64,000 nucleotides of DNA, taken from assembly GCF_009730335.1 (NCBI RefSeq), contig NZ_CP046315.1:1922001-1986000 (forward strand), written 5' to 3'. The DNA comes from Schaalia odontolytica. Lineage in GTDB: Bacteria; Actinomycetota; Actinomycetes; Actinomycetales; Actinomycetaceae. A program made the position numbers and the translations under genes. Position 1 is the stretch's first letter, and every line of letters starts with the position of its first letter. This document shows positions 1 to 64,000 of this stretch, piece by piece. Below the pieces are notes generated by a model, which saw only the letters and a list, made by a program, of their open reading frames with translations, had not been told where the DNA came from and made no database searches.

Positions 1-1048
1 TCGCCACGTAGCGGCGCACTCCCCCGTCTTCCAGGGAAATGTCCTTGACGACGCCGACGCGGTAGAGCATGACCATCGACGGGCCGGCAATCGAGCGACC
101 CGGCTCAACGGACACGTGCGGGATCGGCAGGCCGTGGTGGGCGCAGCGCTCGCGCACCACGGTGGCCAGGGCGCGGGCGACCTCGACCGGGGAGGTCGGG
201 ACCGGATCTTGCCCGGTGTAGGCGATGCCGACGCCGCCGCCCAGGTCGATGGCGGGAACGTCCAGGCCCAGCTCAGCCTTCAGGAGCGCCGCGAAGTCGA
301 TGACGATGCGCGCGGCCTCGGCAAAGGCCTCGGTCCCAAAAATCTGGGAGCCGATGTGGCTGTGCAGGCCCCGGAAGTCCAGGTGCGCCGCATCCTTGAT
401 CACGGCCACGGCCTCGTACGCCTGACCGGTGGCCAAGGACAGGCCGAACTTCTGGTCCTCGTGGGCGGTCGCAATGTACTCGTTGCCGCCCGCGTGGATG
501 CCGGACTTCAGGCGCACCATGACGGGCGCGACGACGCCGAGGTCAGCGGCGATGCGCTCGATCTGGTGGACCTCGTCCATCGAGTCGATGAAGATGCGGT
601 GGATGCCAGCCTGAAGGGCGAGGCGGATCTCCGCATCCGACTTGTTGTTGCCGTGCAGGCCGATACGGTCGGGGCCCACCCCGGCGCGCAGGGCCAGACT
701 CAGCTCTCCGAGCGAGGCGGTGTCGATACCCATGCCCTCGGCGGCGACAAGGCGCGCGACGTCGGCGCTCAGGAAGGCCTTGCCAGCGTAGAAGGCGTCA
801 CCGCCGTTCATGCCGTATCCGTCCCAGAACTCCTCGGCCATCGCCGAAGCCCACACGCGGGCCCGGCCGCGCATGGCCTCGACGTCAAGCACGAAGGTGG
901 GCGTGCCGAAGTCGGCGGCGACGCTGGTCAGGTCGACACCTCCCAGGCGCAGCACGCCACCCTCCCGAGAAGCGCTCCACGGCCACAGGTCGGGGCGCTC
1001 ATCGGGGGTCGGGCAGGTGAGGGTACCGACGCTTGCCGTCTCGCTCAC
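1..1048 (-). CDS. lysA: Diaminopimelate decarboxylase, 3' end cut by window edge
   Basis: Decarboxylates meso-diaminopimelate to lysine, the last step of lysine synthesis; a cytoplasmic PLP enzyme. Reading leftward from GTG at 1048, the frame is open to base 1 (349 codons), so the C-terminus lies outside. Visible family marks are the PLP-lysine region F-Y-A-G-K-A-F-L near residue 65, the H-G-N-N-K-S block, the glycine-rich D-L-G-G-G-V-G phosphate loop and E-P-G-R-S-I. The GTG lies 4 nt after the argS stop, with a GAGAGG ribosome site inside the argS end, so the pair is translationally linked. The argS-lysA operon is known from other actinobacteria such as Corynebacterium. Confidence 0.95.
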   Translation of the reverse strand, partial: MSETASVGTLTCPTPDERPDLWPWSASREGGVLRLGGVDLTSVAADFGTPTFVLDVEAMRGRARVWASAMAEEFWDGYGMNGGDAFYAGKAFLSADVARLVAAEGMGIDTASLGELSLALRAGVGPDRIGLHGNNKSDAEIRLALQAGIHRIFIDSMDEVHQIERIAADLGVVAPVMVRLKSGIHAGGNEYIATAHEDQKFGLSLATGQAYEAVAVIKDAAHLDFRGLHSHIGSQIFGTEAFAEAARIVIDFAALLKAELGLDVPAIDLGGGVGIAYTGQDPVPTSPVEVARALATVVRERCAHHGLPIPHVSVEPGRSIAGPSMVMLYRVGVVKDISLEDGGVRRYVA

Positions 1049-1052
1049 TGAG

Positions 1053-2732
1053 TCACATCCTCTCGGGGGCACTCACACCGAGGAGGCCGAGGCCGGTGCG
1101 CAGCACCTGGGTGACCGCGTCGTTGAGCCAGAGGCGGGCGATGTGGCCGGGCTCAACCGGGTCATCGCCGCGAGGCGTCACGCGGCACTGGCCGTACCAG
1201 GCGTGGTAGGTCGCAGCCAGGGACTCGAGGTAGCGGGTGATGCGGTGCGGCTCGCGCAGCTCGGTCGCCTGCGCAACCTGCGCGGGGAACTGGGCGAGGG
1301 CTGCCAGCAGGGCCTCGTCGGCCTCGGAGTCGAGGGCGGCCGGGTCGAAGCCAGCATCGCGGGTGACGCCATGCTCGGCCGCATTGCGGGCGACATTGCA
1401 GGCACGCACGTGCGCGTACTGCACGTAGTAGACCGGGTTGTCATTGGAGTGCTGCGAGAGCAGGTCCAGGTCAATGTCGACCTGCGTGTCCATCGAGACT
1501 CGCACGAGGGCGTAACGCGCGGCGTCCACGCCCACGGCATCGACGAGGTCGTCGAGGGTGACGATCGTGCCGGCGCGCTTGGACATGCGCACGGGCTCGC
1601 CATCCTTGACGAGGTTGACGAGCTGGCCGATGAGGATCTGCAGATTCTCGCCCGGCTTGTCACCGAACGCAGCGCACATCGCCATCATGCGGGCGATGTA
1701 GCCGTGGTGGTCGGCGCCCAGCAGGTAGATGGCGACATCCGCGCCACGCTCACGCTTGTTGAGGTAGTAGGCGACGTCGCCCGCGAAGTACGCGGCCTGG
1801 CCGTCCGACTTGATGAGGACGCGGTCCTTGTCGTCGCCGTAGGTGGTCGTGCGCAGCCACACCGCGCCATCCTCGTCGAAGATCTCGCCGCGCTCGCGCA
1901 GGCGCTCGATCGCCGCGGCAACCGCGCCGGAGGTGTGCAGGGACTCCTCGTGGAAGAAGACGTCAAAGTCGGCCCGGAAGGAGTGCAGACGCTCCTTGAT
2001 CTCCGCGAACATCAGCTCAACGCCGCGAGCACGGAAGACCTCGATAGCCTCTTCTTCGGGCAGGGTGATCGGGTCGGGCTCGCCGGCCGCGCGCGCGTCA
2101 GCACGGACCTGGTCGGCAATGTCGGCGATGTACTGGCCGCCGTAGCCGTCCTCGGGAACCTCGCGGCCCATGGCGCGGGCGTAGAGAGAATGCGAGAAGC
2201 GGTCGATCTGCGAGCCGTGGTCGTTGAAGTAGTACTCGCGGGTCACGGCGGCGCCGGAGGCGGCCATGAGGCGGGCGAGAGAGTCACCGACGGCTGCCCA
2301 GCGGGCGCCGCCCAGGTGCACGGGGCCGGTCGGGTTTGCAGAGACGTACTCGAGGTTGATCGAGCGGCCCGAGAGGGTCTCGTTGCGGCCGTACGCGGCG
2401 CCGGCCTCAACGATCGTGCGAGCCAGCTCGCCGGCCGCACCCGCGCCCAGGCGGATGTTGATGAAGCCGGGGCCAGCGACCTCGACGGAGTCGATACCGT
2501 CGGCGGCGGCCAGGTCATCGGCGAGGATCTGCGCGAACTCACGCGGCGCCATGCCGGCCTTCTTACCGAGCTGCATCGCGACGTTGGTCGCCCAGTCACC
2601 GTGCTCGCGCACGCGCGGGCGCTCCACGGTCACGGGGTCGGGGACCAGCGAGGGGTCGATCGAAATGCGACCGGCGGCAGCAGCGTCCAGCAGGGTCGCG
2701 CGGATGAGAGTAGCAAGTTCTTCAGGAGTCAC
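1053..2732 (-). CDS. argS: Arginyl-tRNA synthetase
   Basis: Class I aminoacyl-tRNA synthetase charging tRNA-Arg; 559 residues, normal for the family. In order: an N-terminal additional domain (about 1-110), the HIGH-type motif within [10 protein letters not shown] near residue 135, a KMSKS-type motif V-R-M-S-K-R-A-G near residue 365, and a C-terminal DALR anticodon-binding domain with a C-terminal R-M. It is the first gene of the argS-lysA operon. A tRNA-Arg gene lies 3 kb away in this window, but nothing links their expression. The upstream 170 bp are shared with the divergent mntH. Confidence 0.98.
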
Positions 2733-2860
2733 CCCTTTAGACTACGGGGTTTGTGCTCCTATCCGCGAACTCTCCCCGGCCTCGTGGATGAAAACCTGGC
2801 CACATGCGCGTCCCATTCCCCACCCCTCCCCCGCCCCGCGGGCCTCGAGACGGGTACAGT

Positions 2861-2874
2861 TTCGGGTAACCGAA
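2861..2874. promoter_or_regulatory. Inverted repeat upstream of mntH (possible metal-regulator operator)
   Basis: TTCGGGTAACCGAA has TTCGG/CCGAA arms around a 4-nt centre and ends 28 nt before the mntH start. Nramp manganese transporters are commonly controlled by DtxR/MntR-family repressors binding such dyads. The assignment to a metal regulator is inference from position only. Confidence 0.4.
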
Positions 2875-2902
2875 CGTTTTTCGTCAGCAGTGAGGAACAC
2901 CT

Positions 2903-4162
2903 GTGACCACCACGGACACCCAGCAGCGCCGCAAGCTCATCCCCCTCCTCGGCCCCGCCTTCGTCGCGGCCGTCGCCTACGTCGACCCCGGAAACGTCGC
3001 CGCCAACATCACGGCGGGCGCGCGCTACGGGTATCTGCTCGTGTGGGTTCTCGTGGCCTCGAACATCTTCGCGATGGTCATCCAGTACCTCTCCGCCAAG
3101 CTCGGCCTGGTCACCGGCCAGTCCCTGCCCGCCCTGCTGGGTGCACGCATGCGCAAGCCCGGGCGCATCGCATTCTGGCTTCAGGCCGAGATCGTGGCCG
3201 CCGCGACCGACCTGGCCGAAGTCATCGGCGGCGCACTCGCCCTCCACCTCCTCTTTGGGGTTCCGCTCCTGTGGGGCGGCGTCATCGTCGGCATCGTGTC
3301 GATGGCTCTGCTTCTTGTTCAGGGCGGTGGGCGCCAGCGCCAGTTCGAGACGATCATCGTCGGCCTGCTGATCATCATCACGCTGGGATTCCTGGCGGGC
3401 CTCTTCGTCGCGCCCCCCAGCCCCTCGGGCATGCTCGGCGGGCTCGTTCCTCGCTTCCAGGGCACCGACTCGGTCCTCGTGGCCGCCTCCATGCTGGGTG
3501 CGACCGTCATGCCGCACGCGGTCTACCTGCACTCCTCCCTCGTCAACGACCACGAGGCCGACGAGCTCGGCCCCTCCACCGGCGACGCCCGCCACTCCTC
3601 GGGACACCTCTCGCGCCTACTGCGCGCGACCCGCATCGACATCTACTGGGCGCTGAGCATCGCGGGTCTGGTCAACATCGGCCTGCTGCTCCTGGCCGCC
3701 GCGGCACTGGCCGGCCAAAGCGGCACCGACACGATCGAGGGCGCGCACGCCGCGATCTCCTCCACGCTCGGGCCCATCGTCGGCACGGTGTTTGCGGTCG
3801 GCCTGCTCGCATCGGGCCTGGCGTCCACGTCGGTGGGCGCCTACGCGGGCTCAGAGATCATGAACGGCCTGCTCCACATCCGCGTGCCCATCATGGCGCG
3901 TCGCCTCTTCTCCCTGATCCCCGCGCTCATCATCCTGGGCGCGGGCGCCGAGCCCACGTGGGCGCTCGTCGTCTCGCAGGTCGCCCTATCGTTCGGCATC
4001 CCCTTCGCGATCATCCCGCTCATGCGCCTCACCGCCAACCGCGACGTCATGGGCGACTACACCAACAATCGCCCCCTGCGCGTCACCGGTTTCCTCATCG
4101 CGGCCGTCATCGTCGCGCTGAACCTGTTCCTCGTGTACCTCACCCTCACCGGCCAGGGCTAA
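2903..4162 (+). CDS. mntH: Nramp-family Mn(II)/Fe(II) transporter
   Basis: Proton-coupled divalent metal importer of the inner membrane; 419 residues with about 11 hydrophobic segments. The first helix carries the metal-binding D-P-G-N (residues 28-31), and the sixth-helix motif M-P-H-A-V-Y-L-H-S supplies the second half of the site, as in bacterial Nramp structures. The start is GTG at 2903; the leader has an AGGAACACCT-type ribosome site. The gene is divergent from argS-lysA, and a small dyad lies just upstream. Substrate preference (Mn over Fe) is family knowledge, not shown here. No partner gene follows; the next 1 kb has no convincing gene. Confidence 0.95.
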   Translation: MTTTDTQQRRKLIPLLGPAFVAAVAYVDPGNVAANITAGARYGYLLVWVLVASNIFAMVIQYLSAKLGLVTGQSLPALLGARMRKPGRIAFWLQAEIVAAATDLAEVIGGALALHLLFGVPLLWGGVIVGIVSMALLLVQGGGRQRQFETIIVGLLIIITLGFLAGLFVAPPSPSGMLGGLVPRFQGTDSVLVAASMLGATVMPHAVYLHSSLVNDHEADELGPSTGDARHSSGHLSRLLRATRIDIYWALSIAGLVNIGLLLLAAAALAGQSGTDTIEGAHAAISSTLGPIVGTVFAVGLLASGLASTSVGAYAGSEIMNGLLHIRVPIMARRLFSLIPALIILGAGAEPTWALVVSQVALSFGIPFAIIPLMRLTANRDVMGDYTNNRPLRVTGFLIAAVIVALNLFLVYLTLTGQG

Positions 4163-4258
4163 GAGGCGAGGCCGGGGCTCGGGCCCCTTGTCGGTTGCCA
4201 CGGGCCTTGCTGGGCCGGAGTGGCGGCCGGCGGCACTTTTTCCCACCCCACTCAGCCA
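4163..4258. other. Start of gene-free stretch 4163-5202
   Basis: From the mntH stop to rpiB (about 1 kb) I find no reading frame with convincing composition, ribosome site or recognisable product. The stretch holds the repeat sets annotated separately at 4259-4424 and 4691-4873 and the rpiB terminator at 5126-5155. Local GC is lower than in the flanking genes. Confidence 0.6.
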
Positions 4259-4326
4259 CCATTGAATCCACTGACACCTTTGCAGGGATCCAATCAGCCC
4301 CCATTGAAACCGCGAGCACCTTTGCA
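4259..4326. repeat. Two direct copies of a 26-bp repeat, 42 bp apart
   Basis: Copy one (4259-4284) and copy two (4301-4326) share CCATTGAA, a CC, and a CACCTTTGCA end. Both lie in the gene-free stretch after mntH. An inverted, shorter copy is at 4405-4424, and related words sit upstream of kgd (15250) and of the DoxX-like gene (27648). Confidence 0.7.
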
Positions 4327-4404
4327 AGTCGAAACGCGTCTAAATTCAGCTAATCTTCACCCGCAGTGGCGATAGCGGTTTCACTTCGCAATGACTACGA
4401 GGCA

Positions 4405-4424
4405 GCAAAGGTGTCATCGGTTTC
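4405..4424. repeat. Inverted third copy of the CACCTTTGC repeat
   Basis: GCAAAGGTGTCATCGGTTTC is the reverse complement form of the 4259 and 4301 repeats (shared GCAAAGGTG core and G-G-W-T-T-C tail). The following GTG CAG resembles the DNA after the same word upstream of kgd. Confidence 0.55.
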
Positions 4425-4690
4425 GTGCAGCGAGCACCCCCACTGATACGCCGATGCGGCCACCCACACCCACAGTCGCATGCAATTCCACGACTTCCTG
4501 CACCGACGTATTCTCGAAAACGCTGCAATCTCAAGGATCTGCTACCACAGCTTGAAGGACTCACTGGGGAATTGCATGCGATATTGCTGAGCTCCCGCTT
4601 GGAGACGGCGGCGAGGACTGCAAGATCCCTCAGAACAGGCAACGCGAAACCTGCTGCGCCTGTGCGGACGATCGCTCCCCGGACGCCCGA

Positions 4691-4873
4691 TGTTACAAAC
4701 GTCGTCAAATCGGAGCATTTTCAATCGTTCAATACGGGGTCCTGTTACAAACGTCGTCAAACCAAGTCCAAAACAAGCGTTTTCTGGCGAAATATCGTGT
4801 GGATTGACGACGTTTGTAACAATCGCCCGTGGAGACCTACAAAAAGTCGCTCGAATTGACGACGTTTGTAACA
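4691..4873. repeat. Symmetric four-copy array of an 18-bp word (MITE-like)
   Basis: TGTTACAAACGTCGTCAA occurs exactly at 4691-4708 and 4743-4760, and its exact reverse complement at 4804-4821 and 4856-4873. The two forward copies are 52 bp apart, and so are the two reverse copies. The layout is perfectly symmetric about position 4782. The outer ends read TGT...ACA, and the trinucleotide CGA lies immediately outside each end. This is the form of a 183-bp non-autonomous element with 18-bp terminal and subterminal repeats, or a large protein-binding site. No transposase is nearby. Short reading frames through it (encoding V-T-N-V-V or L-T-T-F-V-T) are artefacts of the repeat. Confidence 0.8.
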
Positions 4874-5125
4874 CGAAACAACTCAGCGGCATGAACTCTC
4901 ACACATAAGAGCAGAACGTCGTCGCAGAGGGCAGACAAGTTGGGGATACCGCGCGGTCTGCGGGCCCTGGCGAGGCTTCCATCGGACGCGCCGAGCCACA
5001 GGTAAGCCACAAGGGTGGCGAGCAGACGATAGCCCACACGGTAGCTCCAGATCAGGCGGAGCGCACAGCGCCGAGACACCTCAGGCAACGAACGACGGCA
5101 AAAACTGCCGAAGCGGACGCACAAA

Positions 5126-5155
5126 GCGGGGCCGGTGGTCATTCACCGGCCCCGC
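5126..5155 (-). terminator. Hairpin terminator downstream of rpiB
   Basis: GCGGGGCCGGTG and CACCGGCCCCGC form a perfect 12-bp stem with a 6-nt loop, about 50 nt past the rpiB stop. On the minus strand it is followed by a short TTTG. Confidence 0.75.
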
Positions 5156-5202
5156 CTCGTATGAATTAGCGCGAGAAGCGCAGGTATCAACGCCAGAGGC
5201 TA

Positions 5203-5658
5203 TCAGGCGCGCACGGAGCGCTCGTAGTCCTTCATCAGGTCGATGCGGCGCTGGTGGCGCTCGTCGCCGCTGAAGGGGGTCTCCAGGAAAGCGTCGATGA
5301 GGGCCAGAGCCTCTTCCTCGCTGTGCTGGCGGGCGCCGACGGCCACCACGTTCGCGTCGTTGTGCTCGCGGGCCAGACGCGCGGTCGCATCCGACCACAC
5401 GAGGGCGGCACGCACGCCTTCCACGCAGTTGGCGGCCATCTGCTCGCCATTACCGGAGCCTCCGATGACGATGCCGAGGCTGCCCGGCTCGTCGACGACA
5501 GCCTGGGCTGCCTCGATGCAGAACGGCGGGTAGTCGTCGAGCGCATCGTAGGTGTGGGCGCCGTGGTCGACGACGTCGTGACCAGCCTCGCGTAGGTGCG
5601 CAACGACCTTTTCCTTGAGTTCGAAACCGGCGTGATCGGTGCCGATATGAACGCGCAT
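5203..5658 (-). CDS. rpiB: Ribose-5-phosphate isomerase B
   Basis: Interconverts ribulose-5-phosphate and ribose-5-phosphate in the pentose phosphate pathway. The 151 residues start at ATG 5658, chosen for the AGGAGGA ribosome site just upstream and the family start M-R-V-H-I-G-T-D-H-A-G. The E. coli-type active-site cysteine is absent: the loop reads G-G-S-G-N-G-E-Q (66-73), as in Mycobacterium tuberculosis RpiB, where a glutamate (Glu75) acts as the base; here that would be Glu72. A frame extending 19 codons further upstream exists but has no ribosome site. Single-gene unit with its own terminator. Confidence 0.96.
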   Translation of the reverse strand: MRVHIGTDHAGFELKEKVVAHLREAGHDVVDHGAHTYDALDDYPPFCIEAAQAVVDEPGSLGIVIGGSGNGEQMAANCVEGVRAALVWSDATARLAREHNDANVVAVGARQHSEEEALALIDAFLETPFSGDERHQRRIDLMKDYERSVRA

Positions 5659-5758
5659 GGGATCCTCCTGAAGAGTTCTCAAACAAGCAACGCCCACTAG
5701 TATGGCACACATCACCGTCCCGCGTGGTCGTATGAAACCCTGCTAAACTGACCGAGCT

Positions 5759-5834
5759 GCCCCGATAGCTCAGCGGATAGAGCGCTTGCCTCCGGTGCAA
5801 GAGGTCGCAGGTTCGAGTCCTGTTCGGGGTGCCA
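5759..5834 (+). tRNA. tRNA-Arg, anticodon CCG
   Basis: Full cloverleaf: acceptor GCCCCGA pairing with TCGGGGT (a G-U first pair), D arm GCTC...GAGC, anticodon stem CTTGC/GCAAG around loop CTCCGGT (anticodon CCG), and T arm with TTCGAGT. CCA is encoded at 5832-5834. A -10-like TAAACT lies at 5744-5749. It reads CGG arginine codons. Confidence 0.97.
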
Positions 5835-6003
5835 CTCATATCCACACCGCTCACAATGCCCGCGCCCAACCCAGCGGAAACCCGTGAGCGAACGCGCCCC
5901 GGCCTCGTCGATGAGGCCACTCCCACCTCCCGGAACGCTCCACACCCCGTTCCCCTACCCCATAAAATGGGGGGCGTATTTATCGTCAATCAAGGACTGG
6001 CCG

Positions 6004-7422
6004 ATGACCTATCCCTGGTGGAGCCTGCTCCCCTTCGTCGCGATGCTCGCATGTATCGCCCTTCTGCCTATCATCCCGAAGACCTCGCACTGGTGGGAGA
6101 AGGAATCCTCCCAGCTGTCCGTCGCGCTCGCGCTGGGCGTGCCGACGACGATCTGGATGTTCGTGAAGGCGGGCACGGGCCCGCTCATCGCCACGGGCGT
6201 GGAGTACGTGCAGTTCATCGCGCTGCTCTTCGCGCTGTTCGTGGTCTCCGGCGGCATTCACCTGGCCGGTGACATCAAGGCGACCCCGCGTAACAACACG
6301 ATCTTCTTGGCGATCGGCGGCCTGCTGGCCTCGTTCATTGGGACGACGGGCGCGGCCATGCTGTTGATCCGCCCGCTCCTGGAGACGAACAAGGAACGTA
6401 AGCACCGCGTGCACACGGTCCTGTTCACAATCTTCATCGTGGCGAACTGTGGCGGCATACTGACTCCGCTCGGCGACCCGCCGCTGTTCCTCGGATACCT
6501 GCACGGCGTGCCCTTCGCGTGGACGTTCGCGCTGTGGAAGGAGTGGCTGTTCGTTCTGGCGCTGCTGCTCCTGTCGTACTACTCGATCGACCGCGTGCGT
6601 TACGCGTCCGAGGACACGTCCTCGATCGAGGCTGACGACCGCGAGATCAAGCCCCTGAGGCTGCACGGCACAATCAACCTGCTGTTCTTCGCGATCATCA
6701 TCCTGGCCGTCGCCTTCGCTCCATCCTGGGACGGCGAGGCCCTGGCCGAGGGGCACGTGCACTCGTGGACCGGCTTCGTGCCGTGGCGCGAGATCATCAT
6801 GTTCACGGTTGCGGGCCTGTCCTACAAGCTCTCGGACAAGAAGGTGCGCTTCGAGGAGAACGCGTTTACGTGGGCTCCGATCATGGAGGTTGCGACCCTG
6901 TTCATCGGCATCTTCTCGACGATGGCGCCGGCGCTGCGCTACCTGGAGCAGATCGCCCCGTCGCTGCCGCTGACCCGCATGACGTACTTCGTGTTCACGG
7001 GCGGCCTATCCTCAATCCTGGATAACGCCCCGACGTACATGACGTTCTTCGAGATGGCGAAGGCGTCCGGCGGCGATGGCACCCTGGTCGCGGGCGTGCC
7101 CGAGTACTACCTGATCCCGATTTCGCTCGGCGCCGTGTTCTGCGGCGCGATCACGTACATCGGCAACGGTCCGAACTTCATGGTCAAGTCGGTCGCCGAG
7201 TCCGACGGCGTGCCCATGCCGTCGTTCGGCCGCTACATCGGCTACGCGTTCACGCTCCTGGTGCCCGTCCTGGCCGCCATGGCAATGATCTTCGTGGGCG
7301 AGACCTGGCTGGTTCGAGGCCTGGGCATCGCCCTGGCCACCGGCCTGGCGTTCCTGTCGCTCGTGCGCATCCGTCGCGCGGGCCTGGACGAGGCCGTGGC
7401 CGACTTCAGCGGCAACGAGTGA
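6004..7422 (+). CDS. NhaD-type sodium/proton antiporter family membrane protein
   Basis: Polytopic inner-membrane protein (472 residues, about 12 hydrophobic segments) of the ion-transporter superfamily holding NhaD and CitT-like proteins; probably exchanges Na+ or Li+ for H+. Marks: the T-P-L-G-D-P-P-L-F segment near residue 156 and the D-N-A-P-T-Y motif near residue 340, both typical of NhaD-like proteins. ATG 6004 is chosen for AAGGA 7 nt upstream and because the preceding codons are not membrane-like. The last 41 bp of the gene, including the GACGAGGCCGTGG word, and the terminator are repeated at 10714-10813, on the far side of a five-gene insert. The substrate is inferred. Confidence 0.85.
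   Translation: MTYPWWSLLPFVAMLACIALLPIIPKTSHWWEKESSQLSVALALGVPTTIWMFVKAGTGPLIATGVEYVQFIALLFALFVVSGGIHLAGDIKATPRNNTIFLAIGGLLASFIGTTGAAMLLIRPLLETNKERKHRVHTVLFTIFIVANCGGILTPLGDPPLFLGYLHGVPFAWTFALWKEWLFVLALLLLSYYSIDRVRYASEDTSSIEADDREIKPLRLHGTINLLFFAIIILAVAFAPSWDGEALAEGHVHSWTGFVPWREIIMFTVAGLSYKLSDKKVRFEENAFTWAPIMEVATLFIGIFSTMAPALRYLEQIAPSLPLTRMTYFVFTGGLSSILDNAPTYMTFFEMAKASGGDGTLVAGVPEYYLIPISLGAVFCGAITYIGNGPNFMVKSVAESDGVPMPSFGRYIGYAFTLLVPVLAAMAMIFVGETWLVRGLGIALATGLAFLSLVRIRRAGLDEAVADFSGNE
7380..7420 (+). repeat. Left copy of 41-bp direct repeat bounding the effector cassette
   Basis: The 3' end of the antiporter gene (coding G-L-D-E-A-V-A-D-F-S-G-N-E). It is identical over 41 bp to 10714-10754, and similarity continues through the terminator (7450-7477 versus 10781-10813). 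The repeat-to-repeat distance is 3334 bp. Confidence 0.9.
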
Positions 7423-7449
7423 GCCGGCGGTCTTGACAGATGCGTCGAG

Positions 7450-7477
7450 GGGGGCGGAGCCAAGCGGCTCCGCCCCC
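7450..7477 (+). terminator. Hairpin terminator after the antiporter gene
   Basis: GGGGGCGGAGCC and GGCTCCGCCCCC form a perfect 12-bp stem with AAGC loop, followed by GTTT. A diverged copy lies at 10781-10813. Confidence 0.85.
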
Positions 7478-7510
7478 GTTTCGTCATGCCGCGCTTTATC
7501 GCTGCGTTAC

Positions 7511-7540
7511 TTGATGGTCACTAGAAGGGCGGGCTATCCT
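7511..7540 (+). promoter_or_regulatory. Candidate sigma-70 type promoter for the effector cassette
   Basis: TTGATG (7511-7516) and TATCCT (7535-7540) with an 18-bp spacer, followed by a strong AAGGGGAG ribosome site at 7566 before ATG 7578. Confidence 0.5.
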
Positions 7541-7577
7541 GATCTGTTAATGTTGACCATATCGTAAGGGGAGACAA

Positions 7578-7598
7578 ATGGCCGGTGGAGTCAGATAG
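7578..7598 (+). other. Six-codon lead of the first cassette gene ended by an in-frame amber stop
   Basis: ATG 7578 has the best ribosome site of the cassette (AAGGGGAG, 6 nt away). It reads M-A-G-G-V-R and then TAG (7596-7598), in the same frame as the following 89-codon gene (D-A-D-E-V-S-R-A-I continues after the stop). One base change in TAG would restore a full gene of about 100 codons. Confidence 0.75.
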
Positions 7599-7610
7599 GA
7601 TGCGGACGAG

Positions 7611-7880
7611 GTGTCGCGTGCCATCACTATCTTGAACTACTCAAGCGAGAACATAGCATCCCGCACTCTTACACCACCCAGTAACGCGGGGAGTAATGAG
7701 GCGGACCTTGCGACACAGGTTGAGAGGATCAATCGTGTCATAGAGAAGGCTTCTTTTTGTTCTTTTACTATCGCTCGCGGTCTGACCGCCGCATCCGAGA
7801 CTTTTACGGCCACCGATGATCAGGAAGCTGCCAGCTTTGACACAGTGGGAGAATATCTGCGCGCCAGGGGGCCACGATGA
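7611..7880 (+). CDS. Small helical protein, possible T7SS effector partner (5' interrupted by amber stop)
   Basis: 89 residues if started at GTG 7611; the natural start is probably ATG 7578, now separated by TAG at 7596. The sequence is polar and predicted helical, with no signal peptide or membrane segment. It ends in an ATGA overlap with the next gene. Small helical WXG100/Lap-like proteins are encoded just before LXG-type effectors of type VII secretion systems and help target them; the size, position and coupling here fit that role. This is inference: no W-X-G motif is seen. Downstream genes could still be translated by reinitiation at GTG 7611. Confidence 0.5.
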   Translation: MSRAITILNYSSENIASRTLTPPSNAGSNEADLATQVERINRVIEKASFCSFTIARGLTAASETFTATDDQEAASFDTVGEYLRARGPR

Positions 7881-9013
7881 GCACTAATGAAGACACGCCC
7901 CAACACGGAGCATGGTTTTCCATGCCATTCCCCATTAACGTCGACAATCTCTTCACGTTCAAGGATCAATGCGCACACAGCTCCGGCGCATTGTCTACCG
8001 CAGACGGCGATACGATGCGCGCTTCTTCCATTGTCGGCCAGCAGGAGGCGCTCTGTGTCGACTCGTGCCAGTACGATTTACAAGTCGCATCGGACGTGTG
8101 TGAAGGGATCTCCAACGATCTGACAGCACTCGCAAACGCTGTGTCAGAACTCGCCTGGTCGATGAAGTCAGTGCGAGACGAGTACAAGGGAATCGCGCAG
8201 GCAGCCAAAGGCTGCGGTCTGGTGGTCGTAGGAGACAAAGTAATCCTATTCGACGAGTCGGACGATGACCTTGTCCATAGTTTTAATGAGCTGCAAGCGC
8301 AAGCTGAGGTCCAGCGGTTGAATTATGAACGCGCCGAGCACGTGTTTTCACTCGCGCTAGACAACCTCAAAGTGGATGTCTATGAACAATGGATTGAACC
8401 CGTGTTCGACGCACTCAAGGAACAGTTTATTTTGGATGACAAGCATCCGCTAGCTAAGGCGTTCCCCTATGCTGTGGGACTGTTGGACATGGGCGGGCAA
8501 ATAACCATTGGGAGTTCGATGACGTATTTCAAGAGGCTGTATGAACCCCCCAAAGGATTCTTCGCCAAAGGCGACCTGTCGAAGTGGGCCTTCCGGCCCG
8601 GGAGACATGGGCTGGAACCAATGGCCACACGATCGGTATCTCCGATAGCCACAAAAATTGGGAAGGTTGCCGGCCCGATAGGGGCGGTCGTCGACGGCGG
8701 TATCACCGCCTACGACACCTACCAAACTGATACCGAGCAGCACCCCGAATGGAGCGAGGGCCACAAGATCGCACGAGCGGGTGTCAAAGGAACTGTGACA
8801 GGGGGAGCTACGTGGGCTGGAGCCTGGCTAGGAGCCAAAGGCGGCGCTGCTATCGGCGCCGCTGTCTCAGGGCCTTTCGCCCCCGTTGGTGCTGTCGTTG
8901 GTGGCGTTGTCGGCGGCGTCATCGGAGGAGTGATCGGGCACTATGTTGGCGAATCTGCTGGCGATTGGCTCAATGATAAGGGTGTAGACCGTGTTGCAGC
9001 ATCGATGGAATGA
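7877..9013 (+). CDS. Putative type VII secreted glycine-zipper effector
   Basis: 378 residues. The N-terminal 200 are predicted mainly helical with long amphipathic stretches, as in WXG/LXG targeting domains. A middle linker (about 230-300) follows. The C-terminal segment (about 303-365) is a long glycine zipper, with G-A-A-I-G-A-A-V and repeated G-G-V-V/G-G-V-I, giving two hydrophobic helices. Staphylococcus aureus TspA, a membrane-depolarising T7SS toxin, has a similar layout. The gene starts inside the upstream stop (ATGA) and is followed after 10 nt by a three-helix membrane protein that could be its immunity partner. Composition is less GC-rich than in the flanking genes. Function is inferred; no enzymatic motif is visible. 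Confidence 0.6.
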   Translation: MSTNEDTPQHGAWFSMPFPINVDNLFTFKDQCAHSSGALSTADGDTMRASSIVGQQEALCVDSCQYDLQVASDVCEGISNDLTALANAVSELAWSMKSVRDEYKGIAQAAKGCGLVVVGDKVILFDESDDDLVHSFNELQAQAEVQRLNYERAEHVFSLALDNLKVDVYEQWIEPVFDALKEQFILDDKHPLAKAFPYAVGLLDMGGQITIGSSMTYFKRLYEPPKGFFAKGDLSKWAFRPGRHGLEPMATRSVSPIATKIGKVAGPIGAVVDGGITAYDTYQTDTEQHPEWSEGHKIARAGVKGTVTGGATWAGAWLGAKGGAAIGAAVSGPFAPVGAVVGGVVGGVIGGVIGHYVGESAGDWLNDKGVDRVAASME

Positions 9014-9023
9014 GGGATGACTT

Positions 9024-9446
9024 ATGAAGGATAATGTGCTTGGCTGTCTATGCGCTCTGATTCTTGGTGTTCTTGGCGTGGGCATATGGTACGCCGAAAT
9101 GTTCACAGACTCGAAGGCTGCGAACCTGTGGCGCCGCATGAACGGACAAGGTCGCATCAGCAAGAACTGGGCAGCTATCGGCTCTCCGGCTATATCATCA
9201 ATTTGTTTCATCTATCTATTTTCTGTTCTCATTGAGAAGCACGTCCCCGACTGGCTAATATTTGGGCTTGCATGCCTCATGATGCTACTTCTTCTCGTAA
9301 TGATCATTGGCCTTCTGCCCATCAAGTTCCCCCGGTGGGTCTACGCCGATTGGCAGTACGCCAAGCGGCATGGGCTCTTAGACGCCGATGGAAACATCGA
9401 TCAGGAGGCTTACGAAAACCATGCGGACAGGAAGGAATTCTGGTGA
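9024..9446 (+). CDS. Three-helix membrane protein, immunity candidate
   Basis: 140 residues with hydrophobic segments at about 5-23, 50-71 and 75-100, then a soluble tail of about 40 residues rich in charged and aromatic residues. No family recognised. It lies 10 nt after the glycine-zipper effector and overlaps the next gene by GTGA, so it is made together with them. Immunity proteins against membrane-acting T7SS toxins (for example TsaI for TspA) are integral membrane proteins, which makes this the natural candidate; that role is inference. ATG 9024 is the only good start (upstream GAGGGATGACTT). Confidence 0.55.
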   Translation: MKDNVLGCLCALILGVLGVGIWYAEMFTDSKAANLWRRMNGQGRISKNWAAIGSPAISSICFIYLFSVLIEKHVPDWLIFGLACLMMLLLLVMIIGLLPIKFPRWVYADWQYAKRHGLLDADGNIDQEAYENHADRKEFW

Positions 9447-9934
9447 ACGAACAGATAACAATGACTCTTTCCTCGGGATGGAGATTCCTGACCCCGGAGG
9501 AATACGCACAGCTCGGCCCCCTCGCAGAGGATCCCAGCGTTCGCCTCGTTGCCGTCGCTAAGACGAAAGATGAGGGAAAAGTTCCGACCTTCGTGGTGAC
9601 CGGCGGAGCACTCAGCACCGACGCGAGCGACGACGAAGTCTACGCGGACACCATCAGGCAGGTCGAGGAAGTGTTGCCCGGATTCCACCTTATTGACGAC
9701 TTCAGGTGGCCGGTTCTCCCGGAGGAGGCTCGATGGCGAACAGGCGCTTACATTCTCGACGATGTGTCGCTGACCCTTAGCCAGCTCACGTGGATCACAC
9801 GCACTGCGCCCGCGACACAGCAATCTCCACAGCGTTTCCTGTGGACCGCGACGTGCACATGCCCCAGCATTCTATTCCCAATGATCATCGATGATTTCAT
9901 CACGATGGCTCAAACCCTGGAGGTGACCCCGTGA
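9443..9934 (+). CDS. Cassette protein of unknown function, possible PsbP/Mog1-like fold
   Basis: 163 residues from GTG 9443, which overlaps the previous stop (GTGA) and has a GGAAGGA ribosome site. No signal peptide and no membrane helix. Alternating strands and the late Y-I-L-D-D-V-S-L-T-L-S-Q-L motif recall LpqN/DUF1795 Mog1/PsbP-like proteins. In type VI systems, DUF1795 (Eag) proteins chaperone effectors with transmembrane segments, so a chaperone for the glycine-zipper protein is conceivable. Fold and role are both inference. A longer frame from 9272 runs through the upstream gene and is not used. Confidence 0.5.
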   Translation: MNEQITMTLSSGWRFLTPEEYAQLGPLAEDPSVRLVAVAKTKDEGKVPTFVVTGGALSTDASDDEVYADTIRQVEEVLPGFHLIDDFRWPVLPEEARWRTGAYILDDVSLTLSQLTWITRTAPATQQSPQRFLWTATCTCPSILFPMIIDDFITMAQTLEVTP

Positions 9935-10695
9935 GCGAACATCCGATCGAAAGCAACTCCTCGGATCAGATCATCGTCACTGTCGAGCAGGCAGATGCCC
10001 TACTCGAGATGATTGCCAGTGACGAGAATGCCGGGCGCATTTCAAGCGCTGCTCTCTCCAGCGGACTGGTGTCGCTCGGACTGGCCGGCGCCAACGGCTT
10101 GGCCGGCGACGCCGCACGAATCCTAGAGCCAGTGCGAGCAGCTCGTACCCAAATTGCGATCCGCGTCGTGTCCCCTAGCATGCGCGGGGTCGTACGCGAC
10201 TGGAGGATCTGGCCCACAATGCCTCGCTCCGTCGTTATGCGTTCCGGTGTGGACGGCGTGCACTTCAGTCAGGTTGATTACTGCGAAGTCCCCCATATCT
10301 TGGCCTTTGCCTCCCTGCTGCACGCCGGACCTACCATCCACGACGGGCCTCCTTACATTCCCGCAGATTTCATCGCTGCGGTTCGTTCCCTGGATGCACA
10401 AGGCGCTCAGGATGTGCTCAACGATCTCGTGACATATGGTCCCGCGGAGTCACACTTCGCCCAGGACTGCGTCTCGGGGCGCTGGAGCGTCGTCACCTGC
10501 GTGCGCGAGGAAATGCACCGTCGCGAGTGGAAAACCGGCTTGCACTATGAGTGTTTCGTGACGGACCATCTGCACGCGCAAATCCACGCGCCGCTTGACG
10601 AGGAAGCTCTTGCCCACCTGTCAGCCGATCCAACACTGGATGCGCCGCCTCGCGCAGCGATCTGGGCGATGCTGATGGGAATGCTTGCCCCATAG
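9931..10695 (+). CDS. Cassette protein of unknown function, weakly EspG-like
   Basis: 254 residues from GTG 9931, overlapping the previous stop by GTGA. Soluble alpha/beta protein without signal peptide; an early Asp/Glu/Val-rich strand, then an Ala/Gly-rich helix, then mixed strands and helices. Size, order and position (last gene of a T7SS-like effector cassette) fit an ESX-associated EspG-type chaperone, but I see no diagnostic motif. It ends 18 nt before the right copy of the 41-bp repeat, so it is the last gene of the insert. I would treat the function as unknown. Confidence 0.45.
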   Translation: MSEHPIESNSSDQIIVTVEQADALLEMIASDENAGRISSAALSSGLVSLGLAGANGLAGDAARILEPVRAARTQIAIRVVSPSMRGVVRDWRIWPTMPRSVVMRSGVDGVHFSQVDYCEVPHILAFASLLHAGPTIHDGPPYIPADFIAAVRSLDAQGAQDVLNDLVTYGPAESHFAQDCVSGRWSVVTCVREEMHRREWKTGLHYECFVTDHLHAQIHAPLDEEALAHLSADPTLDAPPRAAIWAMLMGMLAP

Positions 10696-10713
10696 CGCTC
10701 CCCGCGCGGGCAT

Positions 10714-10754
10714 GGGCCTGGACGAGGCCGTGGCCGACTTCAGCGGCAACGAGT
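10714..10754 (+). repeat. Right copy of 41-bp direct repeat (antiporter 3' remnant)
   Basis: Identical to 7380-7420, including the GACGAGGCCGTGG word, here ending in TAA rather than TGA. It follows an ATG, giving a 14-codon remnant of the antiporter C-terminus with no gene in front. Confidence 0.9.
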
Positions 10755-10780
10755 AAGCCAGCAGGCCTGACACAAGTGCC

Positions 10781-10813
10781 GAGAGGGCAGAGCCAAGCGG
10801 CTCCGCCCCTCTC
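10781..10813. terminator. Diverged copy of the antiporter terminator
   Basis: GAGAGGGCAGAGCC, loop AAGC, GGCTCCGCCCCTCTC: the same core as the hairpin at 7450-7477 with changed outer pairs. It could serve the cassette on the plus strand and the glycerophosphodiesterase gene on the minus strand. Confidence 0.7.
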
Positions 10814-10827
10814 GAGGCGTACTAACC

Positions 10828-11655
10828 TCAGTCCCTGGGACCCGAAACAGAACCCGGAGCCGGGGGTTGCGTCCACAGGCCGCGCTGGTCCAGGAAGTCG
10901 CGCAGGAAGACGGGGCGGTCGGTGATGATGCCGTCGACGCCGACCTCGAGGAGGCGCAGCACGTCGGCCACCGTGTTGATGGTCCACACGTGGACGGCCA
11001 GGCCCAGGGTGTGGGCAGTAGCCACGAAGCGCTCGTCGACGACGCGGATGGGGCCCTGGTGCATGGGAACCTGTGCGGCGATGGCGCCCTGGCGCGGGCC
11101 GGGCACGTGCCACCAGGCGGGGTTCGTGGCGCTCTTCGCGGCGCCCACGAGGCGCACGACGGCCTCGGTCCCCAGAGATGTGGCGACCGCGCGCGCAGGG
11201 TCCGAGGCGGCGATGCCGCGCACGGCGCGCAGGCGCGGCTCGGAGAAGGAGGCAACGAGCACGCGGTCAGCCGCGCCGTGGTCGGCGATGACGTCGAGGA
11301 GCGGGCCTTCGACGCCCGGCTCCTTCGCGTCGATGTTGAAGTACATATCGGGGAAAGCCTCAAGGACCTGAGCGAGCAGCGGCATCTGCTCCCCGGAGTC
11401 GCGGTGGCGCAGCTTGGACAGCTCGCGCCACGTCATCTGAGCGATCGCGCCACTCCCGTCGAAGCAGCGGTCCACGGTCTCGTCGTGGCAGATGACGACC
11501 TTGCCGTCGGCGGTCACGTGGGCGTCGGTCTCCACGTGGCGGATCCCGGCCTCGTAGGCGTACGCGAAGGCGCTCATCGTGTTTTCGGGGGCCTCCTCGC
11601 TGCCGCCGCGGTGGGCGAAAACGATGGGCCCCTGACGCATGGTGACGGGCATCAT
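10828..11655 (-). CDS. Glycerophosphodiester phosphodiesterase
   Basis: Hydrolyses glycerophosphodiesters to glycerol-3-phosphate and an alcohol; GDPD family TIM barrel, 275 residues, no signal peptide, so cytoplasmic (UgpQ-like). Marks: H-R-G-G near residue 14 with downstream E-N-T, then E-T-D-A-H-V-T-A-D-G (catalytic Glu/Asp), the C-H-D-E-T segment and a C-terminal W-T-I-N-T. The ATG at 11655 overlaps the stop of the M23 peptidase gene by ATGA and has AGGAG 8 nt upstream; a second ATG follows directly. The gene ends just beyond the terminator copy that marks the right edge of the effector insert. Confidence 0.92.
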   Translation of the reverse strand: MMPVTMRQGPIVFAHRGGSEEAPENTMSAFAYAYEAGIRHVETDAHVTADGKVVICHDETVDRCFDGSGAIAQMTWRELSKLRHRDSGEQMPLLAQVLEAFPDMYFNIDAKEPGVEGPLLDVIADHGAADRVLVASFSEPRLRAVRGIAASDPARAVATSLGTEAVVRLVGAAKSATNPAWWHVPGPRQGAIAAQVPMHQGPIRVVDERFVATAHTLGLAVHVWTINTVADVLRLLEVGVDGIITDRPVFLRDFLDQRGLWTQPPAPGSVSGPRD

Positions 11656-12635
11656 GAGCAAGACTCCTGTCCGAGATAAACAGCTTTGTTTGTCTGCATC
11701 CACGCGTCCGGATCCACGGGGGTGTCCGAAGAATCGTGGATTTCGAAATGGAGGTGCGGGCCCGTCGACCATCCGTTGTTGCCGACCGCGCCGATGACCT
11801 GCCCGGCGGTGACGGTGTCGCCGACCTTCACCGTAATCTTGTTCATGTACTGGTGCAGGTAGGCGGAGTGGAAGACGGTGCCGTCGGAACGCGTGTGCTT
11901 GATCTGCACGTAGGCGCCCGAGCGTGAGTTCTCCGCGACCTCCTCGACGACGCCGGCGTACACGGAGGTGATGGGCGTGTCGAGCGGGGCGGCCATGTCG
12001 ATGCCCTCGTGAGCGAGGAGCTGGCCAGACACGGGCGAAATACGCATCGTGAAGGGCGAGGTCACCGTGTAGGTGCCCTGCGGGAGCGGCCAGTAGATCG
12101 TATCGGCGACGACGTGCACGTTGCGGTTGCCGTCGGCGCCGTTGCCCGATGCGCAGCCGGTGATGGACACGGGGGCCTTGGCCTTTGCGCGAGAGTTTGC
12201 GGTAAGGGTCGCGTCCAGGGCAGTGGCCTGGGGCAGGGCGGAGGACAGGGCCCAGCTGGGGCCGCCCACCGAGGCGCCGAAGGCTCGCGCGGGCACGGTC
12301 AGCGAGGAGTCGGATCCGACGCGTCCCGTCATGGGTACGGCGATCGTCGTGCCCGCCAACCCCAGCACGAGGAGGGCGCGGAGGACGTAGCCGACCGGGT
12401 GAACATTACGGCGCCGTTCCCCCGTCGACGAGGCCGAGTTTTCCTCCGCATCCTCTCGATCCGTCGCGGGATCAGGGGTGGGGGCCGAGGCCTCGTCAGT
12501 CATCGGGATCACAGACGTCGTCGGGTTCTCCGGCTGATCGTCCGCGTCGTGGGGGCGCGCCGCTCGCAGCTGCGAGCGCTTCGGCAGCGGGCACTCGGTG
12601 TCGCTCACGCTCTCCCCCTTGTCTGTGTTCGTCAT
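11652..12635 (-). CDS. Membrane-anchored M23 metallopeptidase
   Basis: 327 residues. A charged, Pro/Thr-rich cytoplasmic lead (1-95) is followed by one membrane helix near 98-118, a Ser/Ala-rich stalk and a C-terminal LytM/lysostaphin-type domain (about 195-310). The zinc ligands are visible: H-E-G-I-D-M and, later, H-L-H-F-E. Family members cut peptide bridges in peptidoglycan or activate other hydrolases; the topology puts the domain outside the cell. ATG 12635 is chosen because it opens the acidic N-terminal segment and has GAGG upstream; the frame is open further but without a ribosome site. Confidence 0.88.
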   Translation of the reverse strand: MTNTDKGESVSDTECPLPKRSQLRAARPHDADDQPENPTTSVIPMTDEASAPTPDPATDREDAEENSASSTGERRRNVHPVGYVLRALLVLGLAGTTIAVPMTGRVGSDSSLTVPARAFGASVGGPSWALSSALPQATALDATLTANSRAKAKAPVSITGCASGNGADGNRNVHVVADTIYWPLPQGTYTVTSPFTMRISPVSGQLLAHEGIDMAAPLDTPITSVYAGVVEEVAENSRSGAYVQIKHTRSDGTVFHSAYLHQYMNKITVKVGDTVTAGQVIGAVGNNGWSTGPHLHFEIHDSSDTPVDPDAWMQTNKAVYLGQESCS

Positions 12636-12679
12636 GAAGTTTTGACCTCGATCTAATGTACCTTGCGGATCGCGGCTCG

Positions 12680-13714
12680 TCACGAGCGCTGGAGAACGTC
12701 TCGGACTTCGCCGACCAGTAATTCGAGGATGTCTTCGAGGAAGAGGATGCCGACGATTGCTCCCGCATCGCGCACGAGGGCGCAGTGCGCGCCGGTGCGC
12801 TGCATGTGGCGCAGCGCGTCTTCGACCTGGTCGTCGGCAGACACGGCCTCGAGGCGTCGGATTCGCCACGGGGTGATCGGCTGCTCGCGATCCTCACCGG
12901 TGGCATACAGGACGTCCTTGAGGTGCACGTAGCCGACGATGGAGCCGTCTTCGCCGGCGATCGGGAAGCGCGAGTAGCCCGTATGGGCGACCTGTTCTTC
13001 CACGTCGGCCGGGGTGGCACCCTCGGGCAGGACGATGAGCTTGTCGAGGGGGACCATCGCGGTCCCGGCCGTCTCCTCGGAGAATTCCAGGGTGCCGCTG
13101 AGCAGGCCCAACTCGTCGGTCAGCACGCCCTCCTCCTGCGAGGCGACGACGATCGAGGCGACCTCCTCGATCGTGTAGGAGGCCGAGATTTCCGAGCGCG
13201 GCTCGTAACCGGCCAGGCGCACGAACCAGTTCGCAAAGCGGTCCATGGCCTCGATGATCGGGCGCAGGACGTGGCCCAGGCGCACGAGGACAGGAGCCAG
13301 GATCAGCAGCATGCGCACGGGGGCGGCGATCGAGATGTTCTTCGGGACCATTTCGCCGAAGACGACGTGGCAGAAGAGAACGATGACGAGGGCGGCGGCG
13401 AAGCCGACGACGTGGCTGGTCGCCTCGGGCGCGCCCAGGCGCCCGAGCGGCGACTCGACGAGATGCGCGATCGCGGGCTCCGCGACGACGCCCAGGGTCG
13501 TGGACGCGACCGTCACGCCCAGCTGGCAGATCGCCAACATGAGGGACACGTGCTGCAGTGCGTACAGCGCAGCGGCCGCGCCGCGCGCACCTTCGTCGGC
13601 GAGAGGCTCGACCTGCGAGCGACGCGTCGAGGTGACGGCGAACTCGCCGGCAACGAAGAAAGCGTTGACGGCCAGCAGGGCCACGGTGATCGCGAGACCA
13701 ACTCCCACGCTCAC
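12680..13714 (-). CDS. CNNM/CBS-domain membrane protein (hemolysin C/CorC-like), short form
   Basis: 344 residues: an N-terminal DUF21/CNNM membrane domain with about four helices (1-190), including the G-E-M-V-P-K-N motif, then two CBS domains ending at E-D-I-L-E-L-L-V-G-E. It stops there, without the C-terminal CorC_HlyC domain. GTG 13714 lies inside the stop of the upstream paralogue (GTGA overlap). The two tandem genes probably make partner subunits. The family is linked to Mg2+/Co2+ or Na+-dependent magnesium export; the exact substrate cannot be read from sequence. Confidence 0.9.
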   Translation of the reverse strand: MSVGVGLAITVALLAVNAFFVAGEFAVTSTRRSQVEPLADEGARGAAAALYALQHVSLMLAICQLGVTVASTTLGVVAEPAIAHLVESPLGRLGAPEATSHVVGFAAALVIVLFCHVVFGEMVPKNISIAAPVRMLLILAPVLVRLGHVLRPIIEAMDRFANWFVRLAGYEPRSEISASYTIEEVASIVVASQEEGVLTDELGLLSGTLEFSEETAGTAMVPLDKLIVLPEGATPADVEEQVAHTGYSRFPIAGEDGSIVGYVHLKDVLYATGEDREQPITPWRIRRLEAVSADDQVEDALRHMQRTGAHCALVRDAGAIVGILFLEDILELLVGEVRDVLQRS

Positions 13715-15039
13715 AGTGACACCTCCTCATTCTCAGCCTCGGGAGCGGGCGTGATCGCCACCTGGGCGACGCGACGCCCCTGCATCTGGGTGACCTCGAT
13801 GCCGATGCCGTCCACGTTCACGCGCGATCCAACGACCGGAATCTCGCCCAGCTCGTTCATGACGAGGCCGCCGATCGTGTCGTAGGGGCCGTCCTCGGGC
13901 AGGTTGATGTCCGTGCGGCGCGCAAGCTCGTCGGGGCGCAGCGTGCCGGGAACAAGAAAAGTCCCGTCGGGGCGCGGGCGGATGCCGAGGCGACGCTGGT
14001 CGTGCTCGTCGGAGACCTCGCCGACGATCTCCTCGACGACGTCCTCAAGGGTGACGATGCCCGACACGCCGCCGTACTCGTCGACGACGACGGCCATCTG
14101 CAGGCCCTCGTCACGCAACTGGACCATGAGGGGACCGATCGGCGCGGTCTCGGGAACCGACGGCGCGTCGGTCATGAGAGACGACGAAATCACGGGGACC
14201 TCGGCGCGACGATCGGCGGGCACGGCGACCGCGCGGCGCAGCGACACCAGGCCGAGGATGTCGTCGGAGTCGTCGCCAATGACAGGGAATCGGGAGTGTC
14301 CGGTTTCGCGGGCCAGGTCGAGCACGTCCTGGGCGCTATCGCCCTCGCTGAGGGTGTGCAGGCGGCCGCGGTCGGTCATCACGTCGGCGGCGCTCAGGGT
14401 GGACATGCGGATCGTGTTGACGAAGAGGTCGGCCGTGGACATGTCGAAGGTGCCTTCTTCGACGGAGTGCTCGACGAGGGCGGCCAGCTCGGAGGCGGAG
14501 CGCGCCGAGGAGATCTCCTCCTGGGGCTCGATGCCCATGCGGGCGAGGACCCAATTCGCGGTCCCGCCCAGCACCCAGATGACGGGGCGGGCAATCGCGG
14601 TGAAGGCCATCTGGAAGGGGACGACGCGCACGGCGGTCGCCAGGGGGTGTGCCAGGGCGAGGTTCTTGGGGACGAGCTCACCGAAGAGCATCGAGAAAAC
14701 GTTGACGAACGCGGCGGCCACGAATGCCGCGATGCCGGTCGCAAGCCCCCAGGCGAGGCCGACCGATCCGAGCAGGTCCTCCAGCAGGTCGGCCAGCACG
14801 CTCTGCGTCGTGTAGCCGAGCAGGATCGTGGTGAGCGTGATGCCCACCTGCGCGCCCGACAGCTGGGTCGACAGCGTGCGGGTGGCGCGAAGGACGGAGG
14901 CGGCCCCACGATCCCCTTCCTCGGCCTTCTTGTCGAGGACGGCTTGGTCGACCGCAACAAGCGAAAACTCGGCGGAGACAAAGATGAAGGTACCGGCGGT
15001 CAGGACGACGCCGAGCAGAAGCATGAGGACGGTCGTCAT
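13711..15039 (-). CDS. CNNM/CBS-domain membrane protein with CorC_HlyC domain
   Basis: 442 residues: DUF21/CNNM membrane domain (helices from residue 3; motif G-E-L-V-P-K-N near 117), a CBS pair with the conserved V-V-V-D-E-Y-G-G-V-S-G-I-V-T-L-E-D segment, and a C-terminal CorC_HlyC domain (about 350-430; R-R-T-D-I-N-L-P-E-D-G). ATG 15039 follows GAGGGG and is directly downstream of a GACGAGGCCGGGG copy at 15054. First gene of the minus-strand group that continues through the short paralogue. Divergent from kgd. Confidence 0.92.
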   Translation of the reverse strand: MTTVLMLLLGVVLTAGTFIFVSAEFSLVAVDQAVLDKKAEEGDRGAASVLRATRTLSTQLSGAQVGITLTTILLGYTTQSVLADLLEDLLGSVGLAWGLATGIAAFVAAAFVNVFSMLFGELVPKNLALAHPLATAVRVVPFQMAFTAIARPVIWVLGGTANWVLARMGIEPQEEISSARSASELAALVEHSVEEGTFDMSTADLFVNTIRMSTLSAADVMTDRGRLHTLSEGDSAQDVLDLARETGHSRFPVIGDDSDDILGLVSLRRAVAVPADRRAEVPVISSSLMTDAPSVPETAPIGPLMVQLRDEGLQMAVVVDEYGGVSGIVTLEDVVEEIVGEVSDEHDQRRLGIRPRPDGTFLVPGTLRPDELARRTDINLPEDGPYDTIGGLVMNELGEIPVVGSRVNVDGIGIEVTQMQGRRVAQVAITPAPEAENEEVSL

Positions 15040-15242
15040 CGCGTGGCCCCCTCGACGAGGCCGGGGCGGGTCGCGGGTACGCGCGCGGACAGGGGGTGAG
15101 AAAGAGCGGCCATAGAGCCGGCAGTGTCGCAGTCCATGATGGTTACAGTCTAGCGGCCCAGCCCGCCTCCCCCAGCGCGCATTTCCACACACCGCGGGCC
15201 ATGTGCCAACAATCATTCTTCAACGGACCAAAGGCCCTTGAA

Positions 15243-15261
15243 GTACACGCCAAAGGTGTAC
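15243..15261. promoter_or_regulatory. Inverted repeat in the kgd promoter region
   Basis: GTACAC and GTGTAC flank GCCAAAG: a perfect 6-bp dyad, 30 bp before the kgd -10. It contains the CAAAGGTGT word shared with 4406 and 27649. Operator role inferred. Confidence 0.5.
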
Positions 15262-15266
15262 CAGGT

Positions 15267-15296
15267 TTCGTGAAGACGATCACGCGGCGGTAGAAT
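15267..15296 (+). promoter_or_regulatory. Candidate kgd promoter
   Basis: -10 TAGAAT at 15291-15296 with a weak -35 (TTTCGT, 15267-15272; 18-bp spacer). Transcription would begin near 15303, which leaves a leader of about 57 nt before GTG 15360, with its GGAGG ribosome site at 15350. Confidence 0.5.
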
Positions 15297-15359
15297 TGTG
15301 GAGGTATGGCCGCGCGGGATTTCGCCCATGCGCGCGGCGCGACACTTACGGAGGAATAC

Positions 15360-18300
15360 GTGCCCACTCCCACCGCTTCCCAGCCCGATCCGCAGTGGTA
15401 CATCGCGAAGATGCGAGACCTCTACGAGCGCGATCCACAGCTCCTGGATCCCTCCTGGCGCGCCTATTTCTCCACCGAGTCCGCTCCCCCGCAGCTGCGC
15501 GCCAAGCGTCCCGACATCCCCGAGGGCGCTCCCTCAACCCCGGAGCCGGCCCCGGCCTCGTCGGTCAAAGCCGCAGTCCCCGTTGACCCCGTTGCCCCCG
15601 TCTCGGTGACCCCGCCGACCCTCGACATCGAAGACGATGCGCCCGAGGCGGCCGCCACCGAGCACGCACACGTCGTCTCCGTGACGCGTTCCGACCTGCC
15701 GCCCGCCCCGCCCGCCGCCGTCGCCGAGGCCACCAGCCCCTACACGCGCCAGCAGCACGGACGCGCAGCCTTCACGCTCTTCCAGGACGCCCCCTCGCAC
15801 GACGAGCTCCACATCCTCAAGTCCGCGGCGCGCGCGACCGCCAAGCACATGGAGGCCTCGCTCTCCATCCCCACGGCCACCTCCCAGCGCCAGATCCCGG
15901 CCAAGCTCCTCATCGAAAACCGAGCCCTCATCAACGCGCACCTGGCGCGCACCGTCGGCGGCAAGGTCTCCTTCACGCACCTCATCGGCTACGCCCTGGT
16001 GGAGGCTCTGTGTGAGATGCCCGACCTGAATGTGCGCTACACGATCGAGGGCGGCAAGCCCGCCGTCGAGCAGCTCGCGCACATCGGCTTCGGCCTGGCC
16101 ATCGACGTGGCCGACGCGCAGGGCAACCACTCCCTGAAGGTCCCCGTCATCCACGACGCCGACACCCTGACTTTCGCCGAGTTCGTCGACGCCTACCAGG
16201 ACCTCGTTGCGCGTGCCCGCACGGCGACGTTGACGACCACCGACTTCCAGGGTGCCTCCGTCACGCTGACGAACCCGGGCACGCTGGGCACCACCACCTC
16301 CGTGCCGCGCCTCATGGTCGGCCAGGGCCTCATCATCGGCGTGGGCGCCACCGACTACCCGGCGGAATTCCGCGGCGTCTCCCCCAAGCGCCTGGCCGCC
16401 CTCGGCATCGGCAAGACGATGTTCTTCTCCTCCACCTACGACCACCGCATCATCCAGGGCGCGGCATCGGGTCGCCTCCTGGCCCTCGTGGACGCCAAGC
16501 TCTCGGGCCGCGACGGCTTCTACGAGCGCGTCTTCACCTCGATGCACGTCCCCGCGCGCCCCTACGCGTGGGAAGCGGACTACGACTATGATCCGAACCA
16601 CGAAAAGGGCAAGCCCGCGCGCATCGCGGAACTCATCCACGCCTACCGTTCGCGTGGCCACCTCGCCGCCGACACCGACCCGCTGGCCTACCGCGTGCGT
16701 CGTCACCCCGACCTCGATCTGTCATCCTACGGCCTGAGCGTGTGGGACCTGGATCGCCCCTTCCCCACCGGCGGATTCGGCGACTCGGACCAGATGCTGC
16801 TGCGCGACATCCTCACGCGCCTGCACGACACCTACACGCGCACGGTTGGCATCGAGTACATGCATATTCAGGATCCTGAGCAGCGTGCATGGGTCCAGAA
16901 GCGCATTGAGCGCCCGTACGAGGCCCCCTCCCCCGACGCGCAGCGCCACATCCTGGGCACCCTCATCCGCGCCGAGGCCTTTGAGGAGTTCCTCCAGACG
17001 AAGTTCATGGGCCAGAAGCGTTTCTCCCTCGAGGGCGGCGAGTCACTGATCCCGCTGCTCGACCACATCCTCGCCGACTCGGCGCGCACCGGCATCCACG
17101 AGGTCGCCATCGGTATGGCGCACCGCGGGCGCCTCAACGTCCTGGCCAACATCGCGGGCAAGTCGTATGCGCAGATCTTCGACGAGTTCGAGGGGAACTA
17201 CATGCCCAACTCCGTCCAGGGATCGGGCGACGTCAAGTACCACCTGGGCACGTGGGGCGTGTACTCCCTTGACGACGGCCTGGCCACGAAGGTCTACATG
17301 GCCGCCAACCCCTCGCACCTGGAGGCCGCCGACGGCGTCCTGGAGGGCATCGTGCGCGCCAAGCAGGAGCACCTTGGCGACCCGGACCTGCCGATCATCC
17401 CGATCCTCATCCACGGCGACGCGGCCTTTATCGGCCAGGGAGTCGTCCAGGAGACCTTCAACCTCTCCCAGCTCGAAGGATACAAGACCGGCGGCACGAT
17501 CCACATCATCGTCAACAACCAGATCGGCTTCACGACGGGCCCGACACAGGGCCGTTCCACCGGCTACGCGACGGACCTGGCCAAGGGCCTGCAGGTCCCG
17601 ATCCTGCACGTGAACGCGGACGACCCCGAGGCCGTCATCCGCTGCGCGCACCTGGCCTTCGAGTACCGCAACGCCTTCCACAAGGACGTCATCATCGACA
17701 TGGTGTGCTACCGACGCCGCGGCCACAACGAGGGCGACGACCCGTCGATGACCCAGCCCGTCATGTACTCCCTCATCGACCGCATCCCCTCCACGCGCGC
17801 GGTGTACATCCGCGGCCTCGTGGGTCGCGGCCAGCTCACCGAGGACGAGGCCCGCCAGTCGATCGCCCAGTACGAGGCGGAACTCGGGCGTATCCTCGAG
17901 GAGACCCGCGCGGGCGGCGCCTCCTCGGTGTCCGAGATCAACCCGGGCAGCCGCACGCACGACCCTGCCCTCACCGCCGGGGTGGGCGAGGCCGGGGAAT
18001 CCCCCGACGAAGAATGGACCATGCCGGAGTCCCAGATGCCCGGCATCGGCATGATGATCGGCTGGACGTCGGCTGCCCCCGCCAAGCAGCTACGCCGCAT
18101 CGGCCGCGCGCACACGCGCTTCCCGGAGGGCTTCGAACCCCACCCGAAGCTGCGTCAGCTGTGCGAGCGCCGCCTCGAGATGGCGCTGGGCAACAAGCCC
18201 ATCGACTGGGGTTTTGCGGAGCTCCTGGCCTTCGGCACGCTCCTCATGGAGGGCACTGGCGTGCGCCTGTCCGGCGAGGACGTGGGCCGCGCGACCTTCG

Positions 18301-19220
18301 TCCAGCGTCACGCGATCCTGCACGACGCGAACGACGGCCGAGAGTTCACGCCGCTGCGTTTCCTCACCGAGAACCAGGCGCGTTTCGACGTGTGGAACTC
18401 CCCTCTGAGCGAGTACGGCGTGCTGGCCTTCGACTACGGCTACTCGCTGGAAAGCCCCGAGACCCTGACGATCTGGGAGGCCCAGTTCGGCGACTTCGCG
18501 AACGGCGCCCAGACGGTCATCGACGAGTTCGTGTGCTCGGCCGAGCAGAAGTGGGGACAGCGTTCCTCGCTCGTCATGCTCCTCCCCCACGGCTACGAGG
18601 GTCAGGGACCCGACCACTCGAGCGCGCGCATCGAGCGCTACCTGCAGCTAGCCGCCCAGGAAAACATGTGGATCGTTCAGCCCTCCACGCCGGCGAACTA
18701 CTTCCACATGCTGCGCACGCAGGCCTACAAGCGCCCGCGCAAGCCACTCATCGCGTTCACGCCCAAGCAGCTGCTGCGCCTGTCGGCCGCCTCCTCGCAC
18801 CTCGACGAGTTCACCTCGGGCGCCTTCCAGCCCGTCATCGGTGACTCCTCGATCACCAATCCGTCGTTGGTGACGCGCGTCCTGCTGTGCTCGGGCCGCC
18901 TGTACTACGACCTCATTAAGGAGCGCGAGCACCGCGGCGACACGTCGACGGCGATCATCCGCTTGGAGCAGCTCTACCCGCTGCCCGAGGCCGAGGTTAC
19001 CGAGACCCTGGCCCAGTACCCGAATGCGTCGGTGTCCTGGGTGCAGGACGAGCCGCGCAACCAGGGCGCGTGGCCGCACCTGGCGCTCAACCTGTTCCCG
19101 TCGCTGGGACGCCCGGTTCGCGTGGTCTCTCGCCCCGAGTCGGCAACAACCGCAGCGGGACGTGCCTCGCTTCACAAGGAGCAAGCAGCTACCCTTGTTG
19201 CGCAGGCCTTCGAAGGCTAA
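15360..19220 (+). CDS. kgd: Multifunctional 2-oxoglutarate metabolism enzyme (E2-like + E1 fusion)
   Basis: 1286 residues. Order: a short N-terminal D-P-S-W segment like that of SucA, a Pro/Ala-rich linker, an E2 acyltransferase domain (about 120-370, ending Y-D-H-R-I-I-Q-G), then a ThDP-dependent E1 (about 400-1280) with H-R-G-R-L-N-V-L and G-D-A-A-F-I-G-Q-G. No lipoyl domain is present. In mycobacteria this protein acts as 2-oxoglutarate decarboxylase/dehydrogenase E1 and as 2-hydroxy-3-oxoadipate synthase. Start: GTG 15360 has GGAGG 5 nt away and gives an N-terminus matching mycobacterial Kgd in length; in-frame ATG 15306 has its purine run only 1 nt away and would add 18 residues without likeness to it. 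Confidence 0.95.
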   Translation: MPTPTASQPDPQWYIAKMRDLYERDPQLLDPSWRAYFSTESAPPQLRAKRPDIPEGAPSTPEPAPASSVKAAVPVDPVAPVSVTPPTLDIEDDAPEAAATEHAHVVSVTRSDLPPAPPAAVAEATSPYTRQQHGRAAFTLFQDAPSHDELHILKSAARATAKHMEASLSIPTATSQRQIPAKLLIENRALINAHLARTVGGKVSFTHLIGYALVEALCEMPDLNVRYTIEGGKPAVEQLAHIGFGLAIDVADAQGNHSLKVPVIHDADTLTFAEFVDAYQDLVARARTATLTTTDFQGASVTLTNPGTLGTTTSVPRLMVGQGLIIGVGATDYPAEFRGVSPKRLAALGIGKTMFFSSTYDHRIIQGAASGRLLALVDAKLSGRDGFYERVFTSMHVPARPYAWEADYDYDPNHEKGKPARIAELIHAYRSRGHLAADTDPLAYRVRRHPDLDLSSYGLSVWDLDRPFPTGGFGDSDQMLLRDILTRLHDTYTRTVGIEYMHIQDPEQRAWVQKRIERPYEAPSPDAQRHILGTLIRAEAFEEFLQTKFMGQKRFSLEGGESLIPLLDHILADSARTGIHEVAIGMAHRGRLNVLANIAGKSYAQIFDEFEGNYMPNSVQGSGDVKYHLGTWGVYSLDDGLATKVYMAANPSHLEAADGVLEGIVRAKQEHLGDPDLPIIPILIHGDAAFIGQGVVQETFNLSQLEGYKTGGTIHIIVNNQIGFTTGPTQGRSTGYATDLAKGLQVPILHVNADDPEAVIRCAHLAFEYRNAFHKDVIIDMVCYRRRGHNEGDDPSMTQPVMYSLIDRIPSTRAVYIRGLVGRGQLTEDEARQSIAQYEAELGRILEETRAGGASSVSEINPGSRTHDPALTAGVGEAGESPDEEWTMPESQMPGIGMMIGWTSAAPAKQLRRIGRAHTRFPEGFEPHPKLRQLCERRLEMALGNKPIDWGFAELLAFGTLLMEGTGVRLSGEDVGRATFVQRHAILHDANDGREFTPLRFLTENQARFDVWNSPLSEYGVLAFDYGYSLESPETLTIWEAQFGDFANGAQTVIDEFVCSAEQKWGQRSSLVMLLPHGYEGQGPDHSSARIERYLQLAAQENMWIVQPSTPANYFHMLRTQAYKRPRKPLIAFTPKQLLRLSAASSHLDEFTSGAFQPVIGDSSITNPSLVTRVLLCSGRLYYDLIKEREHRGDTSTAIIRLEQLYPLPEAEVTETLAQYPNASVSWVQDEPRNQGAWPHLALNLFPSLGRPVRVVSRPESATTAAGRASLHKEQAATLVAQAFEG

Positions 19221-19271
19221 CGAGGGCCGGCGCTCCCACCGGGGGCGCGGGAGGCACCGGAAAGGAACACC

Positions 19272-19874
19272 ATGCGGATCTGCTTCATCGGAGACGAGCT
19301 CGTCGCGGGCGTCGGCGACCCCCGAGGCCTGGGCTGGGTCGGTCGCGTCAACGCGCACTCCACCTTCGATCTGCCTGCCACGTTCCTGACCCTAGCCGTA
19401 CCCTCAGAGACGACGAAGCAGATGGCCGCGCGCTGGGAGGCCGAGGTGCTGCCGCGCCTGGCCGAGGGGGAGCCCCACGGCCTCGTCATCGGTGTGGGCC
19501 CTGGCGACGTCGCAGCCGGCATTTCGACGGCCCGCTCCCGCCTGAACCTGGCTAACATCACCGACCGGGCGACCGCGCTGGGCATCCCCAGCTTCGTCGT
19601 GGGTCCCCCGCCGCTGGCTGGCGTGGACTCCGGGTCGCTGAAGGCTCTGTCCTCCTCGTGCTCCGAAGTGTGCGCGCGCCGAGGCATCCCCTTCGTCGAC
19701 TGCTACACGCCGCTGGTCGCGCATGACCAGTGGTTCGAAGACATGGCCGCCTCCCTGGCGCGAGGCGCGGACGGGCAAACCCTGCCCAGCCAGGCTGGGT
19801 ACGCCCTCATGGCGTGGATCGTCCAACACCAGGGCTGGTACGAGTGGACGGGAGCGACCCCGGCGGACGTGTAG
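19272..19874 (+). CDS. SGNH/GDSL-like protein with altered catalytic positions
   Basis: 200 residues in the SGNH hydrolase pattern: block I near residue 6 (F-I-G-D-E-L), a G-V-G-P-G-D block III-like segment near 76, and a block V-like region near 165 (A-D-G-Q-T-L-P-S-Q-A-G-Y). The nucleophile serine of G-D-S is a glutamate, and the D-x-x-H histidine is a leucine, so ordinary esterase activity is unlikely. No signal peptide. It starts 51 nt after kgd on the same strand with AAAGGA before ATG, and may be co-transcribed. Either a non-hydrolytic descendant or an enzyme of different chemistry. Confidence 0.75.
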   Translation: MRICFIGDELVAGVGDPRGLGWVGRVNAHSTFDLPATFLTLAVPSETTKQMAARWEAEVLPRLAEGEPHGLVIGVGPGDVAAGISTARSRLNLANITDRATALGIPSFVVGPPPLAGVDSGSLKALSSSCSEVCARRGIPFVDCYTPLVAHDQWFEDMAASLARGADGQTLPSQAGYALMAWIVQHQGWYEWTGATPADV

Positions 19875-19883
19875 TATCCCGGC

Positions 19884-20888
19884 ATGCGCAGTAATAATCC
19901 GTACGCACCGCCCACCGGGTCGGAACCCGCGCTGCCCGAGGAGAACGTGGAGGCTGCGCACCGGGTGCCACGAAACGGGCCGGTGCCCGTTGAACCCTCC
20001 GCAGAAGGGTCTGACCCTGCGTTCCCATACGGAGTTCCCACCCCTCGCACCGGGGATGAGAAACCCGTCGAGACTCTGCCCCCGCACATCTCCGAGGCGC
20101 ATGCGGACAGCGAGCCGACGGCGCCTGCACCCCGCGCCGCCTCCCCCTCAGCCGCTGCGCAGCGCGATCGTTCATCGTCGCCGACCGCTGCACGGCCTCA
20201 CGCGACGTCAACAGGCACAGACCCACAGGACAGTTCCACACCAGAGGATAAGTCCACGAAGGCCTTCACTCTCCCGATACCCACCCACGTGTTCGCGGGT
20301 CTAGCGAGCGTAATCGCAGTACTGTTCTTCACCAGCATCGGAATTGCTCAAGCCAACGATTTTGGTACTGCCACACTTCAATGGCAGTTCGCCGCATGCC
20401 TGTTCGGGCTCGCAGCCGCGGGTTTGTGCATTCCCTTCATTCCCGCCACGGTGCGCTACACGCGCATCTTGTTCACAGAAGGCGAGAATGAGTCGGCCGA
20501 AACTCGGGCGTCCGGGTATACCCTCATCTGCCTCGTCGGACTTGCCGCCGCAGTCATCTCAATCAGCAACGCAGTGCCGGCAGCACGCGACCTCATCGAA
20601 GGACCCCACGCCACAACAGTCTCCTCGTGCTGGTTGTACCAACGTCCGGTGAAGAGCTCACCAACAAACACCAGCCCGAGCAGCTATAGGAACGAATTCA
20701 ACATAACACTCAACGACAAGAGCACGCTCGTCCTTGTCATCGAAACAGAAAAACGGGATGAGTTGCAGTCGGCATCGGGCATCTCCGGCACCCTCTACAA
20801 AGGATGCGAGTTGCGCCCCTCATCGAAGAAGCTGGTCCTCGACCTGTATCCGCGCACGCAGATCATCGCTGACGCGCGCCTCGTCTAG
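19884..20888 (+). CDS. Membrane protein of a local tandem family, copy 1
   Basis: 334 residues. A long Pro/Ser/Ala-rich cytoplasmic lead (1-128) is followed by hydrophobic segments at about 135-155, 160-185 and 208-232, then an extracellular-type domain. That domain begins G-P-H-A-T-T-V-S-S-C and ends L-D-L-Y-P-R-T-Q-I-I-A-D-A-R-L-V. The G-P-x-x-x-T-V-x-S-C entry, a single later cysteine and the Y-x-x-x-W/Q-I-I-x-D-A-R-L end recur in copies at 21030 and 22419 and in a fragment at 21818. No known family recognised. It starts 9 nt after the SGNH-like gene. Confidence 0.65.
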   Translation: MRSNNPYAPPTGSEPALPEENVEAAHRVPRNGPVPVEPSAEGSDPAFPYGVPTPRTGDEKPVETLPPHISEAHADSEPTAPAPRAASPSAAAQRDRSSSPTAARPHATSTGTDPQDSSTPEDKSTKAFTLPIPTHVFAGLASVIAVLFFTSIGIAQANDFGTATLQWQFAACLFGLAAAGLCIPFIPATVRYTRILFTEGENESAETRASGYTLICLVGLAAAVISISNAVPAARDLIEGPHATTVSSCWLYQRPVKSSPTNTSPSSYRNEFNITLNDKSTLVLVIETEKRDELQSASGISGTLYKGCELRPSSKKLVLDLYPRTQIIADARLV

Positions 20889-21029
20889 CGAGTACCTGTC
20901 CATGAACGAATGCCCCTGCCGACTCATCAACACCTATCAGTCAGGCGTCCTCGCGCTCGCACGCACTCAGCTCAGAGGATGCGCCCGAATGCGCCGACCT
21001 CGTCAGCAGCCGATTACGTCCGGAAGACC

Positions 21030-21803
21030 ATGAGCAACCAGTATCCTCTCCCACCCTCCAGCGACGGCCCGACGCAGTACGGCGCTCCCAACTACGGGAC
21101 GACGCAGTACGGCGGCTACGGCACCGATCCCGCCAGCCTGTCCTATCAGCGGGTCTCACCCACGACCGTGGCCAATCACCAGCAGCGCAGACAAAGCCTC
21201 AAGTTCGTCATCATCTCGCTGGCCACCATCCTCCTGGGCTGCGCCGTCTATTTCCTCCGCGACCTCTTCGAGTACGGGACGCCACTCCTCATGTTGAGGC
21301 TCGCCGAGAGCGCGGCGGGGCTTGTTTTAGCGTTGTCCTGTTTTCCTTTTGCTTCCATTCTTCGACGCCAAGCACAGCCAGCGTATCCATCGAGCAGCAC
21401 CCCTCAGCGGCCGCGCGACATGAGCGGCCCCCTCTACTTCGGCATGGTGGGTCTCCTCATCGCGGGTGTGTCGCTCTACTTTGGTCTGCCCGCCGCGATG
21501 GATCTCGCGGACGGCCCTCAGCCGAAGACCGTCACGTCATGCATGTATTTCCAGTACGACGCCCCCCGATCCATGTTTTCTCACTCATCGGTCTACAGGG
21601 ACAACTTCTCGATCAACTTCGAAGGCGGGCTCACGCATACGACGACGTTCATCTCAGAGAGCATCGACGACATCGAGACGCGTGGGGACCTAGCGACGGA
21701 GCTGTACAACGCCTGCGAGCACCGCGAGCGCACTCAAACGATGACGGTGTCCTACTACCCGCGCACGTGGATTCTGACGGGCGTGCAGGTCAGCGGCTCG
21801 TGA
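21030..21803 (+). CDS. Membrane protein of a local tandem family, copy 2
   Basis: 257 residues from ATG 21030 (GGAAG upstream). A short Gln/Tyr/Gly-rich lead (1-50) is followed by hydrophobic segments near 60-80, 88-108 and 137-158, then the shared external domain beginning D-G-P-Q-P-K-T-V-T-S-C and ending in Y-Y-P-R-T-W-I-L. The lead differs completely from that of copy 1, while the membrane-plus-domain part is alike, so the family evolves by changing N-termini. Directly after the stop lies the C-terminal remnant of another copy. Function unknown. Confidence 0.65.
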   Translation: MSNQYPLPPSSDGPTQYGAPNYGTTQYGGYGTDPASLSYQRVSPTTVANHQQRRQSLKFVIISLATILLGCAVYFLRDLFEYGTPLLMLRLAESAAGLVLALSCFPFASILRRQAQPAYPSSSTPQRPRDMSGPLYFGMVGLLIAGVSLYFGLPAAMDLADGPQPKTVTSCMYFQYDAPRSMFSHSSVYRDNFSINFEGGLTHTTTFISESIDDIETRGDLATELYNACEHRERTQTMTVSYYPRTWILTGVQVSGS

Positions 21804-21817
21804 GAATCCCAGAAACA

Positions 21818-21907
21818 AAAGCGTGCGCTGACAAGAAGGGGGCCTCACCTCTGACACTTGAGGTCTATCGCCACAGCTGGATCATCGTCGACGCGCGGGT
21901 TGAGTAG
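21818..21907 (+). pseudogene. C-terminal remnant of a further tandem-family copy
   Basis: Codes for about 29 residues ending L-E-V-Y-R-H-S-W-I-I-V-D-A-R-V-E and stop, the same C-terminal pattern as the intact copies at 19884 and 22419. No start, membrane part or cysteine entry precedes it: the rest has been deleted, probably by recombination between tandem copies. Confidence 0.7.
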
Positions 21908-22104
21908 GATGCTGCGTGTTTTCACCGACGAGGTGGGTGCACCCGCCCAGCCCGAGCCTCGTCGTCACGACGCCACACGGCACCACTGAGACACCACCAC
22001 CGAAGAACTCCCCGCCTTCAATCCACACCACGCTACCTATGCAGGTGGGCAGTGACACGGAATAAACAGCCTCGTCCATCTCCGTCCCAGCTGAAACGGT
22101 TCTT

Positions 22105-22383
22105 ATGAGCAACGAAGCACCTCTCTCCCCCGATCAACCCTCCGTTGATGAACCCCAGATCTCGCGCACTGCCATCGCGGTAGCGGCGGGGAGCCTCACC
22201 GCAATTGTGTGCTGGATGATCATCCAATTCGCACGCATGTCACCCATCGCCGTTCCCGTCATCATCCCCATCTGCGCGGCTATCATCCTGAGCGGGATCA
22301 TTGGATGTGCCATCTATTATTCAATCGGTTTCGCTATACGAGACTCGCATAGGCCACGTCGGCACCGCAAAGAACGCGACTGA
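22105..22383 (+). CDS. Small two-helix membrane protein
   Basis: 92 residues from ATG 22105: a polar lead of about 20, hydrophobic segments near 21-42 and 47-76, and a basic Arg/His-rich tail (R-P-R-R-H-R-K-E-R). It lies between the fragment at 21818 and the intact copy at 22419, separated by 35 nt from the latter, and may be the membrane half of a broken family member or an independent small protein. No ribosome site better than the general background. Function unknown. Confidence 0.5.
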   Translation: MSNEAPLSPDQPSVDEPQISRTAIAVAAGSLTAIVCWMIIQFARMSPIAVPVIIPICAAIILSGIIGCAIYYSIGFAIRDSHRPRRHRKERD

Positions 22384-22418
22384 GCACCGCTACCCGCCGT
22401 ACCCATTGAAGCACCCCC

Positions 22419-23087
22419 ATGAGCAAGCGTAAGAACACGTCTACCACACCCCAATCCCCAACAAGTTCGCTGACGAAAGAGCAGAAGCGCTATGGGACAG
22501 CGTTCTGGATCGTCCTCACTCTCATCTTGTATGGTTTGGCCCATTTGGCAGACACAATTTCCCCTCATGGCCCCTCTCGGTTCCGCTGGCTGACTTTCTC
22601 CTACGGCACAGCGTTTCTCATCATGCTCGCATGCATCGCCGCCATTACCTACTTGTTTCAATGGTTCGACAAGCGCGAGAGAGCTGGCACTGTCATGGGC
22701 TTGCACAAACGAGCCACAGCCCTCGTGATACCGGTGCTTATTCTGATTCCAAGCGCCTACAACGCTCTAGGTTACGGGACGCGTGTCGTCTTCGATCTCT
22801 TCACCGGTCCGCAGACTGTGACCGTCTCATCGTGCACACGCGAAATTGTTTCGCGCCGAGAACCACATGGACGCTACCGAACCATGTCCGTAGCTGACTA
22901 TCACTTCATCATGACCCTGGCCGACGGAACCACCCGTCAGACAGTCATCGATAGCCGTGTATTTCTCGATGACCGACGCGTCGACGAAGTCCTGTACAGT
23001 GCTTGCATCAAGAATCCAGGGACAACTTCGATGACACTTGACGTCTACTACTACTCGTGGATCATCGATCAAGCAAGGCTGGATTGA
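22419..23087 (+). CDS. Membrane protein of a local tandem family, copy 3
   Basis: 222 residues. A short basic lead is followed by hydrophobic segments near 28-47, 63-85 and 100-125, then the shared domain: T-G-P-Q-T-V-T-V-S-S-C at its entry, a second cysteine near 200 (A-C-I-K-N-P-G) and the end D-V-Y-Y-Y-S-W-I-I-D-Q-A-R-L-D. The two conserved cysteines on the outer side could form a disulfide. Last of the tandem group; it meets the minus-strand hydrolase gene tail to tail. Function unknown. Confidence 0.65.
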   Translation: MSKRKNTSTTPQSPTSSLTKEQKRYGTAFWIVLTLILYGLAHLADTISPHGPSRFRWLTFSYGTAFLIMLACIAAITYLFQWFDKRERAGTVMGLHKRATALVIPVLILIPSAYNALGYGTRVVFDLFTGPQTVTVSSCTREIVSRREPHGRYRTMSVADYHFIMTLADGTTRQTVIDSRVFLDDRRVDEVLYSACIKNPGTTSMTLDVYYYSWIIDQARLD

Positions 23088-23179
23088 CGAGGCACGCCGT
23101 CACTCCGACGCACGTACACATCGGCGGCATCTTGCCCTCGATCAGCGAGGCCGTGAAACGGGGCGTGAAACGGGTCGGC

Positions 23180-24064
23180 TCACGGCTGGGTGAGAATCCC
23201 CGAGATAAAGCGCGCGCTGTGGTCGAGGGCGGCCTCGGCCTCGGGAATGACGGGGACTGAGAGCACGTAGACGTGGAAGCCATCCGGCTCCACACGCAGG
23301 CGCACATCGACGCCAGCGCGAGCCGCCTTGCGGGCGAACTCGATCGTGTCGGGGCCCAAGATATCCGCGTCGCCCTGGAAAATCCGCATCGGCGGCAGGC
23401 CCGCCGGGTCACCGTACAGGGGGCTGACCCGCCAGTCTGCGGGGTCCAGGTCGCCCGCCCACGCGCGGCCCGCCCACTCCAGTCCGGGCGCGCGCAGGAT
23501 CTTATCGCGGTGCTGCACGTCCTCAATCGCCGGGTTCGTCATCGTCACGTCGACCCACGGGGCATACAGGACGAGGCCATCCACCTGACGTTTACCCGCG
23601 TCGCGACGCTGCATGGCGAGGGACAACGCCAGACCGCCGCCCGCCGAATCACCAAAGATGACGACGCGGCCGAACTCAGCCTGGACCTCGTCGATAATGG
23701 GCTGGACGAAGTCGAACGCTTCGGCCGCGGTGTGCTCGGGGGCGAGCGGATAGTCCGGAATGATGACGGGCAGGCCTGTGCGGTCGATAAGGCCCTCAAC
23801 GATGCCCCACTGGCCGTCAACCAGCGGGAAGAGGTAAGCACCGCCGTGCAGGAAGATGAGAGCGCCACCCGAGCGCAGGCCCTGCTTCGGGAACACGCGG
23901 GTCACGCCTTTATCGCACGTCGCCGTGAAACGCGCTCGCATACGTTCGGGCATGGGGTGCTGCAGTGGGGCACCCGCCGCCATGTCGCGCGCGGCTTCCT
24001 CAGTGTGCAGTGCGGGAGGCGTAAGCCCCTTGCGAGCGTGAATAAGACGCATCTGGAGGGACAT
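23180..24064 (-). CDS. Alpha/beta hydrolase, HSL-like carboxylesterase
   Basis: 294 residues, cytoplasmic. Typical hormone-sensitive-lipase family marks: the oxyanion motif H-G-G-A near residue 72, the nucleophile elbow G-D-S-A-G-G near 143, a catalytic aspartate in G-D-A-D-I-L and a histidine in D-G-F-H-V-Y. It probably hydrolyses short-chain esters. ATG 24064 is chosen for AGAGG just upstream; an extended frame from 24214 runs through unlikely sequence. Upstream lies the repeat-bracketed nuclease element. No operon partner. Confidence 0.88.
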   Translation of the reverse strand: MSLQMRLIHARKGLTPPALHTEEAARDMAAGAPLQHPMPERMRARFTATCDKGVTRVFPKQGLRSGGALIFLHGGAYLFPLVDGQWGIVEGLIDRTGLPVIIPDYPLAPEHTAAEAFDFVQPIIDEVQAEFGRVVIFGDSAGGGLALSLAMQRRDAGKRQVDGLVLYAPWVDVTMTNPAIEDVQHRDKILRAPGLEWAGRAWAGDLDPADWRVSPLYGDPAGLPPMRIFQGDADILGPDTIEFARKAARAGVDVRLRVEPDGFHVYVLSVPVIPEAEAALDHSARFISGILTQP

Positions 24065-24364
24065 GGGGCCTCTTTCATATCGATGAATCAGTCTGCGCGC
24101 ACCGGGACGCGCCCGAGCGCCAACAGGTACCAGGATACGCTGCGAGAGTGGTTCGCTCCTCGCTGCGACGCGAGTGCAACACCACCGCAGGTGGATAAGC
24201 TCGGCGTCGCCCACGCCGAAGTCGAAGGCTTCTGCACTTCTCGCGGAAGATCGAGGCGCCCGGTTGCATCAGGATCTGACACGAGCAGATCGGCCGATAT
24301 CTGGATGCTCGTTCAAGTGTCGCACGCGCGTATTCGGTTCACTGGAAATAGTAGAGTTGGCTTG

Positions 24365-24463
24365 TGGATAGGAAACGTTGTTCTGGATAGGAACTAGTTA
24401 TCTGGATAGGTTATTAAGCTATCCAGAACGCAATAACCTATCCAGATTTCCATTTCCTATCCA
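24365..24463. repeat. Left palindromic six-motif array (19-bp period)
   Basis: Three forward TGGATAGG words start at 24365, 24384 and 24403; three reverse words (GCTATCCA at 24418, CCTATCCA at 24437 and 24456) end at 24425, 24444 and 24463. Neighbouring words of one orientation are exactly 19 bp apart, and the array is perfectly symmetric about 24414. A matching array is at 25795-25893. A perfect DnaA-box word TTATCCACA stands at 24659. Confidence 0.9.
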
Positions 24464-24719
24464 GATGGTGCGTGAGGCTTCTCCTCGTTGATCTCTACGG
24501 GACGCTCCTCACCCCAACAACGTACATTCAGATATCAGTCCCCCTCACACACCCCATCGCTAACAGCTCTCCGCGCGCGCTTCCGCCCCCATCCTGACAG
24601 GCGACTCCCGACACCTCACTCCTCGCCGTTATGCACAGGGGCATAAAGAGAGACCTGGTTATCCACAGGCCGTCCTTTTCGACTACCCCCAACTCGAAGC
24701 TCTGTTCAAAGCTGGATAC
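24464..24719. other. Non-coding lead between left array and nuclease gene
   Basis: 256 bp without a supported gene. It includes TTATCCACA at 24659-24667. The frame of the nuclease gene stays open through roughly the last 100 bp, so a longer N-terminus from a non-standard start codon cannot be excluded. Confidence 0.4.
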
Positions 24720-25811
24720 ATGAACCAGGTACCTGTTGTCGTCACCGATGTCTTACAGACACCAAAGAGCCAAGCGCATTCGCCCGTCACCGTTCGCATC
24801 ATGCGCGGCATTGCAGCTGCTCTCCCACTGCATCCAGACGAGTCAACTCCTTGGGAAATATGGAACGCGGTTGCCCTCGCCCGAATCCATGCAGTGAATG
24901 CATCCCTACAACACCAAGCACTGTACGTAGGACGTAGTTGCCTTCTACTCAACGGAATTCAGGGATGGTCCGCTAATCCACAGATAACCATCTACAGGCC
25001 AACAAGACGATCCACTTCCCGACTTCCAGCGTGTTCGGTCGGCTCAACGACAGTACCCGAAACAGGTGTCACCTGTTCCAGCATCCCTCCACTCTCTGAG
25101 GAACGCAGACGCACTAACGGATTGGAAACGGAACACCCGTACGATGCACTCATCCGTTGCGTTCAGCAAGAGGAGCCGTTGGAGGCTTTCACCCTCGGAT
25201 GCATGGCACTGCATCAGTGGAGCAACTTTTCAATGTTTGAGCAGATGGAATCACGTGAACGGGCAGAGGAAATCCGCGTAGAGCTCCTCAAGCGCCTCGA
25301 ACGCTCCCCCACAAAACGAGGACTCCGTCGAGCATGCGCCATTCTTCGCGCGATTGATCCTGGATGCGAGAATCCTGCTGAAGCAGCCTTGCTTTGGCTT
25401 GTGCGCTCGATCAGCCCTTTCCCGTCACTGACTCAAGTGCACATTGAGGTCCGGGGTCGTCACTATTACGCAGATATTGTCATCGCAGATCTACGAATCA
25501 TCATTGAATTTGACGGCATCGGGAAACTAGGCGACAACCAATCCGATCTTGCGCGCGCAAAACGGGAGTGGATCCGCAGGGATCAGGATCTTCGCGATGC
25601 AGGATGGAACGTTATTCGTGTCAGCTGGCCGGACTACAACGACTGGGAGGGTCTACGGTTGAGGCTCATGAGAGCGCTAGGGCGTACAAGCTCATCACTC
25701 GATCATCGCCTTCTATGGAGCCCTCCCACCGAGCGCTGCGATGGGCGAAATCGACGTTTCCGGATCGGACGTGCCCCACAACGAGTTCATGTTCTGGATA
25801 GGAAACAGTGA
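24720..25811 (+). CDS. DUF559/PD-(D/E)XK nuclease-like protein within a repeat-bracketed element
   Basis: 363 residues. The C-terminal part (about 235-325) has the DUF559/Vsr-like nuclease pattern: Y-A-D-I-V (Asp 252), I-I-E-F-D-G (Glu 263, Asp 265), a basic R-A-K-R-E-W-I-R-R-D-Q-D helix, then G-W-N-V-I-R-V-S-W. The N-terminal part recalls the AbiEi-like lead of actinobacterial DUF559 proteins (A-L-Y-V-G-R-S-C-L-L-L-N-G-I). The start is uncertain: ATG 24720 has no clear ribosome site and the frame is open upstream. The gene ends inside the right array, so its last codons are array sequence. GC is lower than in the neighbours. Possible roles are a selfish nuclease, phage defence or a repair enzyme; unresolved. 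Confidence 0.65.
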   Translation: MNQVPVVVTDVLQTPKSQAHSPVTVRIMRGIAAALPLHPDESTPWEIWNAVALARIHAVNASLQHQALYVGRSCLLLNGIQGWSANPQITIYRPTRRSTSRLPACSVGSTTVPETGVTCSSIPPLSEERRRTNGLETEHPYDALIRCVQQEEPLEAFTLGCMALHQWSNFSMFEQMESRERAEEIRVELLKRLERSPTKRGLRRACAILRAIDPGCENPAEAALLWLVRSISPFPSLTQVHIEVRGRHYYADIVIADLRIIIEFDGIGKLGDNQSDLARAKREWIRRDQDLRDAGWNVIRVSWPDYNDWEGLRLRLMRALGRTSSSLDHRLLWSPPTERCDGRNRRFRIGRAPQRVHVLDRKQ

Positions 25812-25893
25812 ACTGGATAGGTTATCGCGTTCTGGATAGCTTAATAACCTATCCAGATGCGTGGTTCCTATCCAGAACGGCGTTTCCTATCCA
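25795..25893. repeat. Right palindromic six-motif array (19-bp period)
   Basis: Forward TGGATAGG/TGGATAGC words at 25795, 25814 and 25833; reverse CCTATCCA words at 25848, 25867 and 25886. Spacing is again 19 bp, symmetric about 25844. Aligned to the left array in inverted orientation, about 80-85% of the roughly 100 bp match, with all six words in register. Confidence 0.9.
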
Positions 25894-26257
25894 GAACGAA
25901 GGCCAGTGGATTGGCGCCCCCATAGACGGGCTCCTCACGCCACCACGAGCGTCCTCAACACCAGCCCAGCACACGAACAACCTATCCCCATGTGCACAGC
26001 GCGATCACAATCTGCAGCGAACGGAAGCCCCACACACCGTTTTACTGAGATGCAGGGCCGCAAATGGAGTAGCGCACACACCAGACACGGCACACCCCAC
26101 TCATCATTTGCGCCCAGCACACGACACGCCACCAAGCGCCGCACGCCCCAGACACGGCGCAGGCCTGGTCCCGCTCCCGCGCGCCCTTGCGTCACGTGCG
26201 CCTCGCACGGCCGCATCTGGTCCTCACCAGCCGCGCGTACACAACGCGCATACAAAA
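25894..26257. other. Gene-free stretch
   Basis: 364 bp rich in A and C. A frame on the plus strand stays open across it, but its product is a low-complexity His/Pro/Arg/Thr string without ribosome site; I see no gene or structured element before the bL37 terminator. Confidence 0.5.
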
Positions 26258-26285
26258 CGCGCCCGGACCAACCGGTCCGGGCGCG
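26258..26285 (-). terminator. Terminator of the bL37 gene
   Basis: CGCGCCCGGACC and GGTCCGGGCGCG form a perfect 12-bp stem with a 4-nt loop; on the minus strand it is followed by TTTTG, 14 nt after the bL37 stop. Confidence 0.85.
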
Positions 26286-26298
26286 CAACGTATTCGGC

Positions 26299-26373
26299 TC
26301 AGGCGTTAGGACGCTTGCCGTGGTTCGCGCCGTTCTTACGACGATCGCGACGCTTACGACCCCGCTTCGACAT
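26299..26373 (-). CDS. Ribosomal protein bL37 (24 residues)
   Basis: A 24-codon gene, ATG 26373 to TGA 26299, with an AAGGAG ribosome site 6 nt upstream. The product is extremely basic: M-S-K-R-G-R-K-R-R-D-R-R-K-N at the start and A-N-H-G-K-R-P-N-A at the end. This fits the actinobacterial large-subunit protein bL37 described from the mycobacterial ribosome. A strong terminator follows. Such genes are normally missed because of their length. Single-gene unit between the nuclease element and the sigma/anti-sigma pair. Confidence 0.85.
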   Translation of the reverse strand: MSKRGRKRRDRRKNGANHGKRPNA

Positions 26374-26541
26374 GTCATTCTCCTTGGGTTTGTTGTCTAG
26401 ACTGAAGCATTTTTGCACACATCGGCCCAAACCACCAAGGCACAGGCCGTTCGCGGCGACGAAGGTCACCGAAAAACGGGTGGCAACCCCAGGCTCGTCT
26501 GCCCGCGCGCCGCGACGCGATCACGCGTCGTCGCAGCGCTC

Positions 26542-26841
26542 CTAGCGCCAGGTGACGGACACGCTGGTGATTGATGCGACGACGCGGGCGCGCAGCGCAT
26601 CGGACGCCTGCTCGGACTCGTAGCAGCCGCGCAGGAGGGCGCGCACGTGGCGCTCCGCATCCAGGGCGTCGGTGCAGTGCGCGCAGGTGGCGACGTGCTT
26701 GATCATGAGGGCACGGGCGCGCGCATCGGGGCCGGGCACGGATCCGGCGTCGATGAGGCCGCTGCGGCGGTCACATTCCTCGCAGTCGATCAGTTCGTAT
26801 AGGGCGTCTAGGACATCCTGGCAGGTCACGTGAGTGTTCAC
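26542..26841 (-). CDS. rsrA: Zinc-binding anti-sigma factor (RsrA/RshA type)
   Basis: 99 residues with the ZAS signature H-x3-C-x2-C (His49, Cys53, Cys56) plus Cys7 near the N-terminus, the zinc ligands of RsrA in Streptomyces. In that family thiol oxidation expels zinc and frees the sigma factor. It starts at GTG 26841 overlapping the sigma stop (GTGA), so the two proteins are made in step. Two more cysteines (20, 23) lie in the helix between. The role is to hold the ECF sigma inactive until disulfide stress. Confidence 0.9.
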
Positions 26842-27470
26842 TTGGTTGCTCCGATCCCGTATTCCGCGGCGACGTCAGCCAGCACGGAGCGCAGGTTCTT
26901 GCGCGCCCGGTTCAGTCGGCTCATGACGGTCCCCATAGGAACTCCTAGTTCTTCGGCGATTTCCTTGTAGCTCATACCCTCAACGTCAGCCATGAGGACA
27001 ACCATCCGGTGTTCCTCTGAGAGCGAATCGAGGGCGTCACGCAGCTGAGCGGAGGGCAGCGCCTCAAGCGCCTCGACTTCCGCGGATTTGAGGCCAACCT
27101 CTGAGTGGGAGGCGGCGTCGGCCAGCTGCCAATCCTCGACGGTGTCGCTGGAGGCGCGCTTGGGCGAGCGCTGCGCCTTGCGGTAGCTGGTGATGTAGGT
27201 ATTGGTAAGGATCCGGTAGAGCCAGGCCTTGATATTGGTGCCAGGCTGATACTGGTGGAACTTCTGGTAGGCCTTGAGGTAGGTCTCCTGAACCAGATCC
27301 TCCGCGTCGGCGCGGTTGCGGGTCATGCCCAGTGCCGCGCCGAAGAGTTGGTTCATGAGGGGCATCGCTTCGTCCATGAAGCGCGCCTCGAGCTCGGCAC
27401 CATCCAGAGCGGACGAGGCCGGGGTAAGCTCGGGTGCCTGCGGCGTCGGTGAGGGGGTTGTCGTATCCAT
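26838..27470 (-). CDS. sigH: ECF sigma factor, SigH/SigR type
   Basis: 210 residues. Sigma region 2 (about 40-105) has [14 protein letters not shown] and [12 protein letters not shown]; region 4 (about 140-195) has the helix-turn-helix [17 protein letters not shown]. The paired ZAS anti-sigma identifies the disulfide-stress class (SigR of Streptomyces, SigH of mycobacteria). A GGAAT-N17-GTT element upstream (27565 to 27541) matches the promoter form read by this class, so the gene probably activates itself. ATG 27470; the first 30 residues are variable and Pro/Thr-rich. Confidence 0.93.
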
Positions 27471-27540
27471 CGCCTCTCAGCGTAGTCGCGCAAGCGTGCG
27501 GCGCGAATGGGAGTGGTCGATGGGCGGTCATACTGAGGGC

Positions 27541-27565
27541 AACGCCTCACCCCCCTCTTTATTCC
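27541..27565 (-). promoter_or_regulatory. SigH/SigR-type promoter of the sigma gene
   Basis: On the minus strand GGAAT (27565-27561), a 17-bp spacer, then GTT (27543-27541), about 70 nt before the sigH start. Streptomyces SigR promoters have GGAAT and GTT with similar spacing. Confidence 0.65.
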
Positions 27566-27668
27566 ATAACCCTCAACAAGTGTGCGTTGCACCACTTTTA
27601 TCCCGTTGTTTGGGAGTGGGCAGGCCGTTCGGCTTCCCCCAGGGGCAAAGGTGTCGAACAATAGGGGT

Positions 27669-28196
27669 ATGAATCTGCTGCGCGTTGTTGCCCGTCCTTT
27701 GCTCGCCGCCCCGTTCATCGCCGACGGGGTTGATGCCCTCATGCATCCGCATTTCCACGTGGAGCGCGCCGCGGGCGTTCGCCCTCTCATCGATAAGGCG
27801 ACCCACGCGGTCGGCCTGGATCCGCTGACGGATCAGCAGCTGGCCGTTGCCACCCGCGTGACAGGCGCGGTGATGGTTGTCGCCGGCCTGCGTTTCGCGC
27901 TGGGCCGCAAGCCCCGCGTGGCCGCCCTGACCCTGGCTGCGATCGGCGCGCCCATGGCCCTCGTGAACGCTCCCCTGCCTGGCACGACGCGAGGCCTGCC
28001 CAAGGAGCAGATCAAGCGCCGTCGCTACCGCACGCTGAATAAGGCGGGCCTGGCTGCGGGCGTCCTCCTCGCGTCGACGGACCGCGTCGGCCAGCCTTCG
28101 GCCCTCGTCGCCCACGCGATGCGCCGCGACCAGCGCCGTGCGATCGCTGCGGCCGAGGCCGCCGTTGTGGAGCGTCTGAGCGGCACCGCTTCGTGA
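27669..28196 (+). CDS. DoxX-like membrane protein
   Basis: 175 residues with four hydrophobic segments in the DoxX pattern: an N-terminal R-P-L-L-A-A-P-F-I-A-D-G-V-D-A-L, then V-T-G-A-V-M-V-V-A-G, then L-T-L-A-A-I-G-A-P-M-A-L. Actinobacterial DoxX-family proteins are membrane components linked to redox or detoxification; the mycobacterial DoxX works with SodA and SseA. Divergent from the thiol-stress sigma operon. The CAAAGGTGTC word lies 20 bp upstream of ATG 27669. It overlaps aroA by GTGA. Confidence 0.75.
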   Translation: MNLLRVVARPLLAAPFIADGVDALMHPHFHVERAAGVRPLIDKATHAVGLDPLTDQQLAVATRVTGAVMVVAGLRFALGRKPRVAALTLAAIGAPMALVNAPLPGTTRGLPKEQIKRRRYRTLNKAGLAAGVLLASTDRVGQPSALVAHAMRRDQRRAIAAAEAAVVERLSGTAS

Positions 28197-29545
28197 GCGC
28201 GCCCTGGCCCTCTCCCCTGCCCACCTCCCCCGTGGATGCCACGGTCGAGGTGCCGGGTTCGAAGTCAATCACGGCGCGCGCCCTGTACCTGGCGGCCGTC
28301 GCCGATTCTCCCTCCGTCATTCGGGGTGCCCTGGACGCGCGCGACACGCGCCTGTTCGCGGCTGCCCTGGAGGTGATGGGCGCACACGTCGAGGACGAGG
28401 GCGCGGGCATCCTGCGCGTCACACCGATGTCGCTGCCGCCGCGCGGCGGTCGCATCGAGTGCGGCTTGGCCGGCACCGTCATGCGTTTCCTGCCTCCCCT
28501 GGCGGCCCTGTCCCCCGAGGAGACACTCTTCGACGGGGACGAGCAGGCCTACGCACGCCCGCTGGGCCCGCTCCTGGACGCCCTGGTGCGCATGGGCGCG
28601 ACCGTCACGTATCACGGTGAGCGCGGGCACCTGCCCTTCACGATTCAAGGCCCGATCCACACGCCGCTGGGCGCGCAGGCATGGGTAGACTCCTCGTCCT
28701 CTTCGCAGTTCCTCTCCGCCCTGTTGCTCGTCTCTCCCCTGGTCGGCGATCCTCTCTTCGTCTCGGCTCCGGGCGTCATCCCATCAATGCCACACGTGGA
28801 GATGACGCTGGCGTCCCTCGCGGGCGCGGGCATCGACCTGGAGGTCGTGGACGAGGGCCGCGCGAACCTGTCCACCTGGCACATCTTCCCATCGCGCCCC
28901 ATCGGCGGCGACATCACCGTCGAGCCGGACCTGTCCAACGCCGGCCCCTTCCTGGCAGCAGCGATGGTGACGGGCGGGCGCGTGCGTATCCCAGCGTGGC
29001 CGGAGGCAACGACGCAGGCGGGCGACGCCTGGCGCGCACTGCTCGGTCACATGGGCGCGACCATCACCCTGGACGAGGAGGGCCTGACCCTGACGGGTCC
29101 CGGCGCCGGCAACTACCCGGGCATCAAGGCCACGATGGCTGAGGTCGGAGAGCTCACCCCCACCCTGGCCGCGATCTGCGCATACGCCTCGACCCCCTCG
29201 CACCTGAGCGGCATCGCGCACCTGCGCGGACACGAGACGGACCGCCTGGCGGCCCTGGTCACCGAGATCAACCGCGCCGGCGGGCAGGCCGAAGAGACCG
29301 AGGACGGACTGATCATCACGCCGCGCCCGCTCCACGCCGCGCAGATCCGCTCGTACGCGGATCACCGCATGGCGGCCTTCGGCGCGATCCTGGGCCTCAT
29401 CACGCCCGGCATCACGGTCGACGACATCGCCTGCACCTCCAAGACGCTGCCGACCTTCGAGGCCATGTGGGCCTCGCTCGTGAGCGAAAACGGTGAGGAA
29501 AGCACCCAGGCTGCCCCGGCCTCGTCGATCGAGGAGGAGGAGTGA
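28193..29545 (+). CDS. aroA: 3-phosphoshikimate 1-carboxyvinyltransferase (EPSP synthase)
   Basis: Joins shikimate-3-phosphate and phosphoenolpyruvate, the sixth step of the shikimate pathway. 450 residues, two-domain fold. Marks: the N-terminal P-G-S-K-S-I-T-A-R (substrate-binding Lys-Ser), G-L-A-G-T-V-M-R-F near residue 88, the D-S-S-S-S-Q-F segment near 165, and R-G-H-E-T-D-R-L-A-A-L near 345 with D-H-R-M-A-A-F near 390. GTG 28193 overlaps the DoxX-like stop, and the gene overlaps rsgA by ATGA; the three form one operon, an arrangement frequent beside sigH-rsrA in actinobacteria. Confidence 0.97.
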   Translation: MSAPWPSPLPTSPVDATVEVPGSKSITARALYLAAVADSPSVIRGALDARDTRLFAAALEVMGAHVEDEGAGILRVTPMSLPPRGGRIECGLAGTVMRFLPPLAALSPEETLFDGDEQAYARPLGPLLDALVRMGATVTYHGERGHLPFTIQGPIHTPLGAQAWVDSSSSSQFLSALLLVSPLVGDPLFVSAPGVIPSMPHVEMTLASLAGAGIDLEVVDEGRANLSTWHIFPSRPIGGDITVEPDLSNAGPFLAAAMVTGGRVRIPAWPEATTQAGDAWRALLGHMGATITLDEEGLTLTGPGAGNYPGIKATMAEVGELTPTLAAICAYASTPSHLSGIAHLRGHETDRLAALVTEINRAGGQAEETEDGLIITPRPLHAAQIRSYADHRMAAFGAILGLITPGITVDDIACTSKTLPTFEAMWASLVSENGEESTQAAPASSIEEEE

Positions 29546-30630
29546 TGGCCCGCCGCGACACGGGAACCGACGACCCGCGCGTGCGCGTACGCGCCGGCAA
29601 GGGCTCACGCCCCCGCACAAAAGACCGGCCCGACTGGTCCTCCAAGCCGCTGGGCCGCGTCATCGGCATCGACCGCGGCCGCTACCAGGTGAGCCTGGAG
29701 GCGGACGGCACCCGTGTGGTCGCCGTGCGCGCCCGCGAGTTGGGGCGCGGCTCCATCATCATGGGCGACCGCGTGCGCCTCACCGGCGACCTGTCGGGGC
29801 GCCCCGACACGCTCGCGCGCATCGTCGCCGTCGAGGAACGCTCCTCGGTGCTGCGCCGCTCCCTCGAGGACGCCCCGGATCAGCGAGGCGAGAAGGCGAT
29901 CGTCGCGAACGCCGACACCATGTGCATCGTCGTCGCACTGGCGGATCCCCCGCCGCGCACCGGCATGATCGACCGCTGCCTGGTCGCCGCCTTCGAGGCG
30001 GGCCTCGACCCCGTCCTCGTCCTGACGAAGGCGGACCTGGCCAGCGCGGACGAGCTGATCGCCGCCTACGAGGACTTCGACCTGCGGGTGGTGCTCACGA
30101 GCGCCGAGGCCGGGGAGGCCGACCCGGGCGTCGCCGAGCTGCGGGCCCTGTTGGCCGGCCACTGGTCGGTGCTCGTGGGGCATTCGGGGGTCGGAAAGTC
30201 CACGCTCATCAACCTCCTGGTGCCGGGCGCGGGCCGCGCGACGGGCCACGTCAACGAGGTGACGGGGCGCGGGCGCCACACCTCCACATCCTCGGAGGCC
30301 TTCGAGCTGGACGAGGGAGGCTGGATCGTGGATACGCCCGGCGTGCGATCCTTCGGCCTGGGACACGTGAGCGTCGCCGACGTGCTCGGCGTCTTCCCGG
30401 ACGTCGCAGAGGCCGCCGCCTGGTGCCTGCCGCTGTGCTCGCACGGCGAGGAGGAACCCTCGTGCGCGCTTGACGCTTACGCGCGCGCCACCGGCCCCTT
30501 CACCCTCGACGAGGCCGGGGACGGCGATGCGGATCGGGTGCGCTCCGAGCGCGCCTCCCGCGTGGCGTCGGTGCGCAGGCTCCTCGAGGCCGTGGCCACG
30601 GCGGAGGCTGCCAGCAAGGCCACCCGGTAA
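29542..30630 (+). CDS. rsgA: Ribosome small-subunit GTPase RsgA
   Basis: Circularly permuted GTPase that helps late 30S assembly. 362 residues: an N-terminal basic segment and OB-fold (about 25-105), the G4 motif T-K-A-D near 160, the G1 P-loop G-H-S-G-V-G-K-S-T near 213, G3 D-T-P-G-V-R near 263, and a C-terminal zinc segment C-L-P-L-C-S-H-G-E-E-E-P-S-C. The last zinc ligands C-x(4)-C-x-H-x(6)-C are complete. It starts in the aroA stop (ATGA). Last gene of the operon; the region after it drops in GC. Confidence 0.96.
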   Translation: MMARRDTGTDDPRVRVRAGKGSRPRTKDRPDWSSKPLGRVIGIDRGRYQVSLEADGTRVVAVRARELGRGSIIMGDRVRLTGDLSGRPDTLARIVAVEERSSVLRRSLEDAPDQRGEKAIVANADTMCIVVALADPPPRTGMIDRCLVAAFEAGLDPVLVLTKADLASADELIAAYEDFDLRVVLTSAEAGEADPGVAELRALLAGHWSVLVGHSGVGKSTLINLLVPGAGRATGHVNEVTGRGRHTSTSSEAFELDEGGWIVDTPGVRSFGLGHVSVADVLGVFPDVAEAAAWCLPLCSHGEEEPSCALDAYARATGPFTLDEAGDGDADRVRSERASRVASVRRLLEAVATAEAASKATR

Positions 30631-30702
30631 CCCCAATATCACATTCGCAAAATATTACAAACAATAAGGGCGTAATGTAACATCTTTCACTAATTGGAAT
30701 GC

Positions 30703-30732
30703 TTGACAGGTCATCAGGACAGTCAATAATAG
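30703..30732 (+). promoter_or_regulatory. Strong sigma-70 type promoter
   Basis: TTGACA (30703-30708), an 18-bp spacer and TAATAG (30727-30732), in an AT-rich stretch. It precedes the small secreted-protein gene by 47 bp. Confidence 0.65.
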
Positions 30733-30778
30733 AAATGTAGCGGCGGTCGCTACACCTGACCACAAGGACGTGATCATT

Positions 30779-31162
30779 ATGAAAACTGCTATCAGGGCTC
30801 TCGTATCCTTCGCCTGCGCAGCACTCCTGTCGGCAGGCATGGTTCTCCCCACACAAGCCGCTGGTCGATCAACCATCGCCCCAACGGGTGAAGCGGCAGT
30901 CGAGCAGATGGAATCGACCGAGGGCACGCAGGTTGTCGGAGAAATTATCGGAATACTAGCGCTTGGGTACGCCATCGCCTACAACGACGGCGTCTCACGT
31001 GCAAAGTCGGGCGAGGTAACGTGGAGCATGTGGAACGGTTCATTCGGTCACGTTCTCCAGGCAGCAGCTTCCGTCTCGCCTGCCGTCTGGCTCGGGTACC
31101 TAGGGTGGAGCCAAGGGTTCAAAGGCGAATGCCGCCAGCACAGCTACTGCTACAACAGGTGA
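30779..31162 (+). CDS. Small secreted protein, bacteriocin-like
   Basis: 127 residues from ATG 30779 (AAGGA 10 nt upstream; GTG 30770 is also in frame). Residues 1-29 form a clear signal peptide ending T-Q-A-A. The mature part, about 97 residues, has two Gly/Ala/aromatic-rich amphipathic or hydrophobic segments (V-V-G-E-I-I-G-I-L-A-L-G-Y and V-S-P-A-V-W-L-G-Y-L-G-W-S) and ends with a cysteine pair, C-R-Q-H-S-Y-C. Composition, own strong promoter, low GC and an adjacent two-helix membrane protein are typical of class II-like bacteriocin loci; no known family recognised, so the role is inferred. Confidence 0.6.
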   Translation: MKTAIRALVSFACAALLSAGMVLPTQAAGRSTIAPTGEAAVEQMESTEGTQVVGEIIGILALGYAIAYNDGVSRAKSGEVTWSMWNGSFGHVLQAAASVSPAVWLGYLGWSQGFKGECRQHSYCYNR

Positions 31163-31169
31163 GTGTGAA

Positions 31170-31433
31170 ATGAACGCCCTTGATTTGACCTCGCCGCAGC
31201 AAGCACCGATGAACAACACAAGCATTGGTCACGTTGCAGCGAAGATGCTATTAACGGCGGCCTGCATCCTCTTAGTCGGCACTGTCTCATATTCGATAGT
31301 CACGGGTAGAACACCAATGAACTGGTGCTTCTACAGCGGAATGATCTTGTTGCTGATTCATCGAATTCCAATGATGATCGAACGAGCACGCCACCGACGC
31401 GAGGAACAACAGCACGCCTCAGAAATACCGTAG
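31170..31433 (+). CDS. Small two-helix membrane protein, immunity candidate
   Basis: 87 residues from ATG 31170, 7 nt after the secreted-protein stop. Hydrophobic segments at about 22-44 and 50-68 and a basic, charged C-terminal tail (R-A-R-H-R-R-E-E-Q-Q). No recognised family. Bacteriocin immunity proteins are often this size and topology and sit directly after the precursor gene, which is why I suggest it; this is context only. The ribosome site is weak (AGGTGAG). Confidence 0.5.
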   Translation: MNALDLTSPQQAPMNNTSIGHVAAKMLLTAACILLVGTVSYSIVTGRTPMNWCFYSGMILLLIHRIPMMIERARHRREEQQHASEIP

Positions 31434-31450
31434 GCCACCCATCATGATGT

Positions 31451-31487
31451 GCCACCAACTCGTCCTCATGGGCTCCGAGTTGGTGGC
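31451..31487. terminator. Hairpin between the small-protein pair and the GATase gene
   Basis: GCCACCAACTCG and CGAGTTGGTGGC form a perfect 12-bp stem with a 13-nt loop; a second hairpin (GCGGGCTG/CAGCCCGC, 31538-31560) follows. The two probably end the convergent transcripts. Confidence 0.7.
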
Positions 31488-31604
31488 CATCTGTTTCTCC
31501 ATCATGATCTCCCCGGCCAGGCGGCGTGCTCGCCGCCGCGGGCTGATTCCCCCAGCCCGCTAGAGCCGGGACCTGGGCGCGCGGCTCCGCCCGCCGGGCG
31601 AGTG

Positions 31605-32333
31605 TCAGCGCTGGAAGCGACGCACGAAGTTCTGGAGGACGAGGCGTGAGGGATCCGTGTCCACGGTCGCGACCTGGGCGCGGATTGCCTCGGCCTTGTC
31701 GGCCGGGTAGTAGCGGCCCGCGTACTGGTCGATGCGCACGTTGACGCCCTCGAGGTCCATCTCGGGGTGGAACTGGGTCGCCCACGCTGCCTCGCCCACG
31801 CGCACCATCTGGATCGGGGTGTCGTCACCGGCCAGGAGGACCTGCATGCCGGGGGCCAGCTCGCGCACGGCCTCGTGGTGGCCGACGTAGGAGTGGAAGC
31901 GGTCGGGAGTGCCCTCCAGGAGCGGGTCCTCGCGCCCCGCATCGGTCTTGGTCAGCGCGATGCCGCTGATTTCCTCGCCGTGGTGGGTGTCGATGACGCC
32001 GCCCAAGTGCAGGGTGAGGGTACCCAGCCCGTAGCACAGGCCCAGGATCGGGAAAGATTCGCCGAGCGCCCGGTCGTAGAAGGACCGCAGCCAGGCCTCG
32101 GCGCGCACTTGGCGCGCTTCCTTCAGGTGGTCGTCGGCGTTCGCGTCCCACGGGGACCCGCAGACAAACGCGCCCGAGTACTCGGACAGGTCGAGGTCGG
32201 GCAGCTCCCTCTCCATGCGCACCTGTCGTACCTGGTCGGGGGTGAGTCCAGAGAAACGAGGCAGGTCGGCGCACTCGGCGGCCAGGACGGGGCCGTCGTC
32301 GCGCGAGGTCAGCATGAGGAAGGGCTTGGTCAT
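31605..32333 (-). CDS. Class I glutamine amidotransferase-like protein
   Basis: 242 residues. A complete GATase1 triad is visible: the nucleophile in G-L-C-Y-G-L-G (about residue 101) and His-Glu in F-H-P-E-M near 190. The protein is a stand-alone glutaminase-type domain like GuaA-N or gamma-Glu hydrolase-like proteins (YfeJ/GMP-synthase-like family in actinobacteria); the acceptor is unknown. ATG 32333 is chosen because M-T-K-P-F opens the first strand; ATG/GTG codons slightly upstream are possible. Divergent from sbcDC. Confidence 0.82.
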   Translation of the reverse strand: MTKPFLMLTSRDDGPVLAAECADLPRFSGLTPDQVRQVRMERELPDLDLSEYSGAFVCGSPWDANADDHLKEARQVRAEAWLRSFYDRALGESFPILGLCYGLGTLTLHLGGVIDTHHGEEISGIALTKTDAGREDPLLEGTPDRFHSYVGHHEAVRELAPGMQVLLAGDDTPIQMVRVGEAAWATQFHPEMDLEGVNVRIDQYAGRYYPADKAEAIRAQVATVDTDPSRLVLQNFVRRFQR

Positions 32334-32434
32334 GCCCACCATGCTATCGGCTGAGCGCACGCGTGCAGCTCGTGTCCGCTCTCCAAGCGTGTGTGACGGA
32401 CGCAGATGTGGGCGGCCTCTGCCACACTGGAAGC

Positions 32435-33640
32435 ATGTTGATTCTGCACACCTCCGACTGGCACCTGGGACGCACGCTGCACGGCGCGTCCCTGGGAGAC
32501 AGCGCGGACGCGTTCATTGAGTGGCTGGTGGCCCTGGTGCGTGAGCGCGGCGTGGATGCCGTGCTCATCTCGGGCGACGTGTTCGACCGCGCGGTCCCGC
32601 CCGTGGATGCGCTCGCTCGGATGCGCCGCGCCCTGCGCGAGCTGACGGAGATCACGACACTCATCCTGACGTCGGGAAACCACGATGGGGCTGCTCGCCT
32701 GGGGCTGTTCGCCGACATGCTCACCCCCTCGCTGCACGTGGTGACGGACCCGGAGGCGATCGGCACGCCCGTCGAGGCCGGGGGTGCTCTCGTGTACCCG
32801 ATGCCCTACCTGGAGCCCGACCTCGTGCGCCAGAGTCTGTCGGACCTGCCTGCGCGGGGCGAGGCCGACCTACCCACTCCCCTGCCTCGCTCCCACCAGG
32901 CGGTTCTGGGGGCGGCGTTGCGCCGGGTGCGCGCGGACCTTTCGGCTCGGCGCGACGCGGGCGACGAGCGCCCGGCCATCGCGATGCCGCACGCCTTCGT
33001 GACGGGCGCCCAGGCCTCGGATTCGGAGCGCGACATCCAGGTGGGCGGCGTCCCCTCCGTATCGGCGGACCTGTTCGACACGCTCGGGGACGAGGAGCCC
33101 CTGACCCACGGCCTGGACTACGTGGCGGCCGGGCACCTGCACCGCCCGCAGGACATCTCGGGTGCATCCGTCCCGATCCGCTACGCGGGCTCCCCCATCG
33201 CGTATTCATTCTCCGAGGCCGGGGCCACCAAGTCGATCACCCTCCTGACCACGGATGCCACCTCGGTGACCGACATCGAGGTGGTGCCCATCCCCACGCT
33301 GCGGGGCATCGCGGTACTCGAGGGAACCATGGATGAGCTGCTCGCGGATCCCGACGAGGCCACCACGGCCTCGTACGTGTCGATCACGGTCACGGACGAC
33401 GCGCGCCCCGAGCGCATGGTTCCTCGCATCCGGGAGGTCTACCCGCATGCCCTGGTCGTCGTGCACCGTCCCTCCCAGGCCCCCGCGCTCGCTCCCGCGA
33501 TGACCGTGCGCGCGTCCCGCGATCCGCGCGAGGTCACGGAGGAGTTTTACGAGGCCGTGGGCGGGCGGGCGCTAAGCGCTCAGGAGCGCGAGCTGGCCCT
33601 GGACGTGTGGGCGCAGCTTCGAGGAAAGGACATGCAGTGA
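32435..33640 (+). CDS. sbcD: Exonuclease subunit SbcD
   Basis: Mn-dependent nuclease subunit of the SbcCD (Mre11-Rad50-like) complex, which cuts DNA hairpins and ends with blocked termini. 401 residues; metallophosphoesterase motifs D-W-H-L-G near 8, G-D-V-F-D-R near 48, G-N-H-D-G near 84, and G-H-L-H near 230, followed by the capping domain. ATG 32435 is preferred: it begins the first strand (M-L-I-L-H-T-S-D). Its stop overlaps the sbcC start (GTGA). Confidence 0.96.
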   Translation: MLILHTSDWHLGRTLHGASLGDSADAFIEWLVALVRERGVDAVLISGDVFDRAVPPVDALARMRRALRELTEITTLILTSGNHDGAARLGLFADMLTPSLHVVTDPEAIGTPVEAGGALVYPMPYLEPDLVRQSLSDLPARGEADLPTPLPRSHQAVLGAALRRVRADLSARRDAGDERPAIAMPHAFVTGAQASDSERDIQVGGVPSVSADLFDTLGDEEPLTHGLDYVAAGHLHRPQDISGASVPIRYAGSPIAYSFSEAGATKSITLLTTDATSVTDIEVVPIPTLRGIAVLEGTMDELLADPDEATTASYVSITVTDDARPERMVPRIREVYPHALVVVHRPSQAPALAPAMTVRASRDPREVTEEFYEAVGGRALSAQERELALDVWAQLRGKDMQ

Positions 33641-36600
33641 AGATTCGGTGGCTACGTATTGTGGGCATCGGCCCCTTCGCGGGCGAGCATACGGTCGACT
33701 TTTCGGCCTTCGAGGACTCGGGGCTGTTCCTGCTGGACGGACCGACGGGCGCGGGCAAGTCCACGCTCATCGACGCGATCACCTTCGCCCTGTACGGCGA
33801 CGTGGCGCGCACGAAGGACGCGTCGAAGGACCGCCTGCGGTCCAACCACATCTCGGATTCGGATCCGTCGGAGGCGGACCTGGTGTTCGAGGTGGGGACG
33901 GGCATCTACCGGGTGACCCGCACCCCCGCGTACACCCCGGCGGGCAAGAAGTCGCAGCGCAATTCGAAGTCGACGCTGATGCGAGTCGTGGAGGATCCGG
34001 ACGCGCCGGACGGGTGGCGTACGGTGGAGCCGATCGCGTCGGGTCCCCGCGACGTGGGCTCAGAAATTCCGGCAATCGTGGGCCTGGATAAGGACCAGTT
34101 CCTGCAGACGATCGTGCTCCCGCAGGGCAAGTTCTCCCAGTTCCTCAACGCCACATCGGATGCTCGCGAGCAGATCCTGCGCGACATTTTCGACACGCAG
34201 ATCTACGTGGACTTCACGAAGGCCCTCGTCGATGCGGCCACCTCGTCGAAACGCGGCATCGAAGAGCGGCGCGTGGCTGCCATCGGCGCTTTCGAGCGCG
34301 TGCGCTCACTGGACGCAGCCTTTGCCGAGAACGGCACTGAGGACGGGTCTGCCGCCGACGGCCGTGCGGCCGACGCCAAGGAGGCCGATCAGCTGGATGC
34401 GGGCGCGGAGGATTCCAGCGCCGTGACGCGCTGGGCCGAGGACGCATGCGAGCGCGCACGCGAGGCGCACGCACAGACCCTGCACGTTGCCGAGGTGGCC
34501 ACGGCAACCGCGCGCGAGGCTTCCCGCGCCCTGTCCGAGGGGCGTGCCCTGGCTGAGGCTCAAGCGGAGCACGCACGCCTCAGCGCGACGCTCACCGAGC
34601 TCACCTCATCGGAGGGAGCAATCGCATCCGACCGTGAGCGCGCGGGTCAGGCCCGCCGAGCGCTGGCCGTGGCTCCCCTCGACGCGGCCGAGGCCTCGGC
34701 ACGCGCTCGTCTGGAGGCTGCGGGAGACCAGGTTGCGGCCCTATCCCCTGCTCTCGGAGACGAAGATTCCATCGATTCCACATCCTTGACACCCGAGGCC
34801 GTGGCCACTCTCGGCAAGCGGGCGCAGGACCTGCGCGGCGAGGCGACGCGCACGCGCGGTTCTCTCGAGGAGGCCCTGGCCGTCGAACGCTCGCTGCCCG
34901 AAGTGCGCACCCACATCGACTCGCTGCGCTCCCAGCATGAGCAGGCATTGGCGCGCATCGCGTCGATCGAGGCCGAGCGCGAGACGTTGCCCCTGCGCAT
35001 CGAGCAGGCCTCCGAGGCCCTGCGCCTCATGCGAGCGGATGCCGACACGCTGCCCGAGGCCGCGTCCGCGCTGCGCGCCCTCAACGAGCGCCTGGATGCC
35101 TCCATGCAGGCGGACCTGCTGCGCTCGGCCCTCCTCGGAGCATCGGACGAGCTGCGCGAGGCCACGGTCGCCGCGAAGCTTGCGAATGCCGCGGCGGCGG
35201 ACGGCCACGACCTGTGGATCGCGCAGAGCGCATCGGCGCTCGCACGCGAACTCGAGGAGGACATACCCTGTCCCGTGTGTGGCTCCACCGCTCACCCCAA
35301 TCCCGCACCGGCCGCGGACGGGGAGATCACGCGCGAGCAGGTCGCGGAGCTCGACCAGGCGCGAGACCATGCGGAGGCCGCGCTGCGGGATGCGCAGGCT
35401 GGCCACCAGGATCTTGTGCGTCGTATCGCCCAGCTCAACGAGGTGGCCGGCGCCCCCACGCCAACGCTCGAAACCGAGCGGGATCGAGCCGCCGAGCTCG
35501 TTGCGAAGCTCAAGGCTCTCAGCCCGCAGATCACAGAGATCGAGGCGGCCCTCGCGCAGGAGCGCGCCCGCCTCGACGGCCTCACGGACTCCCTCGCGAG
35601 CGCCCGAGAGACCGCCGCTTCCCTCGCGTCCACCCTCCAGGAGCGCACATCTGCTCTGGCTGCGGCTGAGGCCCGCGTGGAGACTGAGCGCGCCGACTAC
35701 ACCTCCCTCGATGCGCGCGCTACAGCCCTGGATGAGCGCGCACACCGGGCGGCAGCCCTGGCCGTGGCCTGCGCCGATTGGGACAATGCCCGCGCCGCGC
35801 TCGCGCAGGCGCAGCGATCCCTTGCGAATGCACTTGAGGAACAGGGCCTCGAGGCGGACTCGTGGCGCACGCTCCTGCTTCCACTCCCCCAGGTCGAGGC
35901 TCTCGAGGCGCGCGTGGCCGCGCATGAGAAGGCACTCTTCGCGGCACGCGAAGCGCTTGCTTCGGAGCGCCTGACCCGTGCGGCGTCAGCGCCCGCGCCG
36001 GACCTTGAGGCCCTCACCGAGACCGCCCGCAAGGCCGAGGAGGACGCCGCTATGGCGGCCCGAGCTTCGGGTATTCTCGAGCAGCACTGCGCTCAGCTGG
36101 ACGCCGCCCACGCCTCCCTCGAGCAGGCGTTGGAGGCGCTCGGGCGTGCCCGGGAGCAGGCCGGGCCCATCCGCCGCCTGGCAGACATTGCCGCGGCATC
36201 CGGCCCGGAGAACCTGGCCTCCACTCCCCTGTCGGCGTGGGTGCTCATCGCGCGACTAGAGGAGGTCCTGGCGGCCGCGAACCCGCGCCTCGCGGCAATC
36301 TCATCGGGACGCTACGAGCTCGTGTCCGTCCCCGACGACGGCACCGCCTCGCGCAAGTCCGGCCTGGGCCTGGCAATCGTCGATCACGATACGGACGCGC
36401 TACGCAGCCCGCGCACGCTGTCGGGCGGGGAAACGTTCTACACGTCCCTCGCGCTGGCGCTCGGCCTCGCGGACGTCGTCTCAGCCGAGGCCGGAGGCGT
36501 CGAGCTGCGCACGATGTTCATCGACGAGGGCTTCGGATCGCTCGACTCGCACACGCTGAGCCTGGTCATGGCGCAGCTCCAGGCGCTGCGCTGCGCGGGA

Positions 36601-36711
36601 CGCACGGTCGGCGTCATCTCGCACGTCGAGGAGATGGCGACCCAGATCGCGGATCAGATCCAGGTGCGACCTCTGCCGGAGGGCGGATCGACCCTCAGCG
36701 TGCGCGCGTAG
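33637..36711 (+). CDS. sbcC: Exonuclease subunit SbcC (Rad50-like ATPase)
   Basis: ABC-type SMC-like ATPase partner of SbcD, 1024 residues. Walker A G-P-T-G-A-G-K-S-T near 35, two long coiled-coil arms rich in Ala, Glu and Arg, a zinc hook C-P-V-C (Cys545, Cys548) in the middle, the ABC signature L-S-G-G-E-T near 930, and Walker B F-I-D-E-G-F-G-S-L-D near 965. GTG 33637 overlaps the sbcD stop and follows AGGAAAGGA. Nothing is missing. Convergent with the DUF6912 gene, 3 nt between stops. Confidence 0.97.
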   Translation: MKIRWLRIVGIGPFAGEHTVDFSAFEDSGLFLLDGPTGAGKSTLIDAITFALYGDVARTKDASKDRLRSNHISDSDPSEADLVFEVGTGIYRVTRTPAYTPAGKKSQRNSKSTLMRVVEDPDAPDGWRTVEPIASGPRDVGSEIPAIVGLDKDQFLQTIVLPQGKFSQFLNATSDAREQILRDIFDTQIYVDFTKALVDAATSSKRGIEERRVAAIGAFERVRSLDAAFAENGTEDGSAADGRAADAKEADQLDAGAEDSSAVTRWAEDACERAREAHAQTLHVAEVATATAREASRALSEGRALAEAQAEHARLSATLTELTSSEGAIASDRERAGQARRALAVAPLDAAEASARARLEAAGDQVAALSPALGDEDSIDSTSLTPEAVATLGKRAQDLRGEATRTRGSLEEALAVERSLPEVRTHIDSLRSQHEQALARIASIEAERETLPLRIEQASEALRLMRADADTLPEAASALRALNERLDASMQADLLRSALLGASDELREATVAAKLANAAAADGHDLWIAQSASALARELEEDIPCPVCGSTAHPNPAPAADGEITREQVAELDQARDHAEAALRDAQAGHQDLVRRIAQLNEVAGAPTPTLETERDRAAELVAKLKALSPQITEIEAALAQERARLDGLTDSLASARETAASLASTLQERTSALAAAEARVETERADYTSLDARATALDERAHRAAALAVACADWDNARAALAQAQRSLANALEEQGLEADSWRTLLLPLPQVEALEARVAAHEKALFAAREALASERLTRAASAPAPDLEALTETARKAEEDAAMAARASGILEQHCAQLDAAHASLEQALEALGRAREQAGPIRRLADIAAASGPENLASTPLSAWVLIARLEEVLAAANPRLAAISSGRYELVSVPDDGTASRKSGLGLAIVDHDTDALRSPRTLSGGETFYTSLALALGLADVVSAEAGGVELRTMFIDEGFGSLDSHTLSLVMAQLQALRCAGRTVGVISHVEEMATQIADQIQVRPLPEGGSTLSVRA

Positions 36712-36714
36712 GTG

Positions 36715-37185
36715 TCAGCCCTGGTGCAGGGCGAGGACGGCGGGGCGCTCGGAGCGGTCGAACCACGCCAGGGAGGACTCCCACAGGGCGGCCACGGCCT
36801 CGTCGGCGCTCTCCTGCGTATCGGCGCTCAGGACGGCCTGCACTGCGGGTGAGGCGTCGGGCAGGTCCGCGAGGATAGCGGCCACGTCCGACCAGGTGTA
36901 TTCGAAGGCCGGGGCCGCGAAGATGTGGGGTTCGATCTGCTCGCCGGGGGTCAGCGTCGTCGAGGTGGGGGTGTCGACGGCCAGGACGACGCGAGCGACG
37001 CCCGCTCCCTCCGTCTCACGCGCCAGTTCGAGGGAGGACAGCGCCGCCTCGGTGATGGCGTCGTCCTCGAGGACCTCGATATCCTCTCCACTCATGCCGG
37101 CCTCGGGCACACACAGGACGCCGCTGCGCACGGGCGGCAGCGGGACGCACAGGTCGGACAGGACGGCGGGAACATAGACGCGCAT
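36715..37185 (-). CDS. DUF6912-type conserved actinobacterial protein
   Basis: 156 residues from ATG 37185, beginning M-R-V-Y-V-P-A, the usual opening of this actinobacterial family of unknown function. It is a soluble, acidic protein with alternating strands and helices and ends L-A-L-H-Q-G. A long helix-rich centre reads S-L-E-L-A-R-E-T-E-G. It follows the TadZ/CpaE-like gene by only 2 nt, so it is the last gene of that minus-strand operon. The frame further upstream is not used because it lacks a ribosome site and overlaps the neighbour. Confidence 0.75.
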   Translation of the reverse strand: MRVYVPAVLSDLCVPLPPVRSGVLCVPEAGMSGEDIEVLEDDAITEAALSSLELARETEGAGVARVVLAVDTPTSTTLTPGEQIEPHIFAAPAFEYTWSDVAAILADLPDASPAVQAVLSADTQESADEAVAALWESSLAWFDRSERPAVLALHQG

Positions 37186-37187
37186 GG

Positions 37188-38375
37188 TCACAGTGTAGGC
37201 ACCCACTGCTCGACAATCGCCTGCAACGCGTCGGATGCGTCGCAACGCGCACCGTTTTCTCCCAGAGCCTTGCCTCGCAGGGAAGCCCGCCCAACCCCCT
37301 CATCCTCGGGAACGACGTGGAAAATGCAGTCGGGCATGAAAGCGCCGATCGCCGCCTGCAGGGAGGGCACCGGGTGCGGGCCGATATCCGCGGTGCTCAC
37401 GCGGTTGACGATCACCTCGACCGGAATGGCGCGCTCTTGTGCCTCCCACCACCGCGCTAGGAACGAGAGCCGGTTGATGCCGACGATATCACCGCGCGCG
37501 ACGATGACGAGCCGATCGGCGCGCTCAAGCACCCCGAGCGCGGCATCGTCACGGCTGGCCCCGCGCGAGGCCTTTTCCAGCGAGGTCGACGCAATATCAA
37601 CGACCGAGTAACGGGCGCTCAGGCGCAGTGCCCCGACGATGGATTCGATACCGGGTTTGCTCACTTCTCGCCAGCGGTGTGGCGTCACGAGGCCCGTGAT
37701 GACGTGCAGGTTCTCGGAGCGCATGACGGCTGCCCCGAGCGTGTCCGCGGGCGTGATGGGGCCGCGCGAGGCCGTACGCGCGAGGGTTGACAGACCCGAC
37801 GCATGGACGGGAAGGCCCAGCAGGTGCGCGATCGTCGGGTTGGCGGTGTCCGCATCGACGAGGAGGGTGGGCCCGTGGGCGGACAGCGCGGTCGCGATAC
37901 CGACAGCGAGGGTCGTACGCCCGGGCGCACCGGATGTCCCCCAGACGGCCAGCACGCTGCCCGGAGCGGAGGGCGGAGGAGGCGGCGGTGGTGCGGACGA
38001 GGCCGTGGCAGGGGTCGAGCGGCGCGTGCGCGTCGCCGCGATGAGAGAGTTGACGACCTGGTCGGGGCTGCCGGGCGCGGCGACCGAGGCGACCCCCAGA
38101 GCGATGAGGCGGGAGCGCTCGTGATGGGGCGCAAGGGCAACGACGACCATGCCGCAAGCGCGCAGCGATTCAACGGTCTCGATCGTCAGGTCGGGGTCGG
38201 ATCCGTCGATGACCGCGAGGTCGGCGAGGCCGGCGCGGGCCGCGGCGACGACCTCAGCCAGGTCAGCGCAGCGCCGGACGATGGCAAGGACATCCGATCG
38301 GGCCTGAATCGCCTGGATGAGGGGTGCCTCGTAGCGCTGATCGGCGAGGACGACTACCCCGTGGACGGAGCTCAC
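37188..38375 (-). CDS. CpaE/TadZ-like P-loop protein with altered Walker A
   Basis: 395 residues from GTG 38375, overlapping the SAF-protein stop (GTGA). N-terminal receiver-like part (1-130), a poly-Pro linker near 145, then a MinD/ParA-type ATPase domain. Its P-loop reads G-T-S-G-A-P-G-R-T-T: the essential lysine is an arginine. D-A-D-T-A-N and the V-V-D-I-A strand follow. CpaE/TadZ proteins place pilus machinery at a pole; here the partner is a CpaB/SAF-like membrane protein but no pilin or secretin gene is in the window. ATP hydrolysis may be weak or lost. The linker carries one GACGAGGCCGTGG copy (37996). Confidence 0.75.
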   Translation of the reverse strand: MSSVHGVVVLADQRYEAPLIQAIQARSDVLAIVRRCADLAEVVAAARAGLADLAVIDGSDPDLTIETVESLRACGMVVVALAPHHERSRLIALGVASVAAPGSPDQVVNSLIAATRTRRSTPATASSAPPPPPPPSAPGSVLAVWGTSGAPGRTTLAVGIATALSAHGPTLLVDADTANPTIAHLLGLPVHASGLSTLARTASRGPITPADTLGAAVMRSENLHVITGLVTPHRWREVSKPGIESIVGALRLSARYSVVDIASTSLEKASRGASRDDAALGVLERADRLVIVARGDIVGINRLSFLARWWEAQERAIPVEVIVNRVSTADIGPHPVPSLQAAIGAFMPDCIFHVVPEDEGVGRASLRGKALGENGARCDASDALQAIVEQWVPTL

Positions 38376-39028
38376 GGCGCCCCCACGGGGACTGCGGCCA
38401 GCTCGTCGGTCGAGGACTGCGCGGCGAGGAGGACCGGCATGGACTGGGCGTTCGCGAGGATCTCGATCCGCTGGCCACGGTGCGACTGGGACGAGGCCTC
38501 GATCCGACGCACGAAGGTGAAGGTCCCCTCGATCTCGCGCGCCTGATTGCCAGCCTGTCCCTGCGTGCGCGCGGGGATCGTCCACAGCCGAATCCGCGTT
38601 CCGTCAGCGACCCCGTCGGGCAGCCCGGCACTGACCGTGACGGCCACGCGCAGCATGTCTGTCTGCACTGTTCCGCTGTCCCCCTGCGACAGATCCGTGC
38701 GCATGACGATCTGGCCGGGGGTGATCTGCCGAGTCACGACGGACCCCATGGGGGCCTCGGACGTGGGAACGTAGACGTCCGAGTCGACGCTGAGGACAAC
38801 CTCTCGGACATTGTCCGCAGTGAGGGTTTCCCCCGGGGCGATGGTCGTCGTCGCGGTGTAGACGCGGCTTCCTCCCCGCAGGAGGCCGCTGAGAGCACTG
38901 AATGCGATCAGGGACGCGATGATAAGGACCAAGCCGATAACGAATCGACGGTCCATCTTGCCGGGGGCGCGCGTCGGGATCGACACTGAAGCTGAGACGC
39001 GTTTCACTCTTCTATGATGCACGCTCAT
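38372..39028 (-). CDS. SAF-domain membrane protein (CpaB/RcpC-like)
   Basis: 218 residues: a basic N-terminal segment, one membrane helix near 30-50, then an external SAF domain (about 57-125; A-P-G-E-T-L-T-A-D-N-V and I-T-P-G-Q-I-V) and a strand-rich C-terminal part. SAF domains of this type occur in Flp-pilus assembly proteins CpaB and in flagellar P-ring chaperones. It overlaps the CpaE-like gene, which suggests a shared envelope-linked job. The start could be ATG 39028 or the GTG codon 7 codons later; neither has a strong ribosome site. Confidence 0.75.
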   Translation of the reverse strand: MSVHHRRVKRVSASVSIPTRAPGKMDRRFVIGLVLIIASLIAFSALSGLLRGGSRVYTATTTIAPGETLTADNVREVVLSVDSDVYVPTSEAPMGSVVTRQITPGQIVMRTDLSQGDSGTVQTDMLRVAVTVSAGLPDGVADGTRIRLWTIPARTQGQAGNQAREIEGTFTFVRRIEASSQSHRGQRIEILANAQSMPVLLAAQSSTDELAAVPVGAP

Positions 39029-39067
39029 CCGAAAAAGCGGTAGGTTGTCGACTATTCATCAGAACCA

Positions 39068-39082
39068 ACCGATCCGATCGGT
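39068..39082. promoter_or_regulatory. Perfect 15-bp palindrome between divergent genes
   Basis: ACCGATC-C-GATCGGT, between the SAF gene and the HTH gene. Size and position fit the operator of a dimeric regulator, possibly the adjacent HTH protein. Confidence 0.45.
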
Positions 39083-39152
39083 GAGATGACGCATAAAAAA
39101 TTGCTGACTCAAACCAATCAAACGAAGCAACCCCAACTGATAGCGTAGTGCC

Positions 39153-39365
39153 ATGGCAACACGATTCCTCACTCTCGCTGACGTCGCCGAGACCCTGAAT
39201 CTCACGATGTCAGCCACCCGCGCCCTCGTTTCCTCCGGCGAGCTCCCGGCCATTCAGGTCGGCGGCAAGCATGTGTGGAGGATCGAAGAATCGGTCCTGG
39301 AGCAGTTCATCCAGGATCAATACGCCGCGACGCGCGAGCGTCAGAAGGCGGAGAACGCTCACTAG
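39153..39365 (+). CDS. BldC/excisionase-like helix-turn-helix protein
   Basis: 70 residues. MerR-type winged helix: L-T-L-A-D-V-A-E-T-L-N-L-T (helix-turn-helix), then G-E-L-P-A-I-Q-V-G-G-K-H-V-W-R-I (wing), and a charged C-terminal helix. BldC of Streptomyces has this size and pattern and represses development genes; the gene here is a small stand-alone DNA-binding protein. A 15-bp palindrome lies 70 bp upstream. Its stop overlaps that of the convergent gene at 39362 by a few bases. Confidence 0.82.
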   Translation: MATRFLTLADVAETLNLTMSATRALVSSGELPAIQVGGKHVWRIEESVLEQFIQDQYAATRERQKAENAH

Positions 39366-39925
39366 TCGTCCGACCATCGCTGGCCGAGCACGCGGAGTCG
39401 ACGAAGCCCCGCAAGTGCCAGCGACACGGTCATGCCACCTACTTCATCCCGGTCGTCATAGGCGAAGGCCTCTCCATCCAGGGCGACATCGACGTGGTCC
39501 GCATAGACCGCGTCGATGATCCCCCGATGGTCACCCCCGTCGGATTCGATGACGACTCCGACACCGCGTGCACCTAGTTCGCGCAGGACATGGCCAACGC
39601 CGACGCCTCCTCGCACGGAGGACTCGCGCGCAACACTGCGCCCGAGGGGCCAGGCCGCGACGATTGCGGAGAGCATGATCAGGCTATCGTCGCGACCTCC
39701 GCGCAGGAGCACCCACGAGCGGGTCGAATCGAGCACCGCCCCAGTGATCGTCAAACCCCCTCGCAGCGCCAGTGTAATATCACCGTCTGCACCGGCCAGG
39801 CGGGCAGACAGGCTGACCGAGGCGCGTTCAGCATCGGTGAGTTCGTCGATGAGCGCATCGAGATCGCGACCGCGCTCATCATCAAATTGTGCTTCTAGCT
39901 CGGCAATGAACGCTGACATATCCAT
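39362..39925 (-). CDS. Conserved hypothetical protein, actinobacterial
   Basis: 187 residues from ATG 39925. Soluble. An acidic N-terminal helix (F-D-D-E-R-G-R-D-L-D-A-L-I-D-E-L-T) is followed by Gly-rich strands resembling an OB- or SH3-like barrel (L-R-G-G-L-T-I-T-G-A-V-L-D), and a C-terminal G-M-T-V-S-L-A-L-A-G-L-R-R-L. I do not recognise a named family; similar proteins are common near HTH and secA genes in this group. Its start region faces the LysM gene over a 129-bp intergenic with the promoter at 39988. Confidence 0.6.
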   Translation of the reverse strand: MDMSAFIAELEAQFDDERGRDLDALIDELTDAERASVSLSARLAGADGDITLALRGGLTITGAVLDSTRSWVLLRGGRDDSLIMLSAIVAAWPLGRSVARESSVRGGVGVGHVLRELGARGVGVVIESDGGDHRGIIDAVYADHVDVALDGEAFAYDDRDEVGGMTVSLALAGLRRLRVLGQRWSDD

Positions 39926-39987
39926 GCCCCTACGATGCCACATTCATGCGCCACACATCACATTTAGATAACATAAACTAACATCTA

Positions 39988-40016
39988 TTGACATAGTGCA
40001 CTATAAAGCGGATAGT
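39988..40016 (+). promoter_or_regulatory. Candidate promoter of the LysM-protein gene
   Basis: TTGACA (39988-39993), a 17-bp spacer and GATAGT (40011-40016) in an AT-rich stretch, 38 bp before ATG 40055. Confidence 0.5.
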
Positions 40017-40054
40017 TAAGGTATCGAATCCGTCCACTCAATGAAGAGTTCACC

Positions 40055-40777
40055 ATGACTGATGATTCACTGACCGTCGCCGGCCAATCACACCTCACCG
40101 ACGCATTTCTCTGGCTCGTTGGTGCCCCGCTGTGCCTCCTCGACGCACTCTATCTCTCCCGCCTCGCTCCACCCCTAAGCGCGGAGCGTCCCGAGACGCT
40201 CATCCTCTGGGTTCTCGGCATTGCTGCCCTCGCACTCCTGGCGTGGAGTCTCCTATGCTCAGCATGCGCTCACCTCGCGCTCCTGCGCGTTGCTCCCCCA
40301 GCGGCGCGCACAGCTGCACGTTTCTTTGTCTCCCGTTGCGGCACCCGTCTCTCGCGGTCGCTTCTGGCTCGCGCCGGAGCCAGCGCATTGATTGGCTCCA
40401 CACTCGTCACCGGTGCACCCGCCGCGGCTTCCCTGGCAGCACCGCAGGAACAGACCTCCCCCACCGTCTCACTGACATGGGCGGATACCCCCGGAGCCCC
40501 TTCCCCCGACCAGGAGGCGACACAGACTGCTCCGGCCACATTGCCCGTGCCCGCGCAGGATGCACCGGACGCGGATACGCCCGATCACCCTACCTCAATC
40601 ACGGTCGCGCCGGGCGATTCACTCTGGTCGATCGCCGCCTCCCTGCGCCCCGACGCCGATGATGCGCACATCGACGCCACGTGGCGGGCAATCCACGCGG
40701 CCAACGCCGAATCGGTCCACGACCCCGCTCTCATCTACCCCGGACAGACACTCGCCATCCCCCAGGACCTGCCATGA
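40055..40777 (+). CDS. LysM-domain membrane protein
   Basis: 240 residues: an N-terminal pair of membrane helices (about 18-35 and 48-75), an Ala/Pro-rich stretch with a third weak hydrophobic segment, a Pro/Thr linker and a C-terminal LysM domain (about 180-238). The LysM domain has the pattern I-T-V-A-P-G-D-S-L-W-S-I-A and Y-P-G-Q-T-L-A-I-P. LysM binds N-acetylglucosamine in peptidoglycan, so the C-terminus is outside. It overlaps the next gene by ATGA. Conserved with the Rv3235-like and SecA neighbours in actinobacteria. Confidence 0.85.
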   Translation: MTDDSLTVAGQSHLTDAFLWLVGAPLCLLDALYLSRLAPPLSAERPETLILWVLGIAALALLAWSLLCSACAHLALLRVAPPAARTAARFFVSRCGTRLSRSLLARAGASALIGSTLVTGAPAAASLAAPQEQTSPTVSLTWADTPGAPSPDQEATQTAPATLPVPAQDAPDADTPDHPTSITVAPGDSLWSIAASLRPDADDAHIDATWRAIHAANAESVHDPALIYPGQTLAIPQDLP

Positions 40778-41265
40778 GCACCCAAATCGCGCCCCGGCCT
40801 CGCGCCTCCGAGGCCCCCAGACGACGGACCAGCACGAGGCCCACCCCCACCCGTCCGATCCAGCCCACCCCGTTCCGGTGGAGTCAGGATCCTCAGTTGG
40901 TCTACAGGGCGGCAACATCGCCGACACCAACCCACTACGTCACCCTCCCACGGCAGAATCTCCCGGATCCCGGACCGTGGGCGGCGAACCTCGCACGCGC
41001 CATCGTCGAGGTCGTCACGGGCGTTCGTCAGGCACCCCAGCTACGCCGTTGGATGTTGCCCGACCTCTACGGAGCCCTCGCATGCGTCCACTTATCCCCT
41101 TGCGCGCGGGGAACAAGGCCCGTCCACGTGCGCACGTGTCCCCTTGACGAGCGCACAACAGAGGCCGCCGTCATCGTCTCCACCGTGTCACGCACCTACG
41201 CCCTTGCTCTGCGCCTTGAGGAGTACCACGGACGCTGGATCACGACGGCCCTCGAACTCGCCTGA
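40774..41265 (+). CDS. Rv3235-like (DUF6459) protein
   Basis: 163 residues from ATG 40774 in the previous stop. A Pro/Arg/Thr-rich lead of about 50 residues comes before a compact domain with W-A-A-N-L-A-R-A-I-V-E-V-V-T-G, R-W-M-L-P-D-L-Y-G-A-L and a final strand pair A-L-R-L-E-E-Y-H-G-R-W-I-T-T-A-L-E. This matches the Rv3235 family found next to secA1 in mycobacteria and relatives. Function unknown. A strong two-sided terminator follows and separates it from secA. Confidence 0.82.
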   Translation: MSTQIAPRPRASEAPRRRTSTRPTPTRPIQPTPFRWSQDPQLVYRAATSPTPTHYVTLPRQNLPDPGPWAANLARAIVEVVTGVRQAPQLRRWMLPDLYGALACVHLSPCARGTRPVHVRTCPLDERTTEAAVIVSTVSRTYALALRLEEYHGRWITTALELA

Positions 41266-41297
41266 CGGACCGGCCGCGCGGCTCGACGGATACACAA

Positions 41298-41335
41298 ACG
41301 GGTGAGGGGGCTCCCACAGGAACCCCCTCACCCGT
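41298..41335. terminator. Bidirectional terminator between Rv3235-like gene and secA
   Basis: ACGGGTGAGGGGG and CCCCCTCACCCGT form a perfect 13-bp stem with a 12-nt loop, between two convergent stops. Confidence 0.85.
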
Positions 41336-41347
41336 GACGTGTACCGA

Positions 41348-44194
41348 TCAGCGGCGGCGACGCTTCTTAGCGGCAGCGCGACGCTCCGCGCGGTTACCGC
41401 TCGACGAGGACGCGGCCGACTCGGTGCCCTCAGCGGAGCTGTAGCTCACGCGGCTCGGCGCCTTCGCGCGACCCACGTTGCCCATCACCGAACGGGCGTG
41501 AGCAACGGCCACGCGCGCGGCCGCAGAGGCCGCAGACTCGGCGGCGGCAACGTCCTCGACGCTGGGCTCAGAAGAGGACGACGAGGCATCCTCCTGCGCG
41601 GGAGCGACGCTGGCGGCGGCGATCGAACCACCGGCCTCCTCCTCGGCGGCGGCCAGGGCGCGCTCGAACTGCTTGGCGTAGGAGAACACCTGCTGGACTG
41701 ACTCCTCACGGATGCGCTCGACCATCGCCTGGAACATTTGGGCGCCCTCGTCCTTGTACTCGACGAGCGGGTCGCGCTGACCCATCGCGCGCAGGCCGAT
41801 GCCTTCCTTCAGGTAGTCCATCTCGTAGAGGTGCTCGCGCCACAGGCGGTCCACCACGGAGATGACGACGCGGCGCTCGAGGGTACGAATGGGCTCATCG
41901 CCCAGCTGCGCCTGCGCCAGCGGGTTGGCGTTCAGGCGGTCCTCGGTGTCCGCGTAGACGGCGTGGATGTCGCCGACCAGCTCGGTCACCAGATCGTCGC
42001 GCACGAGGGACGCAGCACCACCGTGCTCCTCCTCGACCTCTTCGATCGTGACCGACGGCGGGTAGTAGGCGCGCAGGTGCTCCCACAGGCTGGGCAGATC
42101 CCACTCGTCCACGGGCTTGTCGGCGATCGCTTCGTCGACCAGGCCGGTCACGAGGGACTCCATGAACGCGCGCATCTGCGGGCCCATGTCCTCGCCCTCG
42201 AGCACCTTGCGGCGTTCGGCGTAGATCGTCTCACGCTGACCCGTCATGACATCGTCGTACTTCAGGACGTTCTTACGGATCTCGAAGTTGCGGGCTTCCA
42301 CCTGGCGCTGGGCCGACGCGATCGAACGCGACACCATGCGGTTCTCCAGCGGCATGTCCTCCGGGTAGGCGCCCGAAGCCATGATGCGCTGCGCCATGCC
42401 CGAGTTGAATAGGCGCATCAGATCGTCTTCCATCGACAGGTAGAATCGGGACTCGCCCGGGTCACCCTGACGACCGCTTCGTCCGCGCAGCTGGTTGTCG
42501 ATACGACGCGACTCGTGGCGCTCCGAACCGAGCACGTACAGGCCGCCCAGCTCGCGCACCTCCTCGCGCTCGGCCTCGACGGCCTCTTCCGCGGCCGCGA
42601 GAGCCTTGGGCCACGCCTCGCGGTACTCCTCCGGGTTTTCCTTCGGGTCGAGGCCCTCGGCAGCCAGGTTCGCCTGGGCGAGGAACTCCGAGTTACCACC
42701 CAGCATGATGTCGGTACCACGGCCGGCCATGTTCGTGGCCACCGTGACCGCGCCCTTGCGGCCGGCCATCGCGACGATGGCGGCTTCGCGGGCGTGTTGC
42801 TTGGCGTTGAGCACCTGGTGCGGAATGTGCTTCTTCCTGAGCATCTGCGAAAGCAGCTCGGACTTTTCCACCGAAGCGGTACCGATGAGGACCGGCTGGC
42901 CGGCCTCGTGACGCGCCACGACGTCCTCGATGATCGCGTTCAGTTTGCCCTTCTCCGTCGGATAGACGAGGTCGGACTGATCCTTGCGGATCATCGGCTT
43001 GTTCGTGGGGATCGGGATGACGTCGATCTTGTAGGTCGAGTGGAACTCCGCGGCCTCGGTCTCAGCCGTACCGGTCATGCCGGAACGCGAGCCCTCGGGG
43101 TACAGACGGAAGTAGTTCTGCAGCGTGATCGTAGCGAGCGTCTGGTTCTCGGCCTTGATCTCCACGCCTTCCTTGGCCTCGATCGCCTGGTGCATGCCGT
43201 CGTTGTAGCGGCGGCCCGGCAGGACACGGCCCGTGTGCTCGTCAACGATGAGGACCTCGCCGCCGTCCACGATGTAGTCGCGGTCCTTAAAGAACAACTC
43301 CTTGGCGCGGATCGCGTTGTTGAGGAAGCCGATCAGAGGGGTGTTCGCCGCCTCGTAGAGGTTCTCAACGCCCAGCTGGTCCTCAACCTTGTCGATGCCC
43401 GGCTCCAGGATGCCGACGGTCTTCTTCTTTTCGTCGACCTCGTAGTCCTCGTCGCGCTTCAGCAGGCGAGCGATGCGGGCGAACTCCACGTACCAGCGGT
43501 TCAGGTCGCCGTCAGCGGGACCCGAAATAATGAGGGGGGTACGGGCCTCATCGATGAGGATCGAGTCAACCTCGTCGACAATGACGAAGGCGTGGCCACG
43601 CTGGACCAAATCCTCGGGCACCTGCGCCATGTTGTCGCGCAGGTAGTCGAAGCCAAACTCGTTGTTCGTACCGTAGGTGATGTCGCAGGCGTACATCTCG
43701 CGGCGCTCAGCAGGCGTCTGCCCCACGAGGATACAACCGCAGGTCAGCCCCAGGAAGTTGTAGACGCGGCTCATGATGTCCGACTGGTACTTCGCCAGGT
43801 AGTCGTTGACCGTCACAACGTGCACACCCTTGCCGGTCAGGGCGCGCAGGTACGACGGCATCGTGGCGACCAGGGTCTTGCCTTCACCGGTCTTCATTTC
43901 GGCGATCTTGCCCTGGTGCAGGGCAATGCCACCCATGACCTGCACGTGGAAGGGACGCATGCGCAGGATTCGCCACGAGGCCTCACGGACCGTCGCAAAC
44001 GCCTCGACCAGGATATCGTCCAGGGTCTCGCCATCCTCGAGGCGATCCTTGAATTCCTGAGTCTTAGCCTGCAGCTCCTCGTCCGTCAGAGCCTCAAAAT
44101 CCTCCTGCAAGGCATCAACCTGCGACGCAAGCCGATCCAGCTTGCGCAGCATACGCCCTTCGCCAGCGCGAAGGATCTTGTCAATAATCGACAC
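41348..44194 (-). CDS. secA: Preprotein translocase ATPase SecA
   Basis: Motor of the Sec export channel. 948 residues, normal for actinobacterial SecA1. Walker A K-T-G-E-G-K-T near 103, the D-E-V-D-S-I Walker B near 215, the preprotein cross-linking domain, [11 protein letters not shown] motif VI near 585, helical scaffold and wing. The C-terminal zinc finger of the proteobacterial form is absent; the tail is instead Ser/Ala-rich and ends K-K-R-R-R-R. ATG 44194. Gene order hpf-secA on the minus strand is conserved in actinobacteria. Confidence 0.98.
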
Positions 44195-44333
44195 GAATAG
44201 CTCCTGACGTTAATCGCCCGCCCCCTTGTAGAGCAGACAGTCAAATCCACCCATTAGTTTACGAACTAACTGCCCAAAGTGGAAACGCCCGCGCGAACTA
44301 TGGACGTATTTAACGCTCACAGCGCACACGGGA

Positions 44334-44360
44334 GCGCCCCGGGCATGGTGCCCGGGGCGC
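44334..44360 (-). terminator. Terminator downstream of hpf
   Basis: GCGCCCCGGGCA and TGCCCGGGGCGC form a perfect 12-bp stem with a 3-nt loop, 17 nt after the hpf stop, separating it from secA. Confidence 0.8.
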
Positions 44361-44376
44361 CGCGGTCCTTCAACCG

Positions 44377-45021
44377 TCAGATTGTCGTGTTCAAGCGAAG
44401 CACGCCGTACGTCCACCCGTGGCGGTGGTAGACGACGCACGGCTGGTTCGTGTCCTTGTCGACGAAGAGAAAGAAGGGGTGGCCAACCATCATCATCTGG
44501 TCCAGGGCCTCATCCACACTCATCGGCGGGGCCTCGTGCACCTTCTGACGGACAATGATCGGGGTATCACCCCACTGTTCCTCACGGGCCTCTCCGACCT
44601 TCAGGTCCTCAGCACTGCGCAGCGGCTTGGGAGCCTCGGTTTCGAATGTGGCTGTCTCTTCGACGACGGGAGCTTCGAGGATTTCGGCTTCGGCCAGGTC
44701 GCGCGGGTACCGACGACGGTGGTCCTTCACGCGATCACGCAGGCGGCGCAGGCGCTCGTAGAGCTTGCCGGCGGCGATGTCGACGGCCGCGTAGCGATCA
44801 GCGGACTGAGCCTCAGCGCGAATGATCGGGCCCTTCCCGTAAACGGTCAGCTCGATACGCTCGGCAGTGTCGGCCTGGCGGGGGTTACGTTCGTGAGTCA
44901 GCTCCACATCGACGCGCTGAGCGCGGGGGTAGAACTGAGTGATCTTCGAAACCTTCTCCTCCACGTATTCCCGGAAATTCGGGTGAATCTCGGCATTACG
45001 TGCGACGACGGTGATGTCCAT
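44377..45021 (-). CDS. hpf: Ribosome hibernation promoting factor, long form
   Basis: 214 residues: an N-terminal HPF/YfiA domain (1-105; M-D-I-T-V-V-A-R-N, then I-E-L-T-V-Y-G-K-G-P-I-I-R-A-E), a linker, and the C-terminal dimerisation domain of long HPF (about 155-212; F-L-F-V-D-K-D-T-N and V-V-Y-H-R-H-G-W-T-Y-G). It binds idle ribosomes and pairs them to 100S particles. The true start is ATG 45021 with GGAGG at 7 nt; a longer frame upstream to 45120 is unsupported. A -10 like TATGAT lies near 45171-45176 on the minus strand. Confidence 0.96.
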   Translation of the reverse strand: MDITVVARNAEIHPNFREYVEEKVSKITQFYPRAQRVDVELTHERNPRQADTAERIELTVYGKGPIIRAEAQSADRYAAVDIAAGKLYERLRRLRDRVKDHRRRYPRDLAEAEILEAPVVEETATFETEAPKPLRSAEDLKVGEAREEQWGDTPIIVRQKVHEAPPMSVDEALDQMMMVGHPFFLFVDKDTNQPCVVYHRHGWTYGVLRLNTTI

Positions 45022-45195
45022 GTGTTTCCTCCATGGTGTGCGGCGGGCATCGTTGCCCGCAGGTGGGGATTGTTCGGTGCTCACTGCCCGAACCGTGGTC
45101 TGAGCTATCACCTCCCGCACTGACGCGAGGAGCGTCCCTGCTGCTCACGCTATCGAAAGTCAGTACGCACATCATACCCCAGCCGGTGACCTGCG

Positions 45196-45942
45196 TCATG
45201 AGATAAGCCCGGTTCGGCACAGAGTCACAACCGCGTCGAGACCGCCCAACACACGCTCCATTTCCCGAACCGTTGCGCCCGTCGTCACCACGTCATCCAC
45301 CGCAACAACACGCACGCCATGCCCCGGGACCGCGAGCGCACGCATCGACCCCATGCGCCCCACCGTACGCTGTGCCCCGGCCTTGCCCGACTGGGAGGTC
45401 GCGCCCACGCGCAGCCGCACAGCGTCCACCACCCGAACGCGCACGCCAGGACGCGCGCCTGCCGCCAGAGCTCGGGCAACAGCGCGCGCCAACGGCAGCG
45501 CCACCTGCCTACCCCGCAGGCGTCTCTTCCACGAAGAAGGCGCGGGCACCACCCACACCTCCACCGCTCCCCCGGTGAACGAAGACCTCCCCTCCAACGA
45601 ACCCACACCGGCGGCGGGCGACCCAGCCACGCCCAGCACCCCACCCAGGGCGGTGCCGAGGCAGGCCCCGGCCTCGTCGAGAAAATCGGTGACGTCCGTA
45701 CGCGCGGAGTGCTTGGCGGCAAGGACGATGCGGCGCAGCGGCCCGTCGTAGTCCCCTATGGCCACCAGGGGAAGGGGGCCTCGCACGCCCTCAAGGGAGG
45801 CTACGTGCGCGGGGCAGCCAGCCAGGGAGCGGCATGACGGGCACAGGACCTCGTCCCAGGCGCGACACCCGGCGCATTGCACGGGAAGGAGCGCGCCGAC
45901 CAGCCCCCGCATCAGGCCCCGGACTCCGCTCCCGCCCACCAC
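45196..45942 (-). CDS. comF: ComF family phosphoribosyltransferase-like protein
   Basis: 248 residues from GTG 45942, 5 nt after the lpqB stop. N-terminal zinc-finger-like part with C-A-G-C and C-P-S-C (about 28-45), a middle Gly/Ser-rich part, and a C-terminal PRTase-like domain with the PRPP loop V-V-A-V-D-D-V-V-T-T-G-A-T. ComFC proteins take part in DNA uptake or processing during transformation in competent bacteria; in non-competent ones the role is open. The gene carries one GACGAGGCCGGGG copy (45666, minus strand). Last gene of the mtrA-mtrB-lpqB-comF operon, an order shared with other actinobacteria. Confidence 0.88.
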   Translation of the reverse strand: MVGGSGVRGLMRGLVGALLPVQCAGCRAWDEVLCPSCRSLAGCPAHVASLEGVRGPLPLVAIGDYDGPLRRIVLAAKHSARTDVTDFLDEAGACLGTALGGVLGVAGSPAAGVGSLEGRSSFTGGAVEVWVVPAPSSWKRRLRGRQVALPLARAVARALAAGARPGVRVRVVDAVRLRVGATSQSGKAGAQRTVGRMGSMRALAVPGHGVRVVAVDDVVTTGATVREMERVLGGLDAVVTLCRTGLIS

Positions 45943-45947
45943 GGTTC

Positions 45948-47594
45948 TTACCCCGCGTATCGGGCGGAGGTGAGCGACTCGGGGGCGTTTTGCCACAGCG
46001 CGCCCGAGCGGATGAGCACCTGCGCCTTGCCGTCGGCATCGGTGCCCGAGATGACCACCACGGAGGAGGACCCACCGGCGCTCATCGATGTCACGCGAAT
46101 CGGGAGGGACACGTTCGAGGGCAGACCGCCGAGGGGCAGCGTGACCAGCTGGTCGTCCTCACCGGTGGTGCGCACAACGAGCACGAAGCCCGTCGATGTC
46201 GTCCATGATGCGTCGACAACCGAGCCGTGTTCAAGGGGGATCTGTTCGAGGGAGCGGATCGCCAGCGGGTGCCCGGAGGCATCGCGTTCGACGACACCGA
46301 CCCACGCGCTCGCGTCGCTTCCGCGCAGGACGAGGGCGCGCGTGCCGTCGGGAGAGATGCGCACCGCGTGGATCTCCCCGGCGCTCTCGGACTCCACGCT
46401 CACGCTGAACGCGCCATCGACTCCCCCGCCGACGCTCACCGACGAGGCCGTGGCAGGACCCCACACCCATCCGAAGCGGTCCACCGACGGGCCGAGAGGC
46501 GCCTGTCCAGGCAGGAATGCGACCGATGTTCCGCCGCGATGCGCGTACACACCGTCGGTACCGCTCCAGGCAACCAGCGAGGGGTCCACGGGCGAGACTG
46601 TCGGGTTGGAGGCATCGGTGGTGCTGGTCAGGCTCGTGAGCCCCGACGATGACACGATCCCCACCCCGTCGGGGCCCGCCCCCACGAGAGTGTCGAGAGA
46701 GTATGTCGGGGGCACCGGGATCCCCTGAGCATCCAGCACGTCACCGGACAAAGAGACGCTCACCTGCGACACGTCCGCCACCTGGGTGAGGGTGCGGGTG
46801 AGCTCCCACGCGAGGTTCGCACGCGCCCCCTCGGTCGCGGGCACCACCGCGTTCAGTTCCACGCGCGCCACCCCGTCGACGACGTCGAGTCCCTGGGAGG
46901 GCACGGTCGTGCCCGCCGGGATAGCGTTCGCCGTGACCGGCTCGAGAGATTGACGCGGCCCTTCGACGAGGCCCGCGAGCAGATGGGAGGCTAGGCGTCG
47001 CGACGGGTACCAGCGAGGATCGGCAACCAGGTCCCCACCCTCTGTCGTTGGGAAGTAGAGATTGGCGAGCGAGAACGAGGCCGTGAAAGACGCCCGGCTC
47101 ATGAGGACCATGTTCTCGGGGCTGTTGATACGCCACTGTCCGTCTTCGCGCACGAGGCTGAAGGTGCGCGTCACGGTCGAGGCAGCCACGCGGGTCAGCA
47201 CGCCCGACGCGTCGATGCTGGCCACACCGAGCACGGAGACCGTCACGTCCACCTCGGAGCCGTTCTCGGATCCGGCGGTGACCGCGGGGGCCGCGTCCGT
47301 GTCGTAGATGAGAATTTCCATCTCCGGCTGCCACGAACGCGCCGACGTTGCGCTCAGGAACAGGCGCGCGGTCGCGTAGTCGTCCTGGGGGCCGGCGGCA
47401 CACGCCAGCAGGAAATCGCTCACCAGGGTCGCGGCGTCCGCCCCGTCGGAGGGGCCCTCCGCGGAAAACTGGATGCCGCTGCCGTCCCGAGCTGACACGT
47501 CGAAGGGCGCGGGTGCCGAGGAGGTGGGCAGGGAGGTACATCCCGCGAGGGCCAGGCAGGCTGCCACGGCGAGTAGCATCAGGCGGCGTTTCAT
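45948..47594 (-). CDS. lpqB: Lipoprotein LpqB
   Basis: 548 residues. Signal sequence with lipobox L-A-L-A-G-C (lipidated Cys near residue 20), a GerMN-type domain pair (about 180-290; F-P-T-T-E-G-G-D and V-E-L-N-A-V-V), then a beta-propeller-like C-terminal half. LpqB in mycobacteria binds the MtrB sensor outside the membrane and modulates MtrA output. ATG 47594 overlaps the mtrB stop by ATGA, with GGGAGGA upstream. Confidence 0.95.
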   Translation of the reverse strand: MKRRLMLLAVAACLALAGCTSLPTSSAPAPFDVSARDGSGIQFSAEGPSDGADAATLVSDFLLACAAGPQDDYATARLFLSATSARSWQPEMEILIYDTDAAPAVTAGSENGSEVDVTVSVLGVASIDASGVLTRVAASTVTRTFSLVREDGQWRINSPENMVLMSRASFTASFSLANLYFPTTEGGDLVADPRWYPSRRLASHLLAGLVEGPRQSLEPVTANAIPAGTTVPSQGLDVVDGVARVELNAVVPATEGARANLAWELTRTLTQVADVSQVSVSLSGDVLDAQGIPVPPTYSLDTLVGAGPDGVGIVSSSGLTSLTSTTDASNPTVSPVDPSLVAWSGTDGVYAHRGGTSVAFLPGQAPLGPSVDRFGWVWGPATASSVSVGGGVDGAFSVSVESESAGEIHAVRISPDGTRALVLRGSDASAWVGVVERDASGHPLAIRSLEQIPLEHGSVVDASWTTSTGFVLVVRTTGEDDQLVTLPLGGLPSNVSLPIRVTSMSAGGSSSVVVISGTDADGKAQVLIRSGALWQNAPESLTSARYAG

Positions 47595-49210
47595 TCGTCC
47601 TCCCACAGGGCAAGGGGGCGGCTAACGATCTCTTCGCCGGCGCGCTTGGGCAGGGTCATCAGGAAGGACGCGCCGCGACCGGGTTCTCCGTACGCCTGCA
47701 GGCGTCCTCCGTGGATGGCGACATCCTCAGTTGCGATCGCGAGGCCGAGGCCAGTACCGCCAGTCGTGCGGGCGCGGGCGGTGTCGGCACGGTAGAAGCG
47801 GTCAAAGACGTGGTCGGCGACCTCCTGGGTCATGCCCACCCCGCGGTCGCGCACGCGGCATGCGACGTCGGTCTCGGTCGCGGCGAGCGTGATCGTCACG
47901 GGCGTGCCGTCGGCATGCTCGATCGCGTTGACGACGAGGTTACGGATGACGCGCTCGATACGGCGTTCATCAATCTCGGCCGCGACTCTGCCCTGCGCCA
48001 CGATCTCGACGCTCACGTTCTGTCGCTGTGCGAGCTCCGCACAGCCTTCGACGACGCGCAGGGCGATCGGTCGCAGGTCGCGGTCCTCGGCGTCCAGCAG
48101 GGCACTGGCAGCGTCGTAGCGGGAGATCTCCAGCAGGTCCGCGAGCATCTGCTCCATGCGTTCGGTCTGGTCGTGCAGGAGCTCGGCGGATCGACGCGCG
48201 TGGGCCGGCAGTTCGTCCCGGTTGTCCCACACGATGTCCTCCGCCATGCGGATCGTTGTCAGCGGGGTGCGCAGCTCATGGGAGACATCGGAGACGAAGC
48301 GCTGCTGGAGCTTGGCGAGCTCGTCGTAGCGCGAGATCGTCTCCTGGAGCGAGGAGGTCATCGCATTGAAGGCGTGCCCGAGGTCGGCCATCTCGTCGTC
48401 CCCATGCACATCCACGCGCACGTCGAGGTCTCCCTTTGACGCCTTTGTCGCAGCTTGCGCGGTCACTCGCACGGGCAGGAGGAGGCGATGCAGCAGCGCG
48501 AACACACCGATCGGCAGGGCCACGATGATGGGAAGCGCAGAAAGGACGAGGACTCGCAGGACCACGTCGACCTGCGCCTGATCGGCGGATAGCGAGTAGA
48601 GAATGTAGAGCTCGTGCGTGCCCGCACGAGGCAGCTGCACCTGGGTGCCGACGAGAATTCCGGGGACTACCTTGTCGGAGTCGCTCGAGCGGATACCAAC
48701 CGACTGCCACTGTGCGCCCCCACCCGAGACTGCGGTGCGCATCTGCGGAGTGATGAGTGCGCGCATCTGCTCATCCTCGATCTGGTTGATGCGCAGCGAC
48801 GCCGTGGCTCCCTCCGAGCGCAGCAGCGCCACGTTCGTCGCACCCGCGCCGGCCGCCGAGGCCTTGAGCGAGGCCAGCGCGCCGCGCGCGGACTCCTGAA
48901 CCTGCGCGGGAGACGAGGCCGTGGATGAGGAGAACACGGATTGCGCGGATGAAAAGCGCAGGGACGCGTCAGCCAGGATTGCATCCTTGCGCGTCTCGAA
49001 CATAGAGGTGCGCAGCTGGGAGGCGATTATCACCCCGAAAACGAGGAGGATGACGAGCGCGGCGACCGTGATTGCCAGGGCGATGCGGGCGGACAGGGAA
49101 TGCCGAATACGACTGGCGAGGTGAGAGGAGGCGAGAAGGGACCACGGCCTCGACGATGCGACGGCACGCAGCAGATCCTTGAGCGCGTCCCTACGCCCCT
49201 GCGCCGGCAC
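47591..49210 (-). CDS. mtrB: Sensor histidine kinase MtrB
   Basis: About 539 residues. Membrane helix near 42-65, an external sensor part (about 70-220), second helix near 225-245, HAMP, HisKA with the phosphorylated histidine in V-S-H-E-L-R-T-P-L, and an HATPase domain with G-T-G-L-G-L-A-I-A. Controls MtrA, with LpqB as accessory lipoprotein; the pair governs envelope growth and division in actinobacteria. The start is not certain: GTG 49210 or TTG 49219 would overlap mtrA by about 20-30 nt; neither has a strong ribosome site. Confidence 0.95.
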   Translation of the reverse strand: MPAQGRRDALKDLLRAVASSRPWSLLASSHLASRIRHSLSARIALAITVAALVILLVFGVIIASQLRTSMFETRKDAILADASLRFSSAQSVFSSSTASSPAQVQESARGALASLKASAAGAGATNVALLRSEGATASLRINQIEDEQMRALITPQMRTAVSGGGAQWQSVGIRSSDSDKVVPGILVGTQVQLPRAGTHELYILYSLSADQAQVDVVLRVLVLSALPIIVALPIGVFALLHRLLLPVRVTAQAATKASKGDLDVRVDVHGDDEMADLGHAFNAMTSSLQETISRYDELAKLQQRFVSDVSHELRTPLTTIRMAEDIVWDNRDELPAHARRSAELLHDQTERMEQMLADLLEISRYDAASALLDAEDRDLRPIALRVVEGCAELAQRQNVSVEIVAQGRVAAEIDERRIERVIRNLVVNAIEHADGTPVTITLAATETDVACRVRDRGVGMTQEVADHVFDRFYRADTARARTTGGTGLGLAIATEDVAIHGGRLQAYGEPGRGASFLMTLPKRAGEEIVSRPLALWEDE

Positions 49211-49874
49211 GGTACCCAACCCCGCGGACTGTTACGACCAGCTCGGGACGCTCCGGGTCGCGTTCGATCTTGGAGCGCAGGCGCTGCACGTGGACGTTGA
49301 CGAGCCTGGTGTCAGCGGCATGACGGTAGCCCCACACCTGCTCGAGGAGTTCCTCGCGCGAGAACACCTTCCAGGGCGAGCGCGCCAGGGTCACCAGCAA
49401 ATCAAATTCCAGAGGAGTCAGCGCAATGACGCGCCCCTCACGCTTGACGATGTGGCCGGCAACGTCGATCGACAGGTCCTGGAGGGACAGGCCCTCATCT
49501 GCCTGCGAGTCCTCACGGCCCCGCAGCCGCGCGCGCACACGCGCCACAAGTTCCTTGGGCTTGAAGGGCTTGGGAACATAATCGTCGGCACCGGCCTCGA
49601 GACCCGTCACGACATCAGAGGTGTCGGAACGGGCGGTCAACATAACGATCGGAGCATCCGAGACACGACGGATCGCGCGGCACACGTCAAAGCCGTCCAT
49701 GCCGGGTAGCATGACGTCCAGGAGGACCAGGTCCGGATTGTGCTCTTGAAATTGAGTCAAAGCAGCGGATCCGTCGGCACAGGAGACGACCTCATAGCCC
49801 TCGTTCTGGAGGACAATGCCGATCATCTCAGCCAGGGCGACGTCGTCGTCGACGACGAGGATGCGCGAACTCAT
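49191..49874 (-). CDS. mtrA: Response regulator MtrA
   Basis: 227 residues: a receiver domain (1-120) with acidic pocket D9-D10-D11, phosphorylated Asp53 in L-L-D-V-M-L-P-G, Thr79 and Lys102-type positions conserved, then an OmpR-type winged helix (about 130-225). First gene of the mtrA-mtrB-lpqB-comF operon. ATG 49874 has no ribosome site before it; the stretch immediately upstream is instead a threefold 11-bp direct repeat (49875-49901) of the kind bound by OmpR-family regulators, so a leaderless and self-controlled gene is likely. Confidence 0.97.
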   Translation of the reverse strand: MSSRILVVDDDVALAEMIGIVLQNEGYEVVSCADGSAALTQFQEHNPDLVLLDVMLPGMDGFDVCRAIRRVSDAPIVMLTARSDTSDVVTGLEAGADDYVPKPFKPKELVARVRARLRGREDSQADEGLSLQDLSIDVAGHIVKREGRVIALTPLEFDLLVTLARSPWKVFSREELLEQVWGYRHAADTRLVNVHVQRLRSKIERDPERPELVVTVRGVGYRAGAGA

Positions 49875-49901
49875 ATCACGATAGTGTCACGAAATCGTCA
49901 C
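49875..49901 (-). promoter_or_regulatory. Three 11-bp direct repeats immediately upstream of mtrA
   Basis: Minus strand: GTGAC-N6-GTGAC-N6-GTGAT, each 11 bp, the last ending at the mtrA ATG. OmpR-class regulators bind head-to-tail half-sites one helical turn apart. Autoregulation by MtrA is the simplest reading. Confidence 0.6.
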
Positions 49902-50016
49902 GAACGCAGGAGAATCGCGCAGCCATCCCTCAATTTCTCTCCGAGATAAGGTTTCGCGCAAGTTGCGCATATGGCAGGATGGACACTGTAGAAGCACCAT
50001 CAACACGGAGGCATCA

Positions 50017-51312
50017 ATGAGCTCCCCCTGGACCTCTCCCGATCCGTCCGCCCCCTACCAGGGATGGACGCCGCAGCCCGAGTCCGGCGCACCGACGCCC
50101 CAGCAGGGCTACGGCGCACAGCCAGGCTACGGCGCACAGCAGGGATACACGGCCCCCCAGCCCACCCAGGGCTACGGCGCACAGCAGGGATACACGGCCC
50201 CCCAGCCCACCCAGGGATACGGAGCCCAGCAGGGCTACGCCGCGCCCCAGGCCCCCGCCTACGGCGCACAGCCCGCTTATGGTGCACAGCCTGGCTACAA
50301 CGCCCAGCCCGGGGCATCCGGCTACTCCACCACCAACCGGTGGGGGTGGCAGTCCAAGCCCGGCATCATCCCCCTGCGCCCTCTCACGATCGGCGACCTG
50401 TTCAGCGGCGCCTTCGAGGCGATCCGTTCGAACCCGAAGGTTCTCTTCGGCTTCACCGTCGTCATCATGCTGCTCGTGTCGCTCATTGCCAGTGTGTCGA
50501 TCCTGCTCTCGGGCCTCGGATACGAGTCCGTCGCCAATACTGACTACGATCCCCAGGCACTCCATCAATCGATGACGGATCGCACCAACGTTCTCCTCCT
50601 GAGAATGATTTCGAACATGGTGCAATGGATCGCCACGTTCGCGGGCACGACCATCCTCACGGGCCTGCTGGCCTCGACTGTCTCACAGATGACGGTCGGT
50701 AGGAATCTGACGTTGAGCGAGGCGTGGGCGATGACGCGCAAGCGACTCGGATCGCTCCTTGGCTCTTTCGCATTGACCGCGGTCATCACGGGGGTCCCCA
50801 TCATCCTCTGGATCGTCGCCGTCTTCGCCTCGCTCGCCGCGCTGATGGGTGGCAACGATGATTTGTGGTGGCTCGTGCTTGTCGCCTTCGCTGCTATTAT
50901 CCCCATCTTTATCCTCGTGTATTTCTTCCAGATCAAGCTGCTGTTCGCTCCGATATGCGCGGTGCTGGAGGAGATCGGTCCCGTCGCTTCGCTGAAGCGT
51001 TCCTGGTCGCTCGTCAAGGGTGAGTTCTGGCCGACTCTCGGCCGCTTCCTGCTGCTGAACCTCGCCGTCAGCTTCATCGGCGGATTCATTGGATTCGTCA
51101 TCGGCCTCATCGGCGGCCTGGTATCCGTCGCGGCGACGTCCGACCCCTCAAGCCCGGTCGGCTCTGCCATCGCCATATTCTTCGTTATGCTCGGCTCCTC
51201 GCTGTTGCTGCCTTTCTCTGCATCGTTCGAGACGCTCATGTACACGGATCTGCGTATCCGTAAGGAGAACTTCGCCTCGGTCCTGGCTCAGGCAGGCGCT
51301 CAGCAGCAGTGA
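50017..51312 (+). CDS. Membrane protein with Gln-Gly-Tyr repeat lead (DUF7847/GDPD-membrane-like)
   Basis: 431 residues. A proline-, glutamine-, tyrosine-rich cytoplasmic lead (1-125) built from Y-G-A-Q-Q-G-Y-T-A-P-Q-P-T-Q-G units is followed by six or more membrane helices, with G-D-L-F-S-G-A-F-E-A-I-R and a late S-W-S-L-V-K-G-E-F-W motif typical of the DUF7847/glycerophosphodiester phosphodiesterase membrane-domain group. Function unknown; the family often precedes DUF4129, DUF4350, MoxR and DUF58 genes, as here. ATG 50017 with GGAG 7 nt upstream; stop overlaps the next start (GTGA). Confidence 0.8.
   Translation: MSSPWTSPDPSAPYQGWTPQPESGAPTPQQGYGAQPGYGAQQGYTAPQPTQGYGAQQGYTAPQPTQGYGAQQGYAAPQAPAYGAQPAYGAQPGYNAQPGASGYSTTNRWGWQSKPGIIPLRPLTIGDLFSGAFEAIRSNPKVLFGFTVVIMLLVSLIASVSILLSGLGYESVANTDYDPQALHQSMTDRTNVLLLRMISNMVQWIATFAGTTILTGLLASTVSQMTVGRNLTLSEAWAMTRKRLGSLLGSFALTAVITGVPIILWIVAVFASLAALMGGNDDLWWLVLVAFAAIIPIFILVYFFQIKLLFAPICAVLEEIGPVASLKRSWSLVKGEFWPTLGRFLLLNLAVSFIGGFIGFVIGLIGGLVSVAATSDPSSPVGSAIAIFFVMLGSSLLLPFSASFETLMYTDLRIRKENFASVLAQAGAQQQ
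50125..50214 (+). repeat. Perfect 45-bp tandem duplication inside the coding sequence
   Basis: Two identical 45-bp units (50125-50169 and 50170-50214), each coding G-Y-G-A-Q-Q-G-Y-T-A-P-Q-P-T-Q, followed by degenerate copies. The in-frame length suggests the lead can vary in repeat number between strains. Confidence 0.9.
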
Positions 51313-51941
51313 TCGGCCTGCTCTCCTGCGATGCTCCGCTGACCCCCGATGAGGGGGAGGCGCACGAGTGGATCGTTGAGGAACTCTCTCACGGCGAGTA
51401 CGCCAATGTTCCCAACCCCATCGCGCGCTGGGTTGCGTCGCTCATTGACTGGTTCTGGGAGGCCCTGTCGTGGAAGGGGCAGGGCGCTCCCCCGGTCTCC
51501 CTGATCTTTATGATCGTGGGAATTATCGCGGTTGCCGCAATCCTCATTGCGCTCATCCTCAACCCGATCCGCCTCGCCAAGCGCGTCTCTCGCACCGTGT
51601 TCGAGGAGGAGGCAAGCGAAACGGAGGCCCAGGCCTCGTTCGACGAGGCCGTGGCAGCCCAGGACTGGGACCTGGCCTACGTGTGGGCGTACCGTCTCAT
51701 GGTTTTGGGCCTCGATGCTCAAGATGTCGTGACGTCCACGCCCGGCTTGACGGCGCGCGAGGCGGCGCAGGCGGCAACGCGAGTCGCGCCCATGTTCGGC
51801 CCCCAGCTCGATCAGTTTGCACAGGCCTTTGACCAGGTGCGCTACGGCCGCTCCGGCGTTTCATCCGATCAGGTTGAGGCGTTGCGCCGCTTCACCCCGG
51901 ACCTCCTGCGCGCGTGCCGCGATGCGGAGGTGGCGTCGTGA
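51309..51941 (+). CDS. DUF4129-domain membrane protein
   Basis: 210 residues from GTG 51309 in the previous stop. One or two hydrophobic segments near 55-85 (I-F-M-I-V-G-I-I-A-V-A-A-I-L-I-A-L-I-L), then a soluble DUF4129 part with W-D-L-A-Y-V-W-A-Y-R-L-M-V-L-G, T-P-G-L-T-A-R-E-A-A-Q-A and a charged end. The family is a fixed companion of MoxR/DUF58 clusters; its biochemical role is not known. Overlaps the next gene (GTGA). It carries one GACGAGGCCGTGG copy at 51642. Confidence 0.85.
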   Translation: MIGLLSCDAPLTPDEGEAHEWIVEELSHGEYANVPNPIARWVASLIDWFWEALSWKGQGAPPVSLIFMIVGIIAVAAILIALILNPIRLAKRVSRTVFEEEASETEAQASFDEAVAAQDWDLAYVWAYRLMVLGLDAQDVVTSTPGLTAREAAQAATRVAPMFGPQLDQFAQAFDQVRYGRSGVSSDQVEALRRFTPDLLRACRDAEVAS

Positions 51942-53081
51942 AAGCCAGACAGGTCGCTGTCGTCACTCCGACGGCCCGCGAGCGCTTCGCCGCAGCACGC
52001 CCGATGATCATCATCGTCGTATTCTCGCTGCTGTTAGCTATCGCGGCGTCCATCCTGCCCAAGGCTGGGTACAACAACGCCCCCGTCGGTATTCGGAATA
52101 AGGAGGGCGATGGGGCGCGCGCCCTCGCCCAGGTGCTGGGCGACCACGGCATTTCCGTGCGTGATGTGAACGCGCAGCAGGCCGCGTCGGTCGACGAGAA
52201 TACAACTCTCGTCGTTGTTTTCCCGTCGCGTATGACCGATGAGATGGCGAAGGCTATCGAGACGCGCACGAACGTCGTCTACGTGGGCCTCGAGGAGGAT
52301 CAAGGATCCTACTCCGTCTACCTTCAGGGCTTGCGTTCCAGTCGCACATACAGCAGCAAGACGTGGCTCACCCCCGGCTGCACGTCCGACATTGCGGGCC
52401 GCACCCAGCATCTGCAGGCCTCGGACTACGTACTGTCCGGCTCGGCCGACGGATGGAATCTGTGCTTCTCCGACGACGGCAGGAACTACGCGTACGCCGA
52501 GCGCTCCGACTCTGGCCGATTCCGCGCTCTGATCCCCGACTCCCTGCGCCTGCGCAACCGCGCGATCTCCGAGGGAGGAAATGCCGCGCTGGCAATCAAT
52601 ACGATCGGCCGGACCCCGAAGGTCGCCTGGTATTCGCCGACGCGCACCGATACTCCGACGGGCACGTCGACGCAGGAGCTGCTCACCTCCCCGTACCTCA
52701 TGCCCGCGTTCCTCATGGTCATCGCCGCCTGCCTGCTGGCTGGCCTCGCGCGCGGTCGCAGGCTCGGCCCCCTCACCTCCGAACGTCTCCCCATCGAGGT
52801 CCCGGCCTCCGAGACGCTTATCGGCAAGGCCCGCCTCATGCGTTCCCAGCGCGCCTACGAGCACGCCGCGCAGGCACTGCGCAGCTCCACGGCCTCGCGC
52901 ATCGCGACCGCCCTGGGCGTTGCGCACACCGCCGACCGGGAAGCCCTCACTCACGCGATGGAACAGCGAGGCCTGCCCGCCTCGCGCTGCTCCGCCCTCC
53001 TGTGGGGTCCGCCCCCAACCTCCGAAAAGGCGCTCATCCACCTCGCCAATGACCTCGACGCTCTCGAAAAGGAGATTCGCC

Positions 53082-53089
<8 letters not shown>
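51938..53089 (+). CDS. DUF4350-domain membrane protein
   Basis: 383 residues from GTG 51938 in the previous stop. Membrane helix near 23-42, an external DUF4350 domain (about 50-260; G-A-R-A-L-A-Q-V-L-G-D-H-G), a second helix near 262-280, and a cytoplasmic helical tail with R-L-M-R-S-Q-R-A-Y-E-H-A-A-Q-A-L-R. The C-terminus overlaps the MoxR start by 8 bp. Function unknown; part of the conserved MoxR cluster. Confidence 0.85.
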
Positions 53090-54233
<1,144 letters not shown>

Positions 54234-54240
54234 GGCCCCC

Positions 54241-55572
54241 GTGGCGATTTCGGCGCGTAGCGCGCTCCTTGTACTGGTCGGGCTCATCCCCCTCGCCTTC
54301 GCCCCGTCTCGCGCTCTCGCGTGGGCGTGGTGTGGCCTCGTCGTGGCCGTGTGCCTCCTCGATGCCTTTGCCGCGCCCTCCCCGCGCACCCTGCGTCTCA
54401 GCCGTGACGTGACCGGGCCGATTCGTGCTGACCAGACCACCGAGTCTCGCCTGCAACTGACGAACACGACGAAGCGCCACATGAACCTGGATGTGCGCGA
54501 CGCGTGGCCTCCTTCGCTCAACCCATCGCCGGTGCGCCAGCGAGTGCAACTGCGCCCGGGCACCTCCGAGCGTGTCTCTACCGTGCTCGCCCCGACCCGG
54601 CGCGGCACCCGCGAGGCCGACGTCATCACCATTCGCTCGTGGGGTCCCCTGCACCTGGGCGCGCGCCAGGTGAGTCTGTCCGCTCCCCTCGCCCTGTCGG
54701 TCCTCCCCGAGTTCAAAGCGCGCGTCCTGCTGCCCTCGCGCCTGGCGCGTCTCCACGAGCTCGAAGGAACCACTCCGACGACGCTGCGCGGCGCGGGAAC
54801 CGAGTTCGACTCCCTGCGCTCCTACGTCGTGGGCGACGATCCTCGCGACATCGACTGGCGTGCTTCCGCTCGTTCGACGGAACTGATGGTGCGGCAGTGG
54901 AGGCCCGAACGCGACCGCCACGTCGTGATCGTCGTGGACTGCGGGCGTGCCTCCTCGGCTCTGCTCGGAGCCCCCGAGCACGAAGAGGTCGACTCGATCG
55001 CGCTGGGACGCGCCCCGCGCCTCGATTCCTCTATCGAGACTGCCCTGCTTCTCGCTGCCCTGGCTGACCGAGCGGGCGACAAGGTGCACCTCATCGTCCT
55101 CGACTCGGCTGTCCGCGCACGCGTCTCGGGCGTGCGCGGAGCTAAGGTCATCGAGACCCTGGCCCACACGTTTACGGATATTTCACCCCGCCTGGACGTC
55201 ACCGACTGGTCGGAGATGGTCAGCACGGTCGAGCAGACCGTACATCATTCCGCATTCGTCGTTATCGCAACGAAGATTCCACCGGCCGGCATGGAAACCG
55301 AGTTCACCGATGCGCTGGCGCGCTTAAGCGACCGCCACACGGTGCTGGTTGCATCGGCGACCGATCCGGATGAAATCCGAGCGCGGGCAGGACGCGAGGA
55401 CGCCGAGCAGGTATTCCTTGCTGCCTCCGCCTCCCTCGCCGAACGGTCCGACGAGGCGGGAGCCACCGACGCTCGCCTGGCCGGCGCGCTCACCGTGCGC
55501 GCCTCGGCGGGTCTGCTTCCCGCTCGGACCGCGGACCGCTACATCGAGCTCAAGAAGAGCGGCCGACTCTGA
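54241..55572 (+). CDS. DUF58-domain protein (MoxR partner)
   Basis: 443 residues from GTG 54241. Two membrane helices near 5-45, then an immunoglobulin-like stretch and the DUF58/VWA-like domain with G-T-E-F-D-S-L-R-S-Y-V-V-G-D-D-P-R-D-I-D-W, the family signature, near residue 205. Works with the preceding MoxR ATPase; in some bacteria such pairs are needed for envelope integrity or metal-cofactor insertion. Last gene of the cluster on this strand; convergent with the SpoIIM-like gene. Confidence 0.92.
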   Translation: MAISARSALLVLVGLIPLAFAPSRALAWAWCGLVVAVCLLDAFAAPSPRTLRLSRDVTGPIRADQTTESRLQLTNTTKRHMNLDVRDAWPPSLNPSPVRQRVQLRPGTSERVSTVLAPTRRGTREADVITIRSWGPLHLGARQVSLSAPLALSVLPEFKARVLLPSRLARLHELEGTTPTTLRGAGTEFDSLRSYVVGDDPRDIDWRASARSTELMVRQWRPERDRHVVIVVDCGRASSALLGAPEHEEVDSIALGRAPRLDSSIETALLLAALADRAGDKVHLIVLDSAVRARVSGVRGAKVIETLAHTFTDISPRLDVTDWSEMVSTVEQTVHHSAFVVIATKIPPAGMETEFTDALARLSDRHTVLVASATDPDEIRARAGREDAEQVFLAASASLAERSDEAGATDARLAGALTVRASAGLLPARTADRYIELKKSGRL

Positions 55573-55614
55573 GCCGCGCCTGCTTCGCGCGCGCATTGAC
55601 GCCACGTGAGCGAC

Positions 55615-56607
55615 TCACCCCGAGACAGGCTGGTAGTAGCCTGCGTCAGTGCCGACATCGGCGCTGGCGCCCGCCTGGTGCGCGCGCCGCCCGAGGATGA
55701 GGATGTATACCCACACGGCGGCCGTCATGAGGGCACCGAGGGTGATCTTGACGGCGTCAGGCAGGTCGGAGGGCGTCACGAAGCCCTCCAGGACGCCGGA
55801 TCCGGCCAGGAGAATGGCACAGCCCGCCGCGACCGTCATCGCGCTACGAGCCGCCTGTCCGACAGCCTGGAAGCGCGTCATCGGACCGGGCACGAGCAAC
55901 GACCAGAAGACCCGCAGGCCCGCCGCAATCGAGATGAAGACGGCAGTCAGCTCGGGAAGACCGTGCGGCAGGATGAAACGGAAGAAGTGCCAGACTCCGC
56001 CGTAGCTGAAGACGACGGCCGTTGACGTGCCGATGCTCGTGGCGTTCTCCCACAGGATCTTCAGCGGGTAAACTCCCGTAATCCCCGTGGCCACGCCCAC
56101 CAGGGCGATCCAGGCATTATTAGCCCACACGGACAGGCCAAACTCCGCGTTCGTGTCCTGGTGGTAGTACTCAACGAACGCGCTCTGCGCATAGTACTTC
56201 AGCTGCTCGGGGGTACCCAGCTCGTTCATGACATCCGGGTGACTCATCAGGTAGTGCGCTTGGACGCCGGCGATGGCAATGAACGCTGCCATCACGGCCA
56301 GGATCACCCAACGGATCCGATAGAGCGTGAGCGGTAGGGACACCGTGAAGAAACGCGCGATAACGGCTCCGGAGAGGCCGCCGGTGCCCGCGAGACGCCC
56401 GCGCGCGGCGGACAGGATGCGCGACAGCTCGGCGATCACCTCGGGATCGGGGTTGAGCGTGCGAACGCGCGCCAGATCCGTCGTGGTCGAACGGTAGAGA
56501 CGGTCGAATTCGTCGATCTCGTCGCCCGACAGCGAGCGCTGGCGCGTCAGCTGTTCCAGCCGTTTCCATTCCGTTTCGCCACTTACCCGCAGCACATCAA
56601 TGTCCAT
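55615..56607 (-). CDS. SpoIIM-like membrane protein
   Basis: 330 residues. A soluble helical lead (1-95; L-S-G-D-E-I-D-E-F-D-R-L-Y-R) is followed by five or six membrane helices with the N-A-W-I-A-L-V-G-V-A-T-G-I-T-G-V and H-G-L-P-E-L-T motifs of the stage II sporulation protein M family, which actinobacteria keep although they do not form endospores of that type. It sits with the RDD gene beside the MoxR cluster, a common arrangement. ATG 56607; the divergent RDD gene starts 19 bp away. Confidence 0.9.
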   Translation of the reverse strand: MDIDVLRVSGETEWKRLEQLTRQRSLSGDEIDEFDRLYRSTTTDLARVRTLNPDPEVIAELSRILSAARGRLAGTGGLSGAVIARFFTVSLPLTLYRIRWVILAVMAAFIAIAGVQAHYLMSHPDVMNELGTPEQLKYYAQSAFVEYYHQDTNAEFGLSVWANNAWIALVGVATGITGVYPLKILWENATSIGTSTAVVFSYGGVWHFFRFILPHGLPELTAVFISIAAGLRVFWSLLVPGPMTRFQAVGQAARSAMTVAAGCAILLAGSGVLEGFVTPSDLPDAVKITLGALMTAAVWVYILILGRRAHQAGASADVGTDAGYYQPVSG

Positions 56608-56625
56608 TGGACTAGCGTGTCATAT

Positions 56626-57456
56626 ATGAGCACGCAACGCAGTCAATCGAGCGCCATTCAAGACGACTTTGTGCGCACGGGCGAGGCAGTCACCCTGGAC
56701 GTGACGCCGGCCTCGCCTCCGGAGCGCTTCGCCGCCGCAGTTATGGATGCGACGACGTACTTGATGTGCACGGTCGTGCTGCTTGTCATGGCTGTCAGGT
56801 TCACCTTGCCGTCCCCGTCGATCCAGCGCGTGATCATCATCGGCTTCTTGTCGACGACAATGTTTTTCCTGCCGCTGGTGGTCGAGATTGCGACCCGTGG
56901 GCGCTCGTTTGGGAAGTGGGCATTTAACCTGCGGGTCGTGCGCGACGACGGCGGTGCGATCACTGCTCGCCATAGCGCAGTGCGCGTCTCGACAGGCATT
57001 CTGGAGAACTGGGCGACCTTTGGTGGCCTGGCTGCACTCGCGGAGCTCATGAGCTCAAAAGGCAAGCGCCTGGGCGATCTGGCGGCCGGGACGATGGTGT
57101 GTTCACAGGGCACGTCCGTGTTCTACCCGCCGCTCGTACTGCCGCCGGGCCTCGAAGACTGGGCGCGCACCGCGACGATCCTCCCCCTCGACGATGCCCT
57201 CGTCGCCGAGGCTCGTGCCTTCCTGCAGTCGAATCGCTCGTTGAAGACGGACGTTCGAGGACAGGTCGCAGTCTCACTCGCACAGCGCCTGTCGCGTCGC
57301 GTGCAGACTCCCCTCCCCGATGGCCTCCACCCGGAGGTTGTGATTGCGGCCGTGCTGGTGGCCCGCAGGGATCGCGAGTGGGGTCGGGAGGCTGAGCGCC
57401 GCTCGCGAGGCCAGACTCGTTTCCACGAGGCGACGCAGGCTCGTTTCGGCCTCTAG
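56626..57456 (+). CDS. RDD-family membrane protein
   Basis: 276 residues from ATG 56626. An RDD domain of three to four helices (about 25-175; A-A-V-M-D-A-T-T-Y-L, then R-G-R-S-F-G-K-W-A-F-N-L-R-V-V, and G-K-R-L-G-D-L-A-A-G-T-M) is followed by a long soluble C-terminal part. Divergent from the SpoIIM-like gene with almost no leader and no ribosome site, so the message is probably leaderless. It overlaps the DUF3499 gene tail to tail by 4 bp. Transport role unknown. Confidence 0.85.
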   Translation: MSTQRSQSSAIQDDFVRTGEAVTLDVTPASPPERFAAAVMDATTYLMCTVVLLVMAVRFTLPSPSIQRVIIIGFLSTTMFFLPLVVEIATRGRSFGKWAFNLRVVRDDGGAITARHSAVRVSTGILENWATFGGLAALAELMSSKGKRLGDLAAGTMVCSQGTSVFYPPLVLPPGLEDWARTATILPLDDALVAEARAFLQSNRSLKTDVRGQVAVSLAQRLSRRVQTPLPDGLHPEVVIAAVLVARRDREWGREAERRSRGQTRFHEATQARFGL

Positions 57457-57911
57457 CCCCTAGTCGTGTCCTCGGTGTCCGTGCCGTCGACAACGGTGAA
57501 CTGGGCGCGGCGTCGCGCGTACGGGCTCGACGGATCGAGCGGGCTCGAGGTGTCAGGGGTCCCCACGGAACGCGCGGGCCCGAACGGTCCGGTGGTCGGC
57601 TTGCGGGTCTCCTGAGGCGGCGCCGGGGCCGCCTGCGCCTCCTGGGCAACCCTGCGCACAGCATCGACGAGCGCCGCGAGGTCATCTCCCGAGGGCGGCG
57701 CGGGTTCGAAGGTGGTTGCCAAACGCACGACCTGCCAGCCAAGCGGCGCGGTGAGGTTGTGCGCGTGTTCGTCGCACAGGTCGTAAGAGTTAGGGTCGGC
57801 GACAGTCGCGAGGGGGCCGACAACGACCGTCGAGTCGCGGTAGTCGTAGGTCAGAGTGGCGACGGCGACCGCGGAGCAGCCGGGCTTGGAGCAGTGGCGT
57901 TGGGCAATCAC
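57453..57911 (-). CDS. DUF3499-family protein
   Basis: 152 residues from GTG 57911. Its N-terminal part has two cysteine pairs, C-S-K-P-G-C and a later C-D-E-H, which look like a small zinc-ribbon; C-D-E-H-A-H-N-L-T-A-P-L-G-W-Q-V-V-R is the family hallmark. The C-terminal 70 residues are Pro/Thr/Ser-rich and disordered. Function unknown. Divergent from the zincin-like gene, its usual neighbour in actinobacteria. Confidence 0.88.
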   Translation of the reverse strand: MIAQRHCSKPGCSAVAVATLTYDYRDSTVVVGPLATVADPNSYDLCDEHAHNLTAPLGWQVVRLATTFEPAPPSGDDLAALVDAVRRVAQEAQAAPAPPQETRKPTTGPFGPARSVGTPDTSSPLDPSSPYARRRAQFTVVDGTDTEDTTRG

Positions 57912-57980
57912 GCCCCTAAGAGTACGACACTCTGTGCCCGTATCGCCCGCTTCGGCGCGCCATACGCCTACCCTGAGGGG

Positions 57981-58403
57981 GTGTTTTCTACGCGCCGCCA
58001 TGTCTCGAGTCGTGACCGCCACGGTCGCGGTCCGCGCGGTCCCCTGTTTTTCCCGGGGACTCCGGCGTGGAGGACGCGGCGTGAGGACTTCGATCTGATG
58101 GTCGGCGAACTCGTCACCGAGCTCATTCGTCGATGGCCGCAGGTGGCCACGATCGAGTTTGCGGTCGAGGATGTCCCCCCGTCGAACCCTGCTCCCTGGG
58201 AGTCTCACAACGTCGTCGTCGCGCGTATTTTCCCGGCGGATCGGCGTCGCGGTCTGCACGATCGTATCGTCGTCTATCGCCTGCCGATCACGCTGCGGTG
58301 CGCCCCGGAGGAGGTCGCTGTTATGACGCGCAGGGTATTGATCGAGCGCATCAGCCACATCCTGGCGTTGCCGCCGGACGAGATCGACGACGCGATGCGC
58401 TGA
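57981..58403 (+). CDS. Metallopeptidase-like (zincin fold) protein without the HExxH site
   Basis: 140 residues from GTG 57981. It matches the actinobacterial metallopeptidase family next to DUF3499: R-R-E-D-F-D-L-M-V-G-E-L-V, then V-A-V-E-D-V-P-type strand, Y-R-L-P-I and the final helix. In the expected zinc helix the sequence reads V-L-I-E-R-I-S-H-I-L: the first histidine of HExxH is an isoleucine and the fifth position a serine, though the glutamate and one later histidine remain. Enzyme activity is doubtful. The family is small and leaderless starts are common; GTG 57981 is the only reasonable one. Confidence 0.78.
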   Translation: MFSTRRHVSSRDRHGRGPRGPLFFPGTPAWRTRREDFDLMVGELVTELIRRWPQVATIEFAVEDVPPSNPAPWESHNVVVARIFPADRRRGLHDRIVVYRLPITLRCAPEEVAVMTRRVLIERISHILALPPDEIDDAMR

Positions 58404-58411
58404 GCGGCGCT

Positions 58412-59956
58412 TCAGTTGGTGGTGCGGATGGTGCCGCTGACGGCGCTGATGCCTTCCGTGCCCACGTTCCACGTCGTGGTCATGCGACCCACAGCCGTGT
58501 CCGCGGAGACGACGATAGCCGCCTGGATCGGAGAGTCCGCGCTGAGGGTTCCACCGTTGTCAGGCAGATCCACGAGGGTGGGGATCCCGGGTGCAACGTA
58601 GATGGTGCGCCCGCCCACGCGCACCATGACCGCTCCGGGTGTGGAAGCAGACGTTCCGCTCGACTGTGGGTCCTGATCGGCGCCGGACTGGCTTGTCCCG
58701 GACTGCCCGCCACTCGGCGAGGGCGAGGCCCAGATGTCAGGGGTTGCACTCGGGCTGGGGGCATCCGATGTGGCGACGCCTTGATCGTTCGACGAGGCCG
58801 GAGCGTCCGCGGGTGCGTAGAGCAGGAGGCTCGCGCGTACGTTGGTGACGCCCGAATTGGTGGCCAGGGAGGTGGCACGGATCGGCGTCGTGGAGAGGAC
58901 CTGGCGTCCCATGCCCTCAATCTGGGTGGCGCCAGGAATAGTCGCCTCAGTCAGGGCTGTGGCGGGAGTCGCGTTGGACCGCATGATCCAGGCACTCGCT
59001 CGCTGCGCCCACGGCGCACCGAGGGTGATTGTCGTCGTCTGAGCCACGACCTCACGATCGGAGGTCACGATGAGCGTGATCAGACTGGAGTCGCTGGATG
59101 CGCCGTCAAGGGGCATGTCGAGGGTGGTGCCTTCGGCGACCGCCGCCTCGCCTCCAGCCAGGGGGTGCACGCCAGTCGAATCGGCGACGGAGACGCTCAC
59201 GTGGGCCTCTCCCGACGGCGAAGCGAGGCGGAGCAGGGAGGTTCCCTTCGGGTCCACGCCGAGGATGGTCTGCGTGGTTGCGGGCACGACCGCGGAAGCC
59301 AGGGTGGTACCCTGCGGGATTTCACCGTTCATGAGGGAGGCCTGCGTCCAGGCGGCAACCCCTCCCCCGTCGGCGGTCACATGCACGGCCAGTGCGCTCT
59401 CGTCGGGGAACCATCCGGCGAGCAGCACCGAGGCCGAGGAACGCGCGGGGACTGTCACCTGACGTGGTGCTGCGTTGAGCGGCCCCGACGCGCCATACCC
59501 ATCGATGCTGACGACCGATGCTGTGGGGCCGGGGTTGGACAGGATCAAGACCATGTCGGCACCCGCGGTGGTCGCACCGGTCGCGATCCACTGAGATGTA
59601 CGAGCGGCCGCGCAGCCGACGGCGCTGAGGCCGGCGAGTTCACCGCCGCCCTGACCGGCGAGGGTGAGGGCCGTCGGGATGACACCGCCCTGCCCTGTGA
59701 CGGAAGCGGGTGCGGGAGACACGGGAGCCGTCGCCAGCGACGACCAGGTGATACCCGCTGCGACGTTCGTGGTCTCAAAGGGGTCGACAATGCCAGAAGG
59801 GCAAGCGAGCTGGACCTGGGAGGGGTGTGCGCTCTGCGCAGTGCCTTCCACCACGGCAGGAGCAGATGACACCCACATGGACGCCGAGGCCACAACCGCC
59901 GCGGCTATCCCCGCTCCCATCAGTGTCGTCAGGGAGTTGGCTGGGCGCTTCGTCAT
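58412..59956 (-). CDS. DUF5719-family protein
   Basis: 514 residues from ATG 59956 (GGAGGAAGAG just upstream), overlapping the glycosyltransferase stop by ATGA. One N-terminal membrane helix (about 12-30) and a long external, strand-rich, Ser/Thr/Val-rich part with repeated beta units (L-V-T-S-D-R-E-V-V-A-Q-T-T-T). A Ser/Pro-rich linker lies near 390-440. The family always follows the large WhiB-linked glycosyltransferase in actinobacteria and is thought to be part of the envelope; no enzyme motif is seen. Confidence 0.82.
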   Translation of the reverse strand: MTKRPANSLTTLMGAGIAAAVVASASMWVSSAPAVVEGTAQSAHPSQVQLACPSGIVDPFETTNVAAGITWSSLATAPVSPAPASVTGQGGVIPTALTLAGQGGGELAGLSAVGCAAARTSQWIATGATTAGADMVLILSNPGPTASVVSIDGYGASGPLNAAPRQVTVPARSSASVLLAGWFPDESALAVHVTADGGGVAAWTQASLMNGEIPQGTTLASAVVPATTQTILGVDPKGTSLLRLASPSGEAHVSVSVADSTGVHPLAGGEAAVAEGTTLDMPLDGASSDSSLITLIVTSDREVVAQTTTITLGAPWAQRASAWIMRSNATPATALTEATIPGATQIEGMGRQVLSTTPIRATSLATNSGVTNVRASLLLYAPADAPASSNDQGVATSDAPSPSATPDIWASPSPSGGQSGTSQSGADQDPQSSGTSASTPGAVMVRVGGRTIYVAPGIPTLVDLPDNGGTLSADSPIQAAIVVSADTAVGRMTTTWNVGTEGISAVSGTIRTTN

Positions 59957-62900
59957 CTCTTCCTCCACGCGGATAGGGCGCTTGCTGCGGCGACGACCAG
60001 GCACACGCCGGAGGCGATCCGCCAGGGGATGATCCACCACGCGCTGTAAGTGAGCGTCAGGTGCCCTGCGGTAGGCATCTCGAAGGCCTGAGACCATCCG
60101 TCGGCTACTTCAGTAGCGACCAAAGCGGTGCCGTCGACGGATGCGCGCCATCCGGAGTCGGCGCGCTCGGCGAGGATCAGGGTGCCGCTCGCATCAACGT
60201 CTCCGCTGACGCTCAGCTGGCTGCCGCCGACCGGGGTAGTCACGCCGGACCCCGATTCGACGCGGGCACGCGAAGGGGTCACGCCGCCCGGTCGCACGCG
60301 CCAGACGGTGCCCGAGTTCGTGTCGCCGACTTTCTCGAGGCCGGAGGCGCGGTCGAGTCCGGAGGTCAAGGCCTGGGATCCGCTGGCGCCGAGGGGCACC
60401 AGGATCGTATCGATATCGTGGGCGGCCAGGGTCGCCACGGTCGTGTCATCGGGGTAGACGACGAGCGTGTAGGCCGCCTGGGCAAGCGACGCGGTCGCGG
60501 GGTCTCGCAGGACTCCTTCCGCCGCGCCCGAGCGAGCACGAGCGAGGGCGAGGGCGCGCGTTGCCGGCGATCCATCAGTCAAGGAGGGGCCCGAGCCGCG
60601 CCAGAGGGACGCGTTCACCGTGCCGTTCGTAGGATCGCCGTCGAGGACGAGGATGCGGCCCACGCGCGTCGATCGCTGGGCCTGCGAGGCGACAGCGGAG
60701 ACGATCGGCGAGGACATCGGGGAAACGGTCGAGCGCTGCGCGAGCGTGAAGGTCGGAGTGTCCGCTGCGTCGCCACGTGCGGCGAAGGCCGAGACGGCCA
60801 CGCCTCCTCCTGCTCCGAGCAGAACGAGCGCGCTGAGGGCGCCGAGCGCACGTACGGTGAAGGGACGCGAGCCGTCCCATGCGGGACGCGAGGCCTCGGC
60901 CTCGTCTTCGTTGCCCGAACCAGATCGGGCGGCGAGCACGAGCAGGGCGCCGACAGACAGGGACAACGCGGGGCCGGTCCACGCGTGAGCGACGAACGCC
61001 CCGGAGATTCCCACGCCGATCTGCGAGGCAGCCCAACCGGCCGCTGCGGCCACGAGGGCTAGGCAGAAGGCGAGTGCAGCACAGCGAGTACGCAGGCGCA
61101 GGAGAGCAATGCCCGCGGCGGCAATTATGCCGGCACCGATAGTGCCCAGAGCAATGGCCTCGAGCGGCGTTGACGGTGCGGCAGGCATGCCAAGCATCGC
61201 CATCCACGAATCGGCGCGCGTGTAGGCGTGCACTCCCCCGCTCGTCGAGGCGAACGCCGGCCATGCCGAAGGGTGCACCGCGATCGAGACGTAGGTGGGC
61301 ACGAGGAGGACGATGGCGGGCAGTGCCACGAGGAGGGAACGACGCGAACGCCACGCCAGAACACCCGCACCCAGCGGGAGCGTCCAGGGAGCGCAGCAGC
61401 ATAGGACGACGAGGGCAAGAACGGCGCATCCGCCGTTGATTCCTCGCGGACGCAGCGGGGCCTCATCGACGCCACCGGCACCAGCTACCAGCAGAGGCTT
61501 CGGCTGGCCCAAGCAGTATGCGGCAAAGACCGGCAGGGCCGCGTGCGCGAGGGTCGCTGCGAGAACGCCGTGCGTGGCGCTCATAAGCAGAGAGGGTGCG
61601 ACAGACCATGCGAGCGATACGAGGAAGCGGACGCGCAGCGACGAGGCGAGCACTCGTGAAGGAATCCAGGCCATCATCGCTGCAAGCGGAGTCGACGTGA
61701 CAAGCAGGAAGGTGGCGAGAGCTCCCGGGGTGATGCCCGCGGGTGCAAACGGAGCGCTGAGAATCGCCATGAGGATCGTCAGCGGATCAGCCCCGCCGGC
61801 GTACCCGTCTCCGCCCGGTATCCACGCGGACCACGCGGCTGCCCACAGCTCGGACCACGAGGAAGGCAGGGACACCCAGGCCCCGCCGACGAGGCCAGCC
61901 CCCGTCCCCCACCACTGCATGAGTGCCAGGGCGGCAGTGAGGATGAGGAGCCCCACGGCAGTCGATGCCGAGCGGAATCGGTAGCGTCGCATCGAGGCAA
62001 TGATGAGCGGATCGATCCGCTCTCCATGCTCATCTTCGTCCACGCCTGCGGGTTCCTTGCGCAGCAGGGCGGGAGCCGTCTCAAGCGCGCGGAGGGTCGA
62101 GCGGGGAACGCGACGCGACTGAGCTGCGCGCGCACGCCCCGCCAGCAGGCGCGGGGTCGCGCCGATCAGGGACAAGAGGGCGCCGATTTCGGGCAGAGCC
62201 AGGGAGGCCCGGCCCGTCAGAATGCGTCCGAGGGCGCGGGCGGGGCTCCACACGAGGAGCCACAGCGCCAGGAACGGCAGGATGAGGGCGGGCACCGCCT
62301 TGCACCAGTTGTACATCTGGGCGTAGCGGCGCTTGCGGAACGATCCATCGGTCGCGTCGTTGCCATCGACGACGGCATCGGAGACATCCCCCGTCGGTTC
62401 GCTGTGGTCCGTGTCCGAAGCGCCATCGAGGCCGGAGTAGAGGGAGACGCGGGCGTGACGCACGCGCGCCTTGGGGGCTACGATCACGCGATACCCGGCC
62501 AGGTGCAGGCGCCGCCCCAGGTCGAGGCCGTCACCGAAGGGACCGAGCGCGGGATCGAATCCGCCGACTGCCTCGTAGGCCTCGGCACTGATGAACAGAC
62601 CGGCGGTACCGACGCCCAGGACGTCGCTCGTGCCATCGTGCTGGCCCTGGTCAATGTCGTCATCACCGATACGCTCAAGTCGGCGGGCACTGGCCGTGGC
62701 AAAGATGCCGAGTTCAAGGAGACGGCTGTCATCCCAGCTCATCTGCTTGACGCCGACAGCTCCGACGATCTTACCGACGGCGGCGGCCTGGATCAGCTCG
62801 TCGAGACACTCGGGTTCGGGGGCACTGTCCTCGTGCAGGATCCACCACCACTGCTCCGACGTAAAGCGGGCACCCTGTGCGTGAGCACGACGAATCGCGT

Positions 62901-63117
62901 CGCCGAGGTTGCGGGCGCGGCCGACGCGCACGAGTTCGGCACCGTCGGGAACTCGGTCAGCGGGGAAAGGAGTGACGTGTCGGCCTGCGACATCAATGAT
63001 GGTCAACGAATGCGGGGCCACCGATTGATTCTCAATGGCCCGCAAAACGGACTGGGTCAGCGGCGCTTCTCCCCTTGTAACAAGGATCGCACCCACGGAG
63101 CGCTGCGTCGGACTCAA
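59953..63117 (-). CDS. Large membrane glycosyltransferase family 2 protein
   Basis: About 1054 residues from TTG 63117 (overlaps the whiB stop by TTGA; GTG 63093 is possible). The N-terminal GT-A domain (about 1-260) has A-I-L-V-T-R-G-E, a D-x-A-type centre (H-E-D-S-A-P-E) and G-G-F-D-P-A-L-G-P-F-G-D-G-L-D-L-G-R-R. About 12 membrane helices (280-800) and a C-terminal external domain follow. Related giants in mycobacteria and corynebacteria act in arabinogalactan or mycolate-layer assembly; the sugar here is unknown. Followed by DUF5719. Confidence 0.85.
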   Translation of the reverse strand: MSPTQRSVGAILVTRGEAPLTQSVLRAIENQSVAPHSLTIIDVAGRHVTPFPADRVPDGAELVRVGRARNLGDAIRRAHAQGARFTSEQWWWILHEDSAPEPECLDELIQAAAVGKIVGAVGVKQMSWDDSRLLELGIFATASARRLERIGDDDIDQGQHDGTSDVLGVGTAGLFISAEAYEAVGGFDPALGPFGDGLDLGRRLHLAGYRVIVAPKARVRHARVSLYSGLDGASDTDHSEPTGDVSDAVVDGNDATDGSFRKRRYAQMYNWCKAVPALILPFLALWLLVWSPARALGRILTGRASLALPEIGALLSLIGATPRLLAGRARAAQSRRVPRSTLRALETAPALLRKEPAGVDEDEHGERIDPLIIASMRRYRFRSASTAVGLLILTAALALMQWWGTGAGLVGGAWVSLPSSWSELWAAAWSAWIPGGDGYAGGADPLTILMAILSAPFAPAGITPGALATFLLVTSTPLAAMMAWIPSRVLASSLRVRFLVSLAWSVAPSLLMSATHGVLAATLAHAALPVFAAYCLGQPKPLLVAGAGGVDEAPLRPRGINGGCAVLALVVLCCCAPWTLPLGAGVLAWRSRRSLLVALPAIVLLVPTYVSIAVHPSAWPAFASTSGGVHAYTRADSWMAMLGMPAAPSTPLEAIALGTIGAGIIAAAGIALLRLRTRCAALAFCLALVAAAAGWAASQIGVGISGAFVAHAWTGPALSLSVGALLVLAARSGSGNEDEAEASRPAWDGSRPFTVRALGALSALVLLGAGGGVAVSAFAARGDAADTPTFTLAQRSTVSPMSSPIVSAVASQAQRSTRVGRILVLDGDPTNGTVNASLWRGSGPSLTDGSPATRALALARARSGAAEGVLRDPATASLAQAAYTLVVYPDDTTVATLAAHDIDTILVPLGASGSQALTSGLDRASGLEKVGDTNSGTVWRVRPGGVTPSRARVESGSGVTTPVGGSQLSVSGDVDASGTLILAERADSGWRASVDGTALVATEVADGWSQAFEMPTAGHLTLTYSAWWIIPWRIASGVCLVVAAASALSAWRKR

Positions 63118-63410
63118 CCGGCCATACGGCGCAGGCGCCGCCTCTCGCGCTCGGACATGCCGCCCCAAATACCAAAGCGCTCGTCGTTAGCCAGCGCATA
63201 TTCCAGGCATTCTTCGCGCACCTGGCAGGCCTGACAAACGGCCTTAGCATCGCGAGTGGAGCCACCCTTTTCCGGGAAAAACGCCTCCGGATCCGTCTGC
63301 GCGCACAGAGCGTGCTGCTGCCACGCAAGGGGGCCGTCAATGCGGGCATACTGCGTCGCGTCGGCGTCCTCGGACCACTCCAGAGGTCCGTCACCGAAGA
63401 TGTTCCACAT
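63114..63410 (-). CDS. whiB2: WhiB-family iron-sulfur regulator (WhiB2-like)
   Basis: 98 residues. All four cluster cysteines are present: Cys36, Cys59, Cys62 and Cys68; the G-I-W-G-G turn (80-84) and the basic C-terminal helix R-R-R-L-R-R follow. WhiB proteins bind a [4Fe-4S] cluster and the main sigma factor. Position beside the large glycosyltransferase and TIGR03089 gene is that of WhiB2/WhmD, needed for septation in actinobacteria. ATG 63410 has AAGGAG at 8 nt. Confidence 0.94.
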   Translation of the reverse strand: MWNIFGDGPLEWSEDADATQYARIDGPLAWQQHALCAQTDPEAFFPEKGGSTRDAKAVCQACQVREECLEYALANDERFGIWGGMSERERRRLRRMAG

Positions 63411-63566
63411 TGCGGGAGCTCCTTATAACGAATCGATCAATACGAAAATTACACGCGTGTCGTTGTCGGAAGTCAAGCCGTTTCGCGATATTGAGACCTT
63501 TCCCGTAGCACTTGACCCAACGGTAAAACAATGCCATATTTCAAGGACTTCACAGTTACTAAGTAT

Positions 63567-63594
63567 TTGGGTCACCCGAGACCTTCGATATACT
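63567..63594 (+). promoter_or_regulatory. Promoter of a leaderless gene
   Basis: TTGGGT (63567-63572) and TATACT (63589-63594), 16-bp spacer. The -10 ends 7 nt before ATG 63602, so transcription would start at or beside the start codon. Confidence 0.6.
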
Positions 63595-63601
63595 TGAAAC
63601 C

Positions 63602-64000
63602 ATGAACAATAAGTCCTTAGAAACTATGAGCAGGCTCACTCACTGTATCACAGCAATTAACGGATGGTCAGGTCCAGCACTCACCCAATATGGCCAGGAG
63701 CGGGTTGAACTGGGAGGACCCGTGGTCAGCCGGTGGTTAGCAAAGATCGCAAACTACCTGACAAACGAACTTGCGGCCGATCTGTTCGGCACGGGCGAAG
63801 CGACACCGACTCGCATCTACATCTACACGACTCTTCAGCCCTGGCAGGACGCACTTTGGCAGATCGCAGCGCGGGCGATGGGGTGGGAGGTTCTCGATAC
63901 GCGACGTCCCCTCCCCGGAGACCTTTTCGTCACGAATATTCTCGGTTCCGAAGCATCCGACGCGCTGGACGCCGGGGCGCACGTTCTCGCCCAGCCCGCG
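63602..64000 (+). CDS. TIGR03089-family protein, 3' end cut by window edge
   Basis: 133 codons from ATG 63602 run open to the window end. The N-terminal part (L-T-Q-Y-G-Q-E-R-V-E-L-G-G-P-V-V and W-L-A-K-I-A-N-Y-L) and the following helical region match the actinobacterial TIGR03089 family, remote relatives of AMP-binding enzymes whose function is unknown. Divergent from whiB2 over a 191-bp AT-rich intergenic with no ribosome site before the ATG but a good -10 close by. The family is usually found beside the envelope and WhiB genes, as here. Confidence 0.82.
   Translation, partial: MNNKSLETMSRLTHCITAINGWSGPALTQYGQERVELGGPVVSRWLAKIANYLTNELAADLFGTGEATPTRIYIYTTLQPWQDALWQIAARAMGWEVLDTRRPLPGDLFVTNILGSEASDALDAGAHVLAQPA

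Follow-up and report, generated by a model that had tools for sequence, protein, structure and literature searches.

A nuclease-like gene and the palindromic arrays dispersed around its chromosome in Schaalia odontolytica: a candidate REPtron-like pair built on a PD-(D/E)XK-type enzyme

The closest described counterparts of the locus analyzed here are REPtrons, or REPIN-RAYT systems, in which a chromosomal TnpA-REP gene is bordered by its cognate palindromic repeats, many more of which are dispersed (PMC8049555, PMC8266576). In these systems, gene and repeats change their specificity together, and the gene is often lost while the repeats stay (PMC8049555, PMC8266576). In a stretch of 64,000 nucleotides from Schaalia odontolytica (the window; contig NZ_CP046315.1, positions 1,922,001 to 1,986,000), we analyzed a nuclease-like gene that lies between two palindromic arrays of short, regularly spaced words (Table 1).

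Table 1. Features of the window around the nuclease-like gene, and words of the arrays at homologous loci.
Feature	Coordinates	Strand	Description
Left palindromic array	24365..24463	.	Six TGGATAGG words (3 forward, 3 reverse) at a 19-bp period; centre at 24414
Right palindromic array	25795..25893	.	Same design, centre 25844; overlaps gene end
Nuclease-like gene, 363 aa	24720..25811	+	DUF559/MTES_1575-like C-terminal part; E221, Q239, D252, E263 and K269 invariant
Esterase-like gene (Abhydrolase_3), left neighbour of site	23180..24214	-	Profile match; also adjoins gene-less sites
rsrA-like anti-sigma gene, right neighbour	26542..26841	-	TIGR03988 at 50.9 bits (cut-off = 62.5)
sigH-like sigma factor gene	26838..27470	-	TIGR02947; served as locator of the site in other genomes
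L188 array word			GGGGCAGG, 20-bp period, same AGGTTATTAACCT centre as window arrays
L193 array word			CTCAAGGCA
L279 array word			CTCGACGTT
L232 array word			CACCGTCATG
L286 array word			CGACCTAG; further words at more loci

The original prediction, made from the letters of the window, had described two six-word palindromic arrays with a 19-bp period, and their coordinates and centres were confirmed, with the refinement that one word of each array carries a single mismatch (TGGATAGC), the other five of the six being exact. In the left array, forward words start at 24365, 24384 and 24403 and reverse words at 24418, 24437 and 24456; in the right array, the corresponding starts are 25795, 25814 and 25833, and 25848, 25867 and 25886, the spacing being 19 bp inside each arm of both arrays. 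With at most one mismatch, the TGGATAGG word has 47 matches in the window, against a mean of 26.87 and a maximum of 40 in 100 shuffles. The two arrays can be aligned by BLAST in inverted orientation (88% identity over 101 bp) and in direct orientation (76% identity over 87 bp). The gene is enclosed by them and its stop codon falls within the right one, again as predicted.

The nuclease-like gene has a G+C content of 54.9%, against 65.8% for the window. Its protein matches MTES_1575 (18.7 bits, cut-off = 38.2, E = 0.0019) and DUF559 (16.8 bits, cut-off = 20.6, E = 0.0062), in both cases below the Pfam gathering score; among 39 relatives, 19 match MTES_1575 and 17 match DUF559 at E 0.01, and the L193 protein has a DUF559 match above the curated cut-off. 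The five residues listed in Table 1, together with G266, R287 and G295, are invariant across these 39 aligned, diverged relatives, and the catalytic pattern of the window protein (E..D..ExD...K) is PD-(D/E)XK-like. An invariant pattern of acidic residues and lysine is what established knowledge of the PD-(D/E)XK superfamily leads one to expect and, as expected, the pattern conserved here would fit an active fold of this type. The protein had been described as a DUF559-like PD-(D/E)XK protein: the second half of this description is upheld by the pattern invariant in the 39 relatives, whereas the first rests on matches below the gathering scores. The N-terminal half, in turn, presumably resembles AbiEi-type proteins. 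Among the neighbours of the gene that were examined, we found neither a recombinase partner nor a partition gene. Elsewhere in the window (19884-23087), three adjacent ORFs of 334, 297 and 222 aa apparently encode paralogous membrane proteins with a common TV(S/T)SC motif.

The gene is one of a family in actinomycete bacteria, and its best homologues from other species likewise have flanking palindromic arrays, built to the same plan from different words. We scanned 76 homologue loci, corresponding to 75 mostly high-ranking homologues (one gene was present twice and was dropped from the per-gene count), with a de novo array detector, and 55 of the 152 flanks scored at least 47, 52 of them at a period of 19 or 20. 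When the genes were separated by the motif E-x-[DSE]-G-x-x-K-[LMF]-[GS], a split that was defined after the alignment had been seen, 42 of the 66 motif genes had a 19/20-bp array (score of at least 45) on at least one flank and 24 had none above the threshold, against one borderline array for the nine genes outside the motif. Homologues from genomes that lack GGATAG arrays (the type of the window) by a strict pattern had, at the same threshold, arrays at 24 of 49 genes and on 30 of 98 flanks. Outside the family, a homologue was detected in one of 393 other genomes of the class that were sampled (at E 1e-30), and one of its flanks scored 46 at period 20.

Two sets of controls were used, namely 300 segments from seven GGATAG-bearing genomes and 40 sigH flanks from 20 other genomes. 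Four of the 300 segments scored at least 47, two of them at period 20 and both at one place, which is itself an array; likewise, 19/20-bp arrays with a score of at least 45 were limited to two single segments, both at one place holding a true array, in a comparison where a gene contributes two flanks and a control segment one, and where the rates are thus not per equal length. None of the 40 sigH flanks reached 45. A 2+2 GGATAG array is present on two of them, in G009 and G018, with a score below this value, so the detector overlooks short arrays at genes and in controls alike. A shuffle null is weak for this detector. We are highly confident that gene and arrays are cognate partners. The earlier claim that the nuclease-like gene belongs with this array architecture holds, and more widely than was claimed, since the same design, with other words, accompanies homologues elsewhere in the genome and in further species.

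The words themselves vary with the protein. The same word is found on both sides of 21 of the 22 genes with two arrays (more alike than 95% of 268 cross comparisons), and of 12 of 13 genes once the nine GGATAG orthologues are removed. At a protein identity of about 50% or more, 72-93% of 55 pairs have a word similarity of at least 4.0, while below about 50% only 0-1% of 848 pairs reach this value, which corresponds to background; because the relation is a step, the overall rank correlation between protein and word is only 0.15. Moreover, five of the six words tested are dispersed, and this almost exclusively where the cognate gene is present. For the GGGGCAGG array, there are 52 matches in G006, 67 in G007, two at one place in G017, one weak match in G001 and none in the other 31 of 35 genomes; CTCGACGTT has 97 matches in G123 and none in three relatives, CTCAAGGCA has 53 in G031 and none in four relatives, and CACCGTCATG has 82 in G124 and none in three relatives. 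The exception is CCTACCGACG, which is hardly dispersed (four matches in G027, of which two adjoin the gene, and none in four other genomes). Within the GGATAG clade, the two bases preceding the word vary by genome; the commonest dispersed subtype is the one found round the gene in G000, G026 and G023, and in G001 and G022 the arrays at the gene are of mixed subtype.

The genome of the window (G000) encodes a second member of the subfamily (L269, G000:C1:687000-691000) with a 20-bp-period array upstream (GCACGCTAAC, score 49), and words related to GCACGCTAAC adjoin L264, L266 and L268. At L270 (G009:C2:812200-818400), two equally scoring homologue copies share one orientation and are separated by about 2.1 kb.

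The left array of the window has 35 BLAST matches in its own genome, a count that takes in both strands of one array and corresponds to ~20 loci on a chromosome of 2.43 Mb, with a gap at about 0.97-1.65 Mb. The strict pattern, made of the centre and two reverse words, matches 10 of the 35 genomes of the genus (3 to 43 forward matches each; zero for the reversed control in the same 35 genomes), and this is a lower bound, as short arrays such as the 2+2 arrays of G009 and G018 are missed. The original prediction had seen in gene and arrays a self-contained element. With ~20 array places in one genome and the gene at one place in nine of the ten strict-pattern genomes, a private mobile element is ruled out by the dispersal of the arrays: these occur far from the gene and remain where the gene is absent, which brings down that part of the prediction and leaves the cognate pairing standing.

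A scan of 107 sources yielded 127 arrays (126 unique), of which 61 have exactly 3+3 words, making this the most frequent GGATAG layout, and the rest range from 1+3 to 3+9; a homologue of the nuclease gene was found by tblastn in four of these sources. Sequence conservation ends sharply at the outermost words, with none outside the array in 175 half-arrays, and a MITE with longer ends was discarded on this basis. A larger shared element was also discarded, as the repeat common to the G000 loci stops at or near the array, with other repeats scattered in some loci, and so was an RNA family, the arrays having no Rfam match at gathering scores. The arrays beside the gene at L178 and L179 show an expansion in unit number, with up to nine reverse words in G023 and eight in G020, the units being near-identical. 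At L236 (4871-6274; G005), two GGATAG arrays bracket two small genes that, from a reading of their ORFs, may encode a HepT/MntA-type toxin-antitoxin-like pair.

Array copy number and position vary much between close genomes. Fourteen of the 20 arrays of G000 have a counterpart in the compared stretches of G005, which belongs to the same species. The remaining six have none there, and at least one of these is an array whose orthologous place itself was not found in the stretches. Three arrays of G005 lack a full counterpart in G000, where a remnant is kept at two of the places. Taking all loci together, paired flank placements had an array in 150 of 225 cases and none in 75. Eight site alignments contained no clean insertion with target duplication; the differences are replacement- or deletion-like, and one leaves half a word. 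A transposon or MITE was rejected, as these alignments show no cleanly empty sites of the kind expected from fixed ends and a target duplication, and as nothing is conserved outside the half-arrays.

We propose, with a probability of roughly 0.5, that the gene and the array population form a REPtron-like pair whose enzyme, unrelated and of the PD-(D/E)XK type, would read double-stranded words. Such a pair would comprise one chromosomal nuclease-like gene and a population of palindromic arrays of the word recognised by its protein. The protein may bind each word as double-stranded DNA, cooperatively and probably outward from the central dyad, and may nick or cut at the bound words. Repair of the breaks would then copy, homogenise and sometimes delete or trim arrays, so that the array population would track the specificity of the protein and could be spread by it, and recombination between the arrays on either side of the gene could delete it, with one array staying behind. 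As a single strand, the array can fold well (z = -6.58). Facing words do not covary (similarity of 0.661, against 0.689 for other words, in 61 arrays); the corresponding values are 0.414 and 0.448 for outer spacers and 0.495 and 0.444 for pooled spacers, the pooled figure including the shared centre. A hairpin constraint on the arrays is thus unsupported, facing words being no more alike than others, and there is no need for a hairpin. The strongest facts contrary to this mechanism are the intact arrays of G019, which lacks the gene, and the absence of any insertion in the eight site alignments, and it is because of these that we put it no higher than even. Further points against it are the 24 of 66 subfamily genes without an array above the threshold, the poor dispersal of CCTACCGACG and the mixed subtypes in G001 and G022.

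It is also conceivable, if unlikely, that the arrays serve the host. The protein would then be a DNA-binding regulator or chromosome organiser acting on tens of arrays, which selection would preserve where they are of use and which the enzyme would not copy, its nuclease activity perhaps being lost or rarely used. The strict 3+3 layout is consistent with this explanation, as is the fact that, in shared arrays (13 array pairs, of which one contributes an alignment of the flank alone), words differ at 13 of 421 positions and spacers at 46 of 632 (p = 0.004); compared with the flanks, however, where 62 of 1369 positions differ, words are not clearly better kept (p = 0.21). The arrays of G019, which are as intact as elsewhere (23 arrays, with 5.83 of 6 words exact), and the single place of the gene in nine of ten genomes also argue for it, and so does a non-random array context: 49 arrays lie in convergent, 44 in tandem and 4 in divergent gaps, against 27.1, 56.6 and 13.3 expected by gap length, as counted for the 97 of 127 arrays with a called gene on either side (the other 30 were dropped) by a crude gene caller that missed the nuclease gene itself. 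Nevertheless, the gaps that are avoided are the divergent, promoter-bearing ones, which speaks against a regulatory network and rules out that the arrays are, as a rule, promoter operators. The invariance of the catalytic residues in 39 diverged relatives and the variable number and position of arrays among close genomes are also difficult to reconcile with a host-serving role.

A role in defence or self-recognition, in which the nuclease would act on foreign DNA and the arrays would be control sites or marks of the own chromosome, seems improbable to us. A nuclease-like fold, predicted from the sequence, would suit such a role, as would the fast change in specificity and the presence of several paralogues per genome. 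However, the window protein has no PADLOC match, with weak matches in single members of the 39 relatives only, and no match in viral contigs, plasmids or phages; the patterns of two of three words are absent from viral contigs, and the window gene was not seen to have a partner gene next to it. The suggestion of a defence gene under array control accordingly loses its footing on the PADLOC results and on the avoidance of divergent gaps by the arrays. An origin from a phage or plasmid was rejected, as the protein has no match there and two word patterns have none in viral contigs. The CTCGACGTT pair pattern is present in one viral contig (IMGVR_UViG_3300031372_000041, 2416-2444; L365).

The chromosomal site and its gene-less forms bear on the loss of the gene and on whether it may be excised. 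The gene lies 0.9-3 kb from sigH in nine of the ten strict-pattern genomes, and G019 has one array (2+3 words) and no gene between the esterase gene and rsrA-sigH. In a tree of the rsrA-sigH region, in which G001 was flagged as a long branch, the gene-bearing G017 branches before the other nine genomes, including G019 (support 98/98), and G019 has therefore probably lost the nuclease-like gene. G018 (L345, about 500-1109) and G009 (L348, about 2478-3100), whose own sigH shares only 69% protein identity, carry beside their own rsrA-sigH a stretch with 88-94% DNA identity to the G019/G022 site, which comprises both flanks and a single 2+2 array without a gene. Its match to the G022 allele switches gene sides inside the array, indicating a hybrid of the two arrays, and from these similarities the copy of the esterase-array site in G009 and G018 was likely acquired by horizontal transfer. 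The left and right arrays of one genome are alike: in G012 and G017 they are direct repeats and almost identical, and in G000 they are inverted. Deletion by recombination between arrays and insertion of gene and array into an array would both fit the gene-less sites. The idea that the gene is excised at its own array has cases in its favour: three species (G019, G009 and G018) carry a site with one array and no gene; the same pictures would result from insertion into an array.

In its strongest form, this idea holds that an array-gene-array unit is cut out by its own nuclease and that the dispersed arrays are scars of past cassettes. The three gene-less sites and the junction inside the array in G009 and G018 would agree with it, but one genome has ~20 arrays without the gene, the place of the gene is stable and ordinary repeat recombination accounts for the same scars, making such a cassette very unlikely. 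Finally, that an unrelated intergenic repeat lies beside the gene by chance is hardly credible, for although most arrays have no such gene nearby, as in the tblastn scan, it is one gene subfamily that carries different words per genome with the same word on both sides, and the controls are empty save for one true array.

Several evenly spaced binding words are also characteristic of the ends of Tn7-like transposons and of plasmid iterons and centromeres. The arrays share the even spacing of words with all of these, but differ in being present in ~20 copies on one chromosome, most of them without cargo. The window protein, in turn, resembles DUF559/MTES_1575 proteins of unknown function in its C-terminal nuclease-like part; unlike these, its subfamily falls mostly under the curated cut-offs and has a K that presumably replaces the H of DUF559, and relatives outside the motif gave only the one borderline array in nine. 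Among the papers listed by searches of the open-access literature, none described a system made of such a DUF559-type gene and palindromic arrays, which does not prove its absence.

As in REPIN-RAYT systems, the gene is bordered by cognate palindromic repeats that are also dispersed, a likeness that is weak for the CCTACCGACG word. In contrast, the enzyme is of the DUF559/MTES_1575 type (PD-(D/E)XK-like) and not an HUH (Y1) single-strand transposase; mirrored units of 19-20 bp in a row make up the repeat, whereas that of REPIN-RAYT consists of one or two hairpins; facing words lack the covariation that would mark folded single-stranded recognition; and several paralogous array systems can co-occur in one genome. 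Since the enzyme belongs to another superfamily and the repeat is built differently, we do not class the array system as a member of the REPtron/REPIN-RAYT group. We tentatively suggest that it represents a new class of chromosomal enzyme-repeat system, in which nucleases of the PD-(D/E)XK type would recognise words in double-stranded DNA, set 19-20 bp apart, and would propagate or preserve palindromic arrays round the chromosome. The code linking protein to word would change fast and differ from paralogue to paralogue and from species to species. If so, it would give a role to a group of DUF559-like proteins of unknown function, and its many natural enzyme-word pairs would make a recognition code readable by comparison and open to direct testing. 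It would also be a second, unrelated solution to the role played by RAYT and REP, with an enzyme long tied to a repeat population of the same chromosome.
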